Origin: a virus
Virus record (IMG/VR): IMGVR_UViG_3300032156_000033
Location: 1-40,284 of that record
Direction: 5' to 3' (one strand)
Length of the DNA: 40,284 nucleotides
Shown here piece by piece: positions 1 to 40,284 of this stretch (its first letter is position 1; the number at the start of each line of letters is the position of its first letter). Below the pieces are notes generated by a model that worked only from the letters and a program-made list of their open reading frames with translations, did not search any database and was not told the DNA's origin. The position numbers and the translations under genes were made by a program.

Positions 1-174
1 TAATTGCAAAGTCCCTCATCGAAACAAAGGACTTCTTCCGAGTGTCTTTTGATGATGGGACGCATTTGGATGTTTCTCACCATCACAGGTGGACAATTTT
101 CGATCTCTCCAAGAGAGGCCGAGGCGATAAGGAGCGTGGTAATTTCAAATGCACGGTTGATACCGCATGGCTCC
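1..174. repeat. Terminal direct repeat, left copy (contig circularisation overlap)
   Basis: These 174 bases match 40111-40284 except at one position: T at 128 against C at 40238. The difference is synonymous (GAT/GAC, Asp) in the terminase intein. The overlap shows that the contig closes into a circle of about 40,110 bp. It is either an assembly overlap of a circularly permuted, headful-packaged genome or, less likely, a physical terminal redundancy. It lies inside a gene, which favours an arbitrary assembly cut over a specific terminus. Confidence 0.95.
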
Positions 175-974
175 TGTCCCAGGATTTAAAATACCGAGAC
201 CAAAACAGGTTTGCCATACCAATTATCACTGGTCCAGTTGTTAATTTTGACCCATGTGAACCAGAAATACCGCCCTATGCCCTTGGTTATTGGCTTGGGA
301 ATGGTTACAACCAAGGCTCTACCATGGCATGCAACACAGATGACGTTGACGCCGTCCTAGAGAACCTTAAGCCAGAGCTAGGGGAGCTGTCTTATAGGAT
401 CTATGACCCAACAGCTAAAAGAGCGACTATCCTAACCCCTGGGTGGAGACAGATCCTCAGGAATGCTGGATGGCCCTGCTACAAAGAAAAATCCGAGGTT
501 GGGAATAGCCGAACCGTCTTCACCAAAAATGGGTTCACCCTCAATTGGAGATCTTGGAGTGTTGAGAATAGGAAGAGCTTGCTGGCTGGGCTATTGGATT
601 CAGATGGGCACGCTACGAGTAGGGGGGATGCCGAATTTGACAGCACTGTAGAAGATATAGCTATGTTGGTGAGATCCCTTTTGGTGTCTCTTGGGATGAA
701 ACCCACCCAGGCCTCAATAAAAATGCCTTCCGTTGGGGTTAGTGCTAGCCACAATAAGTTGCCATCTCTAAGGATTGGCGTAACTCCTACAATGCAAGTG
801 TTTAACCTTAAGCGCAAGGCTGAATGTGTTGTTATCCGAGAAAGGTCAAAACGGCAATCAAGGCGTTATATCACGTCTATTGAGCCGATTGGCAGACAGG
901 AAGGGCTTTGTTTTGTTGTAGATTCAAAGGACCACTTATATGCCGCAGGACCAGACTATATCATCACTCACAAC
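1..974 (+). other. Class 3 intein with LAGLIDADG endonuclease, main part (begins at 39993)
   Basis: Together with 39993-40284 this is a 364-residue intein between P-loop Lys32 and Ser (+1). Residue 1 is Asp, not Cys/Ser/Ala. Block B reads VSHHHRW with Trp at intein residue 70 (base 90). Block F reads LCFVVDSKDHLYAA with Cys343 (base 909). The C-terminus is ITHN with Thr362 and the usual His-Asn. Trp/Cys/Thr is the class 3 signature, in which the block F Cys attacks the N-terminal junction directly. Between the splicing halves is a DOD-type endonuclease with motifs ALGYWLGNGY (Asn140 in the usual Asp position) and LLAGLLDSDG (Asp239, Asp241). Endonuclease activity is doubtful; splicing residues look intact. 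Confidence 0.9.
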
Positions 975-2324
975 TCTGATTGTCTCTTGGGAGACTGGCT
1001 TGCTCATCAACAGTCTTTCGGGGGTAACTCTAGAGGAGTTCTGTTTCGGAACTCCTACCCGGAACTTCAGGAAATCCTTGGACGAATGCATATCGTCTTT
1101 GGGGCCATCGGAGCCAAGTGGAGAGAAAAAGATACAACCTGGACCATGCAAAATGGATCCCAACTTCGTCTTTCCTATCTAGATTCCTTTGAGGATGCCC
1201 TTAAACACCGGGGTAACCAATATGACTGGCGTGGACATGATGAATTAACAATGAGGCCCAGTGATGAAGAGTATGTGTTTCTATATTCTCGCATGCGTTC
1301 TGCTCACGGCATCCCTACTCGCACTATTTCTACTAGCAATCCTGGAGGACCAGGCCACACCTGGGTCCTCCGAAGATTCGGAATCGACAAATACCCCAAA
1401 GGAATGAAGCCGATCCATGAATATCTTGATATTAACAAGAATATCACCCTAGAAGATGGGAGCCAATACGATGCCATACCTAACGATCAACTCCCGGTGG
1501 ATATACGAAGAAACACCAGAATCTTCATCCCTGGGAGGCTTTCAGATAATAAATTCCTTGATACAGACGGCCACTATAGGGCACATCTACTGGCTCTCCC
1601 AGAGGCGCAACGTCGGATGCTGCTTGATGGACGATGGGATATCGTCGAGGGTGCTTTCTTTGATGAGTGGGATCCTAATGTCCACGTAGTAAGAGCCTTC
1701 AACCCCCCGCCGTCCTGGAAGAGGTGGATGAGTGGAGACTGGGGCACATCTGCCCCCTATGCCTTTGTCTGGTTCGCCCAATCCCCCAATGGGGAGGTCT
1801 TCGTCTATCGGGAACTCTATGGCACCCAGATGGGTACTAATATTGATAAGGGGGTCAAGGAACCACCCACAACCGTATCTGACCGTATCAATGCCCTTGA
1901 GCAGGAAGGCGATGAATATCTCCAGGAACGGTGGATTGATGCCTCCTGCTTTGACAACCACGAGATGGGGACTAGCGTTTCAGAGCAGTTCAGGCTAAAG
2001 GGCATCTTCTTTCAGCCCTCCCAGAAGAAGTTTAAGTCAGGGAGCATCGCCATGTTCCGAGACTACCTGAAGGTGACCAATGGCATCTGCCGGTTCCATG
2101 TCATGGATAACTGTGTCCACCTGATTCGGACCCTCCCAGCATTAATGGTTGATAGAAACAACGTGGAACAGTATGATACGAAGGGGCCTGACCATCTATT
2201 AGACGCTGTAATCTATGGGATAAGGCGCAATATCAAGACTCGGGAAGAGTTGAACCACGAGCGGGGCTCTGTGGATAGGAATTTGCGCGTTATTAAAAGA
2301 TTTGGCGCTTTCGGCGCTCATTAG
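1..2324 (+). CDS. Terminase large subunit, C-terminal part (gene continues from 39897; contains an intein)
   Basis: The frame enters from the other end of the contig (codon phase at base 3) and ends at 2324. With 39897-40284 it encodes an 845-residue precursor: 32 extein residues, a 364-residue intein, and 449 extein residues. The spliced protein is about 481 residues, normal for a large terminase. From base 975 the extein starts SDCLLGDWL, completing the Walker A P-loop GGAAGGGKS. The Walker B region is YDWRGHDELT, the coupling motif is STSNPGGPG, and the C-terminal nuclease has the acidic clusters SGDWG, WIDAS and GPDHLLDAV. This enzyme pumps DNA into the prohead through the portal encoded next door and cuts it. 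Packaging ATPase activity depends on the intein being removed because the P-loop is split. Family and intein calls are secure; headful packaging is inferred. Confidence 0.93.
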   Translation, partial: IAKSLIETKDFFRVSFDDGTHLDVSHHHRWTIFDLSKRGRGDKERGNFKCTVDTAWLLSQDLKYRDQNRFAIPIITGPVVNFDPCEPEIPPYALGYWLGNGYNQGSTMACNTDDVDAVLENLKPELGELSYRIYDPTAKRATILTPGWRQILRNAGWPCYKEKSEVGNSRTVFTKNGFTLNWRSWSVENRKSLLAGLLDSDGHATSRGDAEFDSTVEDIAMLVRSLLVSLGMKPTQASIKMPSVGVSASHNKLPSLRIGVTPTMQVFNLKRKAECVVIRERSKRQSRRYITSIEPIGRQEGLCFVVDSKDHLYAAGPDYIITHNSDCLLGDWLAHQQSFGGNSRGVLFRNSYPELQEILGRMHIVFGAIGAKWREKDTTWTMQNGSQLRLSYLDSFEDALKHRGNQYDWRGHDELTMRPSDEEYVFLYSRMRSAHGIPTRTISTSNPGGPGHTWVLRRFGIDKYPKGMKPIHEYLDINKNITLEDGSQYDAIPNDQLPVDIRRNTRIFIPGRLSDNKFLDTDGHYRAHLLALPEAQRRMLLDGRWDIVEGAFFDEWDPNVHVVRAFNPPPSWKRWMSGDWGTSAPYAFVWFAQSPNGEVFVYRELYGTQMGTNIDKGVKEPPTTVSDRINALEQEGDEYLQERWIDASCFDNHEMGTSVSEQFRLKGIFFQPSQKKFKSGSIAMFRDYLKVTNGICRFHVMDNCVHLIRTLPALMVDRNNVEQYDTKGPDHLLDAVIYGIRRNIKTREELNHERGSVDRNLRVIKRFGAFGAH

Positions 2325-2350
2325 TTACTATGTTGAAGAGGTGTTTATAA

Positions 2351-4333
2351 ATGATAACTCCAGGTTTGGACCTAACTTCGGTAGCTAATTGGGCTTCACA
2401 GTGGTATTCAGACCGAAAAAACGAACGGATTATGAAGGAGCGGATCTGGAACGAGTGCTGGCTTGCCTATGACTGCAAATTTGGCGAAACATGGGCCGAT
2501 TTGGAGGATTATCGGTCTAAACGCTACCTTTCTTTGCCTTGGCAGATGACCGAGAGCGTTTGCGCAAGCATGGTGAACGGCACAATGCCATCAGATGACT
2601 GGTTCAACATCCTGGGCCGCACCCCTGGGGACGATTCAGGCTCCAAATTGATGCAGGCCCTCCTGAAGTGGCAGCATTACCGCTCTGGGTTCCGAAATGA
2701 GGTTTCTGAAATCCTAAAACAGTCTTGGATCTTCGGGAATGTCCCTGTCGCTGTCGATTGGCATGAAGAATTGCTTGATATTCCTGATCCTGATGCCTAC
2801 GCTGCCCAGATCGCGCAGAATCAGATGATGGAAGCGCAGGGGATGGTGGTTCCTGAAACTTTGCAGATGAAGCAATGGCCTACCAAGACTGTTCGGAAAT
2901 ATGATGGCCCCAGGGTTAAAAGCGGGAACATCTTCGACTATGTGCAGGACTTGAGCCCCAGCAATGAGCGCATGGCCCTTCGCGGTATGCGCTTTTTTAG
3001 GTCTAAGGGCTATCTCCAAAATATGAGCAAGATGGACTCAAATGGGTATAGCCTGTATGAAAATATTGAAGGCTTGGGCAATGAAACTATCTTCCGGGAG
3101 TCCTCTGATTCTCTCAAAATGATGACAGAACGGCAGATTGGTATTGCTAAGATGCCAAAAGATATGGTCGAACTTATTCAATATGAAGGAGATATTGAAA
3201 TCCCAGATGGGATGGGATCCTCTACCTTCTACCCCAACCATATCCTTGTTGTTGCCAACCGAACTACCGTTATCAGGTTTGAACCCAACCCCTTCTACCA
3301 TGGCAGACCCACCTGGGAACTGTTCAGGCTCTACGAGGAGCCCAATGAACTCTACGCGAGGGGAGGAATTGAGCCCATTCTAGGGATCAATGACGGTATC
3401 CAGTGCCGGTACAACCAGACGATTGAAGCGAACTCACTAGCCGTCAACCCTCAGTTCAAATACAAGGAAGATGGGGTCTTTGACCCTGACCAGTTCATTT
3501 CTGCCCCTGGGATGCTCCACAAAGTAGCTGATCCTGCCGGGAATATCCTCCCTCTCCAGATCCCCAGCGAAGCGTCCCTCTCCTGGAATGAGATTAACTT
3601 TGGTATCAACCAGCTTAACCTAATCACTGGCGCGTCTGAGAACTTTGGTGGGGACCCCTCCGCTACTCAGGTATCCATTCAGGCTGGCATGAGTGCTAAC
3701 CGGACCCGCGAGACGCTTAACCATATCAACTATGCCCTCCTGATCCCAATCCTGGAGAAGGAGATTGCCCTTAATCAGCAACTGATGGACGAGGCAACCT
3801 GGGTTCGTATCGTCTCTGACACCCCTGGTCAGGCCAATGACCCCGTGACGGGCTTGCCCTTCACCATCCAGCCACAGCAGTTCCAGGTGAGCCCTGAGGA
3901 CATCGTTGGGGCCTATGATGTGGTTGCTGTAGGGGCTAACCAGACCTCCCAGAACATTCAGAAGTCCAAGGACTTGCTCCAAATCACCACTGCTATTGCC
4001 CAGTCCCCATTCGCTAACGCAATTAAGGGGCCTGAATTTGTTAACGAAGTCTACCGAATGGGCGGCTTCTTTGATGCCTGGAAGTTCATTAAAACTCCAG
4101 AGGAGATCCAACTTGAACAGCAACAGCAGTTTAATCAGCAACTTGCTCTTAAAGCCAGCGGAATGGGACCGGAGGGACCTGGCCCAGCGGGAGGCGGACA
4201 AGGAGCAGTTTCGAGCCCTGGCCCTGAACCCTCACCTGGAGGTATTGCTTCGATGGCTGGAATGGCAGAAGGGCCGGGCGAACTCCCCGGTGGACCCAAC
4301 CCAGACCAATTGGCAGGAAACCGCTTTGGTTAA
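2351..4333 (+). CDS. Portal protein
   Basis: A 660-residue protein directly after the large terminase, in the usual terminase-portal-scaffold-capsid order. It should form the dodecameric ring at one head vertex through which DNA enters and leaves, and dock the terminase and later the tail adaptor. The N-terminal part is rich in Trp and acidic residues. The middle (about residues 330-480) has the portal-like stretch PNELYARGGIEPILGIND followed by a long helical section with QLNLITGASENFGG and SANRTRETLNHI, resembling portals of podoviruses. The C-terminal 60 residues are Gln-rich, then a low-complexity Gly/Pro tail (QAVSSPGPEPSPGG-like), probably a disordered barrel extension. Start ATG follows GAAGAGGTG after the terminase stop. 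Function rests on order and overall character, not on one decisive motif. Confidence 0.82.
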   Translation: MITPGLDLTSVANWASQWYSDRKNERIMKERIWNECWLAYDCKFGETWADLEDYRSKRYLSLPWQMTESVCASMVNGTMPSDDWFNILGRTPGDDSGSKLMQALLKWQHYRSGFRNEVSEILKQSWIFGNVPVAVDWHEELLDIPDPDAYAAQIAQNQMMEAQGMVVPETLQMKQWPTKTVRKYDGPRVKSGNIFDYVQDLSPSNERMALRGMRFFRSKGYLQNMSKMDSNGYSLYENIEGLGNETIFRESSDSLKMMTERQIGIAKMPKDMVELIQYEGDIEIPDGMGSSTFYPNHILVVANRTTVIRFEPNPFYHGRPTWELFRLYEEPNELYARGGIEPILGINDGIQCRYNQTIEANSLAVNPQFKYKEDGVFDPDQFISAPGMLHKVADPAGNILPLQIPSEASLSWNEINFGINQLNLITGASENFGGDPSATQVSIQAGMSANRTRETLNHINYALLIPILEKEIALNQQLMDEATWVRIVSDTPGQANDPVTGLPFTIQPQQFQVSPEDIVGAYDVVAVGANQTSQNIQKSKDLLQITTAIAQSPFANAIKGPEFVNEVYRMGGFFDAWKFIKTPEEIQLEQQQQFNQQLALKASGMGPEGPGPAGGGQGAVSSPGPEPSPGGIASMAGMAEGPGELPGGPNPDQLAGNRFG

Positions 4334-4384
4334 CAAAGGGAGGATTGATCTGATCGTTGAAATTGCGTCTCAACTTAAATAAAT

Positions 4385-4413
4385 TTGCTTCATTGAAATA
4401 ATAACACTATCAT
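4385..4413 (+). promoter_or_regulatory. Sigma70-like promoter upstream of scaffold and capsid genes
   Basis: TTGCTT (4385-4390) and TATCAT (4408-4413) are separated by exactly 17 bp in an AT-rich gap of 126 bp between portal and scaffold. A small perfect inverted repeat CGTGA-GCGA-TCACG follows at 4421-4434, where an operator or 5' hairpin could lie. It would give extra transcription of the scaffold and major capsid genes, whose products are needed in high amounts. Prediction from consensus only. Confidence 0.5.
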
Positions 4414-4459
4414 AAACCATCGTGAGCGATCACGTTAAACATCAATAAGGAGACTGGTT

Positions 4460-5110
4460 ATGCCAGAGGAATTTGAAGAACAGGAAGTTACGGAAACCAC
4501 CGAAGTTGAGACACCCCCTGAAGCTGAGGCTGAAGAGGAAGCAAAAGTCCCAATTAGGGTTGTCAAAGAACTCCGTGATGAACTGAGACAGGCGAAGGAA
4601 GATGGCTACATGACCCGTCAGCAGATGACACGGCTGATGAGCGACTATCAGGAAGCCATCCGGACGAAGACCCCGATTGAGCCGCAGCCTGACCTTGACC
4701 CTGAGGTCTTGAAGTTGCTCAAGCCCTATTTGAAGCCCTTTGAAGAGGAGATTGGTCGCACCAAGGCTGAACTCGCTACCTTCAAAGCCTCTAGGGAACA
4801 GTCGGAAGCAGAGCGATTCATCGAAAAAAACCTTCCCAATCTCGAAGAGATCAGGACGGAACTCTTGAAAGAAATCCAGTCTTATAGCAAAGACGACCAG
4901 AACGAAATCCTAGCTAACCCCCGTGAGATTGTCCGAATCGGGAAGATGATTAGCCGGATGAAGGCTGGAACCTCTACGGTCAAAACCGAGAATCGTTCTC
5001 GGGCAAGGGCCGAGACTGGATCAACCCAAACAACTCGTGACTCCAACCGTGCCGCCGAAATGAACGAAGAACAGTTTAATGCGTTCCTCCGGAAGCAGGG
5101 TTACTTCTAA
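4460..5110 (+). CDS. Scaffolding protein (putative)
   Basis: A 216-residue, strongly charged protein just before the major capsid gene. The N-terminus is very acidic (EEFEEQEVTETTEVETPPEA). The middle is predicted to be long amphipathic helix or coiled coil (about residues 35-130), and a basic segment lies near the end (VKTENRSRARAET), followed by a short C-terminal motif MNEEQFNAFLRKQGYF. Acidic, helical, with a basic C-terminal capsid-binding tail is the standard scaffold profile. It would line the procapsid and leave on maturation. A strong ribosome-binding site (AAGGAGACTGGTT) precedes the ATG. Assigned by position and composition; no sequence-specific family motif was recognised. Confidence 0.72.
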   Translation: MPEEFEEQEVTETTEVETPPEAEAEEEAKVPIRVVKELRDELRQAKEDGYMTRQQMTRLMSDYQEAIRTKTPIEPQPDLDPEVLKLLKPYLKPFEEEIGRTKAELATFKASREQSEAERFIEKNLPNLEEIRTELLKEIQSYSKDDQNEILANPREIVRIGKMISRMKAGTSTVKTENRSRARAETGSTQTTRDSNRAAEMNEEQFNAFLRKQGYF

Positions 5111-5123
5111 AAAGGAATAAATC

Positions 5124-6149
5124 ATGGCCGGTCCCGCTACTTCCGCTACCTATGCTCCTCTTGGAGTATTTGTTGATCGTGCCGCTCTTGCGGTTGCGAT
5201 GCCCCTCCTCACTATCTCCAAGTTCGGTCTTCAGAAGAAGATCCCCCAGAAGAACAGCAAGACTATCAAATTCCGCCGGTACGAGAAGATGTCTCCTACC
5301 ACTGGCGCGGTCCTTGGCACCATCAAGGCCCTTCAGGATGGCGTGGTGCCCTCCACCGTTAATCCGACTGTGACCGATCTGACCGCCACCCTGTTCCAGT
5401 ATGGCAATCTCTCTCAGATCAGCGATCAGGCTATTTGGGTGAACGAAGCGGATGTGGATTCCGAGGTTGTGAAGCGCAACTCTGAGAACATGGTTGAAAC
5501 CATTGAGCGAGTCTATTGGGCTGGCATCATCGGCGGCTCCACTGTCCAGCGTCTGACCGATGACATCGGCTCCATCTCTGGGGCTGCCCGAACCGATGTG
5601 GCCGGTCGTATCAATGCCCGTGCCCTCGACAAGGCGATTCGGACCCTCCAGGCTAATGTGGCTAAGCCGATCACCACGGATGTCTCTGCTACCACTAAGA
5701 TTGGCACCCAGGGCGTCCGTTCTGGCTATGTGATGGTCATCCATCCCCATGTCAAGTATGACCTTGAACTGGTCCCCGGCTACATCCCCAAGGCCCAGTA
5801 TGGTTCGATGGAAGGCACGTTTGATGGCGAAATCGGCTCCTATAAGGAAATCCGCTTTGTCGTCAGCACCCTTGCCCAGATCTTCCCCGATGGCGGCGCA
5901 AATGTCGCTGGCACGATGTCCACCGGCACGACCAAGAGTGATGTCTACATCAATATGCTCTTTGGCAAGGAAGCCTATGCCGTGATTGATCTTGCCTCTA
6001 GCTCCCAGACTTACTACACGTCTGCGGCCCAGGTGGATCATTCCAACCCCCTTGGCCAGTTTGCCTCGATTGGTTGGAAGGCCATGTGTGCCTCTATCAT
6101 CCTTAACGATAGCTGGCTCCTCCGTCAGGAAGTCGTCGCTTCTGCCTAA
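5124..6149 (+). CDS. Major capsid protein, N4-gp56-like family
   Basis: A 341-residue protein 13 bp after the scaffold gene. The N-terminal half carries the pattern I associate with N4-gp56-type capsid proteins: IPQKNSKTIKFRRYEKM near residues 45-60, then the EGV-like QDGVVPSTVNPTVTDLTATLFQYGN with ISDQA. Such proteins adopt the HK97 fold and build the icosahedral shell. Codon use is biased to frequent codons, as expected for an abundant virion protein. The start ATG follows AAAAAGGAATAAATC. The long antisense open frame over this gene is a composition shadow. Identity as the major head subunit is well supported by order, size and family resemblance. Confidence 0.88.
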   Translation: MAGPATSATYAPLGVFVDRAALAVAMPLLTISKFGLQKKIPQKNSKTIKFRRYEKMSPTTGAVLGTIKALQDGVVPSTVNPTVTDLTATLFQYGNLSQISDQAIWVNEADVDSEVVKRNSENMVETIERVYWAGIIGGSTVQRLTDDIGSISGAARTDVAGRINARALDKAIRTLQANVAKPITTDVSATTKIGTQGVRSGYVMVIHPHVKYDLELVPGYIPKAQYGSMEGTFDGEIGSYKEIRFVVSTLAQIFPDGGANVAGTMSTGTTKSDVYINMLFGKEAYAVIDLASSSQTYYTSAAQVDHSNPLGQFASIGWKAMCASIILNDSWLLRQEVVASA

Positions 6150-6160
6150 AACGTGAACAG

Positions 6161-6182
6161 GGAGGGGGCTTCGGTCCCCTCC
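6161..6182 (+). terminator. GC-rich hairpin with UUCG loop after the capsid gene
   Basis: GGAGGGGGC-TTCG-GTCCCCTCC can fold into a 9-bp stem (one G-U pair) closed by a UUCG tetraloop, 12 bp after the capsid stop. Only a weak T-run follows (CTCTTCCT), so it may be a partial terminator or an mRNA-stabilising 3' end for the abundant capsid transcript. Confidence 0.6.
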
Positions 6183-6210
6183 TCTTCCTAAAACACTAAG
6201 GAGATTAACC

Positions 6211-6561
6211 ATGGCTTTCACTTTTGCATCTGTGTCTGATGACCCGATCACTGGGATTCAGACCTTCTCTGCCACTACTGATACTAGCTCTGCGGCTGGG
6301 ACCTTCTATACCGGCTTCAGCCCTCGTTACATTTTGGTGTATCAGGAAACGACTCCTGCCCAGTATGAGTGGTTTGAAGGCATGACCGCTGCCTACATGA
6401 AGAAGATTGTTGCCGCTGGAACGGTTACCACTGACACCACGAATGGTATCACGGTTAAGGCTACCGTCTCTGCCACTTCTGGCCAGGGGCCTTACCAGGT
6501 AACGCTTGGAACGGGTTGCCACACTAACAGTGCCACTTTCCGTATTACCTGCTTCAAATAG
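6211..6561 (+). CDS. Small structural protein after capsid (decoration or head protein, putative)
   Basis: A 116-residue protein between two hairpin terminators, directly after the major capsid gene. It is rich in Thr, Ser, Ala and Gly with alternating hydrophobic residues, the make-up of an all-beta, Ig-like or decoration fold (AAGTVTTDTTNGITVKATVS). Two Cys lie at the end (GTGCHTNSATFRITCF). It has no Lys-rich or membrane segment. Being in its own terminator-bounded unit beside the capsid gene suggests a high-copy head component, but no family was recognised. The start follows AAGGAGATTAACC. Confidence 0.6.
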   Translation: MAFTFASVSDDPITGIQTFSATTDTSSAAGTFYTGFSPRYILVYQETTPAQYEWFEGMTAAYMKKIVAAGTVTTDTTNGITVKATVSATSGQGPYQVTLGTGCHTNSATFRITCFK

Positions 6562-6570
6562 GTTGAACCA

Positions 6571-6600
6571 AGGGGGGGCTCACGCCCCCCTGCCTTTATT
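6571..6600 (+). terminator. Rho-independent terminator
   Basis: AGGGGGG (from 6571) pairs with CCCCCCT around a 7-base loop that can close one more C-G pair. It is followed by GCCTTTATT. It lies 10 bp after the stop of the preceding gene and before a new ribosome-binding site. Confidence 0.7.
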
Positions 6601-6623
6601 CGCTTAGAGCGAAAGGAGATTTT

Positions 6624-7073
6624 ATGTCCGAAGAGGTTGAAATCAAGATCCCGGTTGCTCCCAAAGCTAAGGCTAAGGGTGGTCGTCCCCGGAAGGTTGC
6701 CACTAAATTGAAGCCTCATGAAAGCCTTCATGAGATTGCGGTCCCCAAGAAGGCTACCCAGTTCAATGAATGGCCTACCAAAAAGGCTTGCCGTATCAAG
6801 ATCCACAAGAGCACGGAAGAAGGGGACGAAACGATTTGGCAGCTTGGGGACAGCCCCATTCTGCGTATCCGGCGCGGTGTTGAAGTCATTGTCCCTTATG
6901 ACATTAAGAGCCTGTTGGATGACTCTGTGGTCGATATGCCCCGCTGCAATATGAACACGATCCCGCCTACACACTACGTCGAAAAGGTTACTCGCTTTGA
7001 ATATTCCTATTTTGGCGAATGCACCTGGGAAGATTATCTAGCGTTCAAGGCTGGCGAAGCCAAGAAGAAATAG
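6624..7073 (+). CDS. Basic protein with AT-hook-like motif, function unknown
   Basis: A 149-residue protein in the head region. Residues 13-35 form a basic low-complexity tail, AKAKGGRPRKVATKLK, whose GRPRK core is the minor-groove-binding AT-hook sequence. The rest looks like a compact domain (WQLGDSPILRIRRGVEVIVP) ending in an acidic-aromatic segment and a Lys tail. Its place between a head protein and a fibre suggests a virion or DNA-associated role, perhaps condensing or anchoring packaged DNA, but that is inference. A strong GAAAGGAGATTTT precedes the start. No family recognised. Confidence 0.62.
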   Translation: MSEEVEIKIPVAPKAKAKGGRPRKVATKLKPHESLHEIAVPKKATQFNEWPTKKACRIKIHKSTEEGDETIWQLGDSPILRIRRGVEVIVPYDIKSLLDDSVVDMPRCNMNTIPPTHYVEKVTRFEYSYFGECTWEDYLAFKAGEAKKK

Positions 7074-7089
7074 AACAATGGAGTAGAAG

Positions 7090-8559
7090 ATGCAGAGATT
7101 CCAGGGAACAGTCCAGGACGCAAACGGTAGGGCGGTAGCGAGTGCAACTGTAACGGTCTACACGTCTGGAGTCGTCAACCCGCTCCCTGTTATCTATCAA
7201 GCCGCTGGGAGCAAAACCGCCCCAGCGGTTCAGTCTAACCCTATCTCTACGGACTCTTTGGGCAATTTTGGATTTGCTGCACCGGATGGAACTTATGATG
7301 TAGTTATCTCAGGTGGTGGGATCCCCACCAAAACACTCCCCAACATCAATTTCTTCGATGGTGGGATCACCTATCCAAGCCCCATGCTTGGGACGGTCAC
7401 TAGCGTTAGCATGACCGCACCAGCTCTCTTCACGGTAGGCGGCTCTCCCGTGACGGGGAGCGGAACCTTGGTGATGGCTCTTGCAACCCAGAGCAAGAAC
7501 CTGGTCCTTGCGTCTGACCCTGTGAATAATGGTGTAGCCCCCGCCATGAGATCCCTTGTCGCGGCTGATCTCCCGTCTGTTGGGACCGCTGGGGTGAAGG
7601 GGTCTGCGACTAAGATCCCTGTCTTTACAACGGATGCCCAGGGGAATGTTGTCTCCAATACGGATACGACTTGCACCCCCGCCTTCTCTAGCATCACTGG
7701 CACCCCTACCACCCTGGCTGGTTATGGTATTACCGATGCCGCGTCTCTAGGTTCTGCTGCCTTCTTCTCCGGGGATTTGCGTTGGTCAATGGACTCTACG
7801 GTCCAATCCGGTTGGCTGCTGGCTAACGGGGGAACCATCGGGAACGCTGCGTCGGGAGGCACGTCTAGAGCCGCTGCCGATACGCAAAGCCTGTTCACTA
7901 TCATCTGGAACCAGACCCTAATTGATTACTGCCCGATGCAGGACTCCGCAGGAGCGGTTGTCTCTAAGGGAGCGACTGCCGCTGCCGACTTTGGAGCTAA
8001 CAAGCGGATAGCTCTTCCGACCTTCGCTGGCAGGTCCATGGTAGGTGTGGGGACTGGCACCTGGGCTGCAACATTCACGGCTGACGCGGGAACGGAGCGC
8101 ATCACCCTGTCCAGGGCCTACAAGGGCATCCAGACGGGGCAGGCACTCACCCTCTCGAATGTGGGTGGCGCTCTCCCCGCTGGGCTCTCCGCTGGTGTTT
8201 GGTATGCCATCCGGGTAAGCGATTCGGTTGTCCAACTTGCCTCGACTCTCGCGCTGGCTCTCGCCGGTTCTGCTACAGACATCACGGGCGCAGGGACTGG
8301 CGTTCATACCGCAACCCTGAACCTGACTGCCATCACTGATGGTGAACTTGGTGGTGAAGCGACCCATGGGCTCATCACTGCTGAGATCCCTGCCCATGTC
8401 CACGGGACGGTTGTTACTGCTGTTGCTGCTGGGACCACCCTTGGCGCAGTAGGGACTGCTTACGATGTGACCACTGCATCCACTGCCTCTACGGGCGGCT
8501 CTGCGGCCCATAATCTAAGAACCCCCTACCAGGGCGCGTATTGCCACATCAAACTCTAG
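7090..8559 (+). CDS. Tail fibre/collar protein with N-terminal anchor module shared with the tailspike
   Basis: A 489-residue protein in three parts. Residues 1-85 form a beta-rich module (GRAVASATVTVYTSG, STDSLGNFGFAAPDGTYDVVISGGG) of the carboxypeptidase-regulatory-like type, clearly related to the N-terminus of the tailspike at 21227. A fibre region follows with the typical phage fibre motif LAGYGITDAASLGSAAF (about residue 210). From about residue 235 there is a tail-collar-like domain (GWLLANGGTIGN, ANKRIALPTFAGRSMVGVG), ending in the usual PAHVHG and LRTPYQGAYCHIKL. It probably attaches to the tail and contacts the host surface. It is placed among head genes, away from the other fibre genes. 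The start follows ATGGAGTAGAAG. Confidence 0.8.
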   Translation: MQRFQGTVQDANGRAVASATVTVYTSGVVNPLPVIYQAAGSKTAPAVQSNPISTDSLGNFGFAAPDGTYDVVISGGGIPTKTLPNINFFDGGITYPSPMLGTVTSVSMTAPALFTVGGSPVTGSGTLVMALATQSKNLVLASDPVNNGVAPAMRSLVAADLPSVGTAGVKGSATKIPVFTTDAQGNVVSNTDTTCTPAFSSITGTPTTLAGYGITDAASLGSAAFFSGDLRWSMDSTVQSGWLLANGGTIGNAASGGTSRAAADTQSLFTIIWNQTLIDYCPMQDSAGAVVSKGATAAADFGANKRIALPTFAGRSMVGVGTGTWAATFTADAGTERITLSRAYKGIQTGQALTLSNVGGALPAGLSAGVWYAIRVSDSVVQLASTLALALAGSATDITGAGTGVHTATLNLTAITDGELGGEATHGLITAEIPAHVHGTVVTAVAAGTTLGAVGTAYDVTTASTASTGGSAAHNLRTPYQGAYCHIKL

Positions 8560-8569
8560 GAGTTAACTG

Positions 8570-9277
8570 ATGACTAATGTTCTGCAAACTCCTAGCCTGA
8601 TGCCCTCGATCCTCTCCATGGTGAAGAGGGTCAAGAGGGAATGCGGTCTCCCAGAGCCTACTACCCTGGTTGCGACGACAGACAAAACGGCGATTGTGGT
8701 TCTGGACGCTCTCAATGACGCCATGACCGATGTCTACATGCGGAATCGGTGGGAGTGGAAACAAAGCCTATATGGACTGCCTCTCCAGGTAGCAGTAACG
8801 CAGTATGCGCTACCCGCTGACTTCGAGAGAATGTGTATTGACCCTAAGAGCGCTGGCTATCCCATCTCTGGTCTAAGCCAAGAAGAATGGCAACAGCAGA
8901 TCCCCGCCGTGTCCATCACGTCAGGCCAGCCCCAGTATTTCACAATCCATGGCTATGTGTTCGAGATCTGGCCTTCCCCCAATGCAGAGTTTATAACCAA
9001 CTACCCTATACTCCCGTTTACCTATTACCGGCTTCCCCCCCGTAGGCTAGATGGTTCAGACGATGCCGCCAATATCAACGTGCCCCCGGAGTTTGAGGAT
9101 GCGTTGATCTCTTTTGCCAAGTGGAAAACCAAGATGTTCTTGGAATACCCAGATGCTGATGCCGACCACGCAAGGTATGAACAGGCGTTGAATGTGCAAC
9201 TTAACGCAGACAGATCTATGCGGAGAGCCCCAAGGATGAGGCATGGAAGCATTGTCCGTTCCAAGATCTGGAGCTAA
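8570..9277 (+). CDS. Head-tail adaptor / tail tubular protein A-like
   Basis: A 235-residue protein before the large nozzle-like gene, the usual order for podoviral adaptor and nozzle. The N-terminal helix region (IVVLDALNDAMTDVYMRNRWEWKQ) is followed by a beta section with YALPADFERMC, YFTIHGYVFEIWPSPN and a late helical part (VPPEFEDALISFAKWKTKMF). The pattern W-W, Y-LP-DF and F-IWP is common in adaptor or tail tubular A-like proteins that extend the portal. The start follows TAGGAGTTAACTG, 10 bp after the fibre stop. Assigned by pattern and position. Confidence 0.68.
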   Translation: MTNVLQTPSLMPSILSMVKRVKRECGLPEPTTLVATTDKTAIVVLDALNDAMTDVYMRNRWEWKQSLYGLPLQVAVTQYALPADFERMCIDPKSAGYPISGLSQEEWQQQIPAVSITSGQPQYFTIHGYVFEIWPSPNAEFITNYPILPFTYYRLPPRRLDGSDDAANINVPPEFEDALISFAKWKTKMFLEYPDADADHARYEQALNVQLNADRSMRRAPRMRHGSIVRSKIWS

Positions 9278-9280
9278 GAG

Positions 9281-11134
9281 ATGCCCAATTACATTGGCAG
9301 GTTGTCCCAGCAGGCCGAAGTAACCAACTTCAAGGGCATCAATTCAAAGTCTTCCATTGTCTCCAAGAACGATGGGGAAGCGGTTGATATTGATAACTGG
9401 GACATCGACCTGTCTGGAACTATCACCAGCCGCCAAGGTTACATAATCAAGCAGACCTTTGCTAATGATGTCCGGTTTGTCGATACGTTCTTCACTATGG
9501 ATGGTGTTCAGATCTATATCGCGGTGAGCGGTGATGATCTCTGGGAAGCCCCGGCAATCACTGGTCCGTGGTCAAACCGAGGGGGGACGCTTACCACTGG
9601 GGACTATACCTATGTGGGGACTTCCCTCAATGGGCGTTACATGCTCTGCAACGGAGTTGATGAACCTATCATCTTTACCCCTGGGCAGACAGTGGTGACC
9701 CTTAAGGACGCCTCCCTGTTGGACCCACCCCAAACGCTCATTGGTATCGCAACCCCCGGAACTGGTGGCACGACTTATAAGTATGTTGTGACCGGCGTCA
9801 CGCCCAGGGGTGAGTCCCTCCCTTCCAATATTGTTACTATCTTCAACGGTGGTGTGACTCTTTCAGCGACAGTCTACAATACCCTATCTTGGGCCTCACC
9901 CGCTGGGGCCTATGCGCAGAAGGTTTACCGATGGAATAGCGGGACTTCAACCTATGACTTCATTGCGTTGCTTGTCGGGACTGCGACCTCCTATGTAGAC
10001 AATGGCGCGACAGCGACAACTACTCTCCATCCTCCAACAGCCAATACCTCCTATAACACTCCCCTTGACTGGGAAACCAACGGACAGCCTGAAGGTTGTT
10101 TTGTCCTCTCAAGGGGTAGGGATCAAAGGATGATGGCCTGGAGAGGTAGTGATGTCTTCGTGTCTGCTCTGTCGAATGTATATGACTGGTATAGCCCCAA
10201 TGACTCCTTCGCCTTCACCGTCCTGGGTGGTCAAGACAGCAACGTGAAGGCAGTAACCACACTATTTGACTACACGCTTGTATTTTCTAGAACGAATTGC
10301 TTCATTTATTCTGGTTCCAATTACACAGATTTCGCTTTAGGCAAGATTACCCAAACGGGGTGTTCTTCCCACTACTCCATCACGGCAGTGGGGGATGATG
10401 TCTATCTATGGAGCCAGTTTGGGCCAACGACTGTTAAGCGTATCTTGGCCGGTGCTGACGTTGAAACCAATGTCTTTGGGGCCAAGATTAGCCCTATCAC
10501 ATTCGGGACCAACCTCCCCATGTGGACAAAAGTTAAGGTTTGGCATGATTTAGTAAGGCAAAGGGTGTGCTGGGCACTACCTGGTGCTGGGCAGACCTTG
10601 AATACGATGGTCCTAGCCTATAACTATCAAACCAAAGGCTGGACCAAGTTTTCTGGATGGCAGATTGAACAAATTGCTTATGACCCGGTTGCCAAGGCAA
10701 ACTATGCCTGCGTGAGCGGTGGGAATGCCAATTGTCTTGTTGAACTCCATACGGGCTCTAGTGACGGTGGGGTAGCAATTGAAAATTCATATACTGGGAT
10801 TTATGACGACTTCAGGACCTTCCTGAAGAAGAGATCTGTCTTCCTGGATGTGATGATGGACCCGTCTACAGACTATAACGTAGCGGTTACCCTCAACTTG
10901 GACTTCCAGAGCCCTGCTTCTACCCCTCAGACATACACTCTCACCAAGGTTGGTTCTGTGGTAACAACCGAGGGGGAAGACGTGGTGCTACAGGGCAACC
11001 TAGTAAATATTCATAGAATTGTGGTATTTGGGTGTGCGAGGTACATGCAGTTAACCTTCAGCGATCTAGGTAAGGCTGGTGGTGTGAAGATATTCGGCTG
11101 GCGTCTCGATGAACGCGGCAAGGGGATCCGATGA
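9281..11134 (+). CDS. Tail nozzle / tail tubular protein B-like stabilisation protein
   Basis: A 617-residue, mainly beta protein. It opens with QAEVTNFKGINSKSSIVSKNDGEAVDIDNWDID-type text (shown here only as position 11-45): many proteins of the tubular B and P22 gp10-like groups begin with a statement of a nearly-all-virion Gly-Ile-N motif followed by DIDLSGTITSRQGY. Repeated aromatic-rich blades follow (VYRWNSGTSTYDFIALL, GRDQRMMAWRGSDVF, GQTLNTMVLAYNYQT), consistent with propeller-like nozzle architecture. It overlaps the next gene by ATGA. Together with the adaptor it should form the short tail tube through which DNA exits. Confidence 0.7.
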   Translation: MPNYIGRLSQQAEVTNFKGINSKSSIVSKNDGEAVDIDNWDIDLSGTITSRQGYIIKQTFANDVRFVDTFFTMDGVQIYIAVSGDDLWEAPAITGPWSNRGGTLTTGDYTYVGTSLNGRYMLCNGVDEPIIFTPGQTVVTLKDASLLDPPQTLIGIATPGTGGTTYKYVVTGVTPRGESLPSNIVTIFNGGVTLSATVYNTLSWASPAGAYAQKVYRWNSGTSTYDFIALLVGTATSYVDNGATATTTLHPPTANTSYNTPLDWETNGQPEGCFVLSRGRDQRMMAWRGSDVFVSALSNVYDWYSPNDSFAFTVLGGQDSNVKAVTTLFDYTLVFSRTNCFIYSGSNYTDFALGKITQTGCSSHYSITAVGDDVYLWSQFGPTTVKRILAGADVETNVFGAKISPITFGTNLPMWTKVKVWHDLVRQRVCWALPGAGQTLNTMVLAYNYQTKGWTKFSGWQIEQIAYDPVAKANYACVSGGNANCLVELHTGSSDGGVAIENSYTGIYDDFRTFLKKRSVFLDVMMDPSTDYNVAVTLNLDFQSPASTPQTYTLTKVGSVVTTEGEDVVLQGNLVNIHRIVVFGCARYMQLTFSDLGKAGGVKIFGWRLDERGKGIR

Positions 11135-11667
11135 TACAGACTGAATGGGCCAATGAACCTCTCAATGGTGGGCTGCTCTACACGGTCCTAAATAAGCATC
11201 AGCTTCTTCCTTCCTATTTCTCAGACCCCCATGCCTGTGTTGCTGCCGCAACCCGGATGACGATTGGCTTCCTTCATGAAGGGAAGGAGCAACCTCTTGC
11301 AGTAATGTTCGAGTCCTCCCCGGAGCCTGGGGTGATTGGCCTGATGTTTATCACTGAAGTCGCCAGATTGAACCAGCGCAGGGATGAACTGATCGAGGCT
11401 TCCAAGGCCCTACGTGACCGCTGGTTTGGAGAGCTCGGGGCTATCCGGGTGGAAGCAAGGGTGCCAGTGGAACGGACCCAGACCATCCGGTGCCTAAAAC
11501 ACATGGGTTTCCATATTGAGACTGCCCCAAAAGGGCTAAGAAATGCTGTGATTTATAACGGAATACCCAAATCTCTTTGCGTTATGGGTCTACTCCCCAG
11601 CGATGAATTTCACAACTTGTCAAACCCAGTCAAGGAACCTATTCTAACTGAAGGAGTTGAGGCATGA
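11131..11667 (+). CDS. GNAT-like acetyltransferase-type virion protein (putative)
   Basis: A 178-residue protein overlapping its upstream neighbour by ATGA and its downstream neighbour by ATGA. The layout (FLHEGKEQPLAVMFESSPEPGV, VIGLMFITEVARL, then helices ASKALRDRWFGELGAIRVEARV and RCLKHMGFHIET) resembles the GNAT fold, ending with the typical 'lkhmGF' motif after a beta strand. A clear acetyl-CoA-binding Q/R-x-x-G-x-G/A loop is not visible, so it may have lost catalysis. GNAT-like proteins at this position among podoviral internal virion genes are known. Its role may be structural or may modify host proteins after injection; this is inference. Confidence 0.55.
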   Translation: MIQTEWANEPLNGGLLYTVLNKHQLLPSYFSDPHACVAAATRMTIGFLHEGKEQPLAVMFESSPEPGVIGLMFITEVARLNQRRDELIEASKALRDRWFGELGAIRVEARVPVERTQTIRCLKHMGFHIETAPKGLRNAVIYNGIPKSLCVMGLLPSDEFHNLSNPVKEPILTEGVEA

Positions 11668-12878
11668 ACTTTCACGATGAGGCCCGTAACATTCAGTCTA
11701 TTGGGGCAAGGAATGCTAAGGGAGATACCATCCTGGCGCATATTACCCCCAAAGAAGCCGCTATTTTGAAACTCCTTGGTGGAAGTGGCCGCAAAGACCC
11801 TCAGACGGGTGCATTCCACTTCGCTATGACCAATGAGGGCGACGATGGTGGAGATTATGACAACTCTTCGGATGACAATGATACTCCTAGCAACGATAGG
11901 CCTGAAAACCATAGGGGAGACCCCAGGGCCTATGGAGATACACCAGAAGAACGTGACTGGGAGTCGGTCAAGCGGGACATCCAAAGCCTCCCAGAGGAAG
12001 CCGACGACGATCCAGGCTGGATGCGCAGGGAGATGGAATCCTATAAAAAGAGTGGCTATGACCCTAATTTCGATCCGACTGATTACAACAACACGCGGGG
12101 GATGAACACTGTCCCAAGGACCGCAGAGCAGATTGCAGCCCAGCAGCAGAACTACAATAACACAATGGATTTCAACCGTCAGGCGCAGGAAAACGCAAAG
12201 CCTAAAAATCCTTTTGGCTGGGGAGATTTGGTGACAGGAGCGGCTGGGCTTGTAACTGGGACCCCAACTGGATTCCTTAAATCTGTGCCTAAAGCCGTTA
12301 GCTATGCGGGTGATCTCCATAGATGGAACGCTGAAAATGAGCGATTGGGTTTAACGGGACCTTCTACCTCCCAGCCACGGGCAGAACACGAAAGCGGCAA
12401 CGGCGCAGGTAAAGCAGTCGGGCTGGGGCTGTTGGGTGCAGGAGCCTATGGTCTTAGCCAATCAGGAAAGGGACAACAGATGTACACAGACCCGGTTACG
12501 GGGCAACTACTCCCCTATCTCGATAGTGGTTTAAACGAGAGGGTAGCCAACGAGAACCTCCAGAACACGGTGTCCAATCAGATACGATCTAGTGACGCTC
12601 TGAACGCTCGTAGGGGCATGGGCATGTCCACGATGGCTGACGCCATGAGAGCCAACCTGGGGCTCTCTACGGCCCAAGGAATGAACCAGAATAGGCTGAC
12701 CTCCCAGGAGATTGCCGCCCAGCGTGATTTGGCTGCCCAGACTCAGGCGAAGCAGGATGCACTTGCCCAACAGAACCTCCGTTATCTCCAAGGGGTCCAG
12801 GACGATGCGAACCGGAATGCCTGGATTAAGACTGCCGGTGACGTTGCTGGTAGTATTGATTGGGGAAGCCTCTTCTAA
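11664..12878 (+). CDS. Internal virion / DNA-injection protein (putative)
   Basis: A 404-residue protein. Its N-terminus (NAKGDTILAHITPKEAAILKLLGGSGRKDPQTGAFHF region, residues about 18-52) matches a short domain often found in podoviral virion proteins: a GDT-LAH-T-E-A-LK--GGSGR-(N/D)P-TG pattern. A very acidic, disordered stretch follows (residues 55-110), then Gly-rich and Ala/Gln-rich segments, ending with a long helical part (QEIAAQRDLAAQTQAKQDAL). It lies between the nozzle and the lysozyme with two further large helical proteins, as the injected proteins of short-tailed phages do. Start supported by AAGGAGTTGAGGC and an ATGA overlap. Confidence 0.6.
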   Translation: MNFHDEARNIQSIGARNAKGDTILAHITPKEAAILKLLGGSGRKDPQTGAFHFAMTNEGDDGGDYDNSSDDNDTPSNDRPENHRGDPRAYGDTPEERDWESVKRDIQSLPEEADDDPGWMRREMESYKKSGYDPNFDPTDYNNTRGMNTVPRTAEQIAAQQQNYNNTMDFNRQAQENAKPKNPFGWGDLVTGAAGLVTGTPTGFLKSVPKAVSYAGDLHRWNAENERLGLTGPSTSQPRAEHESGNGAGKAVGLGLLGAGAYGLSQSGKGQQMYTDPVTGQLLPYLDSGLNERVANENLQNTVSNQIRSSDALNARRGMGMSTMADAMRANLGLSTAQGMNQNRLTSQEIAAQRDLAAQTQAKQDALAQQNLRYLQGVQDDANRNAWIKTAGDVAGSIDWGSLF

Positions 12879-12889
12879 GGACTCTTTCA

Positions 12890-13879
12890 ATGCCTATTGA
12901 TTACAGCCAATATCTAAATGCAAACCAACACGGACTGGACACTCTTAACCAGACCCGTCTAGCTACGCTTGACCGTCCCAATGGTGTCCAATCCTTCTTG
13001 TCCGGGCTACAGGGTGGTCAGGAGCGCATGGCCGCGAGGAAGGCCCTCTCGGACAAGCAAAAGCTAGAAGAGGCTCTTAGGCGCAGGCAGGAGGCCCAGG
13101 ACGCGGCTTCTCAGGAAGAACGCTCCTACCAGATTAGCCAGAGGCCGTTAGACGAGGAGAAGGCGCGTTTAGGACTTGATAAGCTCAAATATGAGATGAC
13201 GCCTAAGCCTGTAGTTGCCCCAGTTGCCGCCCCTATGTCTGAATACCAGAAAGAGCGCTTGTCTCTTGATAGGGAAAGGTTGCAGCACGACATCAACACC
13301 CCCCGTAGTGGGATCCAATATGATAAATCTGCCGTGCCTGGGTCTGCCGAATGGAAGCGGGTTAAGGACGTTGAAGGGAAAGAACGCCTTGAAACCAACA
13401 AGAATGAAAGCTCGCTATCTGACATTGACAACACCATCGACTATGGCAAAAGTCTGATAGATCATCCCGGTAGGGTTGGAGCCACCGGAGCCTCTGGATT
13501 CCTTAAACGCAATGTTTACGGAACAGATTCCTACACATTCAGCCAAAAACTCGAAACCTTCAAGAATAAACTTTTCATCCCGCAGGTCCAAGCCCTTAAG
13601 GGCATGGGTGCCCTGTCTGATGCGGAAGGTAAAAAACTGACTGACTCGGTTGGTGCCTTGAATGAGAACATGGATGAAAAGGATTTTTTGAAAGAATTGA
13701 ATATTGTTCTCAAAAAGCTAGAGGATACTAAGGCTCTGGTTAGATCGAGACTCCTGACGACTAGCCAACCACAACCTCCTACGAGCGGGCCTAAACAGAT
13801 CAAGAGTGTTGAAGAATACAACGCCCTACCGCCAGGGCCTTACATTGATCCTAATGGAGTCCTGAAGAGGAAGAGATAA
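12890..13879 (+). CDS. Internal virion protein (putative), helical
   Basis: A 329-residue protein. I place the start at the ATG at 12890 (MPIDYSQYLN) because TAAGGA lies 8 bases upstream. The longer reading from the TTG at 12860 would run back into the upstream gene. It is largely helical and charged, with a coiled-coil-like region around residues 50-95 (LSDKQKLEEALRRRQEAQDA) and another near residue 240 (KFLKELNIVLKKLED-like). A Pro-rich C-terminus follows (TSQPQPPTSGPKQ). It overlaps the next gene as TAATG. Its position among injection proteins suggests an ejected virion component; no family motif was recognised. Confidence 0.58.
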   Translation: MPIDYSQYLNANQHGLDTLNQTRLATLDRPNGVQSFLSGLQGGQERMAARKALSDKQKLEEALRRRQEAQDAASQEERSYQISQRPLDEEKARLGLDKLKYEMTPKPVVAPVAAPMSEYQKERLSLDRERLQHDINTPRSGIQYDKSAVPGSAEWKRVKDVEGKERLETNKNESSLSDIDNTIDYGKSLIDHPGRVGATGASGFLKRNVYGTDSYTFSQKLETFKNKLFIPQVQALKGMGALSDAEGKKLTDSVGALNENMDEKDFLKELNIVLKKLEDTKALVRSRLLTTSQPQPPTSGPKQIKSVEEYNALPPGPYIDPNGVLKRKR

Positions 13880-16059
13880 TGCCAAATCCTTGGGACAATG
13901 ACGAAGTATTGGCGGGGCCTTGGGACTCCGATGAGAGTGTCGAAGCCGAAGGCGCACCTACTCCCCAGCATGGCAACTCCTCAATGGATGCAGGGATAGG
14001 GAGTAATAGACCATTCACGGAACCATCCACGGCCGACAAACTCAAAGCCGCTCTCATGAAGAGGGCGAACCTCCTTAAGGGCTATACCCCCCTCGGCCCT
14101 GCCGGTTATGCGGGCATGGCTTATCGTGCTGTCACGGGTGAAGTCCCTAAATATCTTCCAGAGCCTACCGCAGAGGGGGCACTGAAGGGCCTTTCTAATG
14201 TTGCGACTGGAACAGCGAGATTGGGCGCAGAGGTCGGCAAGGCTGGCTTCGGCGCATTGGGCATTACCCCCATGGAGAAGTTCTATGGTGCCCAGGCAGA
14301 CCTCGCAAAAGGTGCTGCCCAGGGTGCTAATAGGCTCTACCAAGAACAGGCCCAGCCATCCGTGACAGGCGAAATGATCGGAGAATCGGTCCCTGGGGTG
14401 CTTGCTGGTGGTCCTGTGGGTGCCGGTAGGGGCCTTTTGACCCGGATGGGCCTTGGGGCGGGCGAAGCGGCTATAAGCGGCATGGCTTCAAACCCTCAAG
14501 CGAGTGCAGAGACTAGCCCTGAATACTGGGAGAAGCAGAAAGAACTTGCCGGTCCTGCCGCTGCGATTGGTGCTGCGATCCCGGTGGGGACCGCCGCGCT
14601 TAACCCACTCTACCGGCTCCTAAAGGGAGGCAGGCCTGACGTATCTGCTGCCAACTTCCCAGGCGAACTGAAGGCTGGCCTGGGCGGTGAAGACGCTGGA
14701 GACATCATGCAAGCGGAGTTGAAGGTTTCACATGGTGCAGATATAGCTGAGGCTAGCAAACCGTTTGAAGAGTTGCGCTCCAGAGACAATCTAGCCGTTA
14801 AGCCAACGCCCAATGTAGAACTTTACGGGGACCAAACATCCTACCAAGGTAATAGGCTCGGCAATCTGTTGGGTCCCAACGATGAGGTTATTGTTGCGAA
14901 GGGCTCCAAGGGCGAGGATGTAGGCTATCTGTGGCTCACCAAAGAGAAGGATGGCTATTCAATCCGCAAGATTGAAGTAGACCCAAAACACCAGCGCAAA
15001 GGTATTGCCACTTATATGAACGAAGAGGCTGAGAAGGCATTCGGACCGTATAAGGGTGCAACTGACTACACCCCTGCCGGTAAAGCCTTTAGAGAATCAG
15101 TCGGGAAGGGACCAGCACAAGAACTGGGCTTGGATGACTATTCCAAGGCCCTTGATGATGTGGAACTAGAAATGTCTACGTCGGGCAGCAGACCCGATGA
15201 GCCTACCTTAAACATCATTCGGAAATACAGAGAGGGCCTTGAAGCGCCAGGAGCGAACAAGGGTTGGAACAGGGCCTTGAATATCAGCAAAGACCTTACC
15301 AATGACATCCACCAAGCCTCTATCGCTGGGGACAAGACAAAGGTTGCCAGGCTCATGAAGGTCAAAGGCGGACTGGAAAAGAGCCTTCAGGCCCACCCCG
15401 AATACATGGAAGCTAAGTCTCTCTGGAGAGAGAAAATGGCCCCGTGGGAGGGCAAGGAAGAGGGGGGCACCTTCCTTAAGAGGGCTATGGAGTCGCCTAC
15501 GCCGGACATGATGATGAAAGAGATTGGGAATGCCAGCCCGGATAAGGCTCTCATTTACTACAACAGACTGTCCCTCAAAGGCCGAAATGCTGTTAAATCG
15601 TCCATGCTGGAGGATGTCCTTACCAAATCAGACAATGATCCGTTGGCCATTGCTAGGGCACTTAAAGAGTCTAAGCGCAGCGGTGCCTATGGCGTGTTTT
15701 TTCATGGCGAGGATAGGAAGAAACTGGATGGCCTAGAGAAACTTGCGAAATACGCTCACCGCTCGGGGGCAACCCTTAGCTCTGCCGCTGGTTTGACTGT
15801 CGCGGCTGGGACCGGGCTCTCCCACCCCCTGATTGGTGCTTATGTGGGTAGGAGGTTGGCTGGTGGTCCTACGGCAAGGGGTATGCAAAAGGTTTTCAGA
15901 ACAGACGCAATGCAGCGGCTCATTCTTGACGCGGGCAAGTTGGCAGACAATGATCCAAGGCTAGGCGAGATCCTTGCGAAGATGTCAAGGCTTTCTGGCT
16001 CAACTGGTGCTTCCAGTAAACTCAAGGCCCTAATGGGCTATCCCCAAGAACAGGAGTAG
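13879..16059 (+). CDS. Large internal virion protein with embedded GNAT-like domain
   Basis: A 726-residue protein. It opens with two near copies of PWD(N/S)D(E) (MPNPWDNDEVLAGPWDSDE), then long Ala/Gly-rich segments with possible membrane-active helices (GEMIGESVPGVLAGGPVGAG; AAAIGAAIPVGTAALNPLY). Around residues 335-395 is a GNAT-like module: VGYLWLTKEKDGYSIRKI, then VDPKHQRKGIATYMNEEAEKAF, where QRKGIA fits the acetyl-CoA pyrophosphate loop (Q/R-x-x-G-x-G/A). Helical regions follow, and a Gly/Ala hydrophobic segment lies near residue 635 (SSAAGLTVAAGTGLSHPLIG). Such a protein is likely packaged and ejected into the cell. The embedded enzyme could act on host targets early in infection; that is inference. 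Confidence 0.62.
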   Translation: MPNPWDNDEVLAGPWDSDESVEAEGAPTPQHGNSSMDAGIGSNRPFTEPSTADKLKAALMKRANLLKGYTPLGPAGYAGMAYRAVTGEVPKYLPEPTAEGALKGLSNVATGTARLGAEVGKAGFGALGITPMEKFYGAQADLAKGAAQGANRLYQEQAQPSVTGEMIGESVPGVLAGGPVGAGRGLLTRMGLGAGEAAISGMASNPQASAETSPEYWEKQKELAGPAAAIGAAIPVGTAALNPLYRLLKGGRPDVSAANFPGELKAGLGGEDAGDIMQAELKVSHGADIAEASKPFEELRSRDNLAVKPTPNVELYGDQTSYQGNRLGNLLGPNDEVIVAKGSKGEDVGYLWLTKEKDGYSIRKIEVDPKHQRKGIATYMNEEAEKAFGPYKGATDYTPAGKAFRESVGKGPAQELGLDDYSKALDDVELEMSTSGSRPDEPTLNIIRKYREGLEAPGANKGWNRALNISKDLTNDIHQASIAGDKTKVARLMKVKGGLEKSLQAHPEYMEAKSLWREKMAPWEGKEEGGTFLKRAMESPTPDMMMKEIGNASPDKALIYYNRLSLKGRNAVKSSMLEDVLTKSDNDPLAIARALKESKRSGAYGVFFHGEDRKKLDGLEKLAKYAHRSGATLSSAAGLTVAAGTGLSHPLIGAYVGRRLAGGPTARGMQKVFRTDAMQRLILDAGKLADNDPRLGEILAKMSRLSGSTGASSKLKALMGYPQEQE

Positions 16060-16061
16060 GG

Positions 16062-16316
16062 ATGGACACTCAAACCCTTACGATAATCATCATCGCTGCT
16101 TGCGGTGCCCTGCTTTTAGGCATGGCAGGGCTAATTAAAGGGATGATCTCCTGGAGGCTGGATAGGCAAGATGTTGAGTATAAAGACTTGAGGGGGGATG
16201 TGAAAGAGATCCGCAAAGACCTTGATATTATTTCCAAAGAACATGCCCATAATCACAGGAAAACGGATTCCAACCCCTTCCGCACCCTGGCTGATGTGCG
16301 CCAAGGGTGGGAATAG
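16062..16316 (+). CDS. Small membrane protein, possible holin or pinholin-type partner of the lysozyme
   Basis: An 84-residue protein with one N-terminal membrane helix (about residues 6-29, LTIIIIAACGALLLGMAGLI) and a charged, probably coiled-coil cytoplasmic part (RGDVKEIRKDLDIISKEHAHNH). It ends one base before the lysozyme ATG. A small membrane protein immediately before an endolysin suggests a holin, but the single helix and long charged tail also fit an accessory membrane anchor. A second holin candidate lies at 39044, so the assignment is open. Start after CAGGAGTAGG. Confidence 0.58.
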   Translation: MDTQTLTIIIIAACGALLLGMAGLIKGMISWRLDRQDVEYKDLRGDVKEIRKDLDIISKEHAHNHRKTDSNPFRTLADVRQGWE

Positions 16317-16823
16317 ATGGCTAATCTTTTCCTGGCTCTCGAATATACTCTCCCCTTTGAGGGAGGCTATTCCAACGACCCAGTAGACCACGGTGGGGCT
16401 ACCAATTTTGGCATTACACAGGTCACCTTGAACCGCTACCTATTAGCTAACCCATCAGCACTTGTCTATGACCGGGTCGCATGTTTGACCATCCAGGACG
16501 CAGAAAAGATTTATCGGTGGGGCTATTGGAAGTTCGACGGAGTGAAAGACCAGGGCATAGCCACTAAACTATTTGATATTGCTGTAAATATGGGTGTTGG
16601 GACTGCCGTTAAGATGGTTCAAAGGATCGTCGGATCTGAACCGGATGGGCTATGGGGTCCGATGACCCTCGCCAAGGTCAACGGGTATGACCAGGCATCT
16701 CTTATGCAGAAACTTGTAGAATCGAGCCTGAATAGATATGAGAATATCATCGCAAAGGACCCAACCCAGGAGAAGTTCCGTAAAGGTTGGACAAGACGGG
16801 CAGTTGCAATCCCCCCCAGTTAG
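16317..16823 (+). CDS. Endolysin: GH108-family N-acetylmuramidase with C-terminal peptidoglycan-binding domain
   Basis: A 168-residue protein with the GH108 signature at its N-terminus: FEGGYSNDPVDHGGATNFGIT, with Glu15 as the expected catalytic acid. The helical lysozyme core continues with DAEKIYRWGYWKFDGV and ATKLFDIAVNMG. The C-terminal part (EPDGLWGPMTLAKVN) is the small peptidoglycan-binding domain usual in this family. It cuts the glycan strands of the host wall at the end of infection. There is no signal peptide, so it should need a holin. It follows the small membrane gene with no gap (TAG-ATG). Confidence 0.9.
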   Translation: MANLFLALEYTLPFEGGYSNDPVDHGGATNFGITQVTLNRYLLANPSALVYDRVACLTIQDAEKIYRWGYWKFDGVKDQGIATKLFDIAVNMGVGTAVKMVQRIVGSEPDGLWGPMTLAKVNGYDQASLMQKLVESSLNRYENIIAKDPTQEKFRKGWTRRAVAIPPS

Positions 16824-16848
16824 ACTAACCTTATTCTAGGAGTGAATT

Positions 16849-17175
16849 ATGCCAGACATCCAATCTACAGGGCCAATCATTACAGGGACCGCAGCAGCCC
16901 TGGGTAGTCTCTATGTTGAGGACTTCTCAGTGTTGGTTTTCATCCTCACGATGTCTGCCACTACAGAGACCGTCTCAATGACCGTTAGCGTGGACGGGAC
17001 CAACTATTCCACTACCACTGTAAGGCCATTGGACCTCTTAACAGGTGCGCTCTTCGCTAGCAATACCATCAAGGCTGGCGTATTCAAATTGGATGTAAAG
17101 GGCATCAAATCGGTCAAGTTCACTAAGTCGTCTACCTCTGAAACCGCAACGATTTACACTGGCCTTGGCCAATAA
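16849..17175 (+). CDS. Small beta-rich structural protein, paralogue of the next gene
   Basis: A 108-residue Thr/Ser-rich protein. It shares VSVDGTNYSTTTVRPLDLLTG, an AG-x-(F/Y)-x region and KFTKSSTSE with the next gene product, in the same order and spacing, so the two are diverged tandem duplicates. The beta-rich composition and lack of charge clusters suggest a decoration, fibre or receptor-associated virion protein. It is the first of a run of fibre-like genes after the lysozyme. Start after TAGGAGTGAATT. No family recognised. Confidence 0.6.
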   Translation: MPDIQSTGPIITGTAAALGSLYVEDFSVLVFILTMSATTETVSMTVSVDGTNYSTTTVRPLDLLTGALFASNTIKAGVFKLDVKGIKSVKFTKSSTSETATIYTGLGQ

Positions 17176-17184
17176 GGAGTCACC

Positions 17185-17631
17185 ATGTCTTACCAGCCTA
17201 ACGAAAACCTCTTCATGAACCCTGCCAAGGTCCGGACCTCTAGCGTCTGCTATGGGGTTTGGTATTCTTCGGCAACGGACATGGGCCACTCCTTCTATGG
17301 GACTAGCGATTTCTCCACAGTGCATGGAGTCTTCGCCACTCCCGATGGCATCGCTGGTGACATCCTTGTGTCCCTTGTGGGCCTTTCTAGTGAGACGATC
17401 CAGATTTACATGAGTGCCGATGGCACCAACTACTCCGCTGCCCTTCTGCCTGTGGATGATGTTACGGGTCTGGACACCACTTCTGCGACACTTGGAGCGG
17501 GTAGATACCGCTTCGCGGCCTCTCGCTTTGGTTCTCCCAAGTTCCTTAAATTCGTCAAGTCCAGCACTTCTGAGATTGTCGTTGTCGTCGCTACCGTTGC
17601 TGTTCCTGTCGCTAGTCAGTCTGGCCTGTAA
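17185..17631 (+). CDS. Small beta-rich structural protein, paralogue of the preceding gene
   Basis: A 148-residue protein repeating the motifs of its upstream neighbour: MSADGTNYSAALLPVDDVTG, AGRYRFAASRFGS and KFVKSSTSEIV. It has an extra 40-residue N-terminal segment (MSYQPNENLFMNPAKVRTSS). The C-terminus is hydrophobic beta (VVVVATVAVPVASQSGL). It is probably a virion surface or fibre-associated subunit. The stop overlaps the next start as TAATG, so the two are translated together. Function is inferred only from position. Confidence 0.6.
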   Translation: MSYQPNENLFMNPAKVRTSSVCYGVWYSSATDMGHSFYGTSDFSTVHGVFATPDGIAGDILVSLVGLSSETIQIYMSADGTNYSAALLPVDDVTGLDTTSATLGAGRYRFAASRFGSPKFLKFVKSSTSEIVVVVATVAVPVASQSGL

Positions 17632-18059
17632 TGACTCAGGACGCTCGGACTCTACTGTATTCGTCTGGGGGGGCTTTCCCTCAGACGATGGTAACGGGTT
17701 ACGACGAAACGACTGACACTTACAACGTCATGAAGATTGACCAATTTGGTCATATCTCTAATGATAACTACTTGTGGGATGTCAGCACCCTCGCGTGGTT
17801 CCCTTCCGCAGGGACAGCAGTAGCGACCAACGTAGGCGTCCTGAATGCTTCCAATGTGAGGATCAACCCCTCCACAGAGGAAAGCCTCGCGAAGTTAAAT
17901 GGCTTCTCAATACCCGTCTATGACTACATTGCTCTCGGGTATGCCTCCACCAATCTGACTTCAGTTGTCTATAAATTGGGAGGATCTTCTGGGACGACAG
18001 TAGCTACCTTGACCTTGGGTTATACGGGATCCGATCTCGTCTCTGTTACGAGGTCTTAA
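17631..18059 (+). CDS. Structural protein of the fibre cluster, unknown
   Basis: A 142-residue protein, Thr/Ser/Gly-rich and beta-like (YDETTDTYNVMKIDQFGHIS; LTSVVYKLGGSSGTTVATLTLGYTGSD). The C-terminal 40 residues resemble repeat units seen in fibre-tip and decoration proteins. It sits between the duplicated small proteins and a large fibre gene, one base before the fibre start, and is coupled upstream by TAATG. No specific family recognised. Confidence 0.55.
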   Translation: MTQDARTLLYSSGGAFPQTMVTGYDETTDTYNVMKIDQFGHISNDNYLWDVSTLAWFPSAGTAVATNVGVLNASNVRINPSTEESLAKLNGFSIPVYDYIALGYASTNLTSVVYKLGGSSGTTVATLTLGYTGSDLVSVTRS

Positions 18060-18060
18060 C

Positions 18061-19323
18061 ATGAGTTTTCAATTCAACCCGTTTACCGGCAAGTTGGACA
18101 TCGTTGGTGGGGGCAGTTCCGCTCCAACAGCCCCTACGGTGTATTCAGGCGTCACAGTCCTACCAACCTATGTGGACCATGGCGACGGTTCAGCCACTTT
18201 CGGGAACCTTTCAGCCAATCTATACCCATCGACTGACTACACCGGCATACCCGCATTATATGCGATAACGGGCAATACCTTCACGATGGTGGACTCCAAT
18301 GTGACTCCATCGGCAGTGAACTACATCGTAGCTAACTGGAATGGTGGCTCTCCCATCCTGGAGAACATCAGCAATGTTTTACTTATAAACGAGTCTGATG
18401 TTGTCCCTGTCTATACCATCTATCGGACTGGCAACATTCTTCACTTCCTAGATTGGGATAGGCTTGGGCTTGGTCTAGCGGACAAGTTAAACCATAGGCT
18501 TGTTAAAACGGAGCGTTTCACCCGAGAGCCTGGGGGTCTGACCCTTTCTGAAGTGGCAACCCGCCTAATCGCAGTCACGAATGGGGTGGTATGGTTTGGG
18601 GCTAATAGCGTCATCCTATCATCGTCCCTCAGCGGAACCAACTATTGCTTCATGTATTATCATAGTGGAGGGAACTGGACTAGCGCAGCTATAACCCAAT
18701 ATGACAACACAGACTACGATAATGGGACCAATAAGGTAGCTGTTGGTGCAGGGAAATACGTTGTCAATTGGGTCTACCGTGGGGTAGAGGTTCAGAACCA
18801 TACCTATGTCCTGCTTGGCAGGGGCACCTACAATCTGGCCCAAGCACAGGCTTCTAGCGTCCCCCCGGCTCCAACCATCATCACAGGCCATGCAATCCTA
18901 GTTGGCAGGATCATCGTCAAGAGTGGCGATCCTACCGCTACCCAGATCGACTCTGCCTTTGCAACCACCTTCTCTGCTTCCCCTGCCGCAGTTCACGGAG
19001 ACCTGACGGGCCGAAGTGACGCAGATCAGCACCCCCAATCAGCCATAACGGGGCTTGTTCCTACAGAAGTTGAGATCGACTTTGGGACCAAGCCTGTCCC
19101 AAATAAGTCATTCACTATCACGGATGCCACTATAACCACCTTATCAAAGGTGGATGTGTTTGCTTCTGCTAAGACCGCTACAGGGCGCGTGAACACTGAC
19201 GATATGGAATGGGACGGGTTGACACTGGCAGCAGTCCCAGGAACAGGTAATATGATTGTGTATGCGGTGGCTAATCCTGGCCCCGTTGTTGGGAAACGCA
19301 AGATCCATTACAGAGTGGGGTAA
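18061..19323 (+). CDS. Tail fibre-like protein
   Basis: A 420-residue protein that begins with FNPFTGKLDIVGGG, an N-terminal motif common in phage fibre and appendage proteins. Around residue 315 it carries HGDLTGRSDADQHPQSAITGL, the H-x-x-L-x-G-R-S...H-P-x-S-A-I-T-G-L motif found in many tail fibres. The C-terminal 90 residues look like a separate beta domain (KPVPNKSFTITDATITTLSKV). It probably forms a host-contact appendage. It follows its neighbour by one base. Confidence 0.72.
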   Translation: MSFQFNPFTGKLDIVGGGSSAPTAPTVYSGVTVLPTYVDHGDGSATFGNLSANLYPSTDYTGIPALYAITGNTFTMVDSNVTPSAVNYIVANWNGGSPILENISNVLLINESDVVPVYTIYRTGNILHFLDWDRLGLGLADKLNHRLVKTERFTREPGGLTLSEVATRLIAVTNGVVWFGANSVILSSSLSGTNYCFMYYHSGGNWTSAAITQYDNTDYDNGTNKVAVGAGKYVVNWVYRGVEVQNHTYVLLGRGTYNLAQAQASSVPPAPTIITGHAILVGRIIVKSGDPTATQIDSAFATTFSASPAAVHGDLTGRSDADQHPQSAITGLVPTEVEIDFGTKPVPNKSFTITDATITTLSKVDVFASAKTATGRVNTDDMEWDGLTLAAVPGTGNMIVYAVANPGPVVGKRKIHYRVG

Positions 19324-19327
19324 TAAC

Positions 19328-20794
19328 ATGGCTGTTATCGACGGTGGAAGTAGTTCGGCAGGGAAGGCTAATGTCAATTCTGACTATGCCATGCTCACGG
19401 CACCCGACCTCAGCGGAACGGGTGTTAGGATCTTCTCAGAAAATGACGATGGCACTAAAACCGGGACAGCCTACCTGAAAAGTCCTGAGACTAGCCCAGA
19501 CTATCGTTTCAGGACCGGGCGTGACACGGTTATGCTCAGTGATTCGTTCAACGCAACGACCCAGAACACTGATACTTGGAATTATGTCTTTGCGACTATG
19601 ACAGCGGCCCAGGCTGGTGTAGGGTCTGTCAACTTTGGCGCAGTCCAAGGCACCACAAGTTCCCATGGCGCATACATGCGCAGTTCTCAGTATTTCCCTC
19701 TCATTGGGACATCTGCTATCAGCGGAGAATTCACTTTTGGCCAGTTCACGGCAGCTATGGTAACAGATGAGATCTGGCTGTGCGGCTTTGGCCTGCCCCA
19801 GAGCGCGATCTTGCGCCCTCTAGATGGTGTTTGGCTTAAGTTAACCATTGCTGGGCTTGAGGGCATCATCTGCTTCAACAATAGTGAGACTTCAACCGGC
19901 ATCATTCAGTCATTTGCGTCCTTTGTTCTTGGTTATGTTGATAAGCTTGTGATTGTCGTTGGCGAACGTGAGGTCGAGTATTGGATGAATGATGTTCTCC
20001 TTAAGGTACAGGCCATTCCAGTTGCCAACGGACAGCCCTTCCTTGGCAAGACTGCACCCATTTTCATGCAGAAATACTGCTCTGGGAACGTCACCAATAC
20101 CAACACAATTAGGGTCATGGACACCACTGTGACCCTCTATGATATTGACTATCTCATGCCTCGGGCTCATGTATCTGCCCTTGCCGGTGGCCATATTAGC
20201 AAGGGCCAGAACGGCCAGGCCATGGGTCTTACCGCAGGGAACTACCTTAACGCAGCAGTGCCTACAACTGCGGCAGGGTCTAATACCGCTCTCACGACCA
20301 ATCTCCCCGCTGGTGTCGGAGGTTATGGCGTGATGACAGCCCAGGCTGGTGTCGCAACGGCTTCTCACGACATGATCGCAACCAGTTACTTGAACCCCGT
20401 CCCTACGATTAATATCACGGGCAGGAACATGGTCATCACGGGCATTTGGATTTCCTGCATGAATACCGGGGCCATCGTAGCCACCACGCCCACTAGCCTT
20501 ATCTGGGGCGTTGCCTATGGTCATGTGGGAGTTTCACTTGCCGAGACAGAGACCGCTTCTTTCGCCACAGGGACCAAACGCAGCCCCCGGAAGATACCTC
20601 TTGGGATGATGTATGCACCCGTCGGGGCCGTAGTGGGGGCTACCTATTCTAACGAAATCTGGAGGTCTTTCGAGTCCCCCATTATTGTGCGCCCTGGCGA
20701 ATATTTCCAAACTTTCGTCCACTTTAGGATTGGCACCGCTACTGCTTCTCAGGAAGTCACTTATACTGTCGGCGTTGATGGATATTGGGATTAG
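19328..20794 (+). CDS. Large virion protein of the fibre cluster, probable appendage or decoration
   Basis: A 488-residue protein. I take the ATG at 19328 (MAVIDGGSSSAGKANVN), because the longer frame from 19256 runs back into the preceding gene. The N-terminus (VIDGGSSSAGKANVNSDYAM) resembles phage proteins that begin with a short attachment peptide. The remainder is mostly beta, with a concanavalin-like or jelly-roll feel in residues 75-270 (FGQFTAAMVTDEIWLCGFGL, WLKLTIAGLEGIICFN) and a C-terminal domain (NITGRNMVITGIWISCMNTG; FQTFVHFRIGTATASQ). It is probably a fibre, spike or head-decoration protein. The exact family is unknown. Confidence 0.6.
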   Translation: MAVIDGGSSSAGKANVNSDYAMLTAPDLSGTGVRIFSENDDGTKTGTAYLKSPETSPDYRFRTGRDTVMLSDSFNATTQNTDTWNYVFATMTAAQAGVGSVNFGAVQGTTSSHGAYMRSSQYFPLIGTSAISGEFTFGQFTAAMVTDEIWLCGFGLPQSAILRPLDGVWLKLTIAGLEGIICFNNSETSTGIIQSFASFVLGYVDKLVIVVGEREVEYWMNDVLLKVQAIPVANGQPFLGKTAPIFMQKYCSGNVTNTNTIRVMDTTVTLYDIDYLMPRAHVSALAGGHISKGQNGQAMGLTAGNYLNAAVPTTAAGSNTALTTNLPAGVGGYGVMTAQAGVATASHDMIATSYLNPVPTINITGRNMVITGIWISCMNTGAIVATTPTSLIWGVAYGHVGVSLAETETASFATGTKRSPRKIPLGMMYAPVGAVVGATYSNEIWRSFESPIIVRPGEYFQTFVHFRIGTATASQEVTYTVGVDGYWD

Positions 20795-20802
20795 GAGACG
20801 TT

Positions 20803-21051
20803 ATGGCACAAGACATCCACATCCAGCGCAGAATGGGCCAGTATTCCTGCACGGTCCATATTGAGGATACTGCCGTAGGCGTTTCTACTCCCCTATCCGA
20901 TTACATGGACATGCTCTTAGAAGAGATGGGATCGCCAGCAACAGTGATGACCCAGGCAGGGCTGAAGAAGAAGATGTTAGAAGCGGCAGAGTCCCTTAAT
21001 TTCAAACTCAAGTCCGAGGTAACCCCTTGGGCAGCTATGGTAAAGAGGTAG
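20803..21051 (+). CDS. Small protein, unknown
   Basis: An 82-residue protein starting at ATG 20803 (MAQDIHIQRRMGQYSC), chosen for TAGGAG a few bases upstream; the longer frame from 20785 overlaps the previous gene. The N-terminal half is beta-like and the C-terminal half helical and basic (GLKKKMLEAAESLNFKLKSE). It sits between two virion genes, so a virion or chaperone role is possible. No family recognised. Confidence 0.55.
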   Translation: MAQDIHIQRRMGQYSCTVHIEDTAVGVSTPLSDYMDMLLEEMGSPATVMTQAGLKKKMLEAAESLNFKLKSEVTPWAAMVKR

Positions 21052-21054
21052 ATC

Positions 21055-21225
21055 ATGAAAGAGATCGGCATTTCTAAGTCGGCTCCCAAGGCAGTCAAGA
21101 AGGCAGATGAAAAATACGACAGAGCCAAGGGGCTTAAAGAGGGCGGGAAGGCCGACCTAAAGGCTGACCGCCAAGTGATGCTGGACTACCTGTCCACCAA
21201 GAAGAAGACGAAGAAGGGGAAATAA
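21055..21225 (+). CDS. Small Lys-rich protein, unknown
   Basis: A 56-residue protein, about a third Lys (KKADEKYDRAKGLKEGGKAD; end TKKKTKKGK). It is helical and strongly basic in its tail. GAGGTAGATC precedes the ATG, and it fills the gap between its neighbours with 3 bp and 1 bp spacing. It could be a small DNA-binding or virion-associated basic protein; there is no evidence beyond composition. Confidence 0.55.
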   Translation: MKEIGISKSAPKAVKKADEKYDRAKGLKEGGKADLKADRQVMLDYLSTKKKTKKGK

Positions 21226-21226
21226 C

Positions 21227-23263
21227 ATGCAAAGACACTACGGGCGTTTCCAAGATAACGAAGGTAGGGCATATCCGGGGGCGTCTGTCACTGTCTATCT
21301 CGCAGGGACCTCCACCCTAGCTACGCTCTATGCGGCTTCTGGTAGCATCTCCGCTCCTAGTGGGTTAGCCAACCCATTCACGACCGACAGCCTGGGGAAC
21401 TATGGGTTCGCTGTAGGCAATGGGACGTATGATATTCAGATCTCGGGCGGGGGGATGCCTACTGAATACATAACTAACCTAACGATTGGGACTACGGATA
21501 TCACCTCTATTGAGGCATCTTCTGTAACCTTCGTCCCTGCATTGACTATCGCGTCCACTGAAGTCCAGGCGGCAATCACTGAGGTCGTCTCCGACCTTGC
21601 TGACCCTACTGCTATCGGGAATGGGGATGCGCTAGTCGCAGTCAAGGCACCCTATACTGGTTCTACCGCTAGGACACAACACGGGAAGAATGCGGAGCGC
21701 ATCACTGTTACAGACTTTGCAGGGGTTGACCCTACAGGTGCGACAGATTCAACGGCTGGCATCGTTGCGGCCTATACCGCTCTTGCGGCTGATGGTGAAC
21801 TTATCATCCCCGTTGGAACATACAAAATCGGTGCGACTAACTTCAGTGGGAAAAACTGCAATATTAGAGCTTATGGTGCGAAGTTTGTGCTCGACGGGAA
21901 TGGAGCTGGCATCTTCTTCAAGGGCCATATTGACCGTCTGGTGTGGATGGGTGGACGAATCACCGGAGATGGCGTCAACCGGGACTCCGTACCTGGGCAA
22001 TTTGGAATATCTGTAGCGAATTACGCTGGCGATGCCATTGAAAATGTCACTATCCGCGATGCCTACATTAAAGATTGCAATGTAGGGATTCTTATTTCGT
22101 ATGGGATCACTCCAACCACTGTATCAGAAAGGGCATTTATTGTTGATTGTCATATTTCCGGATCCAAAGGAAAGACGGGGGGGCGTGGTTATGGTATCCA
22201 GGTCACCCAGGCCCCCGGAACGTGTATCATTGGAGGGTCTGTTCGGGACTGTGAACGTCACGGGCTGTATTTTTCAGAGGGGCAGCGGTATAGGGCGATT
22301 GGCCTAGAGGTTAGTGGTTGTGGCCTAGGCACGGGAACCCTACGCGGAGCGGTAGCTTTATCCCGTAGCTCTGATGTTCAGTTCATCGGTGGCAGTGTTC
22401 ATGACAACCTAGATGTAGGTATGCACATTGATACAGATGCTCTTGGGATTACCCCAAAGGACGAAGATGGCGTTTTGGTGCAGGGTGGAATCTTCAAAGA
22501 CAACGCCTATGGAGATATTAGAATTGGGGCAACGGATGACCCGGCAACGGATGGCGTGTCTACCCGCGTCATGATACATGACGTGATTTTTGTCCAACCC
22601 GTGACGTGTGGAGCCTCTGCAATCTCTCTTAGGTCTACCATTGGCTGTTCCATTACTGGCTGTATGTTTGACATGACCAAAACAGTATCGGCGGTTACAA
22701 GGCGGTGGGTGGCACTTGAAGGCATTGGCGCGGGAACCTATAACGATCAGATATTTATTAAGAACAACACGTTCCACCAGGGGGCAGGATTGGGTTCAAT
22801 TTGCTACGCTTTCCAGGTAGTTGCGGCGCTAACAACTACCTGCACTTCCTATATAACGATAGTGGATAACCCTATATACGCAATCGGGAGCACGATCCAA
22901 GATTTTGAGTTCATAGGGACCGAGGCGGCTATAAATAATAATAACTTTATATACAACAGATTTGCGTCCGGGAAATGCGTTAGAACATTAACCGCAACGG
23001 GATCTGACCTGGTTGTGGCTGTCGGTGGTGTGGACAGGCTAACCCTTAGCCCAGGCAGCGCAACAACCTATCATGACTTCACAGGTGGAGAAGAGGGGCA
23101 GGAATTAAACTTCTTCTTCACTAATTCCAACGCAACCCTCAAAAACTCTCATATTTGGTTTGTGGGCGCGGGGGGTGATTTCACGGGAAGCGCCAACGAC
23201 ACAATAACACTAGTTTACGCTGGCGGAGGATGGCGGGAGAAGTGCAGGAGTGTGAACGTTTAA
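21227..23263 (+). CDS. Tailspike with pectate-lyase-fold beta-helix
   Basis: A 678-residue protein. Residues 1-85 are the same anchor module as in the fibre at 7090 (GRAYPGASVTVYLAG, TTDSLGNYGFAVGNGTYDIQISGGG). From about residue 158 there is a pectate-lyase-type start: ITVTDFAGVDPTGATDSTAG followed by DGELIIPVGTYKIG. A long right-handed beta-helix region with N- and G-rich turns follows to about residue 600, and a C-terminal cap. Such spikes bind and often degrade surface polysaccharide. This is the last gene of the rightward unit, so it is exposed to exchange of host-range segments. The enzymatic substrate cannot be told from sequence. Confidence 0.82.
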   Translation: MQRHYGRFQDNEGRAYPGASVTVYLAGTSTLATLYAASGSISAPSGLANPFTTDSLGNYGFAVGNGTYDIQISGGGMPTEYITNLTIGTTDITSIEASSVTFVPALTIASTEVQAAITEVVSDLADPTAIGNGDALVAVKAPYTGSTARTQHGKNAERITVTDFAGVDPTGATDSTAGIVAAYTALAADGELIIPVGTYKIGATNFSGKNCNIRAYGAKFVLDGNGAGIFFKGHIDRLVWMGGRITGDGVNRDSVPGQFGISVANYAGDAIENVTIRDAYIKDCNVGILISYGITPTTVSERAFIVDCHISGSKGKTGGRGYGIQVTQAPGTCIIGGSVRDCERHGLYFSEGQRYRAIGLEVSGCGLGTGTLRGAVALSRSSDVQFIGGSVHDNLDVGMHIDTDALGITPKDEDGVLVQGGIFKDNAYGDIRIGATDDPATDGVSTRVMIHDVIFVQPVTCGASAISLRSTIGCSITGCMFDMTKTVSAVTRRWVALEGIGAGTYNDQIFIKNNTFHQGAGLGSICYAFQVVAALTTTCTSYITIVDNPIYAIGSTIQDFEFIGTEAAINNNNFIYNRFASGKCVRTLTATGSDLVVAVGGVDRLTLSPGSATTYHDFTGGEEGQELNFFFTNSNATLKNSHIWFVGAGGDFTGSANDTITLVYAGGGWREKCRSVNV

Positions 23264-23265
23264 AG

Positions 23266-23298
23266 CAAAAAGCCCCCAATTAAGGGGGCATTTGTTTT
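23266..23298. terminator. Bidirectional terminator between converging gene blocks
   Basis: GCCCCC (23272-23277) pairs with GGGGGC (23284-23289) around AATTAA. T-rich ATTTGTTTT follows on the plus strand and CTTTTTGCTTT on the minus strand. It lies 8 bp after the tailspike stop and about 30 bp beyond the last leftward gene, so it should end both transcription units. Confidence 0.88.
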
Positions 23299-23323
23299 CT
23301 CGTTGTTCCGACACAAACGAGGC

Positions 23324-23572
23324 TTAAATCTTAGCAGTGGTTATCCGTTCAAGTAGTTCCTCCTTCCCTTCAGTTGTCCTCTCAGAGTGGAGCAGTGCCG
23401 CTATCGCTTCCTTCCTGCCAATGGCCCGGATTGCATTGTAGCAAAGCATGGATTCTTCATCACAATTCCACTCACTATCCGACTCTGGGATGGGTAACCC
23501 GGCAGATGCGTAGATGTTCTGGGTGAAGATAACGAATTGTTGGATGAGTTCTTCTTGCTCTTTCTTGGTCAC
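23324..23572 (-). CDS. Small acidic protein, unknown
   Basis: An 82-residue protein. I start it at the GTG at 23572 because AAAGGAG lies five bases upstream and the GTG overlaps the TGA of the preceding gene as GTGA; the longer ATG frame (23593) lacks a ribosome-binding site. It is helical and acidic: TKKEQEELIQQFVIFTQNIY, then a low-hydrophobicity C-terminus with RTTEGKEELLERI. It is the last gene of the leftward unit, next to the terminator. No family recognised. Confidence 0.58.
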   Translation of the reverse strand: MTKKEQEELIQQFVIFTQNIYASAGLPIPESDSEWNCDEESMLCYNAIRAIGRKEAIAALLHSERTTEGKEELLERITTAKI

Positions 23573-23892
23573 TTCTTCTCCTTTGGTATCCATTTTGCAA
23601 GTATTTCAACATCTTTGCCGAAGGCCATGAGGTTCAGCCTTTCTCCCTTGGTTTGCGGCAATCCCGTGACCTGTATGTAATCGAGAGCCCCGTAGCTGTC
23701 TTTTGGATCGTACACGCAGCACCTGACGCACAACATTTTCCTAAGATCTCCGCTACGTTCTTGGCTCGGGAGTAGGAGATCGAATTCGACTCTAGTGGGC
23801 TCGGAGAGAGCTCTACTCCCCCATTTTGAGATCCTGCCAATAATGGACATACCTTGGTGGAATTCATCTTCACTCCTTTCATAAGGGCACAT
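23569..23892 (-). CDS. Small Cys-containing protein, unknown (alternative overlapping frame present)
   Basis: A 107-residue protein whose ATG at 23892 abuts the TAG of the upstream gene (TAGATG). It has CVRCC (residues 55-59) and a basic-aromatic beta-like end (GERLNLMAFGKDVEILAKWIPKEKK). The ideal ribosome-binding site nearby (GAAAGGAG) is better placed for an ATG in another frame at 23867 (MNSTKVCPLL, 77 residues to 23634). This gene's stop is coupled to the next start by GTGA, which favours this frame at least at the C-terminal end. The start may also be the internal ATG (MSIIGRISKW). Confidence 0.5.
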   Translation of the reverse strand: MCPYERSEDEFHQGMSIIGRISKWGSRALSEPTRVEFDLLLPSQERSGDLRKMLCVRCCVYDPKDSYGALDYIQVTGLPQTKGERLNLMAFGKDVEILAKWIPKEKK

Positions 23893-24060
23893 CTACTTAT
23901 CTACCCATAGAACCAATTCAAATCCATAAATCCGACAAGATGGAGGAGCGATGCTTGCCAATATACATTCTTTATCTCCATCCTTCATGACGATGTGTAG
24001 CAACCCACTCCCAAATTCTAAGGGTGTTTCAAATCTTGAGTCCCACTGCAAGCTACTCAT
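23893..24060 (-). CDS. Small protein, unknown
   Basis: A 55-residue protein (MSSLQWDSRFETPLEFGSG...) with a mixed beta-like pattern ending FELVLWVDK. GGAG lies seven bases before the ATG, which begins two bases after the TAA of the upstream gene. Its TAG abuts the next ATG. The tight packing supports it as a real gene in the operon; function unknown. Confidence 0.6.
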   Translation of the reverse strand: MSSLQWDSRFETPLEFGSGLLHIVMKDGDKECILASIAPPSCRIYGFELVLWVDK

Positions 24061-24062
24061 GT

Positions 24063-24377
24063 TTATTCTCCGTAAGGCTCCTTCCCTACCACGAGCCTAC
24101 CTGTCTTGAGCAACCAAACTACTGATTTATAGACTCCCTTATAGAAGGCTAGGTCGCGGTAGAGTGGATCAAAAGCGTTATTACGTCCGTCAATAGAATC
24201 ATGGCAAGTTTGGCAGACGTAGGCCACGAGATCATTGCTCTTCTGCGACAGGCCCTTCCCGTCACTCAGGTGGTTACTATGGGCACCAACAACGTCTCCA
24301 CGGTTCCTGGAGCCACAGAGGACGCAGCAATCAATGTCCTGGGCGAACTTTAGCAATTTGGGTTCTCGGTAGTTCAT
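24063..24377 (-). CDS. YbcO/DUF1364-type HNH-like nuclease
   Basis: A 104-residue protein from ATG 24377 (MNYREPKLLKF), overlapping the upstream stop as ATGA. It carries the Cys/His pattern of the DUF1364/YbcO phage nucleases: CCVLCGSRN (residues about 18-26), VGAHSNH, GLSQKSNDLVAYVCQTCHDSIDGR. Two Cys pairs should bind zinc, and the H...CHDSIDGR part should carry the metal-dependent nuclease centre. In lambdoid phages such proteins sit in the ninB-ninG region and act in recombination. It neighbours a second nuclease, which supports a recombination or repair pair. Confidence 0.75.
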   Translation of the reverse strand: MNYREPKLLKFAQDIDCCVLCGSRNRGDVVGAHSNHLSDGKGLSQKSNDLVAYVCQTCHDSIDGRNNAFDPLYRDLAFYKGVYKSVVWLLKTGRLVVGKEPYGE

Positions 24378-24688
24378 TTCCGCCCCAAGTAAGCCTGGAC
24401 CCAAAGGAGTGCCTGTCCAGAGAAAATATGCTCCTTAGTAAACACCATTGGGGAGTAGCCCTCTAGGGTGGCTAGGTTAACCTTCTCCGCGTCTCGCGTG
24501 ATGCCTACCCCCGTTGAATGCCCTCCTTTACCCCATATCCCACCCTGGCATTCTATTAGAAGGTCTTTCACCTGGAAGTCCCATTCGAAACGCCTGCTTG
24601 GGATGGCCTTGACTCCCCGCAAGAAAGGAATCTTGGCTAGTTCAAGTTGCCTAGACAGTTCAGTCTCTAGTTTGCTTTCCTTCTTCAT
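24374..24688 (-). CDS. PD-(D/E)XK-type endonuclease (Vsr/resolvase-like)
   Basis: A 104-residue protein from ATG 24688 (MKKESKLETEL) with GGGAG five bases upstream. The longer TTG frame at 24700 adds only MGDL. The core is FEWDFQVKDLLIECQGGIWGKGGHSTGVG (residues about 34-62), giving the D...E-x-Q/K pattern of small PD-(D/E)XK nucleases, then RDAEKVNLATLEGY and FTKEHIFSGQALLWV. This type is common in phages as Vsr-like or Holliday-junction-resolving enzymes. It is coupled to the DUF1364 nuclease by ATGA. Confidence 0.68.
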   Translation of the reverse strand: MKKESKLETELSRQLELAKIPFLRGVKAIPSRRFEWDFQVKDLLIECQGGIWGKGGHSTGVGITRDAEKVNLATLEGYSPMVFTKEHIFSGQALLWVQAYLGRK

Positions 24689-24738
24689 TAAATCTCCCAA
24701 GCGAAGATGGCAACGACAACCAAGATTGTAATTATCAT
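24688..24738 (-). CDS. Membrane micropeptide, 16 residues (putative)
   Basis: MIITILVVVAIFAWEI is a single hydrophobic helix. AAGGAG lies five bases before its ATG. The ATG overlaps the stop of the upstream helix-turn-helix gene as ATGA, and its TAA overlaps the next start as TAATG. The phased overlaps on both sides make chance occurrence less likely. If expressed it would insert in the inner membrane; its role is unknown. Confidence 0.45.
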   Translation of the reverse strand: MIITILVVVAIFAWEI

Positions 24739-25046
24739 TTCTTCTCCTTCACCGTTTTATTGATTCTAAGGATTTGCTCAACCCTCTGACGAGTGATACC
24801 GAAATGAAGGGCAATTTTTGCCATAGTATCGTTTTTAGACCGCATCACCTTGATTTGCTCGTTCCGCTCCATCTTGGCCTGGGGGTAGACCCTGGCGGGG
24901 ACAGAACTGTCTACCGGGATCATCTTAGTCCAATAGACCTCGATGCTTGGTATCTTCCCTGACCTGACCAGATCGGCAATCCTTGTGGCTGGCTCATCAT
25001 GTTTCCTTGCGAACTGGGGAATGGTGAGATGGGAAGGGTTATCCAT
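24735..25046 (-). CDS. Helix-turn-helix DNA-binding protein (putative regulator)
   Basis: A 103-residue protein from ATG 25046 (MDNPSHLTIPQFARKHDEPA) with GAGG six bases upstream. The first 30 residues resemble an excisionase/MerR-type helix-turn-helix (IPQFARKHDEPATRIADLV). A second helix-turn-helix of sigma-region-4-like type lies near the end (DTMAKIALHFGITRQRVEQI), followed by a basic tail. It could regulate phage transcription, or act as an architectural factor. It overlaps the upstream gene by 8 bp. No repressor or anti-repressor partner is visible. Confidence 0.65.
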   Translation of the reverse strand: MDNPSHLTIPQFARKHDEPATRIADLVRSGKIPSIEVYWTKMIPVDSSVPARVYPQAKMERNEQIKVMRSKNDTMAKIALHFGITRQRVEQILRINKTVKEKK

Positions 25047-25419
25047 GGATAGCCTCAACCAATGCCCTTTCGAGGGCATCTACAATTCCCATAGCGGAAG
25101 GGGCTGACAATAACATTGAATCATTCCCTGTAACAGCCGTATATGCCTTAAGACCCGCCAATTCTTTTTTTGTTAGCGGTCTGGAAGAGGTTGTGGCGGC
25201 TCCCTCCCTAAGTGATTTTAAGATAACATCCCGGTGCAATCTCAGAGCGGCCAAGACGGGCGCGTAAGCAGGATCCACTCTGTGGATAAAGGACCGCTCA
25301 CCTGGTAGAACGCAAATGAGATGAACCCCAGGAGGCATTGAACTCATTATCTCGGAGTCATAATAGGAAACAGCTTCGTAACGCCTCCCAACCTTCCGGT
25401 AAAACACTTCCTGAGTCAT
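25039..25419 (-). CDS. Hypothetical protein, unknown
   Basis: A 126-residue protein starting at ATG 25419, overlapping the glycosyltransferase stop as ATGA, with AGAGGAG six bases upstream. The N-terminal half is a compact beta-like domain (VFYRKVGRRYEAVSYYDSEI, GVHLICVLPGERSF). A helical region follows (VLAALRLHRDVILKSL), then a Ser/Thr-rich linker. No family recognised. Confidence 0.58.
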   Translation of the reverse strand: MTQEVFYRKVGRRYEAVSYYDSEIMSSMPPGVHLICVLPGERSFIHRVDPAYAPVLAALRLHRDVILKSLREGAATTSSRPLTKKELAGLKAYTAVTGNDSMLLSAPSAMGIVDALERALVEAIHG

Positions 25420-26456
25420 TGGTGTCTCCTCTTTCTGGCTTCTTGCATGATGTTATCGGACTCGGTGATTGCCTCTTCAGGATAGCCCATGGCCTTCATT
25501 GCGTCCCTCTGGAGTTCAAACGGACCATCCCAAAGAGCGTAAGGCTCTCGGTGCCCCGTACGGTTCTCAGCGAAAGAAGACCCATAGAACAGCCCGTTAG
25601 AGATTGCCATATTAGCCCAGCACATAGCCTCCTGTGCCCTCCCCATCTTTAGGCAGCACACTCCTGCCAAGTGGGAGAGTTCCGAAAGCCCAGGATGCCT
25701 GCCAAGGCCCTTGAGACACCATTCCATTGCGGCATTTGTGTCAAATAGATCCATATAGCACATGGCAACGGTATAGCATATCCACGCATGGGTCGCGCCA
25801 GTCGCTCCCGACAGCAAGGCCCTTTGGAGGAGCCCTATCGCCCCACATGGGTCATCCATAGCCCTGTAACATAGTGCCAACTGGAAGGACCACCTGTAAT
25901 TATCAGGTTCATCGGCCATCTGCTGTTTCAGTCCGCTCACCATACTCACAAGGTTTTTGGTAATTGTTTCTTCGCTCTTTGGGAGTTCATCAAAGACTAG
26001 GCCCTGCATCAGGGCAGGCTGGGTACCATTCCATTGCTCATGGATGTGGCCAACAAAATTAGCCTTGGCGGGTATTCTAAATACTCGCTCTTTTGAGTAT
26101 CTACCGCTTTTATGGATAGATGAGAACACATCTATGTCGCTGTTGTTTAGTATTTCAATGAAATTGTTAGGGAATACAATCCTTTCGTCTGTGTCTAACT
26201 GAATGGCCCATTCCATTCCCTGACTTGCCGCCAATGCAAGCCCCCTATTACGTATTCCTCCCATGCTTAATTGGTCACTACACGCCGTAAATGCAGTGTT
26301 ATTCCCACAAACTTCCCCAATAACAGCCATAGTGACTGGATCAATGCCAAGATCAACAAAAAGGAACTTATCCACATGGTTTTTAACGCTCTCTAGTGCG
26401 TCTCGGATGATGAGATGTCTGTCTGATGTGATGGTGATGGAGCATATTTTAGTCAT
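25416..26456 (-). CDS. Family 2 glycosyltransferase with C-terminal TPR-like repeats
   Basis: A 346-residue protein from ATG 26456 (MTKICSITITSDRH), with GAGG six bases before it and an 8-bp overlap with the upstream stop. The first 170 residues look like a GT2/GT-A domain: an N-terminal beta strand, SVKNHVDKFLFVDLGID, MGGIRNRGLALAASQGMEWAIQLDTDER with DTD in the DXD position. The C-terminal half has TPR-like helices (AIGLLQRALLSGATGATHAW, AAMEWCLKGLGRHPGLSELS, AQEAMCWANMAIS). It probably transfers a sugar to a cell-surface polymer or protein. A host-modifying role such as superinfection exclusion is inference. Confidence 0.75.
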   Translation of the reverse strand: MTKICSITITSDRHLIIRDALESVKNHVDKFLFVDLGIDPVTMAVIGEVCGNNTAFTACSDQLSMGGIRNRGLALAASQGMEWAIQLDTDERIVFPNNFIEILNNSDIDVFSSIHKSGRYSKERVFRIPAKANFVGHIHEQWNGTQPALMQGLVFDELPKSEETITKNLVSMVSGLKQQMADEPDNYRWSFQLALCYRAMDDPCGAIGLLQRALLSGATGATHAWICYTVAMCYMDLFDTNAAMEWCLKGLGRHPGLSELSHLAGVCCLKMGRAQEAMCWANMAISNGLFYGSSFAENRTGHREPYALWDGPFELQRDAMKAMGYPEEAITESDNIMQEARKRRHQ

Positions 26457-26619
26457 CTTCATCCTCAAACATGAGATGTTCAACACAAACCAATAATTTT
26501 TCATTCATTTTGTCTGGGCATTTAGCCTTGGCTAATTCTAGATACTCCCAAGCACATTGAACCCTTTGTTTGTCTGTCAGATGGGATCTTTTAGCCCTCC
26601 ATCTAGTCTCTGTGTTCAC
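26449..26619 (-). CDS. Small protein with duplicated leader, unknown
   Basis: A 56-residue protein starting at GTG 26619 (VNTETRWRAKRSHLTDKQRV), with GGAG six bases upstream. The longer ATG frame starting at 26838 would cross the neighbouring gene and has no fitting ribosome-binding site. It is basic at the N-terminus and acidic at the end (FEDEDD). Its leader GTGACTGT(A)CAGGAGCATG is nearly identical to that of the gene at 26637-26801. Function unknown. Confidence 0.55.
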   Translation of the reverse strand: MNTETRWRAKRSHLTDKQRVQCAWEYLELAKAKCPDKMNEKLLVCVEHLMFEDEDD

Positions 26620-26636
26620 GCCATGCTCCTGTACAG

Positions 26637-26801
26637 TCACATCTGCGGCAGTTGGGTGGTTGCGTTTTTGAGGGCGATACTCAACTCGGGACTCCGAGCC
26701 GACCATGGGCATGCCCCGGTAGCGTCTAGCACGCGAACCTCGAAGACCTCCCAGTGGGCTACATGCTCGGAATCGATTTCGATTGTGTAGAGCCGTTTCA
26801 T
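26637..26801 (-). CDS. Small protein, unknown
   Basis: A 54-residue protein (MKRLYTIEIDSEHVAHWEVF...) with GGAG seven bases before the ATG. The N-terminal beta-hairpin-like part is followed by ACPWSARSPELSIAL, ending PQM. Its leader repeats that of the next gene (about 26620-26640 against 26803-26822). Position in the operon and the ribosome-binding site support it; no family recognised. Confidence 0.55.
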   Translation of the reverse strand: MKRLYTIEIDSEHVAHWEVFEVRVLDATGACPWSARSPELSIALKNATTQLPQM

Positions 26802-26825
26802 CGTCATGCTCCTGGACAGTCACGG

Positions 26826-27035
26826 CTAGACGCCGCATGTGCCCGTTGGTGATGTTTTGATGGCGGCATGAACGAGGCAGAGAGCACAGGTCCCAGGCTC
26901 ATCGGTCCCACAGTCGCACCCGATTTCTCGGTTCAGGGTTTCCTCGGCGGCATACAGCGCGCACTCGGCAACCCGTTTCCATGCCTCCAGCTTTTTCAGC
27001 CTGTTCACGATGGCGATTTTGGTATGTGGGTTCAC
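26826..27035 (-). CDS. Small Cys-rich protein, unknown
   Basis: A 69-residue protein starting at GTG 27035, with GGGAGG a few bases upstream. The N-terminus is helical (MNPHTKIAIVNRLKKLEAW), followed by a Cys-rich C-terminal part IGCDCGTDEPGTCALCL, four Cys that could bind a metal. The first nine codons and the upstream 25 bp are duplicated exactly at 28800-28850. Function unknown. Confidence 0.6.
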   Translation of the reverse strand: MNPHTKIAIVNRLKKLEAWKRVAECALYAAEETLNREIGCDCGTDEPGTCALCLVHAAIKTSPTGTCGV

Positions 27036-27060
27036 GTTGCCTCCCGGCAGAGGATGGACA
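27010..27060 (-). repeat. 51-bp exact leader repeat, copy 1
   Basis: Identical to 28800-28850. It holds the ribosome-binding site, GTG start and first nine codons (MNPHTKIAI) of the gene at 26826-27035, plus about 25 bp upstream. Here it leads a full gene; in the other copy it leads a truncated one. Confidence 0.9.
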
Positions 27061-27068
27061 AAACGCGG

Positions 27069-27605
27069 TCAGGCCGCAGGATTGAGGGCTTCCACGTCTT
27101 CCCAGGCCAAGCAGCACCCGTGAGTACCGATGCCTTCGCGGACGTGTCCAAGGGCTGGGATCATCACGATGTAGATGCCGCCCTCGTCAATCTTCACGAT
27201 CTCGCCTTCATTGATTTCCTTGGAGTACTTGCCTTGCTTGGCCTTGACCACCTGGCCAATCGAGAGCTTCGGCGTGATGGCGTTGTCCCTGATCCACGCC
27301 ATGACAGCCTTCTTCCTTGGTCCGTAAAAGCTGGCTCCATCGAGCACATCGACCAACTCCGAATCTGCGTCCCAGCCGTAGCGGTCTTCCAATTCCTTGG
27401 CCATCTCATAGCCGTCATGGAAGTCGTCCAGCACTTCCATGATCTGCTCGCGCACCTCAGTTTCGTCCTCTTCGCCCTGAAACCATCCCATCACGTTAGG
27501 CATGAGGTCATCGGCCACGAGGCCCATCACTCCGGCGTGCGAACCGTTGGGCCTGGGGAGGCCTTTGAAACAACCTTCTGGGAAGGCCAGTTGTTCGGGC
27601 GTCAT
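27069..27605 (-). CDS. Hypothetical protein with SH3/KOW-like C-terminal region
   Basis: A 178-residue protein from ATG 27605 (MTPEQLAFPEGCFKGLPRP), chosen because AAGGAG lies six bases upstream. An alternative ATG at 27638 (MTHLFDTKEFT) has a weaker site. The body is acidic and helical (TEVREQIMEVLDDFHDGYEM). Around residues 115-150 is a small beta segment (LSIGQVVKAKQGKYSKEINE, GGIYIVMIP) similar in feel to an SH3 or KOW barrel. The sequence is more GC-rich than neighbouring operons. No family recognised. Confidence 0.58.
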   Translation of the reverse strand: MTPEQLAFPEGCFKGLPRPNGSHAGVMGLVADDLMPNVMGWFQGEEDETEVREQIMEVLDDFHDGYEMAKELEDRYGWDADSELVDVLDGASFYGPRKKAVMAWIRDNAITPKLSIGQVVKAKQGKYSKEINEGEIVKIDEGGIYIVMIPALGHVREGIGTHGCCLAWEDVEALNPAA

Positions 27606-27621
27606 CGTGAACTCCTTGGTA

Positions 27622-27696
27622 TCAAAAAGATGGGTCATGGTTGAACCTTTCGAGAAATTCGAATAGTTGGGCGGGAAGGTTCCCGCGAGTGGACAT
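27622..27696 (-). other. Leader ORF, 24 residues (putative)
   Basis: MSTRGNLPAQLFEFLERFNH (first 20 residues). The ATG overlaps the TGA of the upstream gene (TGATG), and the ORF ends shortly before the ribosome-binding site of the next gene. Its start MSTRGNLPA repeats at 28344 in the same relation to a gene end. Expression is uncertain; it may be a leader peptide or only a repeat remnant. Confidence 0.3.
27671..27696 (-). repeat. 26-bp exact leader repeat with inverted repeat, copy 1
   Basis: Identical to 28319-28344. It contains GCGGGAA-CC-TTCCCGC, a perfect 7-bp inverted repeat, next to ATGTCCACTC. The arms can form an RNA hairpin, or a dyad DNA site. Each copy lies just after a gene stop and before the next ribosome-binding site. 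Confidence 0.85.
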
Positions 27697-28019
27697 CACG
27701 CGATGTCTTCGAGTTTTGAGTTCAGCCCGTCGAGGTTTTCTCGCACCACGACTAGCTGTTTCAGATCTGTCCCTGGGAGATCGGCGGGGGGGTAGCACAA
27801 CACCTGGACCGACTGCCAGAGGGCGATGATTTCAGGCGACAGATTGCGGAGTGTTGTAATCAGATCGGCGTCGTCCCTACGAAACGGTTCGTCGGGATGC
27901 AGTCCGCATGTGCCATCGCTTTCAATCCCATAGCTATCGCTATATTTATCGTCCTGCTTGATTCGCCAGGGCAATGGGGTTGCTTCGCGCTCCAGTCGTT
28001 TTAGTGCTCTCAGTTCCAT
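27696..28019 (-). CDS. Ead/Ea22-like small phage protein
   Basis: A 107-residue protein, ATG 28019 after GGAGGAACC. The sequence ALKRLEREATPLPWRI followed by DDADLITTLRNLSPEIIALW matches the common phage pattern A-TP-(G/L)-PW ... N-D-A-x-L-I-x-x-L-R-N-x-x-P-E-I-I of Ead-like accessory proteins. No biochemical role is known to me for this group. The leader resembles that of the gene at 28346-28573. Confidence 0.6.
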   Translation of the reverse strand: MELRALKRLEREATPLPWRIKQDDKYSDSYGIESDGTCGLHPDEPFRRDDADLITTLRNLSPEIIALWQSVQVLCYPPADLPGTDLKQLVVVRENLDGLNSKLEDIA

Positions 28020-28049
28020 GGTTCCTCCAATGGGTGGTTGTTATGGACA

Positions 28050-28298
28050 TTACTTGTTTTCGTCGAGGCGATGGTCACCGCACCAATCGCCTCCGAATAC
28101 CACGGGGTAACCCCCCATGCTCGGGGCGTGGCGGCGGCAACGCCCCACTTCATGCTCACGGTCTTTGAGGCGGTTTGATTCCTTGGCGACGAACCAGATG
28201 CAGGTTGTGCATCGCATTCCTTCGCTTCGATGTTTCCAGGGGTCGGCTGCCATTCCAACGGGAGGGGCAGTTTGGGTACAGAACTTGTCTTCGCTCAT
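28050..28298 (-). CDS. Small Cys/His-rich protein (putative metal-binding)
   Basis: An 82-residue protein from ATG 28298 (MSEDKFCTQTAPPVGM), with AAAGGA six bases upstream. An alternative start at 28344 (MSTRGNLPAPSK) would add 15 residues from the leader repeat. It carries MRCTTCIWFV, VGRCRRHAPSMGGYPVVFG and DWCGDHRL, a C-x2-C...C-R-x-x-P...W-C-G-D-H layout common in small phage proteins that should bind zinc or iron. Function unknown. Confidence 0.62.
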   Translation of the reverse strand: MSEDKFCTQTAPPVGMAADPWKHRSEGMRCTTCIWFVAKESNRLKDREHEVGRCRRHAPSMGGYPVVFGGDWCGDHRLDENK

Positions 28299-28318
28299 TT
28301 TGTTTCCTTTGGATGGTG

Positions 28319-28344
28319 CGGGAAGGTTCCCGCGAGTGGACATA
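28319..28344 (-). repeat. 26-bp exact leader repeat with inverted repeat, copy 2
   Basis: Second copy of 27671-27696, with the same dyad GCGGGAA-CC-TTCCCGC. Here the reading frame is open into the downstream gene, so the repeat could extend that protein by MSTRGNLPAPSKGNK. Confidence 0.85.
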
Positions 28345-28345
28345 T

Positions 28346-28573
28346 TCAAGCGTTGGGGTTTGCGGTCTGCCACTTCTCAAAAAGTGAGACCACTCGGGGG
28401 TGTTCGTACCAGTCTTCAAATAGCTTCCGGCAGTCCTTGTCGTGGAAGAATGTCGGTCCCAGGTAGGAATGCCACTCCATCCAGACTCCGCGCCCCAGGT
28501 GGTGCAGGGGTGACCAGCAAATAAATCCAATGCGGCGTTTCCCTGTGTGGTCCATCAACGGGTCGCAAGGCAT
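28346..28573 (-). CDS. Small aromatic-rich protein, unknown
   Basis: A 75-residue protein from ATG 28573 (MPCDPLMDHTGKRRIGFICW), after GGAGGAACCAC. It is rich in Trp and His (SPLHHLGRGVWMEWHSYLGP), with a C-terminal helix (CRKLFEDWYEHPRVVSLFEK). The longer frame to 28660 runs over the upstream gene and lacks a ribosome-binding site. No family recognised. Confidence 0.57.
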   Translation of the reverse strand: MPCDPLMDHTGKRRIGFICWSPLHHLGRGVWMEWHSYLGPTFFHDKDCRKLFEDWYEHPRVVSLFEKWQTANPNA

Positions 28574-28608
28574 GTGGTTCCTCCGATGGGTGGGTGTTCT
28601 GGACAACT

Positions 28609-28788
28609 TCACTGGGTTACGTCGGCAACGACAGAATTGAACACGGTCCAAGCTAGGCAATTATATTTCTCGCCACCCAAATACCGCTTGGCGAGATCGA
28701 GAGCCACGTCTTTCGAAACCCGCTCACCGGACCAGTCAACCAGGGCTGCTGATAGTGTTTCCGCTGCAAGCATTTCAGAAATGGTCAT
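28609..28788 (-). CDS. Small protein, unknown
   Basis: A 59-residue protein (MTISEMLAAETLSAALVDWS...), ATG 28788 with AAGGAG six bases upstream. It is helical with an amphipathic pattern (DVALDLAKRYLGGEKYNCLAW). Its start lies inside the truncated duplicate leader at 28775-28825. Function unknown. Confidence 0.57.
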   Translation of the reverse strand: MTISEMLAAETLSAALVDWSGERVSKDVALDLAKRYLGGEKYNCLAWTVFNSVVADVTQ

Positions 28789-28825
28789 GCGTTCTCCTTA
28801 TGGCGATTTTGGTATGTGGGTTCAC
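28775..28825 (-). pseudogene. Truncated duplicate of the 26826-27035 gene start
   Basis: The GTG and first nine codons (MNPHTKIAI) of the gene at 27035 are repeated exactly, then diverge (RRTHDHF) to a TGA. The ribosome-binding site is kept. The fragment overlaps the start of the next gene, so it may now serve as a coupling leader. It appears to be the scar of a recombination or gene replacement. Confidence 0.65.
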
Positions 28826-28850
28826 GTTGCCTCCCGGCAGAGGATGGACA
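28800..28850 (-). repeat. 51-bp exact leader repeat, copy 2
   Basis: Second copy of 27010-27060, 1,790 bp away. Identity ends abruptly at both edges. Confidence 0.9.
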
Positions 28851-28954
28851 GAATCCTGTCCGGTTATATTGGTTCCTGAGATCGTGTCTCAACAGTACGG
28901 CAGGTCGTCACCAGCACGGCATTTGACGTGTCCGAAGCCGGTGGGGAGCGGACA
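28851..28954 (-). other. Short non-coding stretch with possible C-terminal gene remnant
   Basis: After the TAG of the gene at 28955 the same minus-strand frame continues open for 21 codons with gene-like text, CPLPTGFGHVKCRAGDDLPY, to a TGA. It could be a decayed gene end left by the same exchanges that duplicated the neighbouring leader, or a stop-readthrough extension. No start codon and ribosome-binding site pair is visible for it alone. Confidence 0.3.
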
Positions 28955-29248
28955 CTACTTCCTCTTGTATTTGGCTGTGGTGTCTCTCTCAAGAGTTATC
29001 TTCCACCCCTCAAGTATGGACTCCTGGATGAAATTGTCAACCCCCACGCTAGAAAGATAATCTATTGACAGTGGATCTTCAGCAATAACCTCTTTGCCTT
29101 CTACCACTTGCAGTGCAACCTTAAACGTATCTGCCTCATGATAACCCTGAACCTCCCCCACAAAGAGCCTCAGTTTGGCTTTCTCCCAGGTGGATCCCAT
29201 AGGTGCCTGCACGTCATAGGATCGGAAGGGCACGCGGCAGTCTCCCAT
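28955..29248 (-). CDS. Hypothetical protein, unknown
   Basis: A 97-residue protein, ATG 29248, with GGAGG six bases upstream that overlaps the preceding stop region. It is mixed alpha/beta: KLRLFVGEVQGYHEADTFKV, then DPLSIDYLSSVGVDNFIQES and a basic tail KYKRK. No family recognised. Confidence 0.57.
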   Translation of the reverse strand: MGDCRVPFRSYDVQAPMGSTWEKAKLRLFVGEVQGYHEADTFKVALQVVEGKEVIAEDPLSIDYLSSVGVDNFIQESILEGWKITLERDTTAKYKRK

Positions 29249-29250
29249 GA

Positions 29251-29649
29251 TTATCCTCCTAGTTTGGTCAACTTTGCCTTTGGTTTAGTTGTTGATACTT
29301 GCGGTTCCTTCGACTTCCAGTAGTTCTCACAGGTGTTTTTGTAGTCTTCGGTCTGTTTCATCTGGTAGACCTGTTCCCGGTCCCAACAGATCGGATGTCC
29401 ACAGGTGTAACGCTGCCCCTTTCCGGTGGGCTGGATGGTCCCAGGATCGTCGTAAGGCTGAGTTTCGCACCCAACAGCCTGCCAGACAAAGAACACGTTA
29501 GAACACCAGGGACAGGCCAAGGCGAGGGTCCGGGTAAATTCCCTACCTCGATAGGTCCGGGGATTGGCGTCAGCCTCTCTACTCCTCGCCTTCTGTTCCT
29601 CTGCCCAGTCTAGCCGGTGGGGAATATAGGAGTTATGTCCCAGTCGCAT
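29251..29649 (-). CDS. Zinc-ribbon protein, unknown
   Basis: A 132-residue protein, ATG 29649 inside the end of the replication gene, with GGAGG upstream. The core has CPWCSNVFFVWQAVGCE and YTCGHPICW, a C-x2-C...C-x-x-x-C layout that should hold a zinc. The ends are basic (HRLDWAEEQKARSREADANP; a C-terminal STTKPKAKLTKL). Located next to the replication initiator, it may be a DNA-binding accessory protein; that is inference. Confidence 0.6.
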   Translation of the reverse strand: MRLGHNSYIPHRLDWAEEQKARSREADANPRTYRGREFTRTLALACPWCSNVFFVWQAVGCETQPYDDPGTIQPTGKGQRYTCGHPICWDREQVYQMKQTEDYKNTCENYWKSKEPQVSTTKPKAKLTKLGG

Positions 29650-30415
29650 AGGCCCTCCAGCCCTGTTCGTTTAGCCATTTGGCCACATTGGGCATATATT
29701 GTGGATCAGTTGTTTTACTCAACTTGATAGCCGCTGTATGAATGTCGGTTGGGTCTACACCACTCTTGACTGCCTTCATGAAAGTCTTGGCCATTGTCAT
29801 CGGCCATGTTTTCTTGTTAGCCGGGAATGGTCCAATGACCTCCCAGAACACTTCGGAGTAATCCAAATCGTTCCACTCAAGGATCTCTTCTAGTTTGGTA
29901 GGTTCCTTTGGCTTTTCCTCCTTTGGCTTTCTTTTCCTCTTCTCCGTTTGCGGAGAGATAATATCTTTTGTTTCTTTTGTCTCTTCTATTAAACGGTCCG
30001 CTAAGGAACCGTTGTTGGTCCGTTGTTGGTCCGTTGGTGGCGGTAAGTTGTTTAACACCAAACTGTTGGCTGGTCCGCTAAGGAACCGTTGTTGGTCCGT
30101 TGTTGGTCCGGTGCAAATGCGAGTCTGTCTCAATCCAGCCAAAGTCTCATATATTTCACCCATTCCTTTGCGATTTTGAGACTTTGAAAGGGGTGAAAGT
30201 AGACCATCACAGACTGCCCTTTGAATTAAATTCGACGCCTTGGTGTGCCCAACCTTCAAAAGATCTTCAACCTCCCGTCGGCTGAACCTAACTTGTCCAG
30301 AAATGAGCCCATTATATCCATCGACTCCTGCTATATTCCTTACTATCCAAAGAAGGAATGTGTGGTATTCGGAGCCGTCGAGCCAATCTAGGTCGATGCT
30401 ATGCGCATAAACCAT
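29633..30415 (-). CDS. Replication initiator (lambda O-like), carries the origin within its gene
   Basis: A 260-residue protein from ATG 30415 (MVYAHSIDLDWLDGSEYHTF); a TTG at 30421 is an alternative. The N-terminal 100 residues look like a winged-helix DNA-binding domain (FSRREVEDLLKVGHTKASNL, IQRAVCDGLLSPLSK). The middle is a low-complexity Thr/Gln linker, repeated at peptide level (GPTTDQQ; PPTDQQ), coded by iterons. A Lys/Glu-rich section follows (EKRKRKPKEEKPKEPTK), then a C-terminal domain with FPANKKTWPMTMAKTFMKAV and PNVAKWLNEQGW that may load the helicase. No phage helicase or polymerase is seen, so host replication proteins must be recruited. Confidence 0.68.
   Translation of the reverse strand: MVYAHSIDLDWLDGSEYHTFLLWIVRNIAGVDGYNGLISGQVRFSRREVEDLLKVGHTKASNLIQRAVCDGLLSPLSKSQNRKGMGEIYETLAGLRQTRICTGPTTDQQRFLSGPANSLVLNNLPPPTDQQRTNNGSLADRLIEETKETKDIISPQTEKRKRKPKEEKPKEPTKLEEILEWNDLDYSEVFWEVIGPFPANKKTWPMTMAKTFMKAVKSGVDPTDIHTAAIKLSKTTDPQYMPNVAKWLNEQGWRAYATGT
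29941..30110. other. Putative replication origin inside the initiator gene
   Basis: Two exact 39-bp direct repeats (29995-30033 and 30072-30110) each hold two tandem 11-bp iterons CCGTTGTTGGT (30009-30019, 30020-30030, 30086-30096, 30097-30107); a degenerate fifth lies at 30031-30041. An AT-rich tract (about 29957-29993) and an inverted repeat TCTCCG-TTTG-CGGAGA (29941-29956) flank them. Iterons plus an AT-rich unwinding region inside the initiator gene is the arrangement of lambdoid origins. Confidence 0.65.
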
Positions 30416-30417
30416 CT

Positions 30418-30663
30418 TCAACCAGCCACATTCTTTGCGATGGAGTCAAGACGTTTGGCAATCATGCGGAACAGTGTGGCGTATGAAGGGTCAATAACTA
30501 TTGTGTTAGATTCAAAACTGTCATCGTCATGGCCTATGGGCAAGTAGATTTTTTCTTTACCTGGGCAAGCCGTGATAGATACAGCTTCATCTGTTATGGT
30601 AATCCAGCCATCTCCTAGGCCGAACCGCTGAAGGGTTAAGTTAGGTTCTATTTTGTTTTTCAT
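30418..30663 (-). CDS. Small protein upstream of the initiator, unknown
   Basis: An 81-residue protein from ATG 30663 (MKNKIEPNLTLQRFGLGDGW), with GGAG four bases upstream. It is beta-rich (GDGWITITDEAVSITACPGK, KIYLPIG), with a C-terminal helix (YATLFRMIAKRLDSI). The stop lies within the likely ribosome-binding region of the initiator gene. No family recognised. Confidence 0.57.
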   Translation of the reverse strand: MKNKIEPNLTLQRFGLGDGWITITDEAVSITACPGKEKIYLPIGHDDDSFESNTIVIDPSYATLFRMIAKRLDSIAKNVAG

Positions 30664-30697
30664 ATTTCTCCAGCGCATAACGCGCACACAGGGGGGT

Positions 30698-30771
30698 GCC
30701 CTACCGGGTAAGAAGTGCAGGAGCTACCAACGCGCCCCAAATTTCGCGTCTGCTTGCCTGCCCGGTAGGGC
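30698..30771. repeat. 11-bp inverted repeat pair
   Basis: GCCCTACCGGG (30698-30708) and its exact reverse complement CCCGGTAGGGC (30761-30771) are 52 bp apart, in the gap between the ssDNA-binding-like gene and the next gene. They could be paired operator sites for a looping regulator or the base of an mRNA stem. No poly-T follows. Confidence 0.75.
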
Positions 30772-30790
30772 GATGTGGTTTGTTTTGCAT
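30701..30790 (-). CDS. Possible 29-residue peptide
   Basis: ATG 30790 with GGAG eight bases upstream opens MQNKPHRPTGQASRREIWGA and runs 29 residues to a TAG at 30701. It lies across the inverted repeat. The product is basic with a hydrophobic end. It may be a real small gene, or chance coding over a regulatory element. Confidence 0.3.
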   Translation of the reverse strand: MQNKPHRPTGQASRREIWGALVAPALLTR

Positions 30791-30842
30791 TGGTTCTTAC
30801 TCCAACAGGATCAGGTTACCCCCTTTCCCGTTGGATGCAACT

Positions 30843-31553
30843 TCAGAAAGGGATATTTGGTTCATCACCAGCAGGGATGTCTCTAGGGTCAACCTCGCCA
30901 GCAGGAGATCCCATAGGCGTTCCATCAAACCTCTGTCTGGGTGCCGGGGCATGGGGAGTTACCCCAGTCTGGCCCAGAATACCGAGTTTCTTCCAGTCTT
31001 CTGACTTGTCGATGATGTGCTGTGCGATCCATTTTGGCAGTTTGTCAAACAATTCCTGGTCATGGTGCTGCACATCGTAAACCATGGGAGGATTTGCCAT
31101 TTCAGGAGCAACCATTCCCGGCATAAGGGGCAAGATCCCCATCACATTAACCGCGATACAAGCCTCTCCCATTTTATTTGTATAAGGCTTGTGTTGGATA
31201 TTAATTAGGGCAGCTTGCCCAAGGATCAGTTCCGAGTCGATGACGGGAGAGCCCTTCCAGCTTTCCAGATACTCGCCCATCTTTTTGAATGTGAGCCATC
31301 CTTGGAAACCAGGTGATACACAGAATGGCCTTCCATCCTCCATGGTAATGTATTGGTTTGTTTTGGGATCGAGGGGCCAGAGTTCAAAGTCGAGCCGGGC
31401 CTCTGTTCTGACCTTCACTTCTCCCTTGTATTCGTTCTGGCACCATCCAGCACTGACAATCCTAAAAAGGATGCCCAGGTGAAGGCCAGCCGGGGGCGTC
31501 TCGCGTTTTCTTGGGCCGTCACTGCCGGTTCTTGGGGTGGATCCTAGTTGCAT
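30843..31553 (-). CDS. Putative single-stranded DNA-binding / OB-fold protein
   Basis: A 236-residue protein, ATG 31553, with AAAGGAG six bases upstream and a 10-bp overlap with the upstream gene. The N-terminal PPAGLHLGILFRIVSAG, EYKGEVKVRTEARLDFELWP, then FKKMGEYLESWKGSPVIDSE and ALINIQHKPYTNKMGEAC follow a pattern I associate with phage proteins annotated as ssDNA-binding or replication accessory factors. The C-terminus is Pro/Asp-rich and acidic (GEVDPRDIPAGDEPNIPF), like the acidic protein-binding tip of SSB proteins. Position near the initiator fits a replication role. Confidence 0.6.
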   Translation of the reverse strand: MQLGSTPRTGSDGPRKRETPPAGLHLGILFRIVSAGWCQNEYKGEVKVRTEARLDFELWPLDPKTNQYITMEDGRPFCVSPGFQGWLTFKKMGEYLESWKGSPVIDSELILGQAALINIQHKPYTNKMGEACIAVNVMGILPLMPGMVAPEMANPPMVYDVQHHDQELFDKLPKWIAQHIIDKSEDWKKLGILGQTGVTPHAPAPRQRFDGTPMGSPAGEVDPRDIPAGDEPNIPF

Positions 31554-31858
31554 GCTGCGCTCCTTTTGGTGGGCACCTTGGCCCGTTTGGTAACAGTATA
31601 GTGCGTTTGGTAGGGTTTTTTGGAATTGTTTTTATAAACCTCCCCGCTACCGCAATGAGGGCATTCCCATTCGTAATCATCCCCCTCAGGACCGTACATG
31701 TACTCCCAACCGCAGCCGCGATGGGTGCAGATGGCCTCAGGTTCGCTCCAGACGGGTTGTTTACAGTCATCGCACCAATACGGCGCGACAGAGCCAAACG
31801 CCCGGCATGGAGGGTCGTAGAGGGTTCTATGTTCATCCCATACCTTTAGGTAGTTCAT
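31544..31858 (-). CDS. Zinc-ribbon protein, unknown
   Basis: A 104-residue protein, start ATG 31858 sharing one base with the upstream stop (TGATG). It has three Cys clusters: CDDCKQPVW, CTHRGCGW and WECPHCGSGEVY, so one or two zinc ribbons. The C-terminus is basic (KRAKVPTKRSAACN). It may be a DNA- or RNA-binding accessory protein. No specific family. Confidence 0.6.
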   Translation of the reverse strand: MNYLKVWDEHRTLYDPPCRAFGSVAPYWCDDCKQPVWSEPEAICTHRGCGWEYMYGPEGDDYEWECPHCGSGEVYKNNSKKPYQTHYTVTKRAKVPTKRSAACN

Positions 31859-32178
31859 CAGATCACCGGAAAGTTAGGGACCGGGCAGATTGAGCGCAAG
31901 ATGTCATCAAACACGGGATCCACGCGAGTCTGTGCAGCCTGGGGAGCTTCCAGATCTTCCAGCATCCAGGCTGAGATGATGGCAATGGCAGATTGCATCT
32001 CATCAATGGTTTTCTGGGCATCATTGCGATTCTGGATCCAGGGGAAATGCATTTCGACCCCTGCGCCCATGGGCATTCCATCGGGCCGTCCGCCGTCCTG
32101 GATGGACAGGGAAAGGAAAGGGGACACGGGATTTTTATCTTCGGGGGTGGACTTGCAGTTAAGGACGCGGATTCGCAT
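31858..32178 (-). CDS. Hypothetical protein, unknown
   Basis: A 106-residue protein, ATG 32178 after GAGGTAAAAA. The N-terminal beta part (MRIRVLNCKSTPEDK, SPFLSLSIQD) precedes an acidic helical C-terminus (AQKTIDEMQSAIAIISAWML). The gene overlaps its upstream neighbour by 20 bp. No family recognised. Confidence 0.57.
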   Translation of the reverse strand: MRIRVLNCKSTPEDKNPVSPFLSLSIQDGGRPDGMPMGAGVEMHFPWIQNRNDAQKTIDEMQSAIAIISAWMLEDLEAPQAAQTRVDPVFDDILRSICPVPNFPVI

Positions 32179-32308
32179 TTTTTACCTCTATGTTGTCTAG
32201 ATATTGGCAATAAATACGGTTAAATTTCCGGTTACGCTCATCCTGTTCAAGCATTTCCTGATGAGCAATAAAGATCTCCATCTGTAACATCTGTTTACGC
32301 TCAAACAT
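32159..32308 (-). CDS. Small coiled protein, unknown
   Basis: A 49-residue protein from ATG 32308 (MFERKQMLQMEIFIAHQEML), overlapping the upstream gene by 8 bp. It is helical and charged (LEQDERNRKFNRIYCQYLDN). The longer frame upstream to 32491 is only an out-of-frame copy of its neighbour. Function unknown. Confidence 0.5.
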   Translation of the reverse strand: MFERKQMLQMEIFIAHQEMLEQDERNRKFNRIYCQYLDNIEVKNANPRP

Positions 32309-32513
32309 GATGATAGTTCTTTCTGTAGGTCTTACACGCCTGGTCAGCGAGATAGGCTTGGTGCTGGGCCTCTGAGTCATCCTCAAGGCGTGAGTTGAGG
32401 AGGGTAAGCGTTTCTTCAATATGCTTGAGGGCCAATTTGGGCGAAACCATTTCTTGCTTGTTGTTTTCAAGGATAAGCCAGATTGTCTCAATTGCTTCTT
32501 CGTGCCGGTTCAT
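32301..32513 (-). CDS. Small helical protein, unknown
   Basis: A 70-residue protein, ATG 32513 overlapping the upstream stop as ATGA, with GGGGG upstream. It is helical and acidic (MNRHEEAIETIWLILENNKQ; LALKHIEETLTLLNSRLEDD), ending with a basic-aromatic tail KTYRKNYHHV. Function unknown. Confidence 0.55.
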   Translation of the reverse strand: MNRHEEAIETIWLILENNKQEMVSPKLALKHIEETLTLLNSRLEDDSEAQHQAYLADQACKTYRKNYHHV

Positions 32514-33100
32514 CGCGCCCCCTTTTTATTGCGGTCAATGACCAATTTACGTACCACAGCATATGGGATAAGTTCACGCAGCCTGTTGGCTTGAGCAGCC
32601 CCCGCAGCATCCCGCGCAGCAGCCCACACAGCAGACCCCGCAGCATCCCACGCAGCAGCCCACGCAGCATCCCGCGCAGCAGCCCACTCAGCATCCCGCG
32701 CAGCAGACCCCGCAGCAGCCCGGGCAGCAGACCCCGCAGCAGCCCCCGCAGCATCCCGCGCAGCAGCCCCCGCAGCAGCCCACGCAGCGTCTAATTTGTC
32801 CTGGCTGGCGTTATCTTCTGCGAAACGTTCCGACACCTCGATGGCGTCTCGGCTTCGCTTGTCTGTCAGTAAATCCCAAACTTTGCGACCATCGGCCAGG
32901 GGTGTATTGCGGACACACCAGCACTCATAACGGCGGGACATTTTGGGATCATCAAAACCCAAATGGGTTACGAGCCATATCATCCAATCCGGACGCTTGC
33001 ATGTTTTCCATGCCCGTTTGAGACTGGGGCAGGTAGCGGCAAATATAGACGCCTCATCACATGCGCCCAGGCTTTTTAGTAGAATCATGTGCTTTTTCAC
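32510..33100 (-). CDS. Ala-rich pentapeptide-like repeat protein
   Basis: A 196-residue protein starting at GTG 33100, overlapping the upstream stop as GTGA, with GGAGGAACT before it. Residues 1-100 form a globular part (ACDEASIFAATCPSLKRAWK; SRRYECWCVRNTPLADGRKV). Residues 101-168 are repeats of about five residues built from A-A-(R/W/G)-(D/A/S)-A, coded by 15-bp units. A basic C-terminal helix follows (LRELIPYAVVRKLVIDRNKK). Ala/Trp/Arg-Asp repeats like these occur in other phages with no known role. Repeat number may vary by recombination. Confidence 0.62.
   Translation of the reverse strand: MKKHMILLKSLGACDEASIFAATCPSLKRAWKTCKRPDWMIWLVTHLGFDDPKMSRRYECWCVRNTPLADGRKVWDLLTDKRSRDAIEVSERFAEDNASQDKLDAAWAAAGAAARDAAGAAAGSAARAAAGSAARDAEWAAARDAAWAAAWDAAGSAVWAAARDAAGAAQANRLRELIPYAVVRKLVIDRNKKGAR
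32594..32790. repeat. 15-bp-period tandem repeats (coding)
   Basis: Imperfect tandem units of GCAGCAGCCCACGCA / GCATCCCGCGCAGCA type cover about 200 bp and code for the Ala-rich repeats on the minus strand. Units differ by point changes, some identical, which suggests slippage. Confidence 0.8.
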
Positions 33101-33450
33101 AGTTCCTCCCTCATCGAGTCGTGCATTCTGGCATACAGATCCATCAAACCCTTGTATTCTTCGGCTTTTGTGTCATGGTTGGCAAGTGCTGCCGTGAGTT
33201 GGTGGCAATTGTATTGACTTTTCTGCCTGGCCGCGTTTACCAGTTCGTTTTTGCTGGTAGTGGCCAATGGGTTGAATTCGTAGATATGCCAAAGGGCTAG
33301 GCATTGGGTGTCTATGGCCTCCAGCATGGCTTGGGTTGCGTCAAGTGGCGCGTCCGGCAGATCCATAGCGTTCAAGAGCCTCAGCACATCCTTGACCAGG
33401 ACAGGGTAGCCTGTCCGAGTGAGTTCAATCTTATCGTTACAGGTTGTCAT
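33097..33450 (-). CDS. Hypothetical protein, unknown
   Basis: A 117-residue protein from ATG 33450 (MTTCNDKIELTRTGYPVLVK); GGAGG lies about ten bases upstream. The longer frame to 33582 is out of phase with the upstream gene. It is helical (KDVLRLLNAMDLPDAPLDAT, TQCLALWHIYEFNPLATTSK), with a C-terminal region EEYKGLMDLYARMHDSMREE. It overlaps the upstream gene by 14 bp. Function unknown. Confidence 0.57.
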   Translation of the reverse strand: MTTCNDKIELTRTGYPVLVKDVLRLLNAMDLPDAPLDATQAMLEAIDTQCLALWHIYEFNPLATTSKNELVNAARQKSQYNCHQLTAALANHDTKAEEYKGLMDLYARMHDSMREEL

Positions 33451-33613
33451 AGGGATTATCCTCCGGAAGGGTGGGAAGTTTTGAGGCGATAGGGTGATAG
33501 GGAATATCATAATCGTCATAAATCCAGCCAGATCCACCACAATACTGACAATGGTGGTCATAGGGTTTATCGACAATGCCACAATTGCAGGCCATGCACT
33601 TATGGGATGACAT
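33437..33613 (-). CDS. Small zinc-ribbon protein
   Basis: A 58-residue protein from ATG 33613 (MSSHKCMACNCGIVDKPYDH), with GGAG six bases upstream and one base shared with the upstream stop (TGATG). It carries CMACNCG and CQYCGGSGW, a four-Cys zinc centre like the DnaJ-type CxxCxGxG element. The rest is acidic (EDNPYDNL). Function unknown. Confidence 0.6.
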   Translation of the reverse strand: MSSHKCMACNCGIVDKPYDHHCQYCGGSGWIYDDYDIPYHPIASKLPTLPEDNPYDNL

Positions 33614-33909
33614 CAGAATCTCCAGACATAGGTGACGGTCAACCCTCCCAGACCCGTAGCGAAGGCATCCATTGCCTCGCATGAATGTTTCTTAGGATGT
33701 TGCTTGTCATAGGCCTCTTTCAGGAGTCCAACCGCGCAAGCAGCTCCTACTCCCCACAATTTAGGATGTTTTGATCCATTGCGTTTAGCTATTTCAATCG
33801 TCAGCCCGGAGACAATCACCCCAGCGGCGAAGTGTAGTTGTTTATCTACTGGGACCAAGGGAGCCGACGACAAGGGGAGATAGAATAATAGTAGAAACAA
33901 CTTATTCAT
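33613..33909 (-). CDS. Secreted or membrane protein, YfiM/DUF2279-like pattern
   Basis: A 98-residue protein, ATG 33909 with GGGGAG five bases before it. An N-terminal signal-type helix (MNKLFLLLFYLPLSSAPL) is followed by VDKQLHFAAGVIVSGLTIEI, then LLKEAYDKQHP and a C-terminal membrane-like helix (MDAFATGLGGLTVTYV). The D-K-x-x-H-F-x-A-G ... G-x-x-K-E-x-x-D ... D-x-x-A-T-x-x-G layout resembles YfiM-type envelope proteins seen in phages. It probably sits in the envelope and could affect lysis or exclusion. Confidence 0.58.
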   Translation of the reverse strand: MNKLFLLLFYLPLSSAPLVPVDKQLHFAAGVIVSGLTIEIAKRNGSKHPKLWGVGAACAVGLLKEAYDKQHPKKHSCEAMDAFATGLGGLTVTYVWRF

Positions 33910-34645
33910 TTTTGCTCCCCTTTACCTTGGCTGCCATAAGAAGTGCTTCGGTTTTAGTGAACTCGAACGCTCCGACCCGGCGTTCACACTTCTCGGACCC
34001 ATCATCCGGGAACTCTGATTTGTTGCTGTTGCGAATACCGATGACATCCCAATCCGAAACGCTCTTCCACAGACAACCCATTCGGACCCACGGCACTCCA
34101 TCGGAGGACACAACGGCCCAGCATTGGTATTTGTAGAGGCCGGTAAAAACAGCCATGTATGAGATTGCTAATTTTGGCCCGTAGGCCCTGTTCAGGTAGG
34201 CCCCGTTCAGGTCGGCCCCGTTCAGGTAGGCGCCGCTCAGGTAGGCGCCGCTCAGGTAGGCGCCGCTCAGGTCGGCCCCTCTCAGGTCGGCCCCTCTCAG
34301 GTCGGCCTCTCTCAGGTCGGCCCTGCTCAGGTCGGCCCCGTTCAGGTAGGCCCCGTTCAGGTAGGCCCCGTTCAGGTCGGCCCCGTTCAGGTAGGCGCCG
34401 CTCAGGTCGGCCCCGTTCAGGTAGGCGCCGCTCAGGTCGGCCCCGTTCAGGTAGGCCCCGTTCAGGTAGGCCCCGTTCAGGTAGGCCCCGTTCAGGTAGG
34501 CCCCGCTCAGGTAGGCCCCGTTCAGGTCGGCCTCTCTCAGGTCGGCCCCGTTCAGGTAGGCCCTGTTCCCATCGTTATCACCCAGCGCCGACAGTTGATG
34601 CAGTCGCAGTACTTCTGAAAGTTCTTCAGGTGTATAGTGTTTCAT
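33902..34645 (-). CDS. Pentapeptide-repeat protein
   Basis: A 247-residue protein, ATG 34645 with GGAGG before CCACAAA. The N-terminus (MKHYTPEELSEVLRLHQLSA) leads into about 26 pentapeptide repeats A-(D/Y)-L-(N/S/R)-(G/E/R) (residues about 28-157), which fold as a right-handed quadrilateral beta helix. A C-terminal domain follows (YGPKLAISYMAVFTGLYKYQ ... EFTKTEALLMAAKVKGSKNE). Pentapeptide proteins can mimic DNA and bind topoisomerases, but many have other roles. Its place near the head of the early operon fits a host-takeover or counter-defence protein; this is inference. Confidence 0.88.
   Translation of the reverse strand: MKHYTPEELSEVLRLHQLSALGDNDGNRAYLNGADLREADLNGAYLSGAYLNGAYLNGAYLNGAYLNGADLSGAYLNGADLSGAYLNGADLNGAYLNGAYLNGADLSRADLREADLRGADLRGADLSGAYLSGAYLSGAYLNGADLNGAYLNRAYGPKLAISYMAVFTGLYKYQCWAVVSSDGVPWVRMGCLWKSVSDWDVIGIRNSNKSEFPDDGSEKCERRVGAFEFTKTEALLMAAKVKGSKNE
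34181..34567. repeat. 15-bp tandem repeats coding the pentapeptides
   Basis: About 26 tandem copies of a 15-bp unit (GGTAGGCCCCGTTCA and the variants GGTCGG, CCGCTCA, CCTCTCA), far more uniform than needed for the protein. This indicates recent expansion or homogenisation. Confidence 0.92.
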
Positions 34646-34851
34646 TTTGTGGCCTCCTCGATAGGATAGTTAGGGCGATAATGTCGGATAGCGTCTAAGA
34701 TATGCGGATTTGTGATTGGTTCATCATTGTTATCAACCCATCCGATAGCTGGGATATAGGTTTCTACCTCAAACCCTGGCGCGTCCACAAAGAAGCGCGC
34801 TCTATCGCTTCCGGATTGGACAATCACAGATTTAGACGATAGCCCGTTCAT
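34642..34851 (-). CDS. Small protein, unknown
   Basis: A 69-residue protein from ATG 34851 (MNGLSSKSVIVQSGSDRARF), overlapping the upstream micropeptide stop as ATGA. It is beta-like (FFVDAPGFEVETYIPAIGWV), ending with a helix (NPHILDAIRHYRPNYPIEEA). The longer frame to 34947 is out of phase with the micropeptide. Function unknown. Confidence 0.57.
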   Translation of the reverse strand: MNGLSSKSVIVQSGSDRARFFVDAPGFEVETYIPAIGWVDNNDEPITNPHILDAIRHYRPNYPIEEATK

Positions 34852-34922
34852 AGTGCGCACCAAAGGATGACGGCAAAAATGACAATGCCGAGGGTTTCGA
34901 GGAGAGAATATAGATGTTTCAT
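34848..34922 (-). CDS. Membrane micropeptide, 24 residues (putative)
   Basis: Starts MKHLYSLLETLGIVIFAVIL and ends WCAL: a single membrane helix after a short polar start. It overlaps the upstream stop as ATGA, and its own TGA overlaps the next ATG as ATGA. A G-rich stretch (GGGGGTGGA) precedes it. The doubly phased overlaps support a real gene. Role unknown. Confidence 0.45.
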   Translation of the reverse strand: MKHLYSLLETLGIVIFAVILWCAL

Positions 34923-35275
34923 TCCACCCCCAGGATCCTTTCGGCAATCTTCACAAAGGGATGCCTATAAGGATTGCCTCCATGGTTGCCTGGGGTCTTA
35001 ACCCAATCCATAACGGATTCGGCAAGTTGGGATTCCTTGCTAAATACGTGACAGTAACCCAAGTTCCCAGCCATCCCGCCAGAGAGTAGAGTCCCATAGT
35101 GGGGATCTATCCAGTTGAGTTTAACCGTGAGTGCTACGGCGCAGGCATGGTGGTTATCTTCCACATTCATGGAGTAATTCCACGGGAGAGCCAGCGTCCC
35201 GGCTTCACAGGTAGCCTTGATCCGGGATTGCCTGTAATTAGTCTGAGGCAGATATTTAGTAGTGATAGCTTGCAT
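34919..35275 (-). CDS. Hypothetical protein, unknown
   Basis: A 118-residue protein, ATG 35275 after AGGAGAATTT, about 30 bases beyond a conserved promoter-like motif. It is mixed alpha/beta with many Asn, His and Gly (WNYSMNVEDNHHACAVALTV; NHGGNPYRHPFVKIAERI). It would be the first gene of its transcription unit. No family recognised. Confidence 0.57.
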   Translation of the reverse strand: MQAITTKYLPQTNYRQSRIKATCEAGTLALPWNYSMNVEDNHHACAVALTVKLNWIDPHYGTLLSGGMAGNLGYCHVFSKESQLAESVMDWVKTPGNHGGNPYRHPFVKIAERILGVE

Positions 35276-35305
35276 AAATTCTCCTGTTGGTTAGGTTGCG
35301 AAGGG

Positions 35306-35319
35306 GGATCTACTCTATA
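35306..35319 (-). promoter_or_regulatory. Conserved promoter-like motif, copy 1
   Basis: TATAGAGTAGATCC on the minus strand, identical to 35983-35996. Each copy lies 28-31 bases before a leftward gene start. TATAGA could be a -10 box, though no good -35 is visible. Here the perfect dyad CCTGGA-CAA-TCCAGG (35321-35335) lies just upstream and could be an operator. Confidence 0.5.
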
Positions 35320-35338
35320 ACCTGGATTGTCCAGGAAA

Positions 35339-35356
35339 CAGGGGACTAATCCCCTG
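35339..35356 (-). terminator. Weak hairpin terminator
   Basis: CAGGGG-ATTAGT-CCCCTG on the minus strand, followed by TTTCC. It lies just after the stop of the gene at 35361-35489 and before the promoter-like motif. The T-run is short, so termination may be partial. Confidence 0.45.
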
Positions 35357-35360
35357 ATCT

Positions 35361-35489
35361 CTAGGCAATGAGTGTATGGATGGTTATATGGGACATCATT
35401 TGGTTGATTTCTGCCACATAGGCTGATTCTTTAAACCTTGTCGCGTATGAACCTTGGGCAATCTTGTCATATTCTGGGTAATCGCTCAT
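35361..35489 (-). CDS. Small protein, unknown
   Basis: A 42-residue protein (MSDYPEYDKIAQGSYATRFK...), ATG 35489 overlapping the upstream TGA as ATGA. It is helical and acidic at the N-terminus. Its stop lies five bases before a weak terminator hairpin. Function unknown. Confidence 0.5.
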   Translation of the reverse strand: MSDYPEYDKIAQGSYATRFKESAYVAEINQMMSHITIHTLIA

Positions 35490-35665
35490 TGAATACTCCA
35501 GTGGGTTGCGATGTCGATGAAATACTCGCATTCAGCCCCATCTTGGTGCATAAAATTGGACATCCAATATTCTTTCCCTGGCGTTTGGTTAACCCTACGT
35601 TCACATCTTGTCCGGATAGGGCAGACATTGGATGAACATCGGCAGACATCATCAGGTTGGCTCAT
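35486..35665 (-). CDS. Small Cys-rich protein
   Basis: A 59-residue protein (MSQPDDVCRCSSNVCPIRTR...), ATG 35665, two bases after the upstream stop. It has C-x-C-x5-C-x5-C in the first 21 residues, then a further Cys, consistent with zinc binding. The C-terminus is aromatic-acidic (AECEYFIDIATHWSIQ). Function unknown. Confidence 0.55.
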   Translation of the reverse strand: MSQPDDVCRCSSNVCPIRTRCERRVNQTPGKEYWMSNFMHQDGAECEYFIDIATHWSIQ

Positions 35666-35667
35666 GG

Positions 35668-35955
35668 CTAATCCAGGATCCAGCCACTAACGAAACCATT
35701 GTCGTCCTGACTAACGCAAACAATCGAGCCACATTCTAAGCCGAACTTGTCGGATTCTTCACTATCGACTGTAAATTCCGTATGGTGCAATTCGCTTTTA
35801 TCTTCCGAGTCGTCGTCGTAATCTTCGAGTGCATCGTAAATATCTTCACCTTCACCGTTCATCACGAGATCCCAATAATAAGGGGCCCATTCTGGCGAAC
35901 CCTCAAACTTCCCAGGGTCCTGAATGATGCCGTTGATAATATTAAATTCGCTCAT
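35668..35955 (-). CDS. Acidic protein, first conventional gene of the leftward unit
   Basis: A 95-residue, very acidic protein (EDIYDALEDYDDDSEDKSEL), ATG 35955 with GGAGG five bases upstream. The C-terminal part is beta-like (KFGLECGSIVCVSQDDNGFV). Highly acidic early phage proteins often mimic DNA and inhibit host DNA-binding enzymes. That is a possibility here, not shown. It lies 28 bases beyond a conserved promoter-like motif. Confidence 0.58.
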   Translation of the reverse strand: MSEFNIINGIIQDPGKFEGSPEWAPYYWDLVMNGEGEDIYDALEDYDDDSEDKSELHHTEFTVDSEESDKFGLECGSIVCVSQDDNGFVSGWILD

Positions 35956-35982
35956 TTCATCCTCCGAATGCGCGTTCAGCGC

Positions 35983-35996
35983 GGATCTACTCTATA
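35983..35996 (-). promoter_or_regulatory. Conserved promoter-like motif, copy 2
   Basis: Second exact copy of TATAGAGTAGATCC (see 35306-35319), before the acidic gene at 35955. A short dyad CGCG-CTGAA-CGCG follows in the leader. The first bases overlap the stop codon of the putative micropeptide at 35992. Confidence 0.5.
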
Positions 35997-36060
35997 GCAC
36001 GATAAAAAGCAGGATCATTCCAGGCATAGACAAGGCCAAAGCACAGATAGCGAATCGCAT
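35992..36060 (-). CDS. Membrane micropeptide, 22 residues (putative)
   Basis: Starts MRFAICALALSMPGMILLFI and ends VL: one long hydrophobic helix with a single Arg at the cytoplasmic side. AGGA lies eight bases before the ATG. Its stop overlaps the promoter-like motif. It would be the first gene of the leftward block. Role unknown. Confidence 0.4.
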   Translation of the reverse strand: MRFAICALALSMPGMILLFIVL

Positions 36061-36867
36061 GGTGTATTTCCTATGTGGTGCCTCATGATTGAGGACTGGT
36101 AGTCACCGGATCCCTCAGCTAGTCCTACGCTGACAGGGATCACGTCACTATCAGGACCGAGCTGGACACCCTTCATCGTGGTGAGTCACTCGGGTTATCA
36201 AAGGGCCTGTCTGCTAGTCCTACCCAGAGACCTCGATCTCGGATGCAATACATAGAGCAATCGTGATGCCAACATTGACAAGAAACATAACATCACATGT
36301 TAAACAACTTAGTCACAAGCCAATCCAAACAGGCAGGCCAAGACACATGCCACATGACGCAGAACGTCATAACCGGGTGACGTAACGCGCTAAAGCGACG
36401 CCTAGCGTCATCTTCTACCATCCCTCAGGCATCTATATAGTAAATTGGTGAGCTGGCCTAGAGAACCAGGCGTGAGAACGCCGTTAACCTACTCCCCGTC
36501 AACTCTATCACTCAAAGAGAAAGAAATGATCCTGAGTCATGCTAGGACACCTGGCTAGGTCATCTATTGGAGTAGATCAGATACCCCCAAAGATAGGCCC
36601 AAAGATAGCCTCACTCCCAGCTCTCCCTCCCTCCCTAATATTACATGTTATAACATCTATTCTTCCGGGCTATATTTCATAAGTGCTTAGTTGAGAATTA
36701 GATAGGTTTCGATAACGGGCATTATGTAACCTAAGGAACCAATGAAATGTGCATAAGATACCAGGCTAACTACCCCGGGGGTGACTTCTTTGGGGGCAGG
36801 GGGGAGGGGAGGAACGTGGCTGTGACTATGACGCTCTCGATATTCCCAGGTTAATATTCCACAGGGA
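36061..36867. promoter_or_regulatory. Non-coding control region between divergent operons
   Basis: No supported gene in about 800 bp. It contains: a hairpin GATCCCT...AGGGATC (36109-36141); CCTCA-TGAT-TGAGG (36081-36094); an 11-bp direct repeat GCTAGTCCTAC (36118-36128, 36213-36223); TGACG-CAGAA-CGTCA (36355-36369) and a wider TGACG/CGTCA pair (36378-36410); a perfect palindrome ATGTTATAACAT (36645-36656), with a related CACATGTTA at about 36294; a tandem CCCAAAGATAG (about 36585-36609); and a possible -35 box TTGACA at 36275. These should be the operators, leader RNAs and promoters for both directions. An origin or packaging site here cannot be excluded. Confidence 0.65.
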
Positions 36868-36895
36868 TTGACATAACGTGCTCGCGCATTATTCT
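36868..36895 (+). promoter_or_regulatory. Sigma70 promoter for the rightward unit
   Basis: TTGACA (36868-36873) and TATTCT (36890-36895) are 16 bp apart, followed by a short leader to the ATG at 36920. The perfect -35 box makes this the strongest promoter-like site seen in the control region. It would be read by the host RNA polymerase, consistent with the lack of a phage polymerase. Confidence 0.7.
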
Positions 36896-36919
36896 ATACA
36901 TGAGAGTAGGAACGTGTAT

Positions 36920-37171
36920 ATGATCAAGGGAATTAAGAGGCCAAGAAGTGAGGTAGAGTGCGAGGTTTGTGGCATTACCTTCATGCAGACCCGCTGGTGG
37001 CAGGTGTATTGCTCTCGTGGATGCAAGAAGACGCTAGAGAAGACTGCAAAGTCCACACTTAAAAGAGTGCTACCAGAACTCGTCTACCTTCGTGCTAGGG
37101 TGAAAGAGTTAGAGAAAAACATGCTCGCGCATTCAGTAGATAACCAGCAACAACCCACTTGGGAGGATTAA
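36920..37171 (+). CDS. Zinc-finger protein, first rightward gene
   Basis: An 83-residue protein from ATG 36920 (MIKGIKRPRSEVECEVCGIT), with AGGA eight bases upstream; the longer GTG frame from 36878 overlaps the promoter. The core CEVCGITFMQTRWWQVYCSRGC is a C-x2-C...C-x3-C zinc finger of a type common in small phage and plasmid proteins. A C-terminal helix follows (LRARVKELEKNM). It could be a transcription factor for the late unit; that is inference. Confidence 0.62.
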   Translation: MIKGIKRPRSEVECEVCGITFMQTRWWQVYCSRGCKKTLEKTAKSTLKRVLPELVYLRARVKELEKNMLAHSVDNQQQPTWED

Positions 37172-37450
37172 ATGGTAACCATATCAAGGATAAGAATTTT
37201 CCAGTTCATTATTGAGAGTTTGCTTACTGAAATGCACAATATGGAAACCTCCATGCCGGAGCCAGAACAATGGCGACGAATGTTGATAAGGGTTAATGAC
37301 CTTCATGGTCTTATGTTGGTCAGTTCTGACCCAGAGGATTTGGATGTAGTTGGATATAGGAAGACTATCCCTGTTGACCCATCCCCATCAGGTAGGAAGT
37401 TGTCTGTTACTGGGGTACCAAGGCGAACAACCAAAGGAGAGAAGAAATGA
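37172..37450 (+). CDS. Hypothetical protein, unknown
   Basis: A 92-residue protein directly after the previous stop (TAAATG), with GGAGG five bases upstream. It has an N-terminal helical part (ISRIRIFQFIIESLLTEMHN; PEQWRRMLIRVNDLHGLMLV) and a basic C-terminal tail (GRKLSVTGVPRRTTKGEKK). No family recognised. Its stop overlaps the next start as ATGA. Confidence 0.57.
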   Translation: MVTISRIRIFQFIIESLLTEMHNMETSMPEPEQWRRMLIRVNDLHGLMLVSSDPEDLDVVGYRKTIPVDPSPSGRKLSVTGVPRRTTKGEKK

Positions 37451-37620
37451 TACGACTTGGCTACGGAATGAAATGGCTCCTCTGGTGGACCCAGTTGAAA
37501 TGTGTATGTGGTTGGTTCATCACCCTGGGGGCTTGCCCTTTTGTTATCTACCTAGAGGGGGACCTTTACATGGTCCTCCAGGGCTGGGGGTTCGAGGATC
37601 CTATTGAATATGATCTGTAG
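37447..37620 (+). CDS. Small hydrophobic aromatic protein, possibly membrane-associated
   Basis: A 57-residue protein (MIRLGYGMKWLLWWTQLKCV...), overlapping the upstream stop as ATGA, with GGAG seven bases upstream. It is Trp-rich with a hydrophobic middle (CGWFITLGACPFVIYLEG) that may span the membrane, and an acidic end. Function unknown. Confidence 0.52.
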   Translation: MIRLGYGMKWLLWWTQLKCVCGWFITLGACPFVIYLEGDLYMVLQGWGFEDPIEYDL

Positions 37621-37666
37621 GGTTGACTTGGGACTATTAAACACTTAACTTAAAACTGGAGGTTTT

Positions 37667-37738
37667 ATGGGACGATGCTCTTATTGTTTCAAAGATGGGG
37701 AGTGTGTCCCCTACCGGGGGGACTATGCAGCAAGGTAA
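37667..37738 (+). CDS. Zinc-knuckle micropeptide, 23 residues (putative)
   Basis: Starts MGRCSYCFKDGECVPYRGDY and ends AAR, with a C-x2-C...C pattern. GGAGG lies four bases before the ATG, a very strong site. It overlaps the start of the next gene by 14 bp. Real expression is plausible; role unknown. Confidence 0.42.
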   Translation: MGRCSYCFKDGECVPYRGDYAAR

Positions 37739-37895
37739 GGACTACTTTGAACTGGCTGAGGATGCGGTGAAGGCCCTGGAAGAGGGAGACCTCGATTTCT
37801 ATGAAGAATGTATAGAGGAGATGAAGAAAGAGGAAGGGGTTAGGGTGGTTAGGTCTGTTGAACTTGCCCATCCTGGGATCAAAGAGATAAGATGA
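37725..37895 (+). CDS. Small acidic helical protein, unknown
   Basis: A 56-residue protein from ATG 37725 (MQQGKDYFELAEDAVKALEE), with a G-rich stretch before it. It is strongly acidic and helical (GDLDFYEECIEEMKKEEGVR). It overlaps the next ORF by ATGA. The longer frame to 37695 has no ribosome-binding site. Function unknown. Confidence 0.52.
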   Translation: MQQGKDYFELAEDAVKALEEGDLDFYEECIEEMKKEEGVRVVRSVELAHPGIKEIR

Positions 37896-37960
37896 GCGTA
37901 TTCCTTTGGTTGTGTGTCTTTGTTGCTGTTGTCCTCATCATTGCTGATGATTGGGTTTGA
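37892..37960 (+). CDS. Membrane micropeptide, 22 residues (putative)
   Basis: Starts MSVFLWLCVFVAVVLIIADD and ends WV: one hydrophobic helix with an acidic end. The ATG overlaps the upstream TGA as ATGA, and the next ATG follows its TGA after one base. Fourth of its kind in this genome. Role unknown. Confidence 0.45.
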   Translation: MSVFLWLCVFVAVVLIIADDWV

Positions 37961-37961
37961 T

Positions 37962-38195
37962 ATGCAGAATTGCAATAGAGGCTACCCGAGGGCAAGAGTC
38001 TACCGCTTGATTAATCCAAACTGCCCAGAGTGTGGGACGTTGATGCATGAAGTGTTGTCCTTTGATAAAGAGGGCAAAGAAGACCCCGAAGATTGGGTCA
38101 CCCTCCATTGGTGGGTTTGTAATTGTGGCTACAAAAGAGATCGCCCTTCCAACCCCAGACTCGACCCCACGGTGGCTAGTGTTAGGATCCAATAA
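37962..38195 (+). CDS. Zinc-ribbon protein, unknown
   Basis: A 77-residue protein from ATG 37962 (MQNCNRGYPRARVYRLINPN). It has CPECGTLM and WWVCNCGYKR, making one zinc ribbon around an acidic loop (KEGKEDPEDWV). The longer frame from 37914 overlaps the micropeptide out of phase. It ends TAATG with the next gene. Function unknown. Confidence 0.58.
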   Translation: MQNCNRGYPRARVYRLINPNCPECGTLMHEVLSFDKEGKEDPEDWVTLHWWVCNCGYKRDRPSNPRLDPTVASVRIQ

Positions 38196-38413
38196 TGCGT
38201 AAGGGCCAGTTAGACAGTCTTGTGCATCGCTGTGCTGATCTCGCGGCCCATGGGCCTAACGTGTGCGCCTATGTCATCACTTATTCGGACAAGGGTGGTT
38301 CTATCCACACAGCCAGAGGGGGTAACTTGGCGGCCCAAGTTGGCATCCTTGCAGTGGCAAAGAGCGACCTCCTAACCGAGCTGTCTCGCCAACAGGAGCC
38401 CGAAGATGCCTAG
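38195..38413 (+). CDS. Hypothetical protein, unknown
   Basis: A 72-residue protein coupled upstream by TAATG. It has a mixed beta/alpha pattern with Ala- and Gly-rich segments (HRCADLAAHGPNVCAYVITY; ARGGNLAAQVGILAVAKSDL). It overlaps the next start by 8 bp. No family recognised. Confidence 0.55.
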   Translation: MRKGQLDSLVHRCADLAAHGPNVCAYVITYSDKGGSIHTARGGNLAAQVGILAVAKSDLLTELSRQQEPEDA

Positions 38414-38870
38414 ACCTCCCGGTGCCCTCAATAGAGCCAATAGAGGGGACACGTATAAAAAAGGGCCAAATATAGACACGTCTGAAGAGCGTGTAAAGAA
38501 ATTGGCAGAAATTAGACAGATTGATGGAGAAGTCCTAGATGCAATGTCTAAAACGAACCGGATGCGTCTTACCCATTCGGATCCGGCAAACCTCTCACTT
38601 CGTCAAGTTCAAACTGCCGGGGCAGAATTTCTGGCTTCGCTGGTGGGGCACCCGGAGTTCCGTAAGAGATTGGTTGAGGAAGGTCTTAAGGACCCTGTTT
38701 CTATTCTTAAGATCGCTTCCTCAGAACGTCCGAAGGAAATCCACATGGAGGCTGACATTCAGCACTCAGTCGTTGTCGTCCCAACTCAGTTGAGTGCAGC
38801 GGACTGGGAGGATAAGATCAAGACCATCCAGGAGAACCAAACGATTGAAGCCGAGTGGGAGGACAAATGA
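38406..38870 (+). CDS. Candidate terminase small subunit
   Basis: A 154-residue protein, ATG 38406 after GGAGCCCGAAG. It starts with a basic tail (MPRPPGALNRANRGDTYKKG), then helices (RVKKLAEIRQIDGEVLDAMS; LRQVQTAGAEFLASLVGHPE), and ends with IHMEADIQHSVVVVPTQLSA and an acidic ADWEDK. The helical N-terminal part, a beta strand with VVVVP near the C-terminus and the position 1 kb before the large terminase fit a small terminase subunit, which would recognise packaging sites and feed DNA to the large subunit. No recognisable helix-turn-helix consensus, so this is a candidate only. Confidence 0.48.
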   Translation: MPRPPGALNRANRGDTYKKGPNIDTSEERVKKLAEIRQIDGEVLDAMSKTNRMRLTHSDPANLSLRQVQTAGAEFLASLVGHPEFRKRLVEEGLKDPVSILKIASSERPKEIHMEADIQHSVVVVPTQLSAADWEDKIKTIQENQTIEAEWEDK

Positions 38871-39034
38871 GTTGCGAGAACCCTGATTTTAGTGTTACAC
38901 ACAGCAATCCACTGGGCGTTTTCTGTTCCAAATGTGGTTGCAACAGAGCAGCGCATGGGATCGAGCCTCTGCCTGGTGAGTTTGAAGATAATGGAAGATT
39001 CGGTTTCAATCCGCTACCAGGGTGGGACAGTTAA
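38867..39034 (+). CDS. Small zinc-binding protein, unknown
   Basis: A 55-residue protein (MSCENPDFSVTHSNPLGVFC...), overlapping the upstream stop as ATGA. It has FCSKCGCNRAAH, a compact C-x2-C-x-C...H centre. The C-terminal part is acidic with FGFNPLPGWDS. Function unknown; small zinc proteins occur repeatedly in this genome. Confidence 0.57.
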   Translation: MSCENPDFSVTHSNPLGVFCSKCGCNRAAHGIEPLPGEFEDNGRFGFNPLPGWDS

Positions 39035-39043
39035 GGAGGATGG

Positions 39044-39262
39044 ATGGTAACTTGGCTACAGAGCCTTATCGGTAGAGGGGGGCCTCAGACTAAAAAGGTC
39101 GCCTTCCTCGTCTTCGTTATTACAGGAGTCTTCTACCTTGGACTGGATCTACTATTTCAGAGAATACTTAGCGAAACTTGGGTGGCTGCGTTTGCTATCC
39201 TTGCTGGGACTGTAACCGGGGGCTACCTGGGTGGCAAGCATATTGAGAAGGAGAAGCCTTGA
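39044..39262 (+). CDS. Holin (putative, two-helix)
   Basis: A 72-residue protein, ATG 39044 after AGGAGGATGG. It has two membrane helices (about residues 18-38, VAFLVFVITGVFYLGLDLLF; and 46-65, VAAFAILAGTVTGGYLGG), a polar N-terminus and a short charged C-terminus (KHIEKEKP). Size and topology fit a small class II holin, which would let the lysozyme reach the wall. It is directly before the spanin-like gene, which fits a lysis cassette, although the lysozyme itself lies at 16.3 kb. Confidence 0.66.
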   Translation: MVTWLQSLIGRGGPQTKKVAFLVFVITGVFYLGLDLLFQRILSETWVAAFAILAGTVTGGYLGGKHIEKEKP

Positions 39263-39897
39263 AGATCCCAGAACTACTCAAGCCATTCCTCCCCTATGCC
39301 GCTGGACTCGCTGTAATCGTTTCTGTCTACTCCTACTATCACTACCAGTCAAACAAACGCCTAGAGAGTGAGATTGTGTCTCAACAGAAAGAGGAGCAGA
39401 TCCATGCCCTTCAGGAGATTGCCCAGACGGAGAAGACTAAAGCGGAGGCTGCTGATCTCAAGGCTACTGCGTTGGCAAAGACCACAGAAGAGGCTAAACA
39501 GATCGCGCTTCTTGAACATGACAAATCCGAAGCCCTCAAGCGGAAGCTGGCTGCTCTTCAAGCAGGGAAGCCTCTTCCCCTACCCGGAGGAAACACCGGC
39601 CTGGATGACTCTGCACTGAAGAATCAGATCATTGAACAGCAAGATACTGAGATTCAATCTCTGCATGGGGTGATTGATAACCAGGATAAGGAACTCATTA
39701 CGACAAGGTTATCTAGGGATTCATGGAAGGAAGTCGCAACTCTGAACGAAAAGTCTCTCAAATCGGCAGAAGAACGGGTTAGGGCTGAACAGATTGCCAA
39801 GTCTGCCATCAAGAAGCAGGGTTGGCTTAGGGAAGGCAGGGGTGCCCTCTGGGGCGGTGCCGCCGTATTCGCGGCCCATGCCCTTGGGGTATTTTAA
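39259..39897 (+). CDS. Rz-like inner-membrane spanin (putative)
   Basis: A 212-residue protein starting at TTG 39259, which overlaps the upstream TGA (TTGA); AAGGAG lies five bases before it. An N-terminal membrane helix (about residues 9-26, FLPYAAGLAVIVSVYSYY) leads into a long coiled coil (ESEIVSQQKEEQIHALQEIA; AEAADLKATALAKTTEEAKQ), a Gly/Pro hinge near residue 103 and a second coiled coil. A weak hydrophobic segment ends the protein (LWGGAAVFAAHALGVF). This resembles periplasmic spanins that link the inner and outer membranes. No Rz1 lipoprotein partner is visible, so a different role remains possible. It ends TAATG with the terminase. Confidence 0.6.
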   Translation: MKIPELLKPFLPYAAGLAVIVSVYSYYHYQSNKRLESEIVSQQKEEQIHALQEIAQTEKTKAEAADLKATALAKTTEEAKQIALLEHDKSEALKRKLAALQAGKPLPLPGGNTGLDDSALKNQIIEQQDTEIQSLHGVIDNQDKELITTRLSRDSWKEVATLNEKSLKSAEERVRAEQIAKSAIKKQGWLREGRGALWGGAAVFAAHALGVF

Positions 39898-40284
39898 TGG
39901 CAATTATCTGGCAACCACAGGAACGGCAGAGACTTGTAATCTCGTGCCCCTATCAGGAGATTCTATATGGCGGCGCAGCAGGCGGCGGAAAGGATATAAG
40001 TGTTAATGAAATTATGCACTTACATACCGCACTTGGGCCACAGCAAGTCAAGGCTTGCAAAATTCGTATTGGCGAATACCTGATAGGGTCAGGTGGAACC
40101 CCTGTAAGGGTAATTGCAAAGTCCCTCATCGAAACAAAGGACTTCTTCCGAGTGTCTTTTGATGATGGGACGCATTTGGATGTTTCTCACCATCACAGGT
40201 GGACAATTTTCGATCTCTCCAAGAGAGGCCGAGGCGACAAGGAGCGTGGTAATTTCAAATGCACGGTTGATACCGCATGGCTCC
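39897..40284 (+). CDS. Terminase large subunit, N-terminal part (continues at base 1)
   Basis: ATG 39897 overlaps the spanin stop as TAATG. The first 32 residues (MAIIWQPQERQRLVISCPYQ then EILYGGAAGGGK) are the N-terminal extein, with the first half of the Walker A loop. From 39993 the frame continues as the intein. The last 174 bases repeat 1-174, after which the frame continues at base 3. The join gives an 845-residue precursor. An out-of-frame longer ORF from 39794 is not the gene. Confidence 0.92.
   Translation, partial: MAIIWQPQERQRLVISCPYQEILYGGAAGGGKDISVNEIMHLHTALGPQQVKACKIRIGEYLIGSGGTPVRVIAKSLIETKDFFRVSFDDGTHLDVSHHHRWTIFDLSKRGRGDKERGNFKCTVDTAWL
39993..40284 (+). other. Class 3 intein, N-terminal part
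   Basis: First part of the 364-residue intein, inserted after P-loop Lys32. The N-terminus reads DISVNEIMHLHTALGPQQVK, where the usual block A Cys-x-x-x-(D/G)-T pattern appears as Asp1...Asn5-Glu6, so no N-terminal nucleophile is present. RIGEYLIGSGGTPVRV follows, the common 'GDYV.GSDG.PV.V' strand of Hint folds. The rest runs through 1-974. Confidence 0.88.
40111..40284. repeat. Terminal direct repeat, right copy
   Basis: Matches 1-174 with one synonymous mismatch (C at 40238 against T at 128). See the left copy for what it implies. Confidence 0.95.

Follow-up and report, generated by a model that had tools for sequence, protein, structure and literature searches.

Inteins in the terminase large subunits (TerL) of mycobacteriophages, designated TerL1-a and TerL1-b, are located in the Walker A loop (Kelley et al. 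2016, PMC5050341). TerL1-a inteins are placed between the invariant Lys and a nucleophilic Thr, the 'classic' P-loop insertion, and gp6 of mycobacteriophage Baka, the representative of TerL1-b, showed ready splicing in an MBP-intein-GFP assay as well as cleavage of a target without an intein (PMC5050341). Class 3 inteins are defined by a residue other than Cys at position 1 and by a Cys at C2:4; about 5% deviate in W and T (PMC7891396). The M. chimaera DnaB1 intein belongs to this class and has a Cys-His-Thr triad plus a Trp (PMC7664689). The mycobacterial DnaB inteins of class 3 with known structures (6bs8, 6rix and 6riy) were solved as mini-inteins without an endonuclease.

PI-SceI and the VMA inteins are of class 1 and have a nucleophile at position 1. 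Their structures (1vde, 7qsu and 7qst) combine a Hint domain with a LAGLIDADG domain, and VMA is the host protein.

The window analyzed here is the whole 40,284-base IMG/VR record of an uncultured phage. With a probability of about 0.93, as judged from sequence comparisons, its TerL gene carries, between the Walker A Lys and Ser, a full-length class 3 intein that splices in cis and has a LAGLIDADG domain nested in it; the endonuclease is probably impaired. The intein is an ordinary member of a well-known group, as class 3 inteins occur commonly in the TerLs of phages and the K^S/T site of the P-loop has already been described. Only the Asp at position 1 and the probably decayed endonuclease are less routine. 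The record adds one class 3 intein with well-defined ends to those at the Walker A site of TerL; the understanding of inteins is unchanged.

The terminase gene spans the ends of the record

Positions 1–174 of the record correspond to positions 40111–40284 except for one synonymous mismatch at position 128. The genome is circular or terminally redundant, as shown by this 174-bp match of its two ends. Owing to the single-base difference the overlap escapes exact-match tests.

Joining the ends and removing one 174-bp copy results in one open reading frame (39897–40110 plus 1–2324). The preliminary description had expected the circularized contig to encode a precursor of 845 residues and a spliced product of 481 residues, and conceptual translation across the joined ends gives both lengths, with the 364-residue insert at residues 33–396. 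After in-silico splicing, the protein matches phrog_979 (E=4.7e-34) and phrog_2 (E=1.3e-28), both terminase large subunit. The parts of the gene and its neighbor are as follows.

39897..39992, + strand: N-extein, first 32 residues of TerL, ending ...YGGAAGGGK (Walker A); assigned from the phrog_979 and phrog_2 matches and the alignment with the intein-free TerLs of contigs L004 and L005
39993..40284, + strand: N-terminal part of the intein, starting with Asp1; 40111–40284 is the redundant copy of 1–174
1..974, + strand: remainder of the intein, finishing with Thr362-His363-Asn364
975..2324, + strand: C-extein, with Ser+1 completing the P-loop GKS, the remaining TerL and the stop codon
2351..4333, + strand: portal gene (PF23899 SU10_portal, above cut-off)

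The portal gene downstream of TerL confirms the packaging-gene context, and a major head protein gene also follows in order. Among the scanned proteins of the window, the interrupted TerL is the only terminase large subunit. The contig break lies inside the intein and an annotation pipeline could therefore overlook TerL in this record.

Insertion site and boundaries of the intein

The insert starts with DISVNEI, finishes with IITHN and parts GGAAGGGK from SDCLLG. It is located between the Lys and the Ser of the Walker A loop (GGAAGGGK^S, with Ser as residue +1), which is the P-loop position of TerL1-a type inteins. Intein-free TerLs with 67% identity to the window TerL over nearly the full length are present in two IMG/VR contigs (L004 and L005). 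Both are uninterrupted at the insertion point and read GGAAGGGKSDCL. In the empty-site alignment, FGGAAGGGKSDCLIGDWLAH of these contigs is opposite YGGAAGGGK^SDCLLGDWLAH of the window. These empty sites fix both splice points; thus, the intein comprises 39993–40110 plus 1–974 and Asp is truly residue 1, in agreement with the insert proposed in the preliminary description. That proposal depended on GGGKS at this point in intein-free relatives, and both contigs have it.

Class 3 signature and predicted fold

For comparison, a set of 94 non-redundant inteins (<90% identity, window excluded) was used. It was drawn from 21 annotated records of phages and from the majority of 80 IMG/VR loci. Matches to the intein are present in 700 phage records, many of them within terminases. 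The residues relevant for splicing are located as follows.

84..92 (second copy 40194–40202), + strand: His68-Arg69-Trp70 of block B (B:10 His, B:12 Trp)
909..911, + strand: Cys343 of block F (F:4), predicted initiating nucleophile
966..974, + strand: Thr362-His363-Asn364 of block G

Trp70 is found at B:12, two residues past His68, Cys343 at F:4 and Thr362 at G:5. Position 1 is occupied by Asp and hence not by a Cys nucleophile, and the C-terminal Asn364 is followed by the nucleophilic Ser+1. The intein fits the published class 3 definition (PMC7891396). His68, Cys343 and Thr362 are present in all 94 other inteins and Trp70 in 91. The final His and Asn occur in 93 and 94 of these, respectively, in columns that were partly selected for, the IMG/VR inteins having been cropped at a C-terminal HN with S, T or C as the next residue. 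Cys343 additionally aligns with the block F Cys of 6bs8. The class 3 assignment with Trp70, Cys343 and Thr362 made beforehand is borne out: all three residues are at the expected positions, and Trp70 and Cys343 align with class 3 inteins within blocks B and F. Block A is longer by four residues than in most relatives, and its conservation is poor.

Against a class 3 intein profile from which the window was left out, the insert scores E=4.9e-67, with the search space fixed at 1e6. As neither 50 shuffled sequences nor the reversed sequence nor the spliced TerL gave a match to this profile, a chance match is excluded. A single intein sequence as query against viral contigs retrieved no close relative, and Pfam and NCBIfam searches gave weak matches to the intein or none. 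In view of the E-value of the tailored profile, the poor recognition by Pfam and NCBIfam reflects divergence, not absence.

Among solved structures, the mycobacterial DnaB inteins 6bs8 (E=4e-6), 6rix and 6riy match best in sequence, aligned on the block B Trp and C...THN. They share the Trp-Cys-Thr residues and the C-terminal THN with the window intein, whereas the host protein differs. An AlphaFold2 model of intein residues 41–364 (pLDDT 89.2, pTM 0.88), the part encoded in one piece after the contig break within the intein, matches the PI-SceI, TliVMA and PhoVMA inteins. The predicted fold is a Hint domain combined with a LAGLIDADG domain, the architecture of PI-SceI and the VMA inteins.

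Inteins at the same site

The loop GGAAGGGK^ is also interrupted in a Thiohalocapsa phage (LS06-2018-MD04, L010, followed by Ser) and in the IMG/VR loci L047 (Ser), L053 and L059 (both Thr); each of these inteins ends with THN. Variant loops are interrupted in L046 (GGSAGGGK) and L104 (GGSAGSGK). The six inteins share no more than about 30% identity with the window intein and are placed apart from it in a quick tree, in which local support is weak (0.54). The P-loop site has likely been occupied repeatedly, and the branching hints at separate arrivals. In contrast to the window intein, L010, L047, L053 and L059 have Leu, Gly or Glu as residue 1 and the canonical GDG in block C, and they are not its nearest branches.

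Identity to TerL1-a and TerL1-b (e.g. Baka gp6) is about 29% or less and the host terminases differ. The Baka intein nevertheless shares Trp, Cys and Thr, the LAGLIDADG domain and Asp1 with the window intein. Its endonuclease is active (PMC5050341) and block C reads GDG, whereas the window intein has GNG and lacks the block D Lys.

Asp at position 1

Position 1 of the 94 other inteins is Ala in 50 cases, followed by Leu (9), Pro (8), Gly (8), Arg (4), Gln (4), Met (3), Asp, Ser and Glu (2 each), and Val and Cys (1 each). One of the two Ser (L012) is uncertain, as that record begins at or near intein residue 1. The two inteins with Asp1 are L030 from an uncultured phage in IMG/VR (GAGK^DLDIST) and Baka gp6 (NGKG^DLGHNT...THN^S). 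The boundary of the latter is backed by phage LittleE, which has no intein there and reads NGKGSILEALEL. Asp1 thus recurs in class 3 inteins that are distantly related, and it is one of many tolerated non-nucleophilic first residues. It is uncommon, not new, and its compatibility with splicing is known from Baka TerL1-b.

Splicing and terminase function

By homology with the established class 3 chemistry (PMC4031507), Cys343, aided by His68 and Thr362, would attack the peptide bond between Lys and Asp1 and form the block F branched thioester. The N-extein would then be transferred to Ser+1 and cyclization of Asn364 would release the intein. An acyl shift would finally generate the native Lys-Ser bond and restore GGAAGGGKS. 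Since the P-loop is broken in the precursor, the packaging ATPase should need splicing, and ATPase activity is not expected of the unspliced protein.

The endonuclease domain

Three positions of the LAGLIDADG domain are relevant for its activity.

300..302, + strand: Asn140 at the position of the catalytic Asp in the first LAGLIDADG motif (LGYWLGNG)
528..530, + strand: Asn216 at the position of the block D Lys, with the usual NKHIP lost
603..605, + strand: Asp241 of the second LAGLIDADG motif (LLAGLLDSDG), intact

An active endonuclease is characterized by an acidic catalytic residue in both LAGLIDADG motifs and by a conserved Lys in each of the blocks D and H. The LAGLIDADG fold is present in the predicted model. 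Asp241, which is found in all 94 other inteins, and Lys312 of block H are retained. In block C, however, the window intein has Asn140, while the other inteins have Asp (86), Asn (7) or Ala (1). Most relatives read N/DKHIP in block D, compared to TKNGFTLNW in the window. Lys215 adjoins Asn216 in this segment, and pLDDT is below 50 at intein residues 208–212 and 214–216. The PhoVMA intein (7qst) provides a precedent for a decayed endonuclease, as it lacks the catalytic Asp residues and is inactive (PMC8966425). Considering Asn140, the loss of the block D Lys segment and this precedent, the endonuclease of the window intein is fairly likely to be impaired.

Five of the seven relatives with Asn in block C have a similar block D with Lys and may, judging from their sequences, form one lineage. 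Since most of the seven keep the block D Lys, Asn in block C may be tolerated on its own, and loss of the endonuclease is not certain. A limited literature search found little on the effects of Asp-to-Asn exchanges in LAGLIDADG motifs.

In L032, L040, L031, L066 and L103, which are also class 3 inteins, GNG replaces GDG in block C and the block D Lys is normal. This group may represent a lineage in which the active site of the endonuclease is altered.

Over 20 bp on each side of the insertion site, DNA identity to the intein-free relative is 75%. The same figure was reported for the Baka-Courthouse pair (PMC5050341); it neither supports nor excludes homing. The GC content of the intein (46.8%) differs little from that of the extein (49.8%), and base composition tells nothing firm about a recent arrival. 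Since the endonuclease is probably impaired, the intein is now probably maintained by being passed on vertically within an essential gene and not by active homing. The need for splicing may be the main reason for its persistence. Of the homing target proposed in the preliminary description, the conserved site stands; active homing is doubtful in view of Asn140 and block D.

Alternative interpretations

The same class 3 intein might carry a fully active homing endonuclease and still be spreading into intein-free TerL genes. The intact predicted fold, Asp241, Lys312 and the conserved insertion site with its 75% flanking identity are compatible with this, and so is Asn in block C of 7 of the 94 other inteins, five of them with a similar, Lys-keeping block D. 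Nevertheless, 86 of the 94 have Asp in block C, the catalytic Asp of blocks C and E is important in other cases, as seen from the inactive PhoVMA that lacks these residues (PMC8966425), and the block D Lys segment absent here is nearly invariant in relatives. A still-spreading intein is therefore unlikely. Probably, the endonuclease has decayed and splicing has been kept. A further scenario extends this loss of homing: Asp1 and the longer block A would tune the first step, splicing of TerL would respond to, for example, redox or pH, and the intein would be retained as a switch that delays packaging. Such a role is highly improbable.

The atypical block A with its four extra residues and Asp1 could also indicate a degenerate intein with defective or slow splicing, TerL being supplied in some other way. 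Every splicing residue is intact and the frame is open, though, and the only TerL among the scanned proteins is the interrupted one, with an ATP-binding loop that is broken unless spliced; defective splicing is very unlikely. A class 1 or class 2 intein starting further in, for instance at Cys22 (ACKIRIG) just upstream of the conserved IRIGE, would leave 21 extra residues in the Walker A loop. Intein-free relatives have no such residues and the empty-site alignment rules out this start. Furthermore, related inteins also have about 20 residues between the P-loop Lys and that point, and Trp, Cys and Thr are the class 3 signature, which leaves the Cys22 start a negligible probability. An assembly artefact made at the contig ends is equally hard to reconcile with the data. 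The break does lie within the intein, and the only class named for the record ends is the IMG/VR virus-record list. The 174-bp overlap, with one synonymous mismatch, however, joins in frame, and the parts of the joined protein on either side of the junction resemble other inteins.

Further observations

Several intein-bearing terminase-like genes in the phage records L009, L010, L020 and L024 are labelled 'exonuclease' or 'DarB-like antirestriction'. These labels are probably annotation errors due to the intein. Elsewhere in the window, a predicted glycosyltransferase is encoded at 25416–26504 (− strand; phrog_13126, E=2e-11), whereas the structural genes are on the opposite strand. The open reading frame 32510–33100 (− strand) contains a long Ala-rich repeat (AARDAAGAA...), and the 247-residue product of 33902–34645 (− strand) consists largely of A(D/Y)LxGAxLNG pentapeptide-type repeats.
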